Assembly: GCA_944319885.1 (NCBI GenBank)
Contig: CALUFC010000015.1
Coordinates: 1 to 43,763 of the forward strand
Direction: 5' to 3'
DNA length: 43,763 nt
Origin: an uncultured Coriobacteriaceae bacterium
Lineage (GTDB): Bacteria > Actinomycetota > Coriobacteriia > Coriobacteriales > Coriobacteriaceae
The position numbers were made by a program, and so were the translations under genes. Under the pieces are notes generated by a model. The model was given only the letters and a program-made list of their open reading frames with translations. It did not search any database and was not told where the DNA came from. This document shows, piece by piece, positions 1 through 43,763 of the stretch. Position 1 is the first letter of the stretch. Every line of letters begins with the position of its first letter.

Positions 1-2177
1 GAGATGTTGATGGTGGTGAGCAGGTCCTCGGCAACCACACGCTCGGACACCACGATGGCGTCCTCGTAGTTGTAGCCTTCCCAGCTCATGTAGGCCACCG
101 TGAGGTTCTGGCCGAGCGCGAGCTCGCCGTGATCGGTCGAGGGACCGTCGGCGATGGGCTGGCCGGCCTGGACCTCGTCGCCCACGCGCACGAGCGGACG
201 GTGGTTGATGCAGGTGGACTGGTTGGAGCGCTGGTACTTGAGCAGCTTGTACTCGTCCAGGCCCTCGGAGCTCTTGATGGTGATCTTCGAAGCGTCGGCG
301 AAGATGACCTCGCCGGCGTGCTTGGCGAGCGTGACCTCGCCGGAGTCGAGCGCGGCGCGGCGCTCCATGCCGGTGCCCACGTAGGGCGCGGCAGGATGCA
401 CCAGCGGCACGGCCTGACGCTGCATGTTCGCGCCCATGAGAGTACGCTTGGCGTCGTCGTGCTCGAGGAACGGAATGAGGGTTGCCGCGACCGAGATCAT
501 CTGGCGCGGGCTCACGTCCATGTAGTCGACATCCTCGACCGGCACGTCGGCGGGCGCGCCGAAAGAGCCGTCGAAGTCGCGGGTGCGGGCCACGATGGTA
601 TGCGGGCGCACCAGCTCGCCCTTGGAATTCACCGTCACGAACTCGTGGGTCTTGGGATCGATCGGCGTGTTGGCCGGGGCGATGATGTGATCCTCTTCCT
701 CGTCAGCCGTCATCCAGTCAACGATGTCGGTGACATGCCCGTTCTCAACGCGGCGATACGGCGCCTCGATGAAGCCGTACTCGTTCACGCGCGCATAGAG
801 GGCGAGCGAGCCGATGAGGCCGATGTTGGGGCCTTCGGGGGTCTCGATCGGGCACATGCGGGCGTAGTGCGAGTTGTGAACGTCGCGGACGGCCGTCGGC
901 ACGTTGGTACGGCGGCTCGAGCCGGACTTGTGGCCCGCAAGGCCGCCGGGGCCGAGCGCGGAGAGACGGCGCTTGTGGGTAAGGCCCGTCAGCGGATTCG
1001 CCTGGTCCATGAACTGGGAAAGCTGCGAGGAGCCGAAGAACTCCTTGATGGCAGCCACGATGGGACGGATGTTGATGAGCGACTGTGGGGTGATCTCGTC
1101 GATATCCTGGGAGCTCATGCGCTCGCGGACGACGCGCTCCATGCGGCTCATGCCGATGCGGAACTGGTTGGCCACCAGCTCGCCCACCGTGCGAACACGG
1201 CGGTTGCCGAAGTGATCGATGTCGTCGGTCTTGAAACCGGGCTCGCCAGCGGCAAGCGCGAGCAGATAGCGCAGGGTGGCGACGATGTCCTCGTCGGTCA
1301 GGATCTGCACGTCCTCACCGGTGGTGAGACCGAGCTTCTTGTTCACCTTGTAGCGGCCCACGCGTGCCAGATCGTAGCGCTGAGCGTTGAAGAGCAGGCC
1401 CTCGAGCAGGCTGCGGGAGGCGTCGACGGTAGGCGGCTCGCCCGGACGCAGGCGGCGATAGATCTCGATGAGGGCGTCCTCGCGGGTGAGCGCGGTATCG
1501 CGCTCGATGGAGCGCTTCACCACATCGGAGTCACCGAGGAGCCCGATGATCTCGTCGTTGGTGACCGCGATGCCAAGGGCGCGCAGGAACATGGTCGCGC
1601 TCTGCTTGCGCTTGCGATCGATGGAAACCACGAGCTGATCGCGCTTGTCGACCTCGAACTCGAGCCATGCACCGCGGGCGGGAATGACCTGCGCCTTGTA
1701 CACACGCTTGCCGCCGTCCATCTCGGAAGAATAGTACACACCGGGCGAACGCACGAGCTGCGAGACCACGATGCGCTCGGTGCCGTTGATGATGAAGGTG
1801 CCCTGCTCGGTCATCATGGGGAAGTCGCCCATGAACACGAGCTGCTCCTTGATCTCACCGGTCTCCTTGTTCGTGAGGCGAACCTCGGTGAGCAGCGGCG
1901 CCTGATAGGTCATGTCCTTCTCGCGGCATTCCTCCACGGTGTGGGAGGGATCGCCGAACTGATGCTCGCCGAAGGTGACCTCGAGCATGTGGTTCTGGCT
2001 CTGGATGGGGCTCGACTCGCGGAACGCTTCGCGCAGACCCTCGCTCATGAACCGCTCGAAGGACTCCTTCTGAACGGAGATGAGGTTGGGCAGCTCCATC
2101 GTAGCCGGGATCTTGCCAAAGTTGAGACGTGTGCGTTCGGTTGGTGTTGCTTGCGGGATGAACGTTGCGTGTGACAC
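1..2177 (-). CDS. rpoB: RNA polymerase beta subunit, 5' part (runs off left edge)
   Basis: Catalytic beta subunit of RNA polymerase. 725 codons are visible; the family is usually about 1,150-1,200 residues, so the C-terminal third lies outside the window. I chose the GTG start at 2177 because GGAGGAAG sits just upstream and the protein then begins [20 protein letters not shown], a normal RpoB N-terminus. The rifampicin-binding cluster is clear: [17 protein letters not shown] followed by [13 protein letters not shown] (about 935-1040). The Asp, His (codon 402) and Ser (codon 407) positions classically changed in resistant mutants are wild-type, so this copy looks rifampicin sensitive at those sites. 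A long open frame on the opposite strand is only a shadow of this gene. The upstream neighbours are a membrane protein gene and galU, not rplL. Confidence 0.98.
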
Positions 2178-2254
2178 CAGGTTCTTCCTCCTTCATTGCG
2201 AAAGGCGGCCTCAAAGCCCGTGCCGGCGCGGCGTGTGACACGCACACCGACAAA

Positions 2255-2275
2255 TCGGGCCTTATATAGCAAAGT
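2255..2275 (-). promoter_or_regulatory. candidate rpoB promoter (extended -10)
   Basis: On the minus strand the sequence TTTGCTATATAAGG gives an extended -10 element (TGC followed by TATATA, about 2263-2268). It lies about 85 bases upstream of the rpoB GTG, in a locally A+T-rich stretch. No good -35 is visible, which is tolerable for an extended -10. A dedicated promoter fits the terminator that separates rpoB from the gene upstream. Confidence 0.4.
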
Positions 2276-2410
2276 ATTAGTTTAGCAATCGACAACCGTT
2301 TAGCAAGAAATCCCTTGACGTGAGCGCGTAGTTGGGGTAGCAAAATTCTTTGCGACCATTCTCCCTGCTTAACCCCATTGAGACGAACAGATGTTCATGG
2401 GTTTTACGTG

Positions 2411-2450
2411 AAGGGGGCGCAGCGACATGCCATCGCTGCGCCCCCTTTGA
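2411..2450 (-). terminator. hairpin terminator after the small membrane protein gene
   Basis: A 15-bp perfect stem (2411-2425 with 2433-2447, core GGGGGCGCAGCGA) with a 7-base loop. It lies 58 bases past the minus-strand stop at 2505. The U-tract is weak on both strands, so it may stop transcription incompletely or mainly protect a 3' end. It separates rpoB from the upstream gene. Confidence 0.65.
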
Positions 2451-2504
2451 TGCGCGTTGTATCGTGCGCCGCCGCTTCAGGACGCCGCACGCGAACGTCG
2501 TACG

Positions 2505-2924
2505 CTAGCTCAAACGGTCCTGGGCCGCCCTGCGCGCCTTCGAGGCGAACACGATGCCCGCAAGCGCCACGCCGGCAAGCACGATGTTGAAGATCATGCT
2601 GCCCGAACCGCCGAACTCGACGAGCGCGATCTCGACGAGATTGCCTACGAGCACAATCGCGGCAAATACGAAGTACGGAATGCCGATCTTCGAGGGCTTG
2701 TTCGCGCCGCCGATGCCGAGCGCCGCCGTGATGAAGTACACGATGCCGGTGATGATGAACAACACGCCGCCAACTTGGGCAGTCAGCACCGGGTCCTCGA
2801 CGCCCTCGACCCCCGCCGCGGCGTCGGCGCCGAAGAGCATGATCGCACCCAGCACGATCTGCACGATGCCCAGCAACGCCATGAGCAGGCTCATCACCTT
2901 GAGAATCTTGCAATCAGAAGACAT
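2505..2924 (-). CDS. small four-helix membrane protein, unknown function
   Basis: 139 residues, not recognised as a named family. Four hydrophobic segments stand out: about residues 14-32 (LMALLGIVQIVLGAIMLFG), 52-72 (VGGVLFIITGIVYFITAALG), 81-103 and 110-130. Short polar loops separate them and the C-terminus is basic (SKARRAAQDRLS), so an integral membrane protein with a cytoplasmic tail is likely. The ATG at 2924 is preceded by GAAAGGAAG. The gene lies between galU and rpoB with a terminator-like hairpin on each side, so it is probably its own transcription unit. No catalytic motif is visible, and I would not assign a function. Confidence 0.8.
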   Translation of the reverse strand: MSSDCKILKVMSLLMALLGIVQIVLGAIMLFGADAAAGVEGVEDPVLTAQVGGVLFIITGIVYFITAALGIGGANKPSKIGIPYFVFAAIVLVGNLVEIALVEFGGSGSMIFNIVLAGVALAGIVFASKARRAAQDRLS

Positions 2925-3029
2925 GAAGCGAGCTTCCTTTCTCGATCCGCGACGTCACCGTACGACGTCGCACAAGATGTCGATGATTATCGGCAAAGCG
3001 TTCTGCACGGTCAAGCGCCCCAACGATAA

Positions 3030-3055
3030 GAGAAAGGGTCGCCGCAGCGACCCCG
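3030..3055 (-). terminator. terminator after galU
   Basis: Minus-strand hairpin GGGTCGC-TGCG-GCGACCC (3036-3042 with 3047-3053) followed by TTTCTCTT. It lies about 30 bases past the galU stop. Confidence 0.7.
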
Positions 3056-3080
3056 TGATACGCATGGTTGTTGAGTGCAT

Positions 3081-3986
3081 CTAGCGCTTGAGGCCGCCGC
3101 GCTCCTCGATCGCGTCCCAGAAGGCGCCGGCGAAGCGCGGGTCGGAGGCGGCCATGAGGGCGTTCGTGGCGATCCAGCCCGAGGGGGTGCCGGTGTCGTA
3201 GCCCGAGAGCGGGTCGATCACGACGGCGTACATGGCCTCGCGCTCGAGCGAGCGCTCCATGGCGTCGGTGAGCTGGATCTCGCCGCCGGCGCCGGGGGCC
3301 TGGTCCTCGAGCAGGTCCATGACGAGCGGCGAGAGCAGGTAGCGGCCCACGATGTAGAGGTTCGAGGGGGCGTCGGCGGGCGAGGGCTTCTCGACCATGC
3401 CCGAGACGCGCCACACCGCGCCCGGCTCGTCGTCGGCGGCGCCCTCCGCGCCGGGCAGCGAGTCGATGCGCTCGCCGGCCACCACGCCGTAGCGCGAGAC
3501 CTCCTCGGGGGCGCAGGGCGCCACCGCGACCACGCTCGCGCCGCCGTGGGAGCGGCTCACCTCGAGCATCCTCGTGCAGATGTCGCGCGCCGGGACCACG
3601 TAGTCGCCGAGCAGCACCAGGAAGCTCTCGCCGGCGACGGCGTCGGCGGCCGAGCGGATGGCGTGCCCGAGGCCGTTGGGCTTGTACTGGAAGCGGAAGT
3701 CCACCGGCAGCGCGCCGGCCTCCGCCACCGCGGCGGCGTAGGCGTCCTTGCCGCGCGAGCGCAGCAGCTGCTCGAGGGCGGTGTCGGGCTGGAAGTACGA
3801 GAGGAGCTCGGGCTTGTTGGGGCTCGTCACGACGATGGCGTCGGTCACCTCCGCGGGCTCGAGGGCCTCCTCCACCACGTACTGGATGACCGGCTTGTCG
3901 AGGACCGGCAGCATCTCCTTGGGGGTGCACTTGGTGGACGGGAGGAAGCGGGTGCCGAGACCCGCGGCGGGGATGATGGCCTTCAT
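3081..3986 (-). CDS. galU: UTP--glucose-1-phosphate uridylyltransferase
   Basis: Makes UDP-glucose from glucose-1-phosphate and UTP for cell-surface glycans. 301 residues, the usual length. The N-terminal nucleotide-binding signature MKAIIPAAGLGTRFLPSTK followed by CTPKEMLPVLDKP is textbook GalU, and GEIQLTDAM near the C-terminal third also fits. The frame stays open further upstream, but the ATG at 3986 with AAAGGA in front matches the family N-terminus exactly. The gene has its own terminator and lies between rplL and rpoB, an unusual place. Its base composition is extreme: positions 3241-3300 are 78% G+C by hand count, against 67% at 4381-4440 in rplL. Confidence 0.97.
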   Translation of the reverse strand: MKAIIPAAGLGTRFLPSTKCTPKEMLPVLDKPVIQYVVEEALEPAEVTDAIVVTSPNKPELLSYFQPDTALEQLLRSRGKDAYAAAVAEAGALPVDFRFQYKPNGLGHAIRSAADAVAGESFLVLLGDYVVPARDICTRMLEVSRSHGGASVVAVAPCAPEEVSRYGVVAGERIDSLPGAEGAADDEPGAVWRVSGMVEKPSPADAPSNLYIVGRYLLSPLVMDLLEDQAPGAGGEIQLTDAMERSLEREAMYAVVIDPLSGYDTGTPSGWIATNALMAASDPRFAGAFWDAIEERGGLKR

Positions 3987-4041
3987 GGTGTTCCTTTCGA
4001 GGGGGCGCGCGCGGCGCCTGGATTCGTTCACATGCTCACAT

Positions 4042-4053
4042 ACCACATGTGGT
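4042..4053. promoter_or_regulatory. palindrome upstream of galU, possible operator
   Basis: Perfect 12-bp palindrome ACCACATGTGGT in the galU upstream region. The role as a regulator site is inferred only from symmetry and position; I do not recognise a cognate regulator. Confidence 0.3.
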
Positions 4054-4224
4054 GCGAACGGTCGACATACGCGTACGCGCAGCATCTTAGCGCGTCGAAG
4101 CATGATCTTCAGCCGAGTCAAGCAAACTCCAAGGGAATGCCGCAACCCTACCGTGTGACCGGTACCATAATCCGCGCGAACGGAGCCACCGCGCCGCGAC
4201 ACCCCTCCGCGCGCCCCGTCGCAA

Positions 4225-4255
4225 CAAAAAAGGCGGAGCCCCGAAGGACCCCGCC
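4225..4255 (-). terminator. strong intrinsic terminator of the rplJL unit
   Basis: Minus-strand hairpin with a 10-bp stem (GGCGGGGTCC pairing GGGCTCCGCC, two G-U pairs), a TTCG tetraloop and a TTTTTT tract. This is the clearest intrinsic terminator in the window. It should end the ribosomal protein transcript before galU. Confidence 0.92.
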
Positions 4256-4303
4256 CGTGCGACGCATGATCGCGCAGTGGCAGGCTCATGGCCTGCGCAT
4301 AAA

Positions 4304-4684
4304 CTACTTGAGGGAGACAGCAGCGCCAGCAGCCTCGAGCTTCTCCTTGGCGGCCTCGGCGTCCTCCTTCTTGACACCCTCGAGCACGGCCTTGGGAGCG
4401 CTCTCGACGACCTCCTTGGCCTCCTTGAGACCAAGGCTGGTGAGCTCGCGCACGACCTTGATGACCTGGATCTTGTTGTCGCCGAAGCCCTCGAGCACGA
4501 CGTCAAACTCGGTCTTCTCCTCCTCCTCGGCAGCGCCGGCAGCCGGGCCAGCAGCCACGACGGCGGCGGGAGCAGCGGCGGAAACGCCGAAGGTGTCCTC
4601 GATGGCCTTGACGAGCTCGGAAGCCTCGAGCAGGGTCATCTCTTTCAGAGCCTCAATGATCTCCTCGTTGGTAAGCTTAGCCAT
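4304..4684 (-). CDS. rplL: 50S ribosomal protein L7/L12
   Basis: Stalk protein that recruits translation factors to the ribosome. 126 residues with the expected plan: an N-terminal dimerisation helix region ([20 protein letters not shown]), an Ala-rich hinge (about residues 35-55), and the C-terminal factor-binding domain ([20 protein letters not shown], then [14 protein letters not shown]). The start at 4684 has AAAGGAT upstream. It follows rplJ by 112 bases in the same direction, and the pair is closed by a strong terminator. Confidence 0.98.
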
Positions 4685-4796
4685 GATGCTAATCCTTTCG
4701 GTTCTCGCGTCTTAACGCGACGCGGGTTCAAAACAATGTGAGCGTTGCGGCGCGCGGCGCCGCATAGGGCGGCGGATTGCTCCGCCACAAGGTGCC

Positions 4797-5318
4797 TTAA
4801 GCAGCCTTCTGCTCGGAGATCTGAGAGATCTGGCGAGCAAGACCAGAGGACACGCCGTTGACGCAGACCGCGATATCGCGAGCGAAGCCGTTGATGAGAC
4901 CGGCGATCTGGCCGAGCAGCTGATCCTTGGTCGGCAGGTCGGCGATGGCCTGAACCTCCTCGGCGGACACTGCGTTGCCCTCGGAGATACCACCCTTGAT
5001 CTCGAGCACGCCCTTGGACTTGCTCGCGAACTCCTTGAGCGCCTTAGCGGGCTCGACGGGCTCGTTCTCGTAGAAGACATACGCCAGCGGACCGGCGAGA
5101 ATCTCATCGATCGCGGGCTGGTTCTGGTTCTTGAGCGCCAGGCGAACAAGGTTGTTCTTGTACACCTTCATCTCGGCGCCAACCTCGCGAAGCTGATGAC
5201 GGAGCTCCTGGGCCTGCTTCACGGTGAGACCGTTGTAGCTGACCACGAACACACCGTTGTTGGCCTCGATGCGGGACTCGATCTCGGCGACCTTGTCGAT
5301 CTTGTACTGTTGCGGCAT
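4797..5318 (-). CDS. rplJ: 50S ribosomal protein L10
   Basis: Anchors the L7/L12 dimers to the large ribosomal subunit. 173 residues, starting MPQQYKIDKVAEIESRIEAN, with the typical NGVFVVSYNGLTVKQAQELR segment and a C-terminal helix for L12 binding. The ATG at 5318 follows AAGGAGGTGCAACGTAA, a strong ribosome-binding site. It is the first gene of the rplJ-rplL unit, with a promoter near 5531-5561 and a roughly 205-base leader containing a terminator-like hairpin. No rplK/rplA is present upstream. Confidence 0.98.
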   Translation of the reverse strand: MPQQYKIDKVAEIESRIEANNGVFVVSYNGLTVKQAQELRHQLREVGAEMKVYKNNLVRLALKNQNQPAIDEILAGPLAYVFYENEPVEPAKALKEFASKSKGVLEIKGGISEGNAVSAEEVQAIADLPTKDQLLGQIAGLINGFARDIAVCVNGVSSGLARQISQISEQKAA

Positions 5319-5530
5319 TTACGTTGCACCTCCTTCATCTTTTTCCGGGCACGACCCCAAAGCAGAGGGACGGGGATGCCTCGAAAAAAGAACCCCCGTG
5401 CTGCGAAGAGCGACGGGGGCGAGAAGGCAAATCAACTCGACCACCTCGGCTGGCGGGAATCCCCTTTGAGCCTTGGGTCTCCCCTCGGCACCGGCTGTCT
5501 CTGGCAGCGGGTTCGTGCGTGAACCATGGG
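5319..5530 (-). promoter_or_regulatory. L10-type ribosomal protein leader with internal terminator
   Basis: A roughly 205-base untranslated leader between the promoter and rplJ. It contains a hairpin CCCCCGT...ACGGGGG (5393-5399 with 5413-5419, with an added GCT/AGC extension) followed on the minus strand by TTCTTTTTT (5384-5392). A terminator inside the leader, with no gene before it, implies attenuation. Feedback by L10(L12)4 is the known pattern for such leaders. The L10-binding fold itself was not verified here. Confidence 0.6.
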
Positions 5531-5561
5531 ATAGTATGGCGGCGCGGGGCGAACGCGTCAA
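5531..5561 (-). promoter_or_regulatory. promoter for rplJ-rplL
   Basis: Minus strand: TTGACG (5556-5561), 17-base spacer, CATACT (5533-5538). An overlapping TACTAT (5531-5536) is an alternative -10 with a 19-base spacer. It is placed correctly for a roughly 205-base leader. Confidence 0.6.
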
Positions 5562-6056
5562 GCTTTCCCGCTGGCAAACTCGCATCCGCGCGTTTTATCA
5601 CGGCAAATTCACACGACAGCAACGAGTCTGCCACCCCTAGAAATGCTGTCTTCCAAGCATCATATCCCCCGCCGCACGTGGATATCGCTGCAGGCGTTTC
5701 ACTCGTATTCTGGGCGCAAGATGAGCACGTTCGTGCACTTTCGCCATGCGCGGCGGCATATACAAATGCTATGCGATCACAATCATATGCGAAGTGTGGA
5801 CGTTTTTCTCTTGTGTTCGATGAGCAGCACTCAACGGGCCATCGTTTCCGCAGGATTTCTTCTCTCTGCGCAATGGTCTTCCGCACGCGTCGCAAGAAAC
5901 GTCCACACTTCGCATATGATCCTAAATTACTGTCATTTTATTGGCGCTACTACAGCCTACTCACTTCCGAACATCCCGCTATCGCTCGAACCAAATCGAA
6001 TTGTGAAAGAATGGATGCATCGGCAAACGGCAACCGCACGCAATGAGAGGGCGGTC
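5562..6056. other. lower-G+C gap upstream of the ABC exporter
   Basis: About 490 bases without a convincing gene. Positions 5921-5980 are 45% G+C by hand count, far below the neighbours. The exporter frame stays open through it, but the translation is not protein-like. It contains the long inverted repeat at 5782-5920 and small local hairpins such as GCACGTTCGTGC. It may be a degraded insertion or a regulatory region. Confidence 0.5.
5782..5920. repeat. 24-bp perfect inverted repeat around a 91-bp interior
   Basis: Arms at 5782-5805 and 5897-5920 are exact reverse complements (core CATATGCGAAGTGTGGACG). The interior encodes nothing recognisable, and I see no target-site duplication in the flanks. 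It lies 137 bases upstream of the ABC exporter start. It could be a small non-autonomous element, an invertible segment, or a structured RNA. Confidence 0.75.
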
Positions 6057-7862
6057 ATGGCAAAACAAGCACCTAACCACCGCAAGGCTTCAACCACGCT
6101 GCGCACGCTGCACTATTTCTGGGGCGTCACGCGCATTCAGTTCCCCATGTTCGTGCTCGATGTCGCCGTTACGCTGGGTTACGTGTTTTTTCTCACGTTT
6201 GCGAGCCCACTCATCGTAGGCCGCATCGTCGACATGGTTGGAGCAGGAAGTGTGGGCGCAGATGAGGTATTCACCGCATTCGGCCCTGCCATCGCGGCGC
6301 TCGTCGGCGTGAACATCGCCGGGCAGGTATGCAGCAAGTTGCAAGATTACGCCTGCGCCAAGCTCGAGATTCGCGCCGGATACGAGCTCGGACGACAGGC
6401 GTTCGACACGCTCTCCAACCAATCGATGACGTTCCATACCAATCAATTTGGCGGCGCCCTTGTCAGCTCGACGCAGAAGTTCATCTCTGCCTACAGCTTG
6501 CTCATGGACAATTTCACCTACTCAGCACTCCCCACCGCCGCCACCGCCGTGCTTACGGTCTGCATGCTTGCACCGCTCGCACCGGCGTATGTTGCCGTGC
6601 TCGCGGTGGTGCTCGTTGCCTATGTGGCAATTGTTTTCAAGCTGTATCGCAAGATCTTACCCATCAACGCCGCGGCCAGCGCGGCGCAGAACCGGCTCTC
6701 AGGCGAGTTATCTGATTCGATCACCAACATCCTCGCGGTGAAAACTGCTGGTCGCGAGGCATACGAGCAGGGGCTCTTCGAAACGGCGAATCAAGAGGTG
6801 AAGGCTGCCGACAGCAAGCGCATGCAGCGCACCGTGAAAACCGGTGCAGTCACAAGCTCGCTCATCGTAGCCATGATGGCGCTCGTAGCGGTGTTCATCG
6901 CCGGCGGCAACGCGTGGTTTGGGATCTCGGCGGGCACGCTCGTCATGATGTTCACCTACACCAATTCGCTCACCGGCCGCTTCAACATGCTGTCGCAGAT
7001 GTTCCAGCAGATCAACCGCGCCTTCGGAGAGGCGCACGACCTCACGGTGGCACTCGACGAGCCACGCTTGGTCGACGACGACCCGCACGCGCCCGATCTC
7101 ACCGTGACATCGGGGACGGTTGACTTTCACGACGTCAACTTCAGCTATGCCGATGCGGGCGAGCACGACACCGTGTTCCGCGATTTCAGCCTGCATATCC
7201 CCGCCGGGCAGCGCGTGGGCCTTGTTGGCCGCTCGGGCTCCGGCAAAACCACGCTCACCACGCTGCTGCTGCGCCTGGCAGACCTTGCCGGCGGCTCCAT
7301 TGAAATCGACGGACAGGACATCGCGCACGTGAGCCAGGTGAGCCTGCGCCAGCATATCGCCTACGTGCCGCAGGAGCCGCTGCTGTTCCACCGAACGATC
7401 CGCGAGAATATCGCCTACGGCAGACCCGACGCCACTGAGGAGGACATCGTGCGCGCAGCACGCGAAGCGAATGCGCTCGAGTTCATCGAACGGCTGCCGC
7501 GCGGACTCGATACGCAGGTGGGCGAACGCGGCGTGAAGCTCTCGGGCGGGCAGCGCCAGCGCGTGGCGATTGCACGCGCGCTGCTCATGGATGCACCGAT
7601 TCTCGTGCTCGACGAGGCAACGAGCGCGCTCGACTCGGAGAGCGAGAAGCTCATCCAGGACGCCCTCGCGCGCCTCATGCGTGGACGCACCTCGCTGGTG
7701 ATCGCGCACCGCCTCTCGACGGTCGCCGCACTCGACCGCATCGTGGTCATTTGCGATGGCGAGATCGTGGAAGACGGCACGCACGCCGAGCTTGTGCAGG
7801 CAGATGGCGAGTACGCGCATCTGTGGAACCGCCAGTCGGGCGCGTTTTTGGGAGGCGAGTGA
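6057..7862 (+). CDS. ABC exporter half-transporter (fused membrane and ATPase domains)
   Basis: 601 residues with the MsbA/LmrA-type plan: a transmembrane exporter domain (about 25-320) fused to an ATPase domain (about 350-600). It probably works as a homodimer moving a lipid, peptide or drug outward; the substrate is unknown. Walker A GRSGSGKTT (391-399), signature LSGGQ (495-499), Walker B ILVLDE (515-520) and switch His551 are intact, so it should be an active ATPase. I chose the ATG at 6057 after AGAGGGCGGTC; upstream codons are not protein-like. The next gene starts one base after its stop, so they are co-expressed. An inverted repeat sits in the upstream region. Confidence 0.93.
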   Translation: MAKQAPNHRKASTTLRTLHYFWGVTRIQFPMFVLDVAVTLGYVFFLTFASPLIVGRIVDMVGAGSVGADEVFTAFGPAIAALVGVNIAGQVCSKLQDYACAKLEIRAGYELGRQAFDTLSNQSMTFHTNQFGGALVSSTQKFISAYSLLMDNFTYSALPTAATAVLTVCMLAPLAPAYVAVLAVVLVAYVAIVFKLYRKILPINAAASAAQNRLSGELSDSITNILAVKTAGREAYEQGLFETANQEVKAADSKRMQRTVKTGAVTSSLIVAMMALVAVFIAGGNAWFGISAGTLVMMFTYTNSLTGRFNMLSQMFQQINRAFGEAHDLTVALDEPRLVDDDPHAPDLTVTSGTVDFHDVNFSYADAGEHDTVFRDFSLHIPAGQRVGLVGRSGSGKTTLTTLLLRLADLAGGSIEIDGQDIAHVSQVSLRQHIAYVPQEPLLFHRTIRENIAYGRPDATEEDIVRAAREANALEFIERLPRGLDTQVGERGVKLSGGQRQRVAIARALLMDAPILVLDEATSALDSESEKLIQDALARLMRGRTSLVIAHRLSTVAALDRIVVICDGEIVEDGTHAELVQADGEYAHLWNRQSGAFLGGE

Positions 7863-7863
7863 C

Positions 7864-8586
7864 GTGCCGGCGCGGCGCACCGCACCGCACACGCCGCGCG
7901 GCTGCTGGCTCGCCGCAGCCGAACGCGACAACGACGCCGCAGGCAGCGCGGCAGCACGCCTTGTGCTCGACGATCTTGCCGACGCGCTCGCCGCCTATGA
8001 GCGCATTTCCGCGGTACGCACAAACACCCCGGTGGCGCACATCCCCTGTACCCACCTCACGATACGCGGCGCAAGCCTTTGCAAAGGCGCCCATCCCCTC
8101 ATCGCACCAGATGCCCTTGTGATCGCCGGCGCCATCGCGGCAGATAGCACGTCGCATGACTTGCTTGCTCGAACGCTGCAGCAGCTTGCCAAGATGGCGC
8201 CGCTAACCAGCGAGGCGTGCGCGTGGGGCATCGCCTTGGGCCCCGGCGACGATCTCTCCGCTTGCCGAGACGAGCTTTTAAGCCTCCAGACAGCATGTGC
8301 TGCGGTGGGAATCAGGTGGTGCGGCGGCATCCTGATCCCCGATGGCACCATGCTGCCCGCCCTCATGCGAAGCCCCCGGCTCGGCGCGTTTCGCCGCCCG
8401 CTCTCGGAAAGCATCGACCGCCTCATCGCTGCGCTGCGCCTCGGCCGCAGCATCGCCGAGCTCGACCGCATACTCGATGCCCCCAACACCCGGCAACACC
8501 GCGGGAGCGTCCCGGCAGCCAGGCCCGCCGATATCATCGAGGTGCAGAGAACCCTCTCTTGGAAGCTCTTTGCCCGCCTGCACTGA
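7864..8586 (+). CDS. small protein, possibly flavodoxin/FMN-reductase-like
   Basis: 240 residues from a GTG at 7864 that lies one base after the exporter stop and nine bases after GGAGG; tight coupling supports this start. The family is uncertain. The C-terminal half (AVGIRWCGGILIPDGTMLP, then RRPLSESIDRLIAALRLG) resembles the end of NADPH-dependent FMN reductase-like proteins. The expected N-terminal flavin-binding loop is not obvious, so it may be a degenerate member without a bound cofactor. It ends 16 bases from the convergent glycosylase gene. Its coupling to the exporter suggests a shared role, but nothing in the sequence says which. Confidence 0.65.
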   Translation: MPARRTAPHTPRGCWLAAAERDNDAAGSAAARLVLDDLADALAAYERISAVRTNTPVAHIPCTHLTIRGASLCKGAHPLIAPDALVIAGAIAADSTSHDLLARTLQQLAKMAPLTSEACAWGIALGPGDDLSACRDELLSLQTACAAVGIRWCGGILIPDGTMLPALMRSPRLGAFRRPLSESIDRLIAALRLGRSIAELDRILDAPNTRQHRGSVPAARPADIIEVQRTLSWKLFARLH

Positions 8587-8602
8587 TAGCTGAAGACATC
8601 TC

Positions 8603-9166
8603 TTATCGCAGCCAAGGGGCCAGCTCGCGCGACCATCGCTCGACGAGCCGGTCGAGCGACCAAGCCGCGTTGGCGGGACTCGTCGAGGGCAGCGTCACCG
8701 CCGGCATACCGACAACCCGCTGCAGGTAGCGAGCGTACAACCTGCCTGCGGTGCCCCCGTTGCACAGCACCGCCTCGATGGGAGCCGCATCCAGCACGCG
8801 CCGAATGTCCGCCGGCTCCACGTTCCTGATGCTCGCATCGCTCGAGCCCTTGATGTCGCACTGCGCAATCACGTCCCACAGTGCAATGCCGTGGCGCAGC
8901 AGCAGTGCGCGCTTCTGCGCGATCGACTCCCCACGTGTTACCGTATCGCTCGCCCCGGTGAGCGCCTCCCCCTCGTTCGGGGGCGGCGCTTCATGAACGC
9001 ATGCCGCGATCACCCGCCAGAAGCGGTTGCGCGGGTTTCCGTAGTAAAACGCGTTTTCTCGCGAAAGCACCGAGGGCAGCGACCCGAGCACCAGCACGCG
9101 CGAGCGCGCATCGAAGACGGGCTCGAACCCGTGTGTGATGCGTTGGTACGGCCGTTCATCTGGCAT
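8603..9166 (-). CDS. DNA-deoxyinosine glycosylase (uracil-DNA glycosylase superfamily)
   Basis: Predicted base-excision repair enzyme that removes hypoxanthine (deaminated adenine), and perhaps uracil, from DNA. 187 residues. The family block VLVLGSLPSVLSRENAFYYG then NPRNRFW near residues 25-50 is characteristic of the hypoxanthine-DNA glycosylase branch, and LPSTSPANA near the C-terminus is the second active-site motif. The ATG at 9166 lies 12 bases after AGGAG, and the gene begins 15 bases after the acetyltransferase stop, so they probably share a transcript. Family assignment is strong; exact base specificity is inferred. Confidence 0.85.
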   Translation of the reverse strand: MPDERPYQRITHGFEPVFDARSRVLVLGSLPSVLSRENAFYYGNPRNRFWRVIAACVHEAPPPNEGEALTGASDTVTRGESIAQKRALLLRHGIALWDVIAQCDIKGSSDASIRNVEPADIRRVLDAAPIEAVLCNGGTAGRLYARYLQRVVGMPAVTLPSTSPANAAWSLDRLVERWSRELAPWLR

Positions 9167-9181
9167 ATCGGCAACATGCTC

Positions 9182-9532
9182 CTAGGCGCTCATGCTATAA
9201 CGCGCAGAGGGCGGGGAGGCGATGCTCATCATCGCATCCGCGATGCGACATGCCTGCAGCATGATGAACGTGCGCATGCCGCGCTTGCGCGGAGAAACGA
9301 CCAGGCTGGATATGGCGGCCCGGGAATCGGCGCTGTTCGCAGGATCGAGGCAAAGCGAAACATACCCCACGAGCTCGCTGTCGTCTTCGGCAACAAAGCT
9401 CAGCTCGTGCTCGTCTGCCAGGCGCTCCTTGAATACCCGGGCAAACGTCGGGTATGGTATCTGGGCTCCTTTAACGCAGCAGCACAGGCGAAACACGCGC
9501 GTGCAATCGGAGAAGGTTGCAGGACGAATCAT
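9182..9532 (-). CDS. short GNAT-family acetyltransferase, possibly truncated
   Basis: 116 residues from an ATG at 9532 preceded by GAGAGGAGGAACGCT. The N-terminus MIRPATFSDCTRVFRLC and the central SFVAEDDSELVGYVSLCLDP fit the GNAT fold. The acetyl-CoA loop reads VSPRKRGMRTFIMLQA instead of the usual Q/R-x-x-G-x-G/A pattern, and the last strands (normally to about 145-160 residues) are missing. It may have lost activity or have frame-shifted at its end. A hairpin (GGACATCG...CGATGTCC, about 9556-9576) lies in its leader. It is co-directional with the glycosylase 15 bases downstream. Substrate unknown. Confidence 0.7.
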   Translation of the reverse strand: MIRPATFSDCTRVFRLCCCVKGAQIPYPTFARVFKERLADEHELSFVAEDDSELVGYVSLCLDPANSADSRAAISSLVVSPRKRGMRTFIMLQACRIADAMMSIASPPSARYSMSA

Positions 9533-9771
9533 AGCGTTCCTCCTCTCGAACGGGACATCGCCACCGATGTCCGGGCCCTTTATTAAAAGCCTGCACCATG
9601 ATTGTTTCGAGACGAGCACAGATGCGTTAACGGACGGTAAGCGTCGGGGTATGTTCCGTAAAAGGTTGCAGCTGCACCACGGAAAGCGCCCGCATGCGAG
9701 CCGGCCATGCCACGGCGGACGGGCACCGCGCCGTTTCACGCCAAAGCGGCGCTCGAGCGAGCAGAGCGCAC

Positions 9772-12129
9772 TCAGCCCAAACCCAGTGCCATCCCCGCAG
9801 CATGGACGGCAAACGCCACGATCCACGCCACACCGCACTGCATGGCGATGACCGCCCACATCATCTTGGTACCCAGCTCATTGCGCACCGCCGAGACCGC
9901 CGCCACGCACGGCGTGTACAGCAGCGTGAAGGTGAGGAACACGAAGGCCGTGAGCGGCGAGAACAAGGTCGCGAGTGCGGCGGTCGAACCGCCCATAAGC
10001 ACGGTGAGCGTGGCAACCACGTTTTCCTTGGCACCGAAGCCCGCAACGAGCGCCGCCGCCGAGATCCAATTGCCAAATCCAAGCGGCACGAACACGGGCG
10101 CCACGAGCGCACCGAGCGCGGCAAGCATGCTCTGCGCCTGGTCGTCCACGATGTTGAAACGGATATCGAACGTCTGCAAAAACCAGATGACCACACTCGC
10201 CACGAAGATGATCGTGAAGGCCTTGGTGGCAAAACCCTTCGCCTTGTCCCACGCGAGCCGCACCGTGGTCTTCACGCTGGGCAGGCGGTAGTTGGGCAGC
10301 TCCATGACAAACGGCACCGGGTCGCCTTTGAACGCGGTGCGCTTGAGCACGAGCGCGACGACGATTCCCACGACCATGCCCATGAGATAGAGGGCGATCA
10401 TCACGAGCGGCGCATGGGCGGGGAAAAACGCCGCCGAGAACAGCGCATACACCGGCAACTTCGCCGAGCAGCTCATAAACGGCGTGAGCATAACGGTCAT
10501 CTTGCGATCGTGCTCGGACGGCAGGGTGCGGGTTGCCATGATGGCCGGAACGCTGCAGCCAAAGCCGATGAGCATCGGCACGAAGCTGCGGCCGGAGAGA
10601 CCGAGGCGTCGCAACAGCTTGTCCATCACGAAGGCCACGCGCGCCATGTAGCCTGAGTCCTCAAGCACGGAAAGCAGCAGGAACAGCACCACGATGATGG
10701 GCAAGAACGAAAGCACGCTGCCCACGCCGGCGAAGATGCCGTCGATGACAAGCGAGTGCACCACCGGATTGAGCCCAAAAGCGGTGAGCCAGCCGTCAAC
10801 CAGCGCCGTGAATGCCTGGATGCCCAAGTCGAGCAGGTCCGAGAGGCGCTGCCCGATCACGTCGAACGTGAGCCAGAACACGAGCGCCATGATACCGATG
10901 AACACCGGAATCGCCGTGTACTTGCCCGTGAGAATGCGGTCGGCCGCCATGCTGCGCAGGTGCTCGCGGCTTTCGTGCGGCTTCACCACGCAGCGGGCGC
11001 ACACGTTCTCGATAAACGTGAATCGCATGTCGGCAAGCGCCGCCATGCGGTCGATGCCCGATTCCTCTTCCATCTGACGAATGATGTGCTCGGTGGCGTC
11101 GAGCTCGTTGGGATCGAGCGCGAGCGCGTCGATCACGAGGCGGTCGCCCTCGATGAGCTTGGTTGCGGCAAAGCGCACCGGGATCTTCGCCGCCTCGGCA
11201 TGGTCGGCGATGAGATGAATGAGGCCATGGATGCAGCGGTGGAGCGCGCCGCCATCGGGCCCATCCGGCGCGCAGAAGTCGATGCGCCCCGGCCGCTCCC
11301 GAAACCGCGCCACGTGCAGCGCATGCTCCACGAGCTCATCGATGCCCTGGTTCTTGGCGGCCGAAATGGGAACCACGGGGATGCCGAGGGCCGCCTCGAG
11401 CGCGTTGACATATACAGTGCCGCCGTTTTCGGCAACCTCGTCCATCATGTTGAGCGCAAGCACCATGGGGCAATCGAGCTCCATGAGCTGAAGCGTGAGA
11501 TAGAGGTTGCGCTCGATGTTGGTGGCGTCCACGATGTTGATGATGGCCTCGGGGTGCTCGTGCAAGATGAACTGGCGGCTTACCACCTCCTCGCTCGTAT
11601 AGGGCGAAAGCGAGTAGATGCCCGGCAAGTCGGTCACCGTGGCGTTTGCGTGGTTGCGAATCTGCCCGTCTTTGCGGTCGACGGTAACGCCGGGGAAGTT
11701 GCCCACATGCTGGTTGGAGCCGGTGAGCTGATTAAAGAGCGTCGTCTTGCCGCAGTTTTGGTTGCCGGCGAGCGCGAAGGAGAGGGGTGCGGATTCCGCG
11801 AGCGCCGCGCCCTCGCGCCGCGGGCGCGCCGGCTCCTCACCGAGCGCAGGATGGCTCGTCGGGCCCGCCGGCGCGGTCTTGCGCGGAAGCATATGCGCGT
11901 CGTGCACATCCGTTACGGCGATGCGCGCTGCGTCATCGCGCCTGAGCGTGAGCTCGTAACCGCGTAGGCGAATCTCCATGGGATCGCCCATGGGGGCGAA
12001 TTTCATCATGGTGACCTCGATACCGGGCGTAAGCCCCATATCGAAGATGTGCTGCCTCAGCGACGGATCGTCGCAATCTACGGATGCAACGACGGCATCC
12101 TTACCGATCTCAAGCTCATCGAGCGTCAT
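9772..12129 (-). CDS. feoB: ferrous iron transporter, FeoA-FeoB fusion
   Basis: Takes up Fe(II) across the membrane. 785 residues: an N-terminal FeoA-type SH3 domain (about 1-75, MGLTPGIEVTMMKFAPMGDP), a Pro/Arg-rich linker, the GTPase domain (G1 GNQNCGKTTLF about 122-132, NFPGVTVDRKDG, DLPG about 157-160, NMMD), then the membrane core. The two gate motifs carry their cysteines (GFGCSVPAIMATRTL and CSAKLPVYAL). FeoA and FeoB are separate proteins in many bacteria. I chose the ATG at 12129 after GAAAGGGAC; a TTG 15 bases upstream is possible. A -10-like TACAAT lies at 12163-12168. I saw no DtxR-type iron box. It diverges from the HAD gene. Confidence 0.96.
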   Translation of the reverse strand: MTLDELEIGKDAVVASVDCDDPSLRQHIFDMGLTPGIEVTMMKFAPMGDPMEIRLRGYELTLRRDDAARIAVTDVHDAHMLPRKTAPAGPTSHPALGEEPARPRREGAALAESAPLSFALAGNQNCGKTTLFNQLTGSNQHVGNFPGVTVDRKDGQIRNHANATVTDLPGIYSLSPYTSEEVVSRQFILHEHPEAIINIVDATNIERNLYLTLQLMELDCPMVLALNMMDEVAENGGTVYVNALEAALGIPVVPISAAKNQGIDELVEHALHVARFRERPGRIDFCAPDGPDGGALHRCIHGLIHLIADHAEAAKIPVRFAATKLIEGDRLVIDALALDPNELDATEHIIRQMEEESGIDRMAALADMRFTFIENVCARCVVKPHESREHLRSMAADRILTGKYTAIPVFIGIMALVFWLTFDVIGQRLSDLLDLGIQAFTALVDGWLTAFGLNPVVHSLVIDGIFAGVGSVLSFLPIIVVLFLLLSVLEDSGYMARVAFVMDKLLRRLGLSGRSFVPMLIGFGCSVPAIMATRTLPSEHDRKMTVMLTPFMSCSAKLPVYALFSAAFFPAHAPLVMIALYLMGMVVGIVVALVLKRTAFKGDPVPFVMELPNYRLPSVKTTVRLAWDKAKGFATKAFTIIFVASVVIWFLQTFDIRFNIVDDQAQSMLAALGALVAPVFVPLGFGNWISAAALVAGFGAKENVVATLTVLMGGSTAALATLFSPLTAFVFLTFTLLYTPCVAAVSAVRNELGTKMMWAVIAMQCGVAWIVAFAVHAAGMALGLG

Positions 12130-12217
12130 GACTGTCCCTTTCAAGGCTCATTTGCTGCAGGCATTGTACTTGTCTCAACCATGTCGCGCCAGCTTCGCGC
12201 CCAAAGTTCGCCCACCA

Positions 12218-12235
12218 GATACAAACATGCGTATC
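12218..12235. promoter_or_regulatory. inverted repeat between feoB and the HAD gene
   Basis: GATAC at 12218-12222 and GTATC at 12231-12235, spaced by 8 bases, in the divergent promoter region. A regulator site is possible. It does not look like a known iron-responsive box. Confidence 0.3.
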
Positions 12236-12268
12236 ATGGACGGTGCATGCGATCGACAGGAGCAAGCC

Positions 12269-12895
12269 ATGACAGCACACGACACGATGCATCAGCCGCT
12301 TCAGCACATCGTTTTCGACATGGGCGGCGTGCTCATGACCTTCGACGCGATGTTTTTCGCACAGCAGTACACCACCTGCGACGAGGACGCCCAGCTGCTC
12401 GCCCGCGCCTATTTCCTGCGCACCGAGTGGGCGCTCCTCGACTCGGGCACCATCACGCCCGAGACCATGGTTCGCGTAGCCGAAGCCTCGCTGCCCGCGC
12501 GCCTGCACCCTGCGCTGCATGCGTGCGCCGCCGGCTGGCAGCATCACTCCCAGCCCATCGCCGCCGTAAACGAGCTCGCCGCGCGCCTCAAGCAGCGCGG
12601 TCTCAACCTGTACCTCCTCTCGAACGCCTCCGTCGAGGTCGACCGCCAGCTCGAGCACTGCCCGACCTACCCGCTCATGTCGGGCCGCGTCATCTCGGGG
12701 TTCGAGCGCCTCATGAAGCCCGATCCTGCCATCTACCAGCTGCTCTGCACACGCTACGGGCTTGATCCCGCAACGTGCCTCTTTGTGGACGACAACGCCA
12801 ACAACTGCACCGGAGCACAGGTGGTGGGCATGAGAGCCTACCACTTCGACGGTGATGCCGCCGCACTGGAACGCGCGATCGAACGCCTCCTGTAG
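12269..12895 (+). CDS. HAD-superfamily phosphatase (YihX-like)
   Basis: 208 residues. Predicted Mg-dependent phosphatase acting on a small phosphorylated metabolite; the substrate cannot be read from sequence. Motif I is HIVFDMGGVL (nucleophile Asp17, with Gly at the usual second acid position, as in the FD-x-G branch that includes glucose-1-phosphatase YihX). Motif II is LYLLSNAS, the Lys is in MKPDPAIY and motif III is FVDDNANNCTGA, so the site is complete. The ATG at 12269 is set by AGGAG seven bases upstream; the frame stays open further 5' without sense. It is divergent from feoB and followed by the EIIA gene 161 bases on. Confidence 0.9.
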   Translation: MTAHDTMHQPLQHIVFDMGGVLMTFDAMFFAQQYTTCDEDAQLLARAYFLRTEWALLDSGTITPETMVRVAEASLPARLHPALHACAAGWQHHSQPIAAVNELAARLKQRGLNLYLLSNASVEVDRQLEHCPTYPLMSGRVISGFERLMKPDPAIYQLLCTRYGLDPATCLFVDDNANNCTGAQVVGMRAYHFDGDAAALERAIERLL

Positions 12896-13056
12896 GCGGC
12901 GGCGCCAACGCTGCGCGAACCCGTCCGATAAACCAACCGCCGATTTCCCCGCCCTTACACCGGACTTCTGGTGAAAGCAGCAGGGGCGTCCAGTGGTTTC
13001 GATACAATGGTGTGACGGGTGTTTTCCCGTTACGATACACATCCAAGGAGGTTGTC

Positions 13057-13614
13057 ATGAAAATCCTCGATAAGATTCGCGGCACCATTGCTTCGACCGA
13101 CGAGGGCTACGTTCCCCAAAGCGCGGTCTTCGCCACCCGCCCCGACACGATCTATGCTCCCGTTTCCGGCCTGCTCATCAACCTTGAAGAGCTCAACGAC
13201 GAGGTCATCTCCTCGAAGCTCCTCGGCGAGGGCTATGGCATCTTGCCGGTAGGCGACGCGATCTACGCACCGACGGATTGCCGCGTTGTTGCTACCACGG
13301 TTACGAACCACTCCATCGGCCTGCTTACGACCACCGGCGCGGAGATTATCATCCATATCGGCCTTGGCACCGTCGCGATGAACGGCAAGGGCTTCTCCCG
13401 CTACGTGAAGCAGGGCGACGATGTGAAGGCGGGCACCCCGCTCATCGGCTTCGATTCAACCGCCATTCACGATGCCGGCTATGAGGACGTCATCACCGTA
13501 ATCGTCTCCAAGACGAACGACGATTGCACGGTGCAGCATGCCGGCAACTCCAACACGCTCATCGGCGGACGCCCGCTCGTTAAGATTGGCGATCCGTTGC
13601 TGCTGCTTGGCTAA
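13057..13614 (+). CDS. PTS glucose-type EIIA protein
   Basis: Cytoplasmic phosphocarrier of the sugar phosphotransferase system that passes phosphate from HPr to EIIB, and often a regulator of carbon metabolism. 185 residues, single domain (Crr-like). The active-site pair is present: His85 (TNHSIGLL) and phospho-accepting His100 (IIIHIGLGTV), 15 residues apart as in the family. FDSTAIHDAGY is also typical. The ATG at 13057 follows AAGGAGG. No EIIB/EIIC is adjacent, so it probably serves permeases encoded elsewhere. It ends in a strong terminator and looks monocistronic. Confidence 0.94.
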   Translation: MKILDKIRGTIASTDEGYVPQSAVFATRPDTIYAPVSGLLINLEELNDEVISSKLLGEGYGILPVGDAIYAPTDCRVVATTVTNHSIGLLTTTGAEIIIHIGLGTVAMNGKGFSRYVKQGDDVKAGTPLIGFDSTAIHDAGYEDVITVIVSKTNDDCTVQHAGNSNTLIGGRPLVKIGDPLLLLG

Positions 13615-13955
13615 CCCTCGTGCATCAACCACCCGCGCGAAACGCGGCGGCTCGCTTGGAACATCGAGCCGCCGCGTTTGTTTTGAGCGATTTTTCAAGC
13701 TCTCAATGCTTTGATGCCGCACGGCCGAATAGACCGCGTGTTCTTTAGAAAAACGCCCAGTTATTTTTCACTTCATGGACGCTTGTACTCGGCACTCTTG
13801 CAGTAAACCATTGCACAGCTACAAAATCGAAGCGAACGGCAACTCATCATCCCGAATCGCAAAGCACTGCTATCATGATTGCCCGGAAGGATGCCTGCAC
13901 CGCACCCCTTCGGGCGCCGAACGACAGGCATGAGGGACATACAAAGGAGCAGTAC
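13615..13955. other. EIIA-asnS intergenic region
   Basis: Contains the EIIA terminator, an A+T-richer stretch with TATCAT near 13872 as a possible -10, and a leader hairpin close to asnS (ATGCCTG...CAGGCAT, about 13891-13932). No T-box or gene is visible. Confidence 0.5.
13640..13685 (+). terminator. terminator after the EIIA gene
   Basis: 15-bp perfect stem AAACGCGGCGGCTCG pairing CGAGCCGCCGCGTTT (13640-13654 with 13665-13679), a 10-base loop, then GTTTTG. It lies 26 bases past the stop. Confidence 0.85.
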
Positions 13956-15395
13956 GTGAACCGCATCAAGATCTCGCAGCTCTACGCCGACGCCGACAGA
14001 CTCGGCGGGACGACGGTCACCGTCGCCGGCTGGGTCAAATCCGTCCGCGACATGAAGAACTTCGGCTTCGTCACCATGAACGACGGCAGCTGCTTCAAAG
14101 ACCTCCAGGTCGTGATGAACCGCGACGAGCTTCCCAATTACGACGAGATCGCCCACCAGAACGTCTCGGCGGCGCTCGTATGCACCGGCACGCTCAAGCT
14201 CACGCCCGAGGCCCAGCAGCCGTTCGAGCTGACGGCGGAGCACATTGTGGTCGAGGGCCCCTCGGCACCGGATTACCCGCTCCAGAAGAAGCGCGCGACC
14301 GTCGAGTTCCTCCGCACCCAACAGCACCTGCGCCCGCGCACGAACCTCTTCCGCGCGGTCTTCCGCATCCGCTCTGTTGCCGCCGCCGCCATCCACGCAT
14401 TCTTCCAGGAGCGCGGCTTCGTCTACGTGAATACGCCCATCATCACCGCGAGCGACTGCGAGGGCGCGGGCGAGATGTTCCGCGTGACCACCATCGACCC
14501 GGCAAACCCGCCGCTCGTGACCGCCGAGCAGGCAGCCGCCTCGGACGGCGCGCTCCATGAGGGCGATGTGGACTGGAGCCAGGATTTCTTCGGCGTTCCG
14601 GCATCGCTTACCGTCTCGGGCCAGCTCAATGCCGAGAACTTCGCCATGGCCTTTGGCGACGTCTACACCTTCGGCCCGACGTTTCGCGCCGAGAACTCCA
14701 ACACCACGCGCCACGCCGCGGAGTTCTGGATGATCGAACCCGAGATCGCCTTCGCCGACCTTGCCGACGACATGGACCTGGCCGAGGCCATGCTCAAGTA
14801 TGTCATCCACGACGTCATGGACCGGTGCCCCGACGAGCTCAACATGCTCAACCGCTTCGTGGACAAGGGCCTCATCGCGCGCCTCGAGCACGTAGCGAGC
14901 TCCGACTTCGCCCGCGTGACCTACACCGAGGCCATCGAGATCCTTGAACAGGCCGTCGCCTCCGGCACGACGTTCGACTACCCCGTGAGCTGGGGCATCG
15001 ACCTGCAAACCGAGCATGAGCGCTTCCTCACCGAGCAGCACTTCAAGCGGCCCACGTTCGTGACCGACTACCCCGCTGACATCAAGGCGTTCTACATGCG
15101 CCTGAACGACGACGGCAAGACCGTTGCCGCAGCCGACTGCCTGGTGCCCGGCATCGGAGAGATCATCGGCGGCTCTCAGCGCGAAGAGCGCCTGGATGTC
15201 CTGGAGCGCCGCATCGCCGAGCTGGGGATGGACGCGAGCCAGTACCGCTACTACCTCGACCTGCGCCGCTATGGCACGTGCCAGCACGCGGGCTTTGGCC
15301 TGGGCTTCGAGCGCCTGGTGATGTACCTTACGGGCGTCGGCAACATCCGCGACGTCATCCCGCATCCCCGCACGGTGGGCAACGCGGAGTTCTAA
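13956..15395 (+). CDS. asnS: asparaginyl-tRNA synthetase
   Basis: Charges tRNA-Asn with asparagine. 479 residues: an N-terminal OB-fold anticodon-binding domain ([20 protein letters not shown]) and a class II catalytic core with [20 protein letters not shown] (motif 2 region, the AsnRS rather than AspRS form) and motif 3 [16 protein letters not shown] chose the GTG at 13956, after AAAGGAGCAGTAC; the frame is open 27 codons upstream without a better site. It ends in an exceptional 26-bp hairpin. Its presence means asparaginyl-tRNA can be made directly here. Confidence 0.97.
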
Positions 15396-15715
15396 ACCTC
15401 GAGCAACTCCCACGGGGCCCGCTCGTTTGCTCTGAGATATGCGCTACGCGGAATATCTCAGAGCAAACGAGCGGGCCCTTGCGTTGTCGGGGTGTTCGAT
15501 GGAACGAGATGCAATCGGTAAGCGGCAACATACTCCAAAGCAAACGGCGCGATAGGTTAATACTTCGTGACACAACGGGCGATAATCACGGCGCGGCTAT
15601 CATTAACGAATACTGCCCGCGTCGCGCATGGTGCGGCGTCACCGACAATCCGGCGGCGGCCACGTCGCGGGCCCTATCAGAAACCCGCATCGCAGAATGT
15701 ATCCAGGAGGTCGTC
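15396..15715. other. asnS to ABC importer intergenic region
   Basis: Holds the long hairpin and then about 235 bases leading into the importer operon. TTAATA with an 18-base spacer to GATAAT (about 15557-15586) is a plausible promoter. No T-box, riboswitch or gene was recognised. Confidence 0.4.
15415..15485 (+). terminator. 26-bp perfect hairpin after asnS
   Basis: Arms 15415-15440 and 15453-15478 are exact reverse complements (GGGCCCGCTCGTTTGCTCTG continuing AGATAT), with a 12-base loop that can add GCG/CGC. Only a weak T-rich run follows (TTGCGTT). It lies 19 bases past the asnS stop. It is far longer than an intrinsic terminator needs to be. Confidence 0.7.
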
Positions 15716-16735
15716 ATGACTCAACCGGTGCTTAACCGCCGCTCGTTCACCGCAGGCTTGGGTGCGCTCGCCGCAGCGAGCGTGTTCGGGTTTGCCGGTT
15801 GCAGCAACAACCAGAGCGCACCCGCAGGCTCGGCAGCAAGCAGCTCCCCATCAGGCACATCCTACAAGATCGGCGTTTTGCAGCTCACCGAGCACGCAGC
15901 GCTCGATGCCTCGAACGAGGGCTTCGTGGCGGCGCTCGACGATTCGGGCATCACCTACGAGATCGACCAGCAGAATGCCCAGAACGACCAGTCTGCCTGC
16001 CAGACCATCGCCTCCAAGCTCGTCAACGATGGCGACGACCTCATCCTCGCCATCGGCACGCCTGCAGCGCAGGCTGTAGCGAGCGCCACGAGCGACATCC
16101 CCATCGTGGGCACCGCCATCACCGACTTCGCGGAGTCCGGTCTCGTAGCCGATAACGAGGCGCCCGGTGCCAACGTGACGGGCAGCTCCGATCTCACCCC
16201 CGTGGCCGACCAGATCGACCTCTTGCTCCAGCTCGTCCCCGACGCTGCCACCGTTGGCCTGCTCTTCTGCACCGCTGAGTCCAACTCCGAGGTTCAGATT
16301 GCCATGGCCGAGGAGGAGCTCGACACCGCCGGCGTGGCGCACGAGCGCTACACGGTCTCGAGCTCGAACGAGATTCAGCAGGTTATCGAGTCGATGGTGG
16401 GCAAGGTTGACGCCGTCTACTCCCCCACCGATAACACCATCGCCGCCGGTATGGCCACGGTCGCCATGGTAGCCAACGAGAACAAGCTGCCCGTTATCGT
16501 GGGCTGCGACACCATGGTCGAGGATGGCGGTCTTGCATCCTATTCCATCAACTATTTCGACCTGGGTTATAAGGCGGGCGAGATGGCCGTGCGCATCCTC
16601 GAAGAGGGCGCCGATCCCGCCGAGATGCCCATCGAGTACCTCGCTGCCGAAGACTGCCAGCTCATCGCCAACCAGGCGACGGCAGATGCGGTTGGCATCG
16701 ATATCTCGGGCCTTATAGACGCCGAAATCGTCTAG
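15716..16735 (+). CDS. ABC importer substrate-binding lipoprotein, copy 1
   Basis: 339 residues, ABC_sub_bind (DUF534) family, the binding proteins of TrpXYZ-like amino-acid importers. It has a twin-arginine-like signal (NRRSFTAGLGALAAASVFG) and lipobox FAGC with Cys29, so it is probably a Tat-exported lipoprotein anchored outside the membrane. The mature part begins after a Ser/Ala/Pro linker with YKIGVLQLTEHAALDASNEG. It is closely similar throughout to the next gene (for example NAQNDQSACQTIA and GTAITDF in both). The ATG at 15716 follows AGGAGG. The ligand cannot be read from the sequence. Confidence 0.92.
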   Translation: MTQPVLNRRSFTAGLGALAAASVFGFAGCSNNQSAPAGSAASSSPSGTSYKIGVLQLTEHAALDASNEGFVAALDDSGITYEIDQQNAQNDQSACQTIASKLVNDGDDLILAIGTPAAQAVASATSDIPIVGTAITDFAESGLVADNEAPGANVTGSSDLTPVADQIDLLLQLVPDAATVGLLFCTAESNSEVQIAMAEEELDTAGVAHERYTVSSSNEIQQVIESMVGKVDAVYSPTDNTIAAGMATVAMVANENKLPVIVGCDTMVEDGGLASYSINYFDLGYKAGEMAVRILEEGADPAEMPIEYLAAEDCQLIANQATADAVGIDISGLIDAEIV

Positions 16736-16792
16736 CTCACGCACCGATCACCGCGCCCGCAGCGGCGAGCGCCCGCACTCAAGGAGGTCACC

Positions 16793-17806
16793 ATGGCATT
16801 TACCATGATCGATCGTCGTTCGTTTACCATCGGTATGGCCGGAGTTGCCTCGGCGCTCGCCCTCGCGGGCTGCTCGGGCAAAGACGCCGCGCCCGCCGGT
16901 TCTGCCGCCTCGGGCGACACGTACAAGATCGGCGTTTTGCAGCTCACCGAGCACAGCGCCCTCGACGCCGCCAACGCGGGCTTTGTGAAAGCGCTCGACG
17001 ATTCCGGCATCTCCTACGAGATCGAGCAGCAAAACGCCCAGAATGACCAGTCTGCCTGCCAGACCATCGCGCAGACGCTCGTGAACGACGGCTGCGACCT
17101 CATCCTCGCCATTGCCACCCCGGCCGCCCAGGCGGTCGCCGGCGCCACGAGCGACATCCCCATCGTGGGCACCGCCATCACCGACTTCGCCGCCTCCGGC
17201 CTTGTAGCCGATAACGACGCCCCCGGCGGCAACCTCACCGGCACCTCCGACATGAATCCCGTTGCCGACCAGGTCGACCTGCTCGTCCAGCTGGTTCCCG
17301 ACGCCAAGACCGTGGGCATTCTCTACTGCACCGCAGAGGCCAACTCAAAGGTCCAGGTTGACATGGCGCTCGAAGAGCTTGAGGCGGCGGGCATCACCGG
17401 TGTCGAGTACACCGTCTCCTCCTCCAACGAAATTCAGCAGGTAACCGAATCCATGGTGGGCAAGGTTGACGCGATATACGTCCCCACCGACAACACCGTG
17501 TCGGCAGGCATCGCCACCGTCACGATGGTCACGAACGAGAATGCCCTACCCACCATCGTGGGCGAGGTCGGCATGGTGGAGGGTGGTGCGCTCGCCTCCA
17601 TCTCCATCAACTACGAGGAGCTGGGTCGTCGTGCAGGCGAGATGGCCGTCGAGATCCTCACCGAGGGCGCAAAGCCGGCCGAGATGCCCATCGAAACGAT
17701 GTCGGCCGACGAGTGTGACCTGGTGTACAACCAGGCAACTGCCGATGAAATCGGCATCGACGTATCGGCGCTCGCCGACGAAGGCGGCACGGACGTCAGC
17801 GCGTAG
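16793..17806 (+). CDS. ABC importer substrate-binding lipoprotein, copy 2
   Basis: 337 residues, a tandem paralogue of the preceding gene, 57 bases downstream after AAGGAGGTCACC. It has a twin-arginine-like signal (DRRSFTIGMAG) and lipobox LAGC, Cys27. Core motifs are shared with copy 1, but the ligand-facing segments differ in places (GCDTMVEDGG in copy 1, GEVGMVEGGA in copy 2), which would fit two binding proteins of different preference feeding one permease. The ancestral pair probably arose by local duplication. The C-terminus ends in a short acidic/Ser tail. Confidence 0.92.
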   Translation: MAFTMIDRRSFTIGMAGVASALALAGCSGKDAAPAGSAASGDTYKIGVLQLTEHSALDAANAGFVKALDDSGISYEIEQQNAQNDQSACQTIAQTLVNDGCDLILAIATPAAQAVAGATSDIPIVGTAITDFAASGLVADNDAPGGNLTGTSDMNPVADQVDLLVQLVPDAKTVGILYCTAEANSKVQVDMALEELEAAGITGVEYTVSSSNEIQQVTESMVGKVDAIYVPTDNTVSAGIATVTMVTNENALPTIVGEVGMVEGGALASISINYEELGRRAGEMAVEILTEGAKPAEMPIETMSADECDLVYNQATADEIGIDVSALADEGGTDVSA

Positions 17807-17995
17807 CGGCGGGGCAACCTCAACGCATGCATCTTCGGGCGGCTGCTATGGGGCGGTCGCCCGCTTCGTTTCGTCTCGATTACAAACAACCCCCGGCGCA
17901 GCGCTGGCGCATCGCATGCTAGACTGTTCTGTTGCTTTGCGTATCCTGGGCGGTTTCTCCCATGGCACCGCTCTTTGACCTTGAGAGGAGAAGGT

Positions 17996-18946
17996 ATGGG
18001 ACTCGCCATGCTCGGCGCCGTCTCCCAGGGCATCCTGTGGGGCATCATGGTGCTCGGCGTTTTCATTACCTATAAGCTGCTCGATATCGCAGACCTCACC
18101 GTCGACGGCAGCTTCGCGTTGGGCGGCTGCGTGTGCGCCGTGCTCGTGGTGGGCGGCGTCAATCCCATTGTCGCCATCCTCGCCGCGATGCTTGCCGGCA
18201 TGGTCGCAGGCGCGGTCACGGGCTTTTTGCATACCGTGTTCGAGATTCCCGCGATTCTCGCCGGCATCCTCACGCAGATCGGCCTCTGGTCCGTTAACCT
18301 GCGCATCATGGGCAAGTCCAACACGCCGCTGCTCAACTTCGACACCATCTTCAGCCAGATGACCGACCTCACGGGCCTTCCCTCCAACGTGGCGGCCATC
18401 ATCGTCGGCATCGTCGTGGCCGTGATCATCATCGTTGGACTCTACTGGTTCTTCGGCACCGAGATCGGCTCGGCCTGCCGCGCGACCGGCAACAACGAGG
18501 CCATGGTGCGCGCGCTCGGCGTGAACACGAAGGTCACCAAGATGATCGCCCTCATGCTGTCCAACGGCCTTGTGGGCCTCTCCGGCGGCCTTATCTGCGA
18601 GAGCCAGAAGTACGCCGACATCGGCATGGGCACGGGCGCCATCGTCATCGGCCTCGCTGCCATCGTGATCGGCGAGGTGCTGGGGCGTCTCACGCCGGGC
18701 AAGCTCCGCGCCTTCGGCAGCCGTCTCACCGCCGCCGTGGTGGGCTCGGTGGTGTACTTCCTCATCCGCGCCATCGTGCTGCAGATGGGCATGGATGCCA
18801 ACGATATGAAGCTGCTTTCCGCCATCATCGTGGCGCTTGCGCTGTGCATCCCGGTTGTCTGGGAGAAGTTCCAGCTCAAGCGCTCGTACGCGCGCTCGCT
18901 CAAGAGCGCTTCCCCTGAAGGCACCACCGCCGAAGGAGGGCGATAG
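17996..18946 (+). CDS. ABC importer permease (TrpY-like)
   Basis: 316 residues, an integral membrane permease of the branched-chain-amino-acid/DUF534-associated type. The N-terminus TYKLLDIADLTVDGSFALGG is the conserved start of this family, and about eight hydrophobic segments follow. I chose the ATG at 17996 with GAGGAGAAGGT upstream. A 189-base gap separates it from the second binding protein; TAGACT with a 16-base spacer to TATCCT (about 17930-17957) could be an internal promoter. The ATPase gene follows three bases after its stop. Confidence 0.92.
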   Translation: MGLAMLGAVSQGILWGIMVLGVFITYKLLDIADLTVDGSFALGGCVCAVLVVGGVNPIVAILAAMLAGMVAGAVTGFLHTVFEIPAILAGILTQIGLWSVNLRIMGKSNTPLLNFDTIFSQMTDLTGLPSNVAAIIVGIVVAVIIIVGLYWFFGTEIGSACRATGNNEAMVRALGVNTKVTKMIALMLSNGLVGLSGGLICESQKYADIGMGTGAIVIGLAAIVIGEVLGRLTPGKLRAFGSRLTAAVVGSVVYFLIRAIVLQMGMDANDMKLLSAIIVALALCIPVVWEKFQLKRSYARSLKSASPEGTTAEGGR

Positions 18947-18949
18947 GCA

Positions 18950-19744
18950 ATGCTGACCCTCTCCCATGTGTCGAAGACCTTCAACGCCGGCACCATCAAC
19001 GAGAAGCGGGCGCTCGTCGACTGCAACCTGCATCTCGCCCCGGGTGACTTCGTCACCGTCATCGGCGGCAACGGCGCCGGCAAATCGACCCTTATGAACA
19101 TGGTTGCCGGCGTCTATCCGATTGACGCCGGTACCATCACGCTCGACGGCATCAACATCTCCCAGCTCTCCGAGCCCGCGCGCGCTAAGTACCTCGGCCG
19201 CGTGTTCCAGGACCCCATGATGGGTACCGCCGCCGATATGCAGATCATCGAGAACCTCGCCATGGCCAAGCGCCGTGGTCGCACGCGTACGCTTGCCTGG
19301 GGCGTCACCCGTTCCGAGAAGGAGGAATACGCCGAGCGGCTGCATGAGCTGGGTCTCGGTCTCGAGAAGCGCCTCACCACCAAGGTGGGCCTGCTCTCTG
19401 GCGGACAGCGCCAGGCGCTCACCCTGCTCATGGCAACGCTCACCAAGCCCAAGCTGTTGCTGCTCGACGAGCACACCGCCGCCCTCGATCCCAAGACGGC
19501 CGCCAAGGTGCTCGACCTCACCGAGAAGATCGTTGCCGAGCACCAGCTCACCACGCTCATGGTCACACACAACATGAACGATGCCATCCGCCTGGGCAAC
19601 CGCCTCATCATGATGCATGAGGGGCGCGTCATCTACGATATCGCCGGCGATGAGAAGCGCTCGCTGACCGTGAAGGACCTGCTCCAGAAGTTCGAGGAGG
19701 TCTCGGGCGGCGAGCTTGCCAATGACCGCATGCTGCTGAGCTAG
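18950..19744 (+). CDS. ABC importer ATPase (TrpZ-like)
   Basis: 264 residues, the energising subunit of the importer. Walker A GGNGAGKST, signature LSGGQRQAL, Walker B LLLLDE followed by HTAALD, and the switch His in VTHNM are all present. The insert MGTAADMQIIENLAMAKRRG after the Q-loop is typical of ATPases paired with DUF534 binding proteins. The ATG at 18950 lies three bases past the permease stop, so translation is coupled. A strong terminator closes the operon. Confidence 0.95.
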   Translation: MLTLSHVSKTFNAGTINEKRALVDCNLHLAPGDFVTVIGGNGAGKSTLMNMVAGVYPIDAGTITLDGINISQLSEPARAKYLGRVFQDPMMGTAADMQIIENLAMAKRRGRTRTLAWGVTRSEKEEYAERLHELGLGLEKRLTTKVGLLSGGQRQALTLLMATLTKPKLLLLDEHTAALDPKTAAKVLDLTEKIVAEHQLTTLMVTHNMNDAIRLGNRLIMMHEGRVIYDIAGDEKRSLTVKDLLQKFEEVSGGELANDRMLLS

Positions 19745-19773
19745 CATCTCGCTGCACACGACCGTACGCGTAG

Positions 19774-19822
19774 GGCCACCGCCACCGGGATCCTCCCCGG
19801 GAGCGGTGGCCTTCTTTCTTTA
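19774..19822 (+). terminator. terminator after the ABC importer operon
   Basis: Stem GGCCACCGC pairing GCGGTGGCC (19774-19782 with 19803-19811), an inner CCGGG/CCCGG helix, then TTCTTTCTTT. The T-tract ends just before the ribosome-binding site of the next gene. Confidence 0.88.
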
Positions 19823-19836
19823 CGAGGAGATTGCTC

Positions 19837-20679
19837 ATGCCCACCTTCGAACGCGACCGCGTGGTGAAGACCCATGCCGGCACCACCGACGAGCTACTGT
19901 GCGAAGAGGCTGGCCTGCAATGGCTTGCCGAAGCCGAGATAGATGGCGGCATCCGGTGCGCACAGGTCTTCAAGGTGTCGCGCACGCATCTTGTCGAGGA
20001 GCGTATCTTTGGGGGCTCGCCCTCCCCTGCTGCGGCGCGGCGCATCGGGGCGGCACTTGCCCGCACGCACGCCGCCGGCGCCCCCTGGCTCGGCTGCCCA
20101 CCGCCGGGCTGCCCCGCTGCCACCGGCAGCGGCCGGGCCGCGACACCGTACGTTGCCCGTGAAGGCGCTACGGCTTCGTGGGGTGCGTTTTTCGCCGTGT
20201 ACCGCGTGATGTACTACGCCCGCATCCTCTACGATCGCGGCATCTTTGGCGACCACGAGCTCAGTCTGTTCCGCCGCGTCGCAGCAAAGTTCGCCGCTGG
20301 CACCTTTGATGCGCCCGAGCCCGCACTGGTTGAGCGCGCCATCGCGCGCAACTCGGACGTCGCCTGCGCACGTCTGCACGGCGATCTCTGGGCGGGCAAC
20401 GTGCTCTATCTGTCCGATGCCTCCGCTGCCACGGGCGGCGCGCTGATCGACCCCATGGCCTATGGCGGCCACGCAGAAACCGACCTCGCGATGCTCCAGC
20501 TCTTTGGCTACCCATACCTTGACGAGGTGCTGGCAGGCTACAACGAGGTCTCACCGCTTGCCAGCGGCTGGCGCGAGCGCGTGAACCTCCACCAGCTGGC
20601 TCCCCTGCTTTTGCACTGTGTCCTGTTTGGCGGCAGCTACATCCCCGAGACGATTGCTCGCGCCCGGCGCTACGCGTAG
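19837..20679 (+). CDS. fructosamine kinase family protein
   Basis: 280 residues, FN3K-related (Fructosamin_kin) fold. Members phosphorylate sugar-amine adducts on proteins or small molecules as part of deglycation; the bacterial substrate is usually ribulosamine or unknown. The catalytic loop CARLHGDLWAGNVLY and metal-binding DPMAYGGHAETDLAML are intact. I chose the ATG at 19837 with GAGGAG upstream; a TTG six bases earlier is possible. The gene starts only about 15 bases after the terminator of the importer operon, so it is expressed by read-through or by a promoter overlapping that hairpin. A weak GAGGG/CCCTC hairpin follows it. Confidence 0.88.
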   Translation: MPTFERDRVVKTHAGTTDELLCEEAGLQWLAEAEIDGGIRCAQVFKVSRTHLVEERIFGGSPSPAAARRIGAALARTHAAGAPWLGCPPPGCPAATGSGRAATPYVAREGATASWGAFFAVYRVMYYARILYDRGIFGDHELSLFRRVAAKFAAGTFDAPEPALVERAIARNSDVACARLHGDLWAGNVLYLSDASAATGGALIDPMAYGGHAETDLAMLQLFGYPYLDEVLAGYNEVSPLASGWRERVNLHQLAPLLLHCVLFGGSYIPETIARARRYA

Positions 20680-20833
20680 CACGCGATGTCACAACATACG
20701 AACGTTTCCATATGGCTACGAGGGCAAGATACCCTCATCATGCGTCCTGCATCTGGTAATCTGTGCTTCTATTCACCATACGGCGCACGATGCACCGCGC
20801 CATGCACCATCGCATAGATACCGAGGAGCACCT

Positions 20834-21862
20834 ATGTCCATGAAGTTCAAGCGCCTGCTGCCCATCCCCAAGGAGATCCGTGAGGAGATGCCGCTTTCAG
20901 CAGCGCGCACCGCCGAGAAGGCCGCTTTCGACGCACAGGTCTCCGCAGCGCTCACCGGCGAGGACGACCGTCGGCTCCTCATCATTGGCCCGTGCTCGGC
21001 GGATCGCGAGGACGCCGTCCTCGACTACGTCACGCGTCTTGCAGCGCTCGCCGAGCGCGTGCGCGAGAAGTTCGTCATCATCCCGCGCGTCTATACCAAC
21101 AAGCCGCGCACCAAGGGCACCGGCTACAAGGGCCTGCTTCACAACCCCGATCCCGAAGGCCCGAGCGACCTGCTCGAGGGCGTGAAGGCCATCCGCCGCA
21201 TGCACCTGCGCGTGGTCGAGGAAACCGGCATGTTCACCGCCGACGAGATGCTCTACCCCACCAACTACCAGTACCTCATCGATGTACTCGCCTACATCGC
21301 CGTGGGCGCGCGTTCGGTTGAGAACCAGGAGCATCGCCTTGTTGCTTCGGGCGTGCCCATGGCAATCGGCATGAAGAACCCCACCGGCGGTTCGACCGAT
21401 GTCATGCTCAACTCGATCTACGCCGCTCAGCAGCCCCAAACGTTCATCTTCCGCAACTGGGAGGTCGAAACCACGGGCAATCCGCTCGCACACGCGGTGC
21501 TGCGCGGCTACATCGGCCTCGACGGCATTAACTACCCCAACTACCACTACGAGTACCTGCATCGCCTGGCAGCGAAGTACATGACCGACGACTTCAAGCA
21601 CCCGGCAGCGATCATCGACTGCAACCACGACAACTCCGGCAAAAAACCGCTCGAGCAGATTCGCATCTGCCATGAGGTCGCCGATTCCATGCGCCGCGCG
21701 CCCGTGATTCGCCAGCTCGTGCGCGGCTTCATGATCGAATCCTATCTTGAGGACGGCAACCAGCCGCTCGACGGCGGTGTCTACGGCAAATCGATCACCG
21801 ACGCCTGCCTTGGATGGGAGAAAACCGAGCGCCTCGTCCTCGACATGGCCGAACGCATCTAG
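20834..21862 (+). CDS. 3-deoxy-7-phosphoheptulonate synthase (DAHP synthase, type I)
   Basis: First step of the shikimate pathway: condenses phosphoenolpyruvate and erythrose-4-phosphate. 342 residues, the AroG/AroF/AroH (class Ia) type. Typical blocks are LLIIGPCSADREDAVLDY, RVYTNKPRTKGTGYKGL, NPTGGSTDVMLNS and IDCNHDNSGK. The ATG at 20834 follows GAGGAGCACCT; a second ATG six bases later is possible. Which aromatic amino acid inhibits this isozyme cannot be read here. It is not visibly co-transcribed with other aro genes. It ends in a 16-bp hairpin. The upstream 154 bases hold no recognised attenuator. Confidence 0.96.
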   Translation: MSMKFKRLLPIPKEIREEMPLSAARTAEKAAFDAQVSAALTGEDDRRLLIIGPCSADREDAVLDYVTRLAALAERVREKFVIIPRVYTNKPRTKGTGYKGLLHNPDPEGPSDLLEGVKAIRRMHLRVVEETGMFTADEMLYPTNYQYLIDVLAYIAVGARSVENQEHRLVASGVPMAIGMKNPTGGSTDVMLNSIYAAQQPQTFIFRNWEVETTGNPLAHAVLRGYIGLDGINYPNYHYEYLHRLAAKYMTDDFKHPAAIIDCNHDNSGKKPLEQIRICHEVADSMRRAPVIRQLVRGFMIESYLEDGNQPLDGGVYGKSITDACLGWEKTERLVLDMAERI

Positions 21863-21888
21863 CATCCGCACACAAGCCTCACATCCTC

Positions 21889-21925
21889 ATGTGCCCCACA
21901 CGCACCATCTGCGTGTGGGGCACAT
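21889..21925 (+). terminator. hairpin after DAHP synthase
   Basis: 16-bp perfect stem ATGTGCCCCACACGCA pairing TGCGTGTGGGGCACAT with a 5-base loop (CCATC), 26 bases past the stop. There is no real T-tract (ACGTTTGG follows), so it is either a non-canonical terminator or a 3'-end stabiliser. Confidence 0.65.
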
Positions 21926-22114
21926 ACGTTTGGCGCTCCGCTGCCTCTGAGATGCCTTCGCCGCTTTCCTTGTGCACCGGACACGCATTCTTTGTGCACT
22001 CAAATCACGTTTCACCCCTTGAAACGCGATTTTGCTGCACACGCATGTGTTGTCCACTGCACAAAGAACGTATCTGAACGTCAGCACCGTGCCACGAGAC
22101 GCACATCACAGAGC

Positions 22115-22148
22115 GGCGGGGTGAAACCCATATGGGTTTCACCCCGCC
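22115..22148 (-). terminator. 34-bp perfect palindrome after ilvC
   Basis: GGCGGGGTGAAACCCAT joined directly to its reverse complement, 48 bases past the ilvC stop. As RNA it folds into a long hairpin on either strand, but no T-tract follows on either side. It probably acts as a bidirectional 3'-end element between the convergent genes. Confidence 0.6.
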
Positions 22149-22196
22149 CCATGAGCATCGTTGTGCTGATGCGCAGCCAGTCAGTATGTGCGGCTG

Positions 22197-23192
22197 CTAC
22201 TTCTTGATCCAGGAGAACATCGAGCGGATCTTCTCGCCGGTCTTCTCGATCTCGTGGTCGTTGATCTTCTCACGCTGCTCGAGGAGCCACTTGTGGCCGT
22301 TGTTGCAGTCGTCCACAAACTGCTGAGCGAACGAACCGTCCTGGATGCGAGCGAGGATCTTCTTCATGGCCTCGCGACTCTCGGCGTTGATGACCTGCGG
22401 GCCGGCGTAGTACTCGCCGTACTCGGCGGTGTTGGAGATCGAGTAGTTCATGAAGTGGATGCCGCTCTCGTACATGAGGTCGACGATCATCTTCATCTCG
22501 TGATAGCACTCGAAGTAGGCAAGCTCGGGCGGATACCCAGCCTCGGTCAGGGTCTCGAAGCCGGCCTTCACGAGCTCGACGAGGCCACCGCAGAGCACCG
22601 CCTGCTCGCCGAAGAGATCCTCCTCGGTCTCCTGCGCGAAGGTCGCCTTGATGATGCCGGAACGGGCACCGCCCACGCCCCAGCAGTAGGAAAGCGCGAT
22701 GTCCCAGGCGTTGCCGGTGGCATCCTGGTGCACGCAGGCGAGATCGGGCACACCGGAGCCCTCGGTGTACTGGCGGCGCACGATGTGGCCGGGGCCCTTG
22801 GGCGCGCACATGATGACGTTCACATCCTCGGGGGCCTGGATGTAGCCGAAGTGGATGTTGAAGCCATGGGCGAAGGCGAGGGTGTTGCCGGGCTTGAGAT
22901 GCGCCTTGATGTGCTCCTCGTAGACCTTGGGCTGGGTCTCGTCGGGGGTGAGGATCATGATGAGGTCGGCTTCCTCAGCCGCGGTGTCCATGTCGCACAC
23001 CTTGAGACCGGCCTCCTCGGCCTTCGCCCACGAGCTGGAACCCTCGCGCAGGCCAACACGCACATCGCAGCCCGAATCGAGCAGATTGAGCGCGTGCGCA
23101 TGGCCCTGCGAGCCATAGCCGATGATGGCGACCTTCATGCCCTGGATAACCTCGGGATTGCAGTCGCTCTCGTAGTAAATCGTCACTGCCAT
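22197..23192 (-). CDS. ilvC: ketol-acid reductoisomerase
   Basis: Second common step of isoleucine and valine synthesis (isomerisation and NADPH reduction of acetohydroxyacids). 331 residues, the short class I form. The Rossmann motif [16 protein letters not shown], cofactor loop [12 protein letters not shown] and metal-binding [19 protein letters not shown] are complete. The Ser-rich cofactor loop fits NADPH preference. The ATG at 23192 follows AAGGAG. It is the last gene of ilvD-B-N-C but lies 233 bases after ilvN, across a large structured element and a possible own promoter (palindrome CCGCGCATGCGCGG at 23242-23255 next to TATAAG), so it may be partly independently regulated. Confidence 0.98.
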
Positions 23193-23241
23193 GTTGAAAC
23201 TCCTTACCTTGCGGTTGAAAACCCTGTCTTATATGGTCACC

Positions 23242-23255
23242 GCGCATGCGCGGTA
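23242..23255. promoter_or_regulatory. 14-bp palindrome upstream of ilvC
   Basis: Perfect palindrome CCGCGCATGCGCGG about 50 bases upstream of the ilvC start, overlapping the region just before a TATAAG -10-like hexamer on the minus strand. It could be an operator or a leader hairpin. Confidence 0.35.
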
Positions 23256-23298
23256 TAACCCTGATGTCGGCTCGTACGAAACGCGGCAATCCCTGCAA

Positions 23299-23414
23299 GA
23301 GGGCTGCAGGCGTCCCATCGTCTGCGAGTTCCGCATGAGCAGGACATGCCGTTTCCGGCATGTCCGTCGCGAAGAGGACTGCTCGAAGCAGGCGACGGGA
23401 CGCCTGCAGCCCTC
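23299..23414 (-). promoter_or_regulatory. large structured RNA element between ilvN and ilvC
   Basis: Outer arms are an exact 18-bp inverted repeat (GAGGGCTGCAGGCGTCCC at 23299-23316, complement at 23397-23414). They extend inward by about nine more pairs with one wobble and one mismatch. Inside is a 10-bp hairpin (23342-23365) capped on the minus strand by a GAAA tetraloop. The second arm in transcription order contains CCTGCA, which can instead pair with TGCAGG just downstream (about 23291-23297). That gives two exclusive folds, as in an attenuator. It matches no riboswitch class I know. Confidence 0.6.
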
Positions 23415-23425
23415 CTCTCGCACGC

Positions 23426-23911
23426 TTACGCGTCTCGCGCGCCGCGGCTCATCGCGATCTTGCCGGTGCGCGTGAGCTGGCGAATGCCGTAGCTGCGGAA
23501 GAGGTCTTCCATCGCATCGAGCTTGCTCGCCGTGCCCGTTGCCTCGACCGTCAGCGAATTCTTGCCCACGTCGACGATGTTCGCGCGGAAGATGTTGGCG
23601 ATCTCGATGATCTCGTGGCGCCGATCGGGCGGAGCAACCACCTTGAACAGCACGAGCTCGCGCTCGATGGCGTCTTCCTCGGTGAGGTCGGAGATCTTGT
23701 AAACCGAGACGAGCTTATGCAGCTGCTTGGTGAGCTGCTCGTAGGCAACCTCGTCGGCATTCACGATGATGGTCATGCGGCTCATGGTCACATCTTCGGT
23801 GGGCGCCACCGTGAGCGAATCGATGTTGAAGCCGCGACGGCTGATGAGGCCGGTCACACGGGAGAGCACGCCGGGCTTGTTCTCGACGAGGATGGAGAGG
23901 ATGTACTTCAT
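23426..23911 (-). CDS. ilvN: acetolactate synthase regulatory subunit
   Basis: Small subunit that binds valine and activates the catalytic subunit. 161 residues: an N-terminal ACT domain (MKYILSILVENKPGVLSRVT, then GLISRRGFNIDSL) and the C-terminal ALS_ss domain (ELVLFKVVAPPDRRHEIIEI). The frame stays open upstream, but the ATG at 23911 is one base past the ilvB stop and follows GGGAGG, which decides the start. Translation is therefore coupled to ilvB and the two subunits are made together. Confidence 0.97.
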   Translation of the reverse strand: MKYILSILVENKPGVLSRVTGLISRRGFNIDSLTVAPTEDVTMSRMTIIVNADEVAYEQLTKQLHKLVSVYKISDLTEEDAIERELVLFKVVAPPDRRHEIIEIANIFRANIVDVGKNSLTVEATGTASKLDAMEDLFRSYGIRQLTRTGKIAMSRGARDA

Positions 23912-23912
23912 C

Positions 23913-26048
23913 TCACTCGCCTCCCTTCGGAGCCTGGGCATCCAAGGCGGCATCGGCCGCAGCGGGGCGCTGCTCGGCACCTGCCATGGCATCGGACACG
24001 CGCGTGGCGCCCGAGGTGCGGAATGCGCCCTCGGTCTGCTCGTTCAGGGGCAGCGGCTCGGCCACGGTGCCCGCGGTCTCGCCGGCGGGACTCATGCCCT
24101 TCTCGGTCACGCGCACGCCGCCGAGCGTCACGTCGATCGCGCCGATGATGTCGTCGATGGCGGCGCCGGGAGCGACCATGGGGTAGACGGTCTGCGCCGT
24201 GGGGATGATCACGTCGAGCAGGTACGGACGGTCGCTCGCGAGCATGCGGTCGAGCGCGCCGTCGATCTGGTCGGGATGGTTGATGCGCTCGGCACCCCAG
24301 CCATACGCCTCGGCGAGCTTCACGAAATCGGGGTTCGCCGTGAACTCGGTGCAGCTATAGCGCTCGTGATAGAACAGGCGCTGCCACTGGTGCACCATGC
24401 CCAGCGCGTTGTTGTCGATGAGCAGCACCTTCACCGCGACGCCGTTGCCAATGGCAGTGGCCATCTCCTGGATGTTCATCTGCAGCGAACCGTCGCCGGC
24501 GATGCAAACCACCTGGGCGCCGGGACGCCCGATCTTGGCGCCGATGGCTGCGGGGAAACCGAAACCCATGGTACCGAGACCGCCGGAGGAGATGAACGTC
24601 CGCGACTCCTCACGATGGATATGCTGATGCGCCCACATCTGGTGCTGGCCCACCTCGGTGGTGACCACGCTCGCATGCGGATCAAGCTTGGCCGAAAGCG
24701 CCTCGAGCACCTGTTCGGGGGCGATGCGATCGGGATAGTCGGCAAAATCCTCGGTATAGAACGGCCAGCGCTCGCGCCATGCGAAGACGGTCTCGACCCA
24801 CTCCGCATCCTGCGGCGTAGCGCCCACACGGGCGAGGCGCTCGTTGATGGCCGCGACGACGTTGCGGGCATCGCCCACGATGGGAACCTGCGGATCGCGC
24901 ACCTTGCCGATCTCGGCAGGATCGATGTCGATGTGGATGACCTTGGCATGCGGCGCGAACTCGGAAAGCTTGCCGGTCACGCGGTCGGAGAAGCGCGCGC
25001 CCACCGCGATAATGAGGTCGCACTCCGTCATGGCCATGTTGGCATATTTGGAACCATGCATGCCCACCGGCCCCAGGTTCAAGGGGTTGGAGCACGGCAC
25101 GGCCGCCTTGCCGATGAGCGTGGTGACCACGGGAATCTGCATCTTCTCGGCGAGCTCGACCACCTCGTTGCAGGCATGGCTCGTCACGCAGCCGCCGCCG
25201 GCGATGATCACCGGGCGCTTGGCGGAGCGGATGAGCTCGACCGCTTGCTTGACCTGCTTGGCATTGCCGCGATACGTGGGGCGATAGCTGGGGATATCAA
25301 CCTGATCGGGATAATGGAAGACCATCTGCTCGCCGGCAAGGTCGCTCGGCACATCGATCAGCACGGGGCCGGGACGCCCAGTGGAGGCGATGTAGAACGC
25401 CTCGCGGAACGTACGCGTGAGGTCGTCGTTGCTCTGCAGCAGGTAACTATGCTTCACGACGGGCATCGTGATGCCCACGATATCGGCCTCCTGGAAGGCG
25501 TCGGTGCCGATAACGCCGCGCGTCACCTGGCCCGAGACCACCACAAGCGGCACCGAGTCCATGTATGCCGTGGCGATGCCCGTCACGGTATTGGTGGCAC
25601 CGGGTCCCGAGGTCACAAAGACCACGCCCACCTTGCCCGTGGCGCGCGCATACCCGTCGGCCTCATGGACCGCAGCCTGCTCGTGGCGGGCGAGGATGTG
25701 GTGGATCTTGGTGGAGTCGTAAAGCGCGTCGTAGAGCTTGATGGCCTGACCGCCGGGGTAGCCGAAGACGGTGTCGACGCCCTCGGCCTCGAGCGAGGCG
25801 ATGATCGCGGCGGCGCCGGTCATCTCCTTGCCCTCCTTCTCGGTATGGCTACCGGGCCCGAACGGCTTGCCCGAGATCGCAAGCTCCTTCAGCGCCAAGC
25901 GCTCCTCGCGCGTGGTGCCGTCGCCTTTGCCGTCCTGCGGGCGAACGGCGCTCGCGCACATGTGCTGGCGAATGTCATCCGACATATCCGGGGTGCGCGG
26001 GCTGCCGGCGATGGGCGCCGCCTGCGCGGTCTGCTGGGAATCGGTCAT
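23913..26048 (-). CDS. ilvB: acetolactate synthase catalytic subunit, with terminal extensions
   Basis: ThDP enzyme for the first common step of branched-chain amino-acid synthesis. 711 residues from the ATG at 26048, whose ATGA overlaps the ilvD stop; usual length is about 560-600. The extra length is a polar N-terminus of 75 residues and an Ala-rich C-terminal tail of roughly 50. The catalytic core is standard: [11 protein letters not shown], the ThDP Glu in [38 protein letters not shown], and the metal site [12 protein letters not shown]. An internal ATG at 25823, right before GVDTVFG and preceded by AAGGAGGGCAAGGAG, is an equally good start giving a normal N-terminus. Confidence 0.96.
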
Positions 26049-27709
26049 GAGAGATACGCCCCCTTATCGGCACTCGTGACGAGCTTCGCATAGCGCGAGA
26101 GCACGCCGCTGGTGTACTTCGGCGCAGGCGGCTGCCACGCGGCGCGGCGACGGGCAAGCTCGTCGTCCGGTACGCGCACGTTCAACGCCCCCGCCTCGAT
26201 ATCGATATCGATGATGTCGCCCTCTTCCACAAGCGCGATGGGGCCGCCCGCAGCCGCCTCGGGCGAGACGTGGCCGATGCACGGGCCCTTCGAGGCACCG
26301 GAGAAGCGCCCGTCGGTGATGAGCGCCACGGACTTGTCGAGCCCCATGCCGCAAATGGCCGAGGTGGGCGTGAGCATCTCGCGCATACCCGGACCGCCCG
26401 CCGGACCCTCGTAGCGAATCACCACGACATCGCCGGGATTGATCTTGCCGCCGAAGATGGCCTCGCAGGCCTCCTCCTCGCTGTTGAACACGCGTGCCGG
26501 GCCGGAATGCGTGTACATCTCGGGCGCGCAGGCAGAACGCTTGACCACGCCGCAGCTGGGTGCGAGGTTGCCCTGCATGACCTTGAGCCCGCCAATGGGC
26601 GAATAGGCGTTATCGAGCGTTCGAACGATCTCGCCGTCTGCCGGCGGGCACGCCGCCACCCACTCGTCAACCGTGCCGTGGCAGGTGAGCGCACCGCCGT
26701 GCAGGAGCCCGCCGCGCCCCAACTCGCCGATGATCGCGGAGATGCCGCCCACGGCGTTGAGGTCCTCGATGTGAAGCGGCCCCGCCGGTGCGATGCGCAC
26801 GATGTTGGGGGTCTTGGCGCTCACGCGGTCCCAATCCTCCATGGTAACCGGGCACCCAGCCGCCTGCGCGATGGCGGTGAGGTGCAGCATCGTGTTGGTG
26901 GATCCACCGAAGGCCATATCGAGCACCATGCCGTTGTAAACGGCGTCGGCCGAGAGGATGTCGAGCGCGCAGGTGCCCTCGCGCACGAGGTCCATCACCT
27001 TCATGCCCGTCTGCTTCGCAAGGCGGATGCGCTCGGAGAACACGGCGGGCACCGTACCGTTGCCGGGAAGCGCGAGGCCGAGCGCCTCGGCAAGGCAGCA
27101 GATGGAGTTCGCGGTGAACATGCCCGAGCAGCTGCCGCAGGTGGGGCAGGCGGTGTTCTCGAGCCATGCGCACTCTTCCGGCGTCATGGTACCGGCGGTA
27201 ACCTGGCCCACGGCGTCGAAGAGCGTGTTGAGATCGGTCTGGTGCCCGCACTTGTCGTGACCCGCGAGCATGGGGCCGCCCGAAACGAGCATCGTGGGAA
27301 TATTCAAGCGCGCCGCGGCAATAAGCATGCCGGGCACGATCTTGTCGCAGGAGGGGATGAGCACCATCGCATCGAACTGGTGCCCCTGGATGGCGCACTC
27401 AACGGAGTCGGCGATGACCTCGCGCGATACCAGGCTGTAGTGCATGCCCTCGTGGTTCATGGCGATGCCGTCGCACACGCCGATGGTGTTGATCTGCAGG
27501 GGGGTGCCGCCCGCCATGCGCACGCCGGCCTTTACGGCATCGGCGATCTGCTGGAGGTGCAGATGTCCGGGAATGACCTCGTTCTGAGCCGAAACCACCG
27601 CTACAAGCGGCCGCTCGAGTTCTTCGTCGGTGAGGCCATCGGCCTTGAGGAGACTTCGGTGGGGCGCTCGCGCCAACCCCTTCTTCACGGCATCGCTGCG
27701 CATCTGCAT
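26045..27709 (-). CDS. ilvD: dihydroxyacid dehydratase
   Basis: Dehydrates dihydroxyacids to the 2-oxoacid precursors of isoleucine and valine. 554 residues. The iron-sulfur cysteines are in SCDKIVPGM and [16 protein letters not shown], and SDGRFSG-like [17 protein letters not shown] near the C-terminus is intact. The frame is open upstream, but protein homology starts at [13 protein letters not shown] chose the ATG at 27709 with AGCGAGG upstream, and the ATG at 27703 is possible. It is the first gene of ilvD-B-N-C, and its stop overlaps the ilvB start. Its ribosome-binding site is buried in an alternative hairpin of the leader, consistent with T-box control. Confidence 0.97.
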
Positions 27710-27710
27710 G

Positions 27711-27960
27711 TAGAACCTCGCTTCCCAAACAGGTACCTCGGTACTCCAACAAGCGAGGAACAGGCGCTCTCGATGCCCGTAACGGGGGCTTACGGCGCGG
27801 CATACAAGCATCCTTTCCGTCGCGAGGATCGCTCACGCGTGAGGGTGCGTTCAGCCGGGCAGCTCGAGGGTATGTTCCCGACCGTACGCCGCGGGTTCTC
27901 ACGCTCCCCCGCTCGCTGTGGCACGCACGTCCGGTACTCGCCCTGTCATCGCATTTGCTG
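27711..27960 (-). promoter_or_regulatory. T-box riboswitch candidate, translational type, upstream of ilvD
   Basis: Minus-strand leader. Stem I has GCGATGACAGGG and CCCTCGAGC (kink-turn ends), AGTA at 27938-27935, and a helix of 11 pairs with one mismatch (27934-27923 with 27889-27878). Its distal part AGCGAGC...GCGTGAGAACCC matches the T-box AG-bulge and loop. The specifier side is GAACATACCC (27877-27868). At the 3' end CCTCGCTT (27758-27751) can pair with AAGCGAGG (27723-27716), which is the ilvD ribosome-binding site. Alternatively its CCTCG pairs with CGAGG (27740-27736), enclosing TTGGAGTACC, the likely tRNA-acceptor bulge. No terminator follows, so control would be at translation. A search with the Rfam T-box model would settle it. 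Confidence 0.72.
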
Positions 27961-28076
27961 AGTTCGTTTATTGTCCGCCCATGCTGGCGCGCATGCCCGG
28001 GCGCTCGGAAACGAAACGGTCTGGTAACAGAATTCATCGGTGAGCGGTACGTCATCCCCCGGGGGCAAAAACTTCG

Positions 28077-28082
28077 TATACT
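28077..28082 (+). promoter_or_regulatory. murE -10, suggesting a leaderless mRNA
   Basis: TATACT ends six bases before the murE ATG, so transcription would begin at or next to the start codon. No ribosome-binding site is visible in that space. No good -35 is seen. Leaderless genes are common in Actinobacteria. Confidence 0.4.
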
Positions 28083-28088
28083 CAACCT

Positions 28089-29633
28089 ATGGATACTGTA
28101 ACACTGGCCTCGCTCGCCGCGCTTCTCTCTGAACACGGCCTGCTTGCAGGCACACACAATCTAGGCGATGCCGCGGACTCGATGCCCGTCACGGGCGCCG
28201 ACTGCGATTCGCGCATCGCGCAGCCCGGACACCTCTTTGTGTGCAAGGGCGCGGCGTTCAAGCCGGCCTACCTCGCCGGTGCGCTCGAGCGCGGCGCGGT
28301 GGCCTACCTCTGCGCCGAAGAGCTCGCCGACGAGCTCGAAACCGCAGCCCCCGGCATGCCGGCCCTCATCACGCGCGACGTGCGTCGTGCGATGGCGCTG
28401 GTTTCCGCGGCGGCGTGGGGGCACCCCGATCGCGATCTCATCGTCATCGGCATCACGGGCACGAAGGGCAAGTCCACGGTATCGTACATGCTGCGCGCCA
28501 TCCTCGATGGCGACGCGCCGGGATCGGGTACCGGGGTTATCGGGTCGATCAACACCTACGACGGCATCACCGAGATCGAAAGCGTTAACACCACGCCCGA
28601 ATCGCCCGACCTGTGGCGCCTCATCGCAACCATGCGCGCAGCGGGGCTGCACTACCTCGATATGGAGGTCTCAAGCCAAGCGCTCAAATACGATCGCGTG
28701 GTAGGCCTCACGTTCGACATCGGGTGCTTTCTCAACATCGGGCGCGACCACATCTCGCCGGTCGAACACCCCACATTCGAAGACTACTTCGCCGCGAAGC
28801 TGAGCATGTTCGACCAGACGCGCACCGCCGTGGTGAATCTCGATACCGACCATGTTGACGAGGTGCTTGCCCGCGCCGCGTCCTGCGAGCGGATCGTGAC
28901 GTTCTCGGCATCCGGACGCATGGAAGCCGCCGTCTGGGCGAGCGATATCGCCACCTCATTGGGTCGCGTGCAGTTTTGCGCGCACACCCCCACGTGGGAG
29001 GCATCGGTTCAGCTGGCCATGCCGGGGCTCTTCAATGTGGACAATGCGCTCGCCGCCATCGCCATCGCCGAGCTTGCTGGCATGGACCGCGAGCACATCG
29101 TAGATGCGCTCGCCCGCGCGCAGGTGCCCGGGCGCATGGAGCTGCTCGTGCCCGCCGCCGAGGACGGCAGCGAGCCGCGCGTGGTGGGTCTGGTGGACTA
29201 TGCCCACAACAAGCTTTCCTACCAGGGGCTCTTCTCCTCGCTTGCAAAGGAGTTCCCCGGCTGGCGCATCATCGCAGTGCTCGGCGCACCGGGCGGCAAG
29301 GCGCAAGAGCGTCGCTACGAACTACCGCAGGAGGCGGCGCGCTGGGCCGATCACCTCATCTTCACCGAAGAGGATCCGGCGCATGAGGACCCCGCCGTGA
29401 TCTGCGCCGAGATGGCCGCCGCGACGCCGGCCGGCATCCCATACGAGATCATCTGCGACCGCGAGGCGGCAATCCGCCGCGCCGTCGAGCTGGCATGCTC
29501 GTCAGACGAGCGCACGCTCGTAGCGCTGCTCGGCAAGGGCGATGAGGCGCTGCAGCACGTGGGCTCCTCGTTCGTGCCCTATCGCACCGATGGCGCCATC
29601 TTCTGGGACGCGCTCGCCAGCCACAGCCGCTAG
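28089..29633 (+). CDS. murE: UDP-N-acetylmuramoyl-tripeptide synthetase, Lys-type MurE
   Basis: Adds the third residue of the peptidoglycan stem peptide. 514 residues with the Mur ligase plan: ATP loop GITGTKGKST (121-130), NTTPESPD (167-174), MEVSSQALK (192-200), carbamylated Lys237 in EDYFAAKLSMF, and a C-terminal ligase domain. The specificity motif reads EEDPAHEDP (427-435). The DNPR Arg of diaminopimelate enzymes is absent, and the motif resembles streptococcal Lys-adding MurE, as does DYAHNKLS. The residue added is therefore probably L-lysine or L-ornithine. The start at 28089 has no ribosome-binding site and is close behind a -10, so it may be leaderless. Convergent with ilvA. Confidence 0.93.
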   Translation: MDTVTLASLAALLSEHGLLAGTHNLGDAADSMPVTGADCDSRIAQPGHLFVCKGAAFKPAYLAGALERGAVAYLCAEELADELETAAPGMPALITRDVRRAMALVSAAAWGHPDRDLIVIGITGTKGKSTVSYMLRAILDGDAPGSGTGVIGSINTYDGITEIESVNTTPESPDLWRLIATMRAAGLHYLDMEVSSQALKYDRVVGLTFDIGCFLNIGRDHISPVEHPTFEDYFAAKLSMFDQTRTAVVNLDTDHVDEVLARAASCERIVTFSASGRMEAAVWASDIATSLGRVQFCAHTPTWEASVQLAMPGLFNVDNALAAIAIAELAGMDREHIVDALARAQVPGRMELLVPAAEDGSEPRVVGLVDYAHNKLSYQGLFSSLAKEFPGWRIIAVLGAPGGKAQERRYELPQEAARWADHLIFTEEDPAHEDPAVICAEMAAATPAGIPYEIICDREAAIRRAVELACSSDERTLVALLGKGDEALQHVGSSFVPYRTDGAIFWDALASHSR

Positions 29634-29658
29634 CGCAGCAAGCCCTGCCCGCAGGCCC

Positions 29659-30879
29659 CTAGAGCGAGGTACGCACGATGGAGGGCTGAAAGCCGCCCGC
29701 CTCGAGCGCTGCCACGATCTGGTTCTTATGGTCGGTGCCATAGGCCTCGATGGTAACGCGCAGCTCCACCGCGGCGTTGCGGTTGGTGCTCACGAACTGG
29801 TTGTGCTCGAGCTTGATCACGTTGCCGTTTTGCTCGGCAATGATGCCCGCCACGCCCAACAGCATGCCAGGACGATCGGGCAGCAACACGGAGATCGTGA
29901 AGATGCGGTCGCGCTGGATCAGCCCGTGCTGCACCACCGACGACATGGTGATGACATCCATGTTGCCGCCTGAGAGAATCGCGGCGATGCGACGGTTCTC
30001 GGCGGGCAGATGCTTGAGCGCTGCCACGGTGAGCAAACCCGAGTTCTCGACGATCATCTTATGGTTCTCAACCATATCGAGGAACGCCACGATGAGCTCC
30101 TCATCGGGCACCGTGATAACGTCGTCGAGGTTCTCTTTGAGATACGGGAGCACCGCATCGCCCACCTCGAGGACAGCCGTGCCGTCGGCGATGGTGTTGG
30201 CGCTCGGCAGGCGCACCGGATGCCCCGCCTCAAGCGCCGCCGTGAGCGAGGGAGCACCCTCGGGCTCGATGCCGATCACGCGGATCTTGGGGTTGTACAG
30301 CTTGGCGAACGTCGAAACGCCGCACGCAAGCCCGCCGCCGCCCACCGGTACGAGGATCGTGTCCACGAGGGGCAGCTCCTGGATGATCTCCATGGCGATC
30401 GTGCCCTGACCGGTTGCCACCACAGGATCGTTGAAAGGATGGATAAACGTATAGCCGCGCTCCTCGGCAAGCTGCATGGCGAAATCGCACGATTCGTCGT
30501 AGACATCGCCGTGGAGGATGACCTCGGCGCCGTAGCCCTTGGTGCGCTCGACCTTGATGAGCGGCGTGGTGGTGGGCATGACCACTACCGATTTCACGCC
30601 GGCACGCGTCGCGGCGTACGCCACGCCCTGAGCATGGTTGCCGGCGCTCGCTGTGATAAGACCGTGCCCCAGCTCCTCAGGCGAGAGCGTGCTGATCTTG
30701 TAGTACGCGCCGCGCACCTTATAGGCGCCGGTGCGCTGCATGTTCTCGGGTTTGAAGAAGACGCGGTTGCCGGTGGCCTGGCTGAAATACGGACTCTCAA
30801 TGAGCTCCGTCTTCTGCGTGACCTCCTTGACCTTCTCGGCCGCCATCTCGAAGGCGTCGAGTGTGAGCGTCTCTGGCAT
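29659..30879 (-). CDS. ilvA: threonine ammonia-lyase with ACT domain
   Basis: PLP enzyme deaminating threonine to 2-oxobutyrate, the entry step to isoleucine. 406 residues. The PLP Lys is in NMQRTGAYKVRGAYYKI, SAGNHAQGVAY is the substrate loop, and VPVGGGGLACG binds the phosphate. A C-terminal ACT domain (about 330-406, RIFTISVLLPDRPGMLLGVA) indicates allosteric control. The length and single ACT domain match the shorter IlvA/TdcB-like group rather than the 514-residue E. coli IlvA. The ATG at 30879 follows GAGGGAGAGGGG. It is on the same strand as the ilv operon but separated from it by murE, so it is independently transcribed; it diverges from the ABC ATPase gene. Confidence 0.96.
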   Translation of the reverse strand: MPETLTLDAFEMAAEKVKEVTQKTELIESPYFSQATGNRVFFKPENMQRTGAYKVRGAYYKISTLSPEELGHGLITASAGNHAQGVAYAATRAGVKSVVVMPTTTPLIKVERTKGYGAEVILHGDVYDESCDFAMQLAEERGYTFIHPFNDPVVATGQGTIAMEIIQELPLVDTILVPVGGGGLACGVSTFAKLYNPKIRVIGIEPEGAPSLTAALEAGHPVRLPSANTIADGTAVLEVGDAVLPYLKENLDDVITVPDEELIVAFLDMVENHKMIVENSGLLTVAALKHLPAENRRIAAILSGGNMDVITMSSVVQHGLIQRDRIFTISVLLPDRPGMLLGVAGIIAEQNGNVIKLEHNQFVSTNRNAAVELRVTIEAYGTDHKNQIVAALEAGGFQPSIVRTSL

Positions 30880-30998
30880 CTGCGTCCCCTCTCCCTCTCG
30901 CGATATCGTTCAAGGATAGCACGCGCATGCCGACTCGTGGTTACAGGAGGGTGAACGACGCCGACGCGCGCACCGGAGCCGCTACGTGTAGTACAGTT

Positions 30999-31014
30999 GT
31001 CGAGATACATCGAC
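30999..31014. promoter_or_regulatory. inverted repeat in the ilvA / ABC ATPase divergent region
   Basis: GTCGA (30999-31003) and TCGAC (31010-31014) with a 6-base spacer, 15 bases before the ABC ATPase start. Possible operator; the regulator is unknown. Confidence 0.3.
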
Positions 31015-31029
31015 TATCGGAGGCATCGC

Positions 31030-31872
31030 ATGGAGCAACGTGAAATCGAAGACGCTCAGCATCGCACGCAGGCGGCGGCGCCCGCCGCACCGCCGCTCTT
31101 CTCGCTGCGCGACGCCCAGGTGGTGCGCGCCGGGCGCACGATTTTAAACGTTGCGCACTTCGACCTTGCCGAGGGCGAGCACGTAGCGCTTTTGGGCCCC
31201 AACGGCGCCGGCAAGTCCACGTTCATCCAGCTGCTCACCCGCGAGACCTTCCCGCTCCATCGCGATGAGCCTCCGGTGCGCTTTCGCGGGCAGGCGCGCC
31301 CGGTGCTCGCCGATATCAAGCAGGCGCTCGGCATCGTCTCGGCCACCATGCACGACCAGGTGCGCGTGCATCTCCCCGTGCGCGAGATCGTAGCGGGCGG
31401 GCTCTTCGGCTCGCTGGGCCTGCCGTTGCGCACCGAAATCGATGACACCGTTATGTCGCGCGCCCTCGAAGCGCTCGACCGCCTGAGCATCGTCGATTTG
31501 GCGGAGCGCGATGTCATGACGCTATCCACCGGGCAGGTGCGCCGCGTCCTCGTGGCACGCGAGCTCATCAGCGACCCCAAGGTGCTCATCTTCGACGAAC
31601 CCTGCACCGGCCTTGATCCCGAGGGCATGTACCATGTGCGCGACACCATGCGCGTGCTGGCAGAAGAGGGACGCTCGGTGGTGCTCGTCACCCATTATCC
31701 CGAGGACATCATCCCCGCCATCGGGCGCGTACTGCTTATCAAAGATGCCGAGATCTTCGCCGACGGCCCCAAGCGCGAGCTCCTCACCAGCGATGAGATG
31801 ACGGCGCTGTTTGGCGTGCCGCTCGAAGTGACCGAGCACAACGGCTGGTACGCCCTAAGCGGCCGCTACTAA
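31030..31872 (+). CDS. stand-alone ABC ATPase (YlmA/ModF-like)
   Basis: 280 residues, one ATPase domain with no permease gene nearby. Walker A LLGPNGAGKST, Walker B VLIFDE followed by PCTGLDPEG, and the switch His in VTHYPED are present. The signature is LSTGQVRRVL instead of LSGGQ, as in YlmA/ModF-type ATPases that act without a dedicated membrane partner or with one encoded elsewhere. The ATG at 31030 follows GGAGG; a TTG further upstream gives a less natural start. It diverges from ilvA and converges with the DUF2974 gene 20 bases away. The substrate or role is unknown. Confidence 0.87.
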   Translation: MEQREIEDAQHRTQAAAPAAPPLFSLRDAQVVRAGRTILNVAHFDLAEGEHVALLGPNGAGKSTFIQLLTRETFPLHRDEPPVRFRGQARPVLADIKQALGIVSATMHDQVRVHLPVREIVAGGLFGSLGLPLRTEIDDTVMSRALEALDRLSIVDLAERDVMTLSTGQVRRVLVARELISDPKVLIFDEPCTGLDPEGMYHVRDTMRVLAEEGRSVVLVTHYPEDIIPAIGRVLLIKDAEIFADGPKRELLTSDEMTALFGVPLEVTEHNGWYALSGRY

Positions 31873-31875
31873 CAC

Positions 31876-31905
31876 CTTGGAGGCAGGTCAAGTTACTCGC
31901 CAAAG
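31876..31905. repeat. hairpin repeat copy A, end of the DUF2974 gene
   Basis: GGAGGCAGGTCAAGTTACTC overlaps the stop codon of the minus-strand DUF2974 gene. Most diverged member of the GGGG-ACAGGTC family found in this region. It still has GGC...GCC symmetry. Confidence 0.45.
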
Positions 31906-33053
31906 AGCGCGGCGGCGACATCGCGACCGGCACGACGCACGGCAATCGCCGCGAGGTCGCCCAGCGCTTGGCTCAGCACCTCGCGCGACGCATCATCGAT
32001 GCACCGCGCGGCCTCGCGCACGCTTTTCAGCGTATCGGGCCCAAGCCGCAAAAACGCCCGCGCATCGGCAGCGCTGCTCGCCTCGGCGGCAGCAAAGAGC
32101 GCCTCGACCACGCGCTCCACATCCGAGGGCTCCATCGCGGCAAGCCATTCGTTGATCGCATCGTGCACGGTACGCGAGGCATCCGCCACATGCTCCAGGT
32201 AGGCAAAATCGTCTCCCGCAACCTCCCAGGTAAAGAGCGAGTGCTGGTCGATGCCGCCAAATGCATCGCTCTGCACAACCTGCGGAGTCACGGGAACGTC
32301 CATCAACATGCCCACAAGAGAATCCTGTGGCACCGTCATGTGAATGCGTTCGGCGAGATGCGCTGCACGCTCGAGTACCTGAGAACCTGCCCTGAAACCC
32401 GGTGCATCGTGGCACCACACGCGCTCGATGCGGGCGCGCACGTCCTCGCGGCACATCGCGGCCGCAAAGAGCGCCACATTGCCACCCTTTGAATGCCCGC
32501 CCACGAAGAGCCGCTCAGGAAGATGGTCCGCCACCGTATCCAGATATGCCGCGGCAAGCTCTTGGGCGCGCACCGGCTCCCGATAGGCCATGTCGAAGTT
32601 CTCGCGCCACCCCGCAAATGAGATATCGGTCCCGCGAAACCCCACGTAGGCAAACTCATCGTGCCAGACAAACGTCATGGCGGCGAACTGCGTGTGAGAT
32701 GCCTCATCGAAGACGCTCTGGTAATCGCAGAGTGCCAGATCGCGAAACCGCGGGCTTGCAATAAGGCCGAATAGCTCGCGCTTCAGCTCGTTGGGTGTGA
32801 AACCGCGCAGCAACGTCTCGAACCGCTCGGCGCGCGCAAGATCGCGGAAACGGGCTCCTTTCGGTTTCCCGCCACGTGTGAGCAGCCTACCGAACATATG
32901 CCGCTCTTGGGCACCCGTCGAAATCGCCGGAACCGCCCATGGCGCGTCGAACATGCACGCCTGACTGAGCAGCGCGGCATCGACCGCGCCAAACGGCACC
33001 TCATCGAAGGTGGCGAGCTGCGTCTCGAGGTACTCGAGTATCCCGTACCGCAT
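31893..33053 (-). CDS. DUF2974 alpha/beta-hydrolase (lipase-like)
   Basis: 386 residues. The nucleophile elbow GGHSKGGNVALF (Ser178) and the preceding FAYVGFRGTDISFAGWREN match the DUF2974/Mbeg1-like hydrolase family. The expected function is esterase or phospholipase; a substrate is not known for the bacterial members. No signal peptide or membrane segment is visible, so it should be cytoplasmic. An N-terminal extension of roughly 110 residues precedes the hydrolase core. The ATG at 33053 follows AGGGATGTGCC. It is the last gene of a minus-strand run and is bracketed by two copies of the local hairpin repeat. Confidence 0.82.
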   Translation of the reverse strand: MRYGILEYLETQLATFDEVPFGAVDAALLSQACMFDAPWAVPAISTGAQERHMFGRLLTRGGKPKGARFRDLARAERFETLLRGFTPNELKRELFGLIASPRFRDLALCDYQSVFDEASHTQFAAMTFVWHDEFAYVGFRGTDISFAGWRENFDMAYREPVRAQELAAAYLDTVADHLPERLFVGGHSKGGNVALFAAAMCREDVRARIERVWCHDAPGFRAGSQVLERAAHLAERIHMTVPQDSLVGMLMDVPVTPQVVQSDAFGGIDQHSLFTWEVAGDDFAYLEHVADASRTVHDAINEWLAAMEPSDVERVVEALFAAAEASSAADARAFLRLGPDTLKSVREAARCIDDASREVLSQALGDLAAIAVRRAGRDVAAALFGE

Positions 33054-33070
33054 GGCACATCCCTACAAAT

Positions 33071-33131
33071 TGGGGGTAGGCCAAATCATGTCACGCGCAC
33101 AGCGCGTGCGACAAGTTTCGACCTGCCCCCA
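33071..33131. repeat. hairpin repeat copy B, between AIM24 and DUF2974 genes
   Basis: Imperfect 23-base arms (TGGGGGTAGGCCAAATCATG and the complement of TGGGGGCAGGTCGAAACTTG) flank a small CGCGC/GCGCG hairpin. It forms one long cruciform-like structure filling the intergenic space. Confidence 0.75.
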
Positions 33132-33139
33132 TCTTGCTG

Positions 33140-33946
33140 CTAGCTCGTGGGCTTTGAGGCGAGCACGTTGTAGCTCGTCGCCGCCTGCATGGGGGCCATC
33201 ATGACGCGCCCGGTACCACGGTAGACGTTCACGAGCCCCTCGCCGGAGACCGCCGAGCCGATGAGCGACTTGCCCGAACGCTCAACGGTAAACTCGAGTC
33301 CAGAGGTCCACGCAAGCGCGTAGTTGCCGTCGATCTTGAGTTCCTCACCGTGCAGATCGATGTAGACAACTTCGGTCTCAGGGCATGGCGACTCGAGCAC
33401 GGCGATGCCCTGCCCTTCGAGCTTGAGATTAAAGAGACCTTCGTTGCCCGCCACCGCCGAGGAGAAATTGCTCCTACGCTGCAGGTCGTGCTTGATAGCG
33501 CTATCGCACGCAAGGAACAGCCCGTCGTTCAACACAACCGAACCGCCCCATTTTGCCAGATCCACCAGCAGCAGATGCTGCCAGGTAGGCTCGCACACCA
33601 GCATGCCCGTGCCCGTGTACTCCGGCTTGATGATGGAATCCTGGCTCACCGCACCGCGAATCACCTTGCCCATCAAGTCGCCCGCGCTGGTAACGCCTGT
33701 GGTCGCCTTGACGTTGCCAACCGTCCACTGCATGGCGCCTGCCTGCAGCGTCACACCATGCGTCCCATCGAGACTTGCCACAAGCTGGCGGCGACGAACA
33801 TCCATCTTGGCCGCGAAATAGGCCTGCTCGGCCGTCCAGGGCATCACCGAGAGGTCGCGGTCCCATTGGATGATCTGAAACTGGCCCGCCTGCGCCAGGA
33901 TGGTCACATCATCGTTGTTGAGGAAGTTATAAATCGTGAATGCCAT
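33140..33946 (-). CDS. AIM24 / TIGR00266 family protein
   Basis: 268 residues, all-beta AIM24-type fold (FTIYNFLNNDDVTILAQAGQ, VQPGAMQW-like VTLQAGAMQWTVGNVKATTG, GEGLVNVYRGTGRVMMAP). Bacterial members have no proven activity and often occur near VWA or tellurite-type stress proteins; the VWA gene just upstream fits that. The frame is open upstream, but I chose the ATG at 33946 after GGGAGG. It lies between copies B and C of the hairpin repeat. Cytoplasmic, no signal peptide. Confidence 0.88.
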   Translation of the reverse strand: MAFTIYNFLNNDDVTILAQAGQFQIIQWDRDLSVMPWTAEQAYFAAKMDVRRRQLVASLDGTHGVTLQAGAMQWTVGNVKATTGVTSAGDLMGKVIRGAVSQDSIIKPEYTGTGMLVCEPTWQHLLLVDLAKWGGSVVLNDGLFLACDSAIKHDLQRRSNFSSAVAGNEGLFNLKLEGQGIAVLESPCPETEVVYIDLHGEELKIDGNYALAWTSGLEFTVERSGKSLIGSAVSGEGLVNVYRGTGRVMMAPMQAATSYNVLASKPTS

Positions 33947-33981
33947 GAGCTGCCTCCCGAAAACGGCGCGGATCATTGTGG

Positions 33982-34017
33982 CACATTGGGGGACAAGTTC
34001 GACTTGCCCCCCATGTG
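33982..34017. repeat. hairpin repeat copy C, end of the VWA gene
   Basis: CACATTGGGGGACAAGT (33982-33998) pairs with ACTTGCCCCCCATGTG (34002-34017), with one mismatch and one bulge around a TCG loop. It lies between the VWA stop and the AIM24 start. Confidence 0.8.
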
Positions 34018-34049
34018 ACGTCTTACGTTTGATTGTACGTGCCGCAGCG

Positions 34050-34769
34050 TTATCGGCGCGTGGCACGTCGGTGAACGTCCTCGTCCAGCTCGGCGCGCCA
34101 GCCGCTCGCGGCAAGCGGCATATCGGCGCGGGTGGCACGCACCGCACACGAGGCGGCACGATATACCGCACCCGTCCCCGCCTCGTCGGGCACATAGCCC
34201 ACAGCACGGTCGGCATCGATGCCGAGTCGCTCGGCCTCGGCTGCCACGTCGATATTCGCCCCGATGAACACGAACTCCCAACCGAACTCGCGCTGCCGCT
34301 CGATGAGGTGCTTCACCTGATCATAGCCGTACCGCCTGCTGGCGTTCTCCATACCGTCGGTGGTGATCACGAACAGCACCTTGTCTGCCTGGTACCCACG
34401 CGGCTGCACCCGTTGCACCAGCGCAGTGTGCTCAATCGCCGCGCCCACGGCATCGAGCAGCGCCGTGCAGCCCGAACACCGGTACGTGCGCCGCGTAAGC
34501 CGGGGAACATCCTCGATGTCCACGCGGTCGAGCAGCACGTGAGAGCGGTCGTTGAAGATGATCGTCGATACCTTCGCCTCACCGGGCTCGAGGCGGTTCT
34601 CCTCGATCAGCGCATTGAACCCGCCCACCGTATCATCCTCGAGCCCCGACATCGACCCGCTTGCGTCGAGGATGAAGACGATCTCGGTGCGCTGTCCCGC
34701 CTTGCGCCTGCAGCAGCCCTGTCCCTTATCGCACCTCGCCGCCGTCTCGCGCCTTGTCTGCTTGCTCAT
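34050..34769 (-). CDS. VWA-domain protein with N-terminal cysteine cluster
   Basis: 239 residues, a von Willebrand A domain with an intact metal site (DASGSM at 35-40; TTDGMEN later), so it probably binds a partner through Mg. It resembles the TerF/TerY-like cytoplasmic VWA proteins of stress and phage-defence contexts. Before the domain is a short Cys-containing stretch (ARCDKGQGCCRRK; Cys13, 19, 20) that could bind metal. The ATG at 34769 follows AAGGAGGTAGCT. No signal peptide. It is downstream of the macrodomain gene (terminator between) and upstream of the AIM24 gene. Confidence 0.86.
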   Translation of the reverse strand: MSKQTRRETAARCDKGQGCCRRKAGQRTEIVFILDASGSMSGLEDDTVGGFNALIEENRLEPGEAKVSTIIFNDRSHVLLDRVDIEDVPRLTRRTYRCSGCTALLDAVGAAIEHTALVQRVQPRGYQADKVLFVITTDGMENASRRYGYDQVKHLIERQREFGWEFVFIGANIDVAAEAERLGIDADRAVGYVPDEAGTGAVYRAASCAVRATRADMPLAASGWRAELDEDVHRRATRR

Positions 34770-34803
34770 AGCTACCTCCTTGGCTTGCCATCTACCTGAC
34801 ACC

Positions 34804-34836
34804 AAAAAGGCTACCGGGGCGCGCAGGGCGCGCGGT
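34804..34836 (-). terminator. terminator after the macrodomain gene
   Basis: Minus-strand hairpin ACCG-CGCGC-CCT-GCGCG-CCC-CGGT followed by AGCC and TTTTT. It lies about 20 bases past the macrodomain stop and just upstream of the VWA gene. Confidence 0.65.
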
Positions 34837-34856
34837 CAACTGCGAAGCGACATCTC

Positions 34857-35921
34857 CTACTGCGAGCCCACGAGCGGCTGATCGTAGTAGAACAACGCCT
34901 CGTTGAGCTGGAAGAGGTCGTAGATGCCCCGCTCGATAAAGAAGCGCACAATCACATCGAAGGTGCTCGACCGCGACAGCGTGAGCCCTGCTCGTCCCAG
35001 CAGATCCAGCGTCTCATCCATATCGAGCTCGAGCGCCATGGCAAGCGCCACGGCCGTCTGCTTGGTGGGACGATACGCCGCATTCCCCCGGATCTTCGAG
35101 AAGAGCTGTCGGCTGATATTCGCGCGCTTGTAAACCATCGCATCGGTAAGGCCGCGCTCGTCGATGAGGGCGAGCAGCGTTTGCGAGAATGACGCGTCGA
35201 GATGGGCGAGCATGTCATCGAGCCCGCGATCATGCGAGATACCTCGGGCCCCACATGCACCACTCGCCCCGCGCCGTGGAGCGCGTCCCGCAGACATGGG
35301 CGCTGCCATAGCGGCCGGCGCAGCATCTTCGAGCCAGCGCTCCTCGCGCGCCAGATCGCGCATGCGGCGGTGGGCAAACGGACTTTGATCCACATATTCA
35401 TCGTCGATATACTCGTCGATCGCGGCGATGAGGTCGTTGCCCGCGCGCACGGTTGCACGATCGAAGAGTACGAGGATGACCTCGATATCGGGATGCGCAT
35501 CGAGAAAGCGGGCTGTCTCCTCGCGCACGATGGCGAGTGCCCGGGCCGTGGGAAATCCGTAGATACCGGCGGAGATGAGTGGGAACGCCACCGAGTGCGC
35601 CCCGAGCTCGAGCACGCGCGCGAAGATGCTCCGGTAGCAGGCGTGCAGCGCCTCGTCTTCTCCGGCGCCGCCGCCATGCCAGATGGGTCCCACCGCATGG
35701 ATGCACCACGTTGCGGGCAGCGAAAACGCCGGCGTCACCACTGCGCCGCCCGTGGGACAGCCGCCGAGGTGCTCGCACGCACGGCGCATCTCGTCATGCC
35801 CCGCGGCGGCAAAGATCGCACCGCATACGCCACCGCCAGGCACCAGATGCGTGTTGGCAGCGTTCACCACGCAGTCTGCCTGCACACGCGCGATATCGTC
35901 TCTCACGATGGAAAACGGCAT
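34857..35921 (-). CDS. macrodomain fused to a C-terminal helix-turn-helix domain
   Basis: 354 residues. The N-terminal 165 form a YmdB-type macrodomain that binds or hydrolyses ADP-ribose derivatives: VVNAANTHLVPGGGVCGAIF, then CIHAVGPIWHGG and PLISAGIYGFP, all at expected places. After a low-complexity linker (AGRAPRRGASGACGARG), residues about 245-354 form a helical domain with an HTH-like core (LTDAMVYKRANISRQLFSKI). The combination suggests an ADP-ribose-responsive regulator or an enzyme targeted to nucleic acid; that is inference. I chose the ATG at 35921 after GGAGGGGCCGTC; a TTG upstream is less likely. It has its own terminator. Confidence 0.88.
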   Translation of the reverse strand: MPFSIVRDDIARVQADCVVNAANTHLVPGGGVCGAIFAAAGHDEMRRACEHLGGCPTGGAVVTPAFSLPATWCIHAVGPIWHGGGAGEDEALHACYRSIFARVLELGAHSVAFPLISAGIYGFPTARALAIVREETARFLDAHPDIEVILVLFDRATVRAGNDLIAAIDEYIDDEYVDQSPFAHRRMRDLAREERWLEDAAPAAMAAPMSAGRAPRRGASGACGARGISHDRGLDDMLAHLDASFSQTLLALIDERGLTDAMVYKRANISRQLFSKIRGNAAYRPTKQTAVALAMALELDMDETLDLLGRAGLTLSRSSTFDVIVRFFIERGIYDLFQLNEALFYYDQPLVGSQ

Positions 35922-35940
35922 GACGGCCCCTCCAATCAAG

Positions 35941-35966
35941 ATGGGGACAGGTCAAAACTTGTCAGC
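35941..35966. repeat. hairpin repeat copy D, end of murI
   Basis: GGGGACAGGTCAAAACTTGT plus a following CAGCCC: arms GACAGGT and ACTTGTC pair around CAAA. It is about 90% identical over 21 bases to one arm of copy B. It overlaps the murI stop and precedes the macrodomain gene. Confidence 0.7.
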
Positions 35967-36837
35967 CCAGATGCTCCAGCTCCTCGAGCGTGATATGGCG
36001 CACCTCGCCCAGATCGCTCCCGAAGATGAACCGGCCCGCGCATGCGAATCCGGCAAGGTTCTGCGACGTGGTCGCAAAGCGATGCACGGGCACCGCCGCC
36101 TCGTCCGCCAGCTCGCCACGCCGCCCCAGCATCTCGGCCAGCTCGCGCGTAATCTCCTCGGCCGAGGACACCACCCGCACCGCTGGTCCCAGCGCCGCGC
36201 GAATGGGACCCACCAGCAGCGGGAAATGCGTGCAGCCCAGCACCACGGTATCGATGCCATGACCCTTGAGCGGCGCGATCGTCTGCTCCACGAGCTCGCG
36301 CACCTCGGGCGCATCGAAGACGTCCTCGCCCGAGAGCCAGCGCGTGCTGTCATGCTGACCCGCCGCGAGCTCGCCCTCCACCAGCTCCACGAAGCACGAC
36401 GCGGGGCACCCGTACACCTCGACGCCCGCATCGAAATCCTGAATGGCACGCGTATAGGCTCCCGAGCGCACCGTGAGCTCAGTGGCGAGCACGCCTACCC
36501 GGCGCGAGCGCGTGCTGTGAATCGCCGCGCGGGCGCCCGGTACGATGACGCCAATTACCGGCACGCTGAACGTCTGCTGCGCCAGCGCGAGCCCCGCCGC
36601 CGTGGCGGTGTTGCAGGCGATGACCATCACCTTGACGTCCTGGCGCGCGAGCCACTCCCCTACCTGCAGCACGAACGAGCGCACCTCGTCTTCCGAACGC
36701 GTACCGTAGGGGCAGCGCTGGGTATCGCCCACGTACAGGATCGACTCGTGCGGCAGCGCACCCGCAATCGCCCGCGCCACCGTGAGACCGCCCAAGCCAG
36801 AATCGAAGATACCGATGGGCCGGTTGTCCGCGCTCAT
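35962..36837 (-). CDS. murI: glutamate racemase
   Basis: Makes D-glutamate for peptidoglycan. 291 residues. Both catalytic cysteines are present (VIACNTATAAG and VLGCTHFPLL), with the N-terminal IGIFDSGLGGLTVARAI and VGDTQRCPYG. I chose the ATG at 36837, which overlaps the upstream HAD stop as ATGA and is therefore translationally coupled; a GTG nine bases earlier is possible. The HAD partner is the only visible co-operonic gene. The 3' end overlaps hairpin repeat copy D. Confidence 0.96.
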   Translation of the reverse strand: MSADNRPIGIFDSGLGGLTVARAIAGALPHESILYVGDTQRCPYGTRSEDEVRSFVLQVGEWLARQDVKVMVIACNTATAAGLALAQQTFSVPVIGVIVPGARAAIHSTRSRRVGVLATELTVRSGAYTRAIQDFDAGVEVYGCPASCFVELVEGELAAGQHDSTRWLSGEDVFDAPEVRELVEQTIAPLKGHGIDTVVLGCTHFPLLVGPIRAALGPAVRVVSSAEEITRELAEMLGRRGELADEAAVPVHRFATTSQNLAGFACAGRFIFGSDLGEVRHITLEELEHLG

Positions 36838-37754
36838 GCTCGGCACCCGCCCCGCACGGCGTCAACGACCATGCGCATCGCGCTCACCCAGCCCGCAACC
36901 GTCTTGCCGCGCGCGATGAACGCGTTGTCGTGGCTCGCGAGGAAGGTGTCGGCATCGGGGTTCTTGAGGGCGTTTTCCACCGCGATGAACGTATGGGTGT
37001 AGTCGGCCATGAGGAAGTCCGAGGTGGCATCGCCAATGGAAAGCGTCTCGGCTGGATCGATGCCGCGCAGGCGGCAGAACCGCTCGATGGCGCGGCCCTT
37101 GTTGAGCCCGCGCGGCATGATGTTGAACGCTCGACCGCGCACGCCCTCGGGCAGCTTGAGCGTGGTGGGCGCCGAGATGTAGTTGAGGAATCCGTTATCG
37201 CCCCAGTCGAGCTCCGCACCCGAGGCGCGGATGATCTCGCGCGCCTCCTCATCGGGGATCTCGCCGCGCAAGCCCACGGTGACCTCGCGGTACTTGTAGC
37301 CGTTCGCCATATCGTTGTGGTACTCCAGAAGCCCCGGCCAGCGCGTGGAGAACTCGTCCAAGATGCCCGTCGCCTCGATGCACTCGTGCGGGCTGTAACC
37401 CCATGCGGGGTTGAACGGCATATCGGCGGTGTAGTACTCCCACCGGCTCTCCGAGCAGTCGAGCATGAGGATGCCGCCCATCTCGCCGATCCACGCATTG
37501 AGCCCCAGCACGCGCGCGTCCTCATGCAGCATGGCGCGGTTGCGACCCGAGCAGGGGATCACCTCGACGCCCGCGCCCTTGAGCGCCAGCAGCGTCTCGA
37601 CAAAATCGAGCGATGGCGTGCCATCGGGGTACATGAGCACGCATGAACCGGGCCCCATCATCGTTCCATCGAGATCGGTGAACACATAGCGCACCTGGCT
37701 CAGACGGCTTTGCAACTCGTTGGGCTCGATATCTGCGAGAAACGTCCTTGGCAT
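36834..37754 (-). CDS. HAD-superfamily (IIB/Cof-like) phosphatase
   Basis: 306 residues. Motif I YVFTDLDGTMMGP (double Asp), motif II IPCSGRNRAML and motif III SIGDATSDFLMADYTHTF with a cap inserted between II and III give the Cof-like HAD-IIB plan. Predicted sugar- or small-molecule phosphatase, substrate unknown. The frame continues upstream through the tRNA gene, but the ATG at 37754 after GGAGGAGCC is the real start. The T-tract of the upstream terminator directly touches this ribosome-binding site. It overlaps murI by four bases. Confidence 0.9.
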   Translation of the reverse strand: MPRTFLADIEPNELQSRLSQVRYVFTDLDGTMMGPGSCVLMYPDGTPSLDFVETLLALKGAGVEVIPCSGRNRAMLHEDARVLGLNAWIGEMGGILMLDCSESRWEYYTADMPFNPAWGYSPHECIEATGILDEFSTRWPGLLEYHNDMANGYKYREVTVGLRGEIPDEEAREIIRASGAELDWGDNGFLNYISAPTTLKLPEGVRGRAFNIMPRGLNKGRAIERFCRLRGIDPAETLSIGDATSDFLMADYTHTFIAVENALKNPDADTFLASHDNAFIARGKTVAGWVSAMRMVVDAVRGGCRA

Positions 37755-37763
37755 GGCTCCTCC

Positions 37764-37796
37764 AAAAAAGAAGGCCCCCGGCACGTGCCGAGGGCC
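37764..37796 (-). terminator. terminator after tRNA-Val
   Basis: Minus-strand hairpin GGCCCTCGGCAC pairing GTGCCGGGGGCC (one mismatch) followed by TTCTTTTTT. It lies 14 bases after the tRNA and runs directly into the HAD ribosome-binding site. Confidence 0.88.
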
Positions 37797-37809
37797 CTGA
37801 ACGTCCGGG

Positions 37810-37882
37810 TGGGCGATGAGGGATTCGAACCCCCAGCCTTGTGCGTGTAAAGCACCTGCGCTAACCGTTGCGCCAATCGCCC
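37810..37882 (-). tRNA. tRNA-Val (anticodon TAC)
   Basis: 73 bases on the minus strand. The acceptor arms GGGCGAT and ATCGCCC pair fully. The D arm is GCGC...GCGC. The anticodon loop TTTACAC has TAC at 37849-37847. The T arm GGGGG-TTCGAAT-CCCTC has one wobble. The discriminator base is A and the CCA end is not encoded. A 27-43 mismatch (G-A) is present at the base of the anticodon stem. Confidence 0.95.
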
Positions 37883-37892
37883 GCACGAAGGC

Positions 37893-37898
37893 AGTATA
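37893..37898 (-). promoter_or_regulatory. tRNA-Val promoter -10
   Basis: Minus-strand TATACT lies 10 bases before the tRNA 5' end. The -35 is poor. It suggests the tRNA is not only processed from the arg operon transcript. Confidence 0.5.
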
Positions 37899-37963
37899 CA
37901 GGAAATGCCGCGGATGTGCAGGCATGCTTGAGAATCGCACATGCCCGCGCCCGGCAGGAGCCT

Positions 37964-39250
37964 TTAGCGCGCCAGCACCTTGGCGAGCGCCGCGACGAGC
38001 GCATCCACATCGGCGCGGTCGCAGATAAGCGGCGGCAGGAAGCGCAGGGTACGCGCACCGGTCGCGTTGATGACGAAGCCCTCGTCGAGCATCGTCGCCA
38101 CCACGTCGTGCGCCTCGGGCGCGCCTTCGGCAAGGTCGCAACCGAGCATGAGGCCCGCACCGCGTACCTCGATGATGCCGGGCACCTGTCGCAGCTGCTC
38201 TGCCATATAGGTGCCAACCTCGTTCACATGCGCCAGGAAGTCGCCGCGCACGAGCTCGGAAAGCACCGCCTCGGCCGCCGCCACCGCCAGGCAGTTGCCC
38301 CCGAAGGTCGAACCATGGTCACCGGGCTTGAACGTGTCGGCGATCTCGGCGCGTGCGACGCAGGCCGCCGCCGTGATGCCGCCGGCGATGCCCTTGGCCA
38401 GGCTCATGATATCGGGCGTGATGCCCAGCAGCTGCGAGGCAAAGGGCGCGCCGCTGCGGAAGACACCCGCCTGCACCTCGTCGGCGATGGTGACGCCGCC
38501 CACGCCATGCACGAGCTCATCGGCCGTCTGGATAAACTCCGGATCAAGCGGGTGCACGCCCGACTCGCCCTGAATGGGTTCGAACATCACCGCGCAGATC
38601 TCCGATCCGTAGCGCTCGAAGATGCCGCGCAGCTCGTCGACATTGTTGGGCTCGCAGGCAACGAAACCGCCGGGCAGGGGCTTGAAGCTATCCTGCAGAC
38701 GCGCCTGCATGGTGGCGGCGATCGTCTCGAGCGTGCGCCCGTGGAAGCCGCCCGTCAGGCACACGATCGTGTTGCCGCCGTTGCCCGCGCGCTGCGCATA
38801 CAGGCGCGCAAGCTTCATGGAGCCCTCGTTGGCCTCGGCTCCTGAGTTGGCAAAGAAGGTCTTCCAGAGCTGCTCGCCCGCCTGCGGTGCACAGGCAGCG
38901 TCAAGCGCCGCCTCGTCGCCAGCGTCGAGCGCCGCCACGATGGCACGGGCCCCCGCCATGTCGTTGTTGGCAAGCTTCGAGAGAAGCGCCGCCACCTCGC
39001 CGCGGTGCTCGGTGTAGAAGTAGTTCGACACGGTGAGGAGCTTCTCAGCCTGCGCGCGCACCGCATCGGTCACCACCGGGTGGTTGTAACCCAGGCAGCA
39101 CACGCCGATACCGGCCAGAAAATCGCGATACGTACGGCCATCGGCCGTCGTGAGCATCATGCCCTCGCCCGAGACGAACTCCACCGGGAGCCGTCCGTAG
39201 GTGTGCATCACGTACGTGCTGTCGAGATGCTGCTGCTGTTCGAAAGACAT
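37964..39250 (-). CDS. argD: acetylornithine aminotransferase
   Basis: PLP transaminase converting N-acetylglutamate semialdehyde to N-acetylornithine. 428 residues. The PLP Lys is in DIMSLAKGIAGG, with FFANSGAEANEGSMKLAR, GGFHGRTLETIAAT and ADEVQAGVFRSG, all typical of the class III acetylornithine group. The ATG at 39250 follows AAAGGATCCAT, 12 bases after the argB stop, so the two are co-translated. It is the last arg gene; argF/argG/argH are not in the window. About 80 bases later the tRNA-Val gene begins. Confidence 0.95.
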   Translation of the reverse strand: MSFEQQQHLDSTYVMHTYGRLPVEFVSGEGMMLTTADGRTYRDFLAGIGVCCLGYNHPVVTDAVRAQAEKLLTVSNYFYTEHRGEVAALLSKLANNDMAGARAIVAALDAGDEAALDAACAPQAGEQLWKTFFANSGAEANEGSMKLARLYAQRAGNGGNTIVCLTGGFHGRTLETIAATMQARLQDSFKPLPGGFVACEPNNVDELRGIFERYGSEICAVMFEPIQGESGVHPLDPEFIQTADELVHGVGGVTIADEVQAGVFRSGAPFASQLLGITPDIMSLAKGIAGGITAAACVARAEIADTFKPGDHGSTFGGNCLAVAAAEAVLSELVRGDFLAHVNEVGTYMAEQLRQVPGIIEVRGAGLMLGCDLAEGAPEAHDVVATMLDEGFVINATGARTLRFLPPLICDRADVDALVAALAKVLAR

Positions 39251-39262
39251 ATGGATCCTTTC

Positions 39263-40243
39263 CTATTCTGCCACCGGCTCGGCAGCATCGTCGATGTTCT
39301 CCATGAGGCGCGATGCGAACGCCCCCAGCGGGTGCGGATGCCGGTCGTACTCGTACGCGGTGTCGGTCGAGTGCATCACCGTGCCCACGCCGGCGTCGGT
39401 GAGCAGCTCGAGCAGCAGCGAGTGCGGTGTGGTGCCGTTGATGATGTGCGCGCGGAACACGCCGCCGCGCAGCGCATACACACACGACTGCAGCTTGGGG
39501 ATCATACCCTTATCCACCTCGCCCGCCGCGAGCATCTGCTCGGTCTCCTCGAGCGTGAGGTTTGAGATGAGCGAGCTCTTATCCGAGAAGTCCTCGTACA
39601 GACCATCGACATCGGTAAGGAAGATCGCCTTGTCGGCACCGAGGGCGGCGGCGATGTGGCCGGCTGCAACATCGGCGTTGATGTTGAAGAACCCGCCATC
39701 CTCGCCCTGCGCCACCGTGGCGACCACGGGGATGTACTCGTTATCCATGATGCTCTCGAGGTAATCGGCGTTGATGCGGGTGATCTTGCCCACGCGGCCG
39801 AGGTCGGGATCGAGCTGCTCGGCCATGATGGTGCCGGCATCGGAGCCAGAAACACCCACCGCTACGTTGCCATGACGGTTGATGGCGGCGACGAGCTCCT
39901 GGTTGACCTTGCCCACGAGCACCTCGCTCACGATCTCCATGGTCTTCTCGGACGTCACCCGCTGGCCGTTCTTGAACTCGACCGGCAGCTCGTAATGGCT
40001 CAGGGCCTCGTTGATGGCCGCGCCGCCGCCGTGCACGATCACCGGCTTGGCACCGATGAGTTTGAGCAGCAGGATATCGCTCATCACATCGCTGCGCAGC
40101 TGCTCATCGACCATGGCGGCTCCGCCGTATTTGATAACAACGACCTTGCCGGTTAGGTTCTTGAACCACGGAAGCGCCTCGAACAGCAGCCGAGCGGTCT
40201 GTTCGTTGGAGAGCGAGGGATGCGAATCGCGTGCGTATTTCAT
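39263..40243 (-). CDS. argB: acetylglutamate kinase
   Basis: Phosphorylates N-acetylglutamate, commonly the arginine-inhibited step when ArgJ recycles acetyl. 326 residues, slightly longer than the usual 280-300. VVVIKYGGAAMVDEQLRSD, KPVIVHGGGAAINEALSHY (acetylglutamate loop), NINADVAAGHIAAALGADKA and the ATP segment FLTDVDGLY are all present. I chose the ATG at 40243 after GGAGG; the longer frame begins 54 bases upstream. An N-terminal helical extension (NEQTARLLFEALPWFKNL) is the type associated with arginine-sensitive hexameric enzymes, so feedback inhibition is likely. Confidence 0.97.
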   Translation of the reverse strand: MKYARDSHPSLSNEQTARLLFEALPWFKNLTGKVVVIKYGGAAMVDEQLRSDVMSDILLLKLIGAKPVIVHGGGAAINEALSHYELPVEFKNGQRVTSEKTMEIVSEVLVGKVNQELVAAINRHGNVAVGVSGSDAGTIMAEQLDPDLGRVGKITRINADYLESIMDNEYIPVVATVAQGEDGGFFNINADVAAGHIAAALGADKAIFLTDVDGLYEDFSDKSSLISNLTLEETEQMLAAGEVDKGMIPKLQSCVYALRGGVFRAHIINGTTPHSLLLELLTDAGVGTVMHSTDTAYEYDRHPHPLGAFASRLMENIDDAAEPVAE

Positions 40244-40330
40244 GGGATTCCTCCAAAAGTTATCGTGCGTGGGTGTTGGAGGCGGGCGACGCCCCAAAGC
40301 GCACCGCTCCCGCGATGCGCGGCGCGCGCC

Positions 40331-41599
40331 CTAGGTTCGGTAATCCCCGTTGATGGTCACGTAGTCATGGGTGAGATCGCACGTCCAGATGGTTGCCGCG
40401 CCCTCACCTGCCCCCAGGTCGACCGAGATGATGATCTCCGGCGCCTCGAAGCGGCGCAGCGCCTCATCCTCGTCGAAGGGCACGGTGAGCCCGTCGCGGC
40501 ACACCGGCAGCCCCATGATGTCGATGGACACGTTTGCCTGGTCGAACGTGGCACCCGAGCGCCCCAGCGCCGCCGCCACGCGGCCCCAGTTGCAATCGTG
40601 CCCGGCGATGGCGGTCTTTACCAGCGGCGAGTTCGCCACCGTGCGCGCGGCGGTATCCGCCTCTTCATCGCTTGCGGCCCCGGTGACGTTCACGGTCACG
40701 AGCTTCGTGGCACCTTCGCCATCGGCGGCGATGCCGCGTGCCAGCGCCTCGCACACCACGTACACCGCGCGCTCGAGCTCGGCATAGGCGTCTGTTCCCG
40801 GCTCGATGGCCGGGGCGTCAGGCGCCGCCTTGCCCGAGGCAAGCATGATGCAGGTGTCGTTGGTCGAGGTGTCGGAATCCACCGTTACCTTGTTGAACGT
40901 GCGCGCCACCACCCCCGAGAGCAAGGCGTGCAGCGTCTTCGGCGCAACCGGGGCATCGGTGGTGATGACGGCGATCATGGTGGCCATGTTGGGCATGATC
41001 ATGCCCGAACCCTTGCACATACCGCCCACGGTGAAGGGCGCCCCCACGTACTCGAGCATCTGGCTCTCGTACGTCACGGCGTATTCTTTGGGGTGCGTGT
41101 CCGTGGTCATGATGGCGCGCGCGGCGTCGGCGCCGCCGTGGGTGCTCAGCGCCTCGAGCGCCGCCGGAATACCCGTCTCGAACGGAGCGATATCGAGCTG
41201 CTGGCCAATCACGCCGGTCGAGGCAACGAGTACCTCATCGGGCTCGCAGCCGATGAGCTGAGAGGCGATGTCGCAGGTCTCACGCGCCGTCGCAAGCCCC
41301 TGCTCGCCTGTTGCCGCGTTGGCATTGCCCGAGTTCACCACGATGGCGCGCACGGTGCCGTACCCAGCACCTGCGCCCAGGTGCTTGCGGCTGACGATCA
41401 CCGGCGCGGCGCAGAAGCGATTCGTGGTGAAGGTGCCCGCACCGGCAACGGCCTCGTCGGCCATCACGAGCGCCATATCCAAGCGCTCGGGGTTCTTGCG
41501 GAATCCGGCATGCACGCCCGCCGCCGAAAAGCCGCGCGCACTGGTGATGCCACCGGCGGGAACCGCGCGGAGCATTGAGTCAAACGTATCCATATCCAT
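40331..41599 (-). CDS. argJ: bifunctional ornithine acetyltransferase / N-acetylglutamate synthase
   Basis: Transfers acetyl from N-acetylornithine to glutamate, closing the recycling ornithine pathway; many members also use acetyl-CoA. 422 residues. The self-cleavage site CKGSGMIMPNMATMI is intact, with nucleophile Thr207. The usual residue after GMI is often His but is Met here. The C-terminal half (KTAIAGHDCNWGRVAAALGR) is typical. The ATG at 41599 follows AAGGGAAGATCAAC. A TTTTTT tract (41614-41619) lies directly before this ribosome-binding site, behind a weak hairpin, which could attenuate transcription between argC and argJ. Confidence 0.96.
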   Translation of the reverse strand: MDMDTFDSMLRAVPAGGITSARGFSAAGVHAGFRKNPERLDMALVMADEAVAGAGTFTTNRFCAAPVIVSRKHLGAGAGYGTVRAIVVNSGNANAATGEQGLATARETCDIASQLIGCEPDEVLVASTGVIGQQLDIAPFETGIPAALEALSTHGGADAARAIMTTDTHPKEYAVTYESQMLEYVGAPFTVGGMCKGSGMIMPNMATMIAVITTDAPVAPKTLHALLSGVVARTFNKVTVDSDTSTNDTCIMLASGKAAPDAPAIEPGTDAYAELERAVYVVCEALARGIAADGEGATKLVTVNVTGAASDEEADTAARTVANSPLVKTAIAGHDCNWGRVAAALGRSGATFDQANVSIDIMGLPVCRDGLTVPFDEDEALRRFEAPEIIISVDLGAGEGAATIWTCDLTHDYVTINGDYRT

Positions 41600-41668
41600 G
41601 TTGATCTTCCCTTAAAAAAGCTGGTCGGACGCGTCTTGGGCACCGAGCGGGAAGCAGTCCGGCAACGC

Positions 41669-42739
41669 CTAGACCGGGCACGCTATGCTCGGCAGGCCTC
41701 GTCGCTCATCCATGCCGAACACGATGTTGGCACACTGGACCGCCTGTCCGGCCGCACCCTTGCACAGATTGTCGATGGCGCCGGTTGCCACGATGACGCG
41801 CGTGCGCGCATCGAGGGCAAGTCCGATATGGCAGGCGCAGGTGCCCACCACCGAGGCGGTCTTGGGCATCACGCCGGCATCGAGTACATGCACGAAGGGG
41901 CGTCCCTCGTAAAACGCGCGATACCGTGCCACGAGCTCATCTGCCGTGAGGTCCGCCGGCGCGTCGTCGGCAAGCGAAATCGTCACCGTGGAAAGCAGCC
42001 CGCGCTTGAGGGGCGCCAGGTGCGGCGTGAACACGATGCGGCCGGGCAGATCGAGAATCTGCTCTATCTCAGGGGTGTGCCGATGACGGCAGACGTTATA
42101 CGCCTCGAGATTCTCGTCTGCGCTGCAAAAATGGGTGCGCGCATTGGCCGATTTGCCAGCACCTGTCACGCCCGAGATGGCGTCGACGACCACCGGACCC
42201 TGCGCAGCAGCAAGCCCCATGCGCACCGCGGGTGCCGCCGCGAGCGATGTTGCCGTGGGATAGCAGCCGGCGCATGCCACGAGCACCGCCTCACCCGCCG
42301 CATGGCGCTCGGCGACGCGAGCGAGATCATCGGCAAAGAGCTCGGGCAACCCGAAGGCGCGCGTAGCAAGCAGCTCGGGCGAGGTGTGCTTCGCGTTGTA
42401 CCATTGCTCGTACACCGCAGGGTCGCTCAGGCGATAGTCTGCCGAAAGGTCGAATACCGAGACCCCGCGCTCAAGCAACCCCGGCACCTGAGCGAGCGCC
42501 GCCGTATGCGGCACCGCCAGAAATACCGCGTCAAGATCTCCCAGCGCCGGATCATCGTGCGTGGTAAACACCAAATCGCTCGCGCCCGCGAAGGCGGGAT
42601 ATACCGCGGCGAGCGCCTGACCGGCGTCGGCATTCGAGGTGATCACGCTGAGCTCGAAATCGGGATGGCCCAGCAGCAGGCGCACGAGCTCAGCGCCACC
42701 GTATCCGGCCGCGCCCACAACTCCTGCTTTGATGGTCAT
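41669..42739 (-). CDS. argC: N-acetyl-gamma-glutamyl-phosphate reductase
   Basis: Reduces acetylglutamyl phosphate to the semialdehyde using NADPH. 356 residues. The Rossmann start GVVGAAGYGGAELVRLL, catalytic Cys149 in VACAGCYPTAT, and HRHTPEIEQ are present. Long upstream codons in this frame are not protein-like; the ATG at 42739 follows GAGGGGAAG. It is the first gene of argC-J-B-D. A pair of ArgR-type operator boxes lies about 85-120 bases upstream, so arginine repression is expected. Confidence 0.97.
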   Translation of the reverse strand: MTIKAGVVGAAGYGGAELVRLLLGHPDFELSVITSNADAGQALAAVYPAFAGASDLVFTTHDDPALGDLDAVFLAVPHTAALAQVPGLLERGVSVFDLSADYRLSDPAVYEQWYNAKHTSPELLATRAFGLPELFADDLARVAERHAAGEAVLVACAGCYPTATSLAAAPAVRMGLAAAQGPVVVDAISGVTGAGKSANARTHFCSADENLEAYNVCRHRHTPEIEQILDLPGRIVFTPHLAPLKRGLLSTVTISLADDAPADLTADELVARYRAFYEGRPFVHVLDAGVMPKTASVVGTCACHIGLALDARTRVIVATGAIDNLCKGAAGQAVQCANIVFGMDERRGLPSIACPV

Positions 42740-42823
42740 AGCGACCACTTCCCCTCGCGCCTCTTCAAGCCGGCACCCTCGCGCACCGGGCCGAAGCCAA
42801 ACATGGTGCGCCTTATGTACCCA

Positions 42824-42858
42824 TACGCGTATGCGTATGCGCCATACATGATTATGTA
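42824..42858. promoter_or_regulatory. tandem ArgR-type operator upstream of argC
   Basis: Two perfect 5-4-5 inverted repeats: TACGC-GTAT-GCGTA (42824-42837) and TACAT-GATT-ATGTA (42845-42858). Their centres are exactly 21 bases apart. Half-site length, spacer and two-turn spacing match the classic tandem ARG box arrangement, although the bases differ from the E. coli consensus. Confidence 0.7.
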
Positions 42859-43183
42859 GCAGTTCGAAAGAATAGCACGCCCGTACACGCGCGCCTGCAC
42901 ATTTACGAAGATGTAATACAACTGACGATGCAAGTCCGAGCGTCAACGTGCATGCAGCCCCCGCATTGCCTCTCGCATTGAGCACTGCGTCCCGATGTAG
43001 CCATCCGGCGCGATCCTGTGGTGCGCCCCGCAAGCACCTCGCCGACACCCCGGCCAACCCGCTCCTCACTGCGCCCCACCGCGCTTCCGCCCCCCCTATT
43101 CGTAGGGTTACCGCTCTCGTGGTCATTTCTCGAGACCTATGGGCGGTCCGAAAAAGTATGCAGTCTCTCTCCTTCTGTGTTAT

Positions 43184-43224
43184 GGCGCATTGAGATACAT
43201 AATGTATCTCAATGCGCCTTCTTT
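43184..43224 (+). terminator. strong terminator with no plus-strand gene before it
   Basis: 16-bp perfect stem GGCGCATTGAGATACA (43184-43199) with TGTATCTCAATGCGCC (43203-43218), loop TAA, then TTCTTT on the plus strand. The nearest upstream plus-strand gene ends at 31872. Confidence 0.7.
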
Positions 43225-43670
43225 GGCTGAATTTCAGTCCCTCACCAGACCCATGTGCCCCAATGTGTCTTGCCAAACGCCTCTTTTAACCCATACGTCC
43301 TGCCTCGTGACCACAACACGAGGGGTGCTACGAACACGCTTCCAAACGAACTGTATATTCCAGTAAGTTTTCGCTTCAAAACTGCATATCGCGAATAGAT
43401 ACACGCTACATAGCTTTGCCGATGGCGTGACGGCACATGTCAACAAAAGAAATCAACGGCAGGCCAAGAAATCAAGCATTACGCGAAACATGGGCAAAGC
43501 GTACAACGATCCAGCGGATGATTTCCGCAAGACAATACGGCACAAGGTGAGAGCGAGACGCAAAAGAGGCCCCGGAGGGCATCCCTGAGAAACAATCCGC
43601 AGCCGTGAAGCGGCGAGGACGTTTCGAAGGGAACCCTCCGAGACCTCCCGATGGAAGTCGAGAATCTCGC

Positions 43671-43763
43671 TTAGAAGTCCACGTCCACGTCGTTGTAGAC
43701 GCACTCGAGGAGCTTCTCCATCTCCTCGGGCGTGGGCTGGCGCGGGTTGGAGCCGGTGCAGGC
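43671..43763 (-). CDS. iron-type alcohol dehydrogenase, C-terminal fragment
   Basis: Only the last 30 codons are visible; the rest lies beyond the right edge. The end reads ACTGSNPRQPTPEEMEKLLE followed by CVYNDVDVDF. CTG-x-NPR-x-x-(T/S) close to the C-terminus is characteristic of group III (Fe-dependent) alcohol dehydrogenases such as lactaldehyde reductase and the C-terminal half of AdhE. Which substrate it uses, and whether it is part of a fused AdhE, cannot be told from this piece. Confidence 0.7.
   Translation of the reverse strand, partial: ACTGSNPRQPTPEEMEKLLECVYNDVDVDF

Follow-up and report, generated by a model that had tools for sequence, protein, structure and literature searches.

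The window, a stretch of 43,763 nucleotides from an uncultured Coriobacteriaceae bacterium, carries on its minus strand the genes ilvD, ilvB, ilvN and ilvC, in the order proposed by the initial annotation and confirmed by NCBIfam matches (Table 1). They are preceded by a leader that spans from approximately position 27966 down to the ilvD start codon at 27709; ilvA lies upstream of this leader, past a divergent MurE-like gene. A scan for sigma-70 promoters returned no match, and a GACAAT-like -10 element at 27975-27970 was spotted by eye only. The encoded IlvD is 98% identical to that of the closest relative, another uncultured Coriobacteriaceae bacterium (G003), and approximately 90% identical to those of Collinsella and Enorma.

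Table 1 Coordinates of the ilv genes and of the leader elements within the window
Feature	Position	Strand	Evidence
ilvD, first operon gene; dihydroxy-acid dehydratase of 554 aa	26045..27709	-	NCBIfam TIGR00110, 745 bits
Open frame with ilvB, acetolactate synthase large subunit; family match from residue 76	23913..26048	-	NCBIfam TIGR00118, 799 bits
Open frame with ilvN, acetolactate synthase small subunit	23426..23992	-	NCBIfam TIGR00119
ilvC, ketol-acid reductoisomerase	22197..23192	-	NCBIfam TIGR00465
P1 5' strand ACTCAGCAAATGCGA, overlapping the k-turn strand GCGATGA (27952-27946)	27949..27963	-	Duplex search, 72/72; self-versus-swapped test
Stem I	27862..27952	-	RF00230 alignment; compensatory changes in family alignment; both T-loops conserved in both lineages
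Stem I k-turn, GCGATGA/GAGC	27952-27946 (GCGATGA strand)	-	
Stem I lower helix, AGGG/CCCT		-	
Stem I loop E, AGTA with GAA	27938-27935 with 27877-27875	-	
Stem I AG bulge, AGCGA	27917-27913	-	
Stem I distal T-loop, TGAGA	27901-27897	-	
Specifier loop, GAACATA	27871..27877	-	One base shorter than same-genome ileS loop GAAGATCA
Stem II, with S-turn-like GAAC (27852-27849) and GTA (27805-27803)	27793..27861	-	RF00230 alignment; family compensatory changes; conservation
Stem IIA/B pseudoknot region with F-box-like CCGTTA	27775..27795	-	Kept in family alignment; pseudoknot pairing by eye
Candidate antisequestrator hairpin, CGAG (27772-27769)/CTCG (27757-27754)	27754..27772	-	Candidate only
Anti-SD, CCTCGCTT	27758-27751	-	CCTCGCATTTC in relatives; self-versus-swapped test
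P1 3' strand TCGCTTGTTGGAGT, containing TGGA	27743..27756	-	Duplex search; self-versus-swapped test
SD strand AAGCGAGG, 6 nt ahead of ilvD ATG	27716..27723	-	Sequence; relatives; self-versus-swapped test

The leader is, by its homology to the Rfam T-box covariance model, of T-box ancestry. RF00230 matches 27958-27727 of the minus strand over its full length (model positions 1-219) with E=1.3e-8 and 44.3 bits, and the alignment bears out the ordered series of Stem I motifs that had been read from the sequence beforehand. The score falls short of the Rfam gathering score of 93 bits; however, this threshold is not decisive here, since this genome's textbook T-boxes before ileS and pheS miss it as well (50.2 and 50.8 bits, respectively), and only three of 60 related genomes hold any T-box that reaches it, leaving 57 with none. 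Stem I with its motifs, Stem II and the IIA/B region, by which membership of the T-box family can be recognized, are all present. In a covariance model, R1, built from 17 leaders and spanning Stem I to IIA/B, 17 of the 41 predicted pairs show compensatory change. Insertions of ~30 to 40 nt occur in the distal Stem I loop, the end that binds the tRNA elbow, in five leaders (L074, L052, L048, L053 and L075).

R1 matches were found in 171 of 299 genomes of the order, and the element lies directly 5' of ilvD in 77 of the 80 loci fetched. The three exceptions are an ileS T-box from Atopobiaceae (L168) and two leaders that precede ilvB (L127 and L149). At L127 (positions 80-560; G219, Slackia group), the leader is followed by an apparent short ilvD stub and then by ilvB, and ilvD appears to have been deleted from this genome with the leader left in place.

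The leaders fall into two groups: a set of 72 of the same kind as the window's leader, termed type P1 (30 from Coriobacteriaceae, 33 from Atopobiaceae and nine from Slackia), and 42 of type T and others, the form seen in most Eggerthellaceae (for example Adlercreutzia, Gordonibacter and Raoultibacter) and in a small number of further leaders. Both types keep the k-turn, the AGTA/GAA pair, AGNGA- and TGNGA-like T-loops, the Stem II AGTA and the CCGTNA of IIA/B. Their 3' halves differ: a T6 tract is present in only one of the 72 type P1 leaders versus 33 of 42 in the other group, a UGGU/GGGUGGNAC element in none versus 23 of 42, and an SD reading AGCGAGR in 61 of 72 versus none. The UGGU-type element of type T usually reads GGTCCTGGTGCAG...TTTTTT, its specifier is GAA-N-GCC in 28 of 38 parseable leaders, and one ilvD leader (G045) is a complete Leu (CUC) T-box with GGGTGGTACCGCG.

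In Eggerthellaceae ilvD leaders such as L066, L133-L135, L138, L140-L146 and L151-L153, the specifier GAA-N-GCC, which presents an Ala codon, occurs together with a UGGU element, a terminator and a second pairing, that of a CTTCCTTCTG-like sequence with the ilvD SD; combined control of transcription and translation is possible there. GCC is an unexpected codon for an ilv operon; GUC (Val) is found in L154 and CUC (Leu) in L064. In Slackia (L185, L189, L197, L217 and L226), the leader is of the Collinsella type and IlvD is 79-87% identical to that of the window, closer than the ~67-70% seen for Adlercreutzia and Gordonibacter, which suggests, from these sequence comparisons, that leader and operon were acquired together by transfer.

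The stretch previously described as 'GAA plus specifier' reads GAACATACCC. The GAA is indeed present in loop E, but the specifier loop is one base below the normal length (GAAG-ATC-A in the ileS T-box of the same genome), and no codon for Ile, Leu or Val is held across relatives at this position. Type P1 loops follow the pattern GAA-x-AYN, in which x, Y and N all vary and the lower helix resumes directly afterwards (CATA in 16 leaders, GACT in 13, CATT in 11, CACT in nine, CACA in seven and AACT in four, plus rarer forms). A constant triplet, sought in both registers of the 72 loops, was not found and congeners differ, so that the codon appears free of the constraint seen in type T; no triplet that would match a tRNA for the regulated amino acid is held throughout these 72 leaders. 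Two alternative assignments were rejected. Most Coriobacteriaceae read GAACAY, which would suit a His (CAY) specifier; however, Atopobiaceae congeners swap CAC for GAC, and AAG or ACC stands in still others, which leaves no one tRNA that would suit them all. An Ile or Thr (AYN) specifier was set aside on finding ATA and ACA in two close relatives.

The discriminator that T-boxes use to read tRNA charging is also missing. The initial annotation had placed a TGGA acceptor-binding bulge within a hairpin closed by CGAGG (27740-27736), as the second of two exclusive pairings. This hairpin did not survive comparison: TGGA is TCGA in the nearest relative, G003, and absent elsewhere, and G020 has not kept the enclosing CGAGG. 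The 3' halves of the 72 type P1 leaders showed no conserved UGGN, nor an antisequestrator built around one, and a conserved T-box bulge or terminator was likewise not seen in the Coriobacteriaceae, Atopobiaceae and Slackia that make up this set. The TGGA letters fall instead within the 3' strand of a conserved long-range helix, P1 (described below), whose duplex energy in G003 is the same despite the substitution. UGGA would moreover pair with a tRNA ending in UCCA, that is, with U at position 73, whereas A73 is expected in the tRNAs for Ile, Leu and Val; the only branched-chain tRNA seen, a tRNA-Val with anticodon UAC at 37810-37882 (-), has discriminator A, the residue at which its Rfam match stops. 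Another hairpin upstream of the anti-SD, CGAG..CTCG, is weak in the window species, stronger in Atopobiaceae (CGAGGC..GCCTCG) and often foldable; since its covariation is not significant at the level of representatives (864/5000), we retain it as a candidate antisequestrator. A conventional translational T-box, with the anticodon of an uncharged tRNA at the specifier and its NCCA end at a TGGA bulge in a CGAGG antisequestrator, accords with the presence of Stem I and SD sequestration and with the TGGA and CGAGG readable in the window; nevertheless, with TCGA in G003, no conserved UGGN, an inconstant specifier and the mismatch at position 73, the version with a TGGA bulge is largely refuted at the sequence level, and we regard such a mechanism as improbable.

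Sequestration of the ilvD ribosome-binding site, as the initial annotation had proposed, is by contrast well supported. The helix between the anti-SD and the SD strand (CCTCGCTT/AAGCGAGG), expected of an OFF state, is conserved and co-varies: when each anti-SD was paired with its own or with swapped SD strands across 16 sequence types, energies were -17.9 and -15.9 kcal/mol, respectively (22/5000 permutations), and none of 2000 permutations matched when all 71 leaders tested were included. In type P1 leaders generally, the anti-SD CCTCGCATTTC pairs with an SD strand GAAAGCGAGG.

The other conserved partner of the anti-SD strand is the 5' end of the leader, which probably represents the extreme 5' end of the transcript. 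ACTCAGCAAATGCGA pairs with TCGCATTTCTC in a P1-like helix; in the window, ACTC-AGCAA-[AT]-GCGA (27963-27949) pairs with TCGC-TTGTT-[G]-GAGT (27756-27743) at -12.4 kcal/mol. When the 5' end was searched, without guidance, against the sequence that runs from IIA/B to the start codon, the equivalent site came out as best partner in 72 of 72 type P1 leaders, 39 to 122 nt before ilvD, with mean z values of -2.1, -2.5 and -2.6 for the three lineages, although P1 is bulged in the window and in G003, where single-species z is just -1.6 and -1.3. The same helix was sought in 36 type T and other leaders and not found (mean z +0.1). Across 16 sequence types, self pairs gave -13.5 versus -11.1 kcal/mol for swapped pairs (0/5000 permutations; 1/5000 in a repeat), and 14 control 18-nt segments of the same leaders gave no effect in this comparison (z between -1.3 and +2.0).

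Paired variants of the outer part of P1 include TCAG-C-AAATGCG/CGCATTT-CTGA, TGAG-C-AAATGCGA/TCGCATTT-CTCA, CGAG/CTCG, ACTCAA/TTGAGT in Slackia, the pairs TTAGG/CCTGG and GAGAA-c-TGCGA/TCGCA-a-TTCTC in two different Collinsella clades, and CTGCG/CGCAG in G143. The AAATGCG of the 5' strand is conserved within the k-turn region of type T leaders too. Because this strand is thus kept also where P1 is absent, the argument for P1 rests on the 3' strand and on co-variation. P1 may compete with base pairs of the k-turn. The covariation check proposed at the outset thus upheld Stem I, Stem II and the SD helix; it did not uphold the TGGA hairpin, the competitor being the leader 5' end.

By conservation and co-variation, the anti-SD strand can pair with either of two conserved partners but not with both at once, and closure of the predicted helix that joins the 5' end to the expression platform would exclude SD sequestration. 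Folds constrained to the OFF or the P1 state lie within ~10 kcal/mol of each other, with the favoured state differing by species (pseudoknots and ligand ignored), a behaviour that a switch would show; in the unconstrained ensemble of the window leader neither helix is dominant. The 5' end of relatives, GAG-C-AAAUGCGA, resembles the SD strand GAGAAA-GCGAGG, a likeness that points to strand competition by mimicry.

The reading we favour, with some confidence, is that of a T-box-derived translational switch in which the discriminator has been replaced by a P1/SD-mimic platform. In the OFF state, P1 would be open and the anti-SD paired with the ilvD SD strand; in the ON state, the anti-SD would pair with the leader 5' end, a P1-like helix would close around the whole aptamer and the SD would be freed. 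A ligand held by Stem I and Stem II would stabilize closed P1 and thereby switch on translation of ilvDBNC when branched-chain amino acids are scarce. A tRNA is the most likely ligand, since both the T-loops that bind the tRNA elbow and the S-turn of Stem II have been kept; charging, if it is read at all, would be read without UGGN or a fixed specifier. As two defining features, the specifier and the UGGN bulge, were looked for and not found, we do not file the leader as a full T-box; it would instead work like a P1-switched translational leader. The earlier designation as a translational T-box thus holds for the ancestry, the SD-sequestering platform and the ilv operon, but not for the standard mechanism.

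Loss of both sequence-specific tRNA readers, the specifier codon and UGGN, from a scaffold that is, with its new platform, under selection would also fit a leader that no longer responds to tRNA charging and whose scaffold senses another ligand controlling P1, such as total or deacylated tRNA of any kind recognized through the elbow, a protein or a metabolite. Against this stands the conservation of the elbow-binding T-loops and of the S-turn in Stem II, which are known to hold tRNA (PMC7583486), and we consider it rather unlikely. Taken for the three lineages together, the idea that the T-box scaffold before ilvD in Coriobacteriaceae, Atopobiaceae and Slackia lost both tRNA-reading sequences and responds to a different input, be it a protein, a metabolite or any deacylated tRNA, through a new switch in which the 5' end mimics the SD, is a tentative possibility. 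A degenerate remnant, with an SD hairpin and a P1 that persist as structural relics and regulate nothing, could account for the score below the Rfam cut-off and for the lack of a constant specifier; it is very improbable given long-term conservation and co-variation in 72 leaders from three lineages.

If the favoured reading holds, a lineage in which the discriminator is absent and the rest re-plumbed, with a classical sister at the same gene, makes the evolution of an expression platform directly traceable, and it raises the question of whether amino acid starvation can be reported by Stem I and Stem II alone. For bacteria common in the gut (Collinsella, Enorma, Olsenella and Slackia), it would also supply a probable mode of control over the synthesis of branched-chain amino acids. 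To our knowledge, taxid 1760 does not include the Coriobacteriia. That taxid is the scope of the class II search in TBDB (PMC7778990). No description of Coriobacteriia ilvD leaders was found in the literature searched, mostly papers outside subscription, and an earlier notice is possible. The 'ilvD motif' (PMC8632094) was considered as the same element and rejected; it is reported from Veillonella only and has the gene alone in common. A T-box on a biosynthetic operon had been flagged as notable, but ilv T-boxes are already reported for Bacillota (PMC12452182).

The T-boxes of the same genome provide the nearest comparison. Those of ileS (L002 1501-1791; specifier ATC, GGGTGGTAG) and pheS (L001 1501-1746; specifier TTC, AGGTGGTACCGCGG) have textbook sequences and terminators; they are classical and transcriptional, unlike the translational ileS T-boxes of other Actinobacteria, and the earlier generalization that most actinobacterial T-boxes are translational does not fit this genome. 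With UGGU and terminators retained in both, the loss of these elements is specific to the ilvD leader. What the leader has in common with class I transcriptional T-boxes (RF00230) is the IIA/B region with its F-box, Stem II and a long Stem I that includes the k-turn, loop E, the AG bulge and the distal T-loops; it differs in lacking the UGGN bulge, antiterminator and terminator, in having a specifier loop that is shorter by one base and holds no constant codon, and in the helix between 5' end and anti-SD found instead. The discriminator, whose UGGN bulge pairs with the tRNA NCCA end, is described as practically the same in all known T-boxes (PMC7583486). Translational T-boxes of Actinobacteria are known from ileS, where hairpins that sequester the SD and anti-sequestors have been described (PMC1262725), and mostly have a shortened Stem I (PMC7583486). 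With these class II ileS T-boxes, the leader shares SD sequestration as the OFF state; they have a UGGN antisequestrator and mostly a short Stem I, whereas the ilvD leader has a long Stem I, no UGGN and P1 as competitor. The ilvD T-boxes of Eggerthellaceae and Bacillota (PMC12452182) precede the same gene, and the Eggerthellaceae aptamer is homologous and at the same site; in most Eggerthellaceae the leader keeps its terminator, UGGU element and GCC specifier and is without P1. P1-switched translational riboswitches, finally, have in common with the ilvD leader a terminal P1 of which the 3' strand also belongs to the platform that sequesters the SD; compared with those that bind metabolites, the aptamer here is T-box derived and ~190 nt long, and its 5' strand mimics the SD strand.
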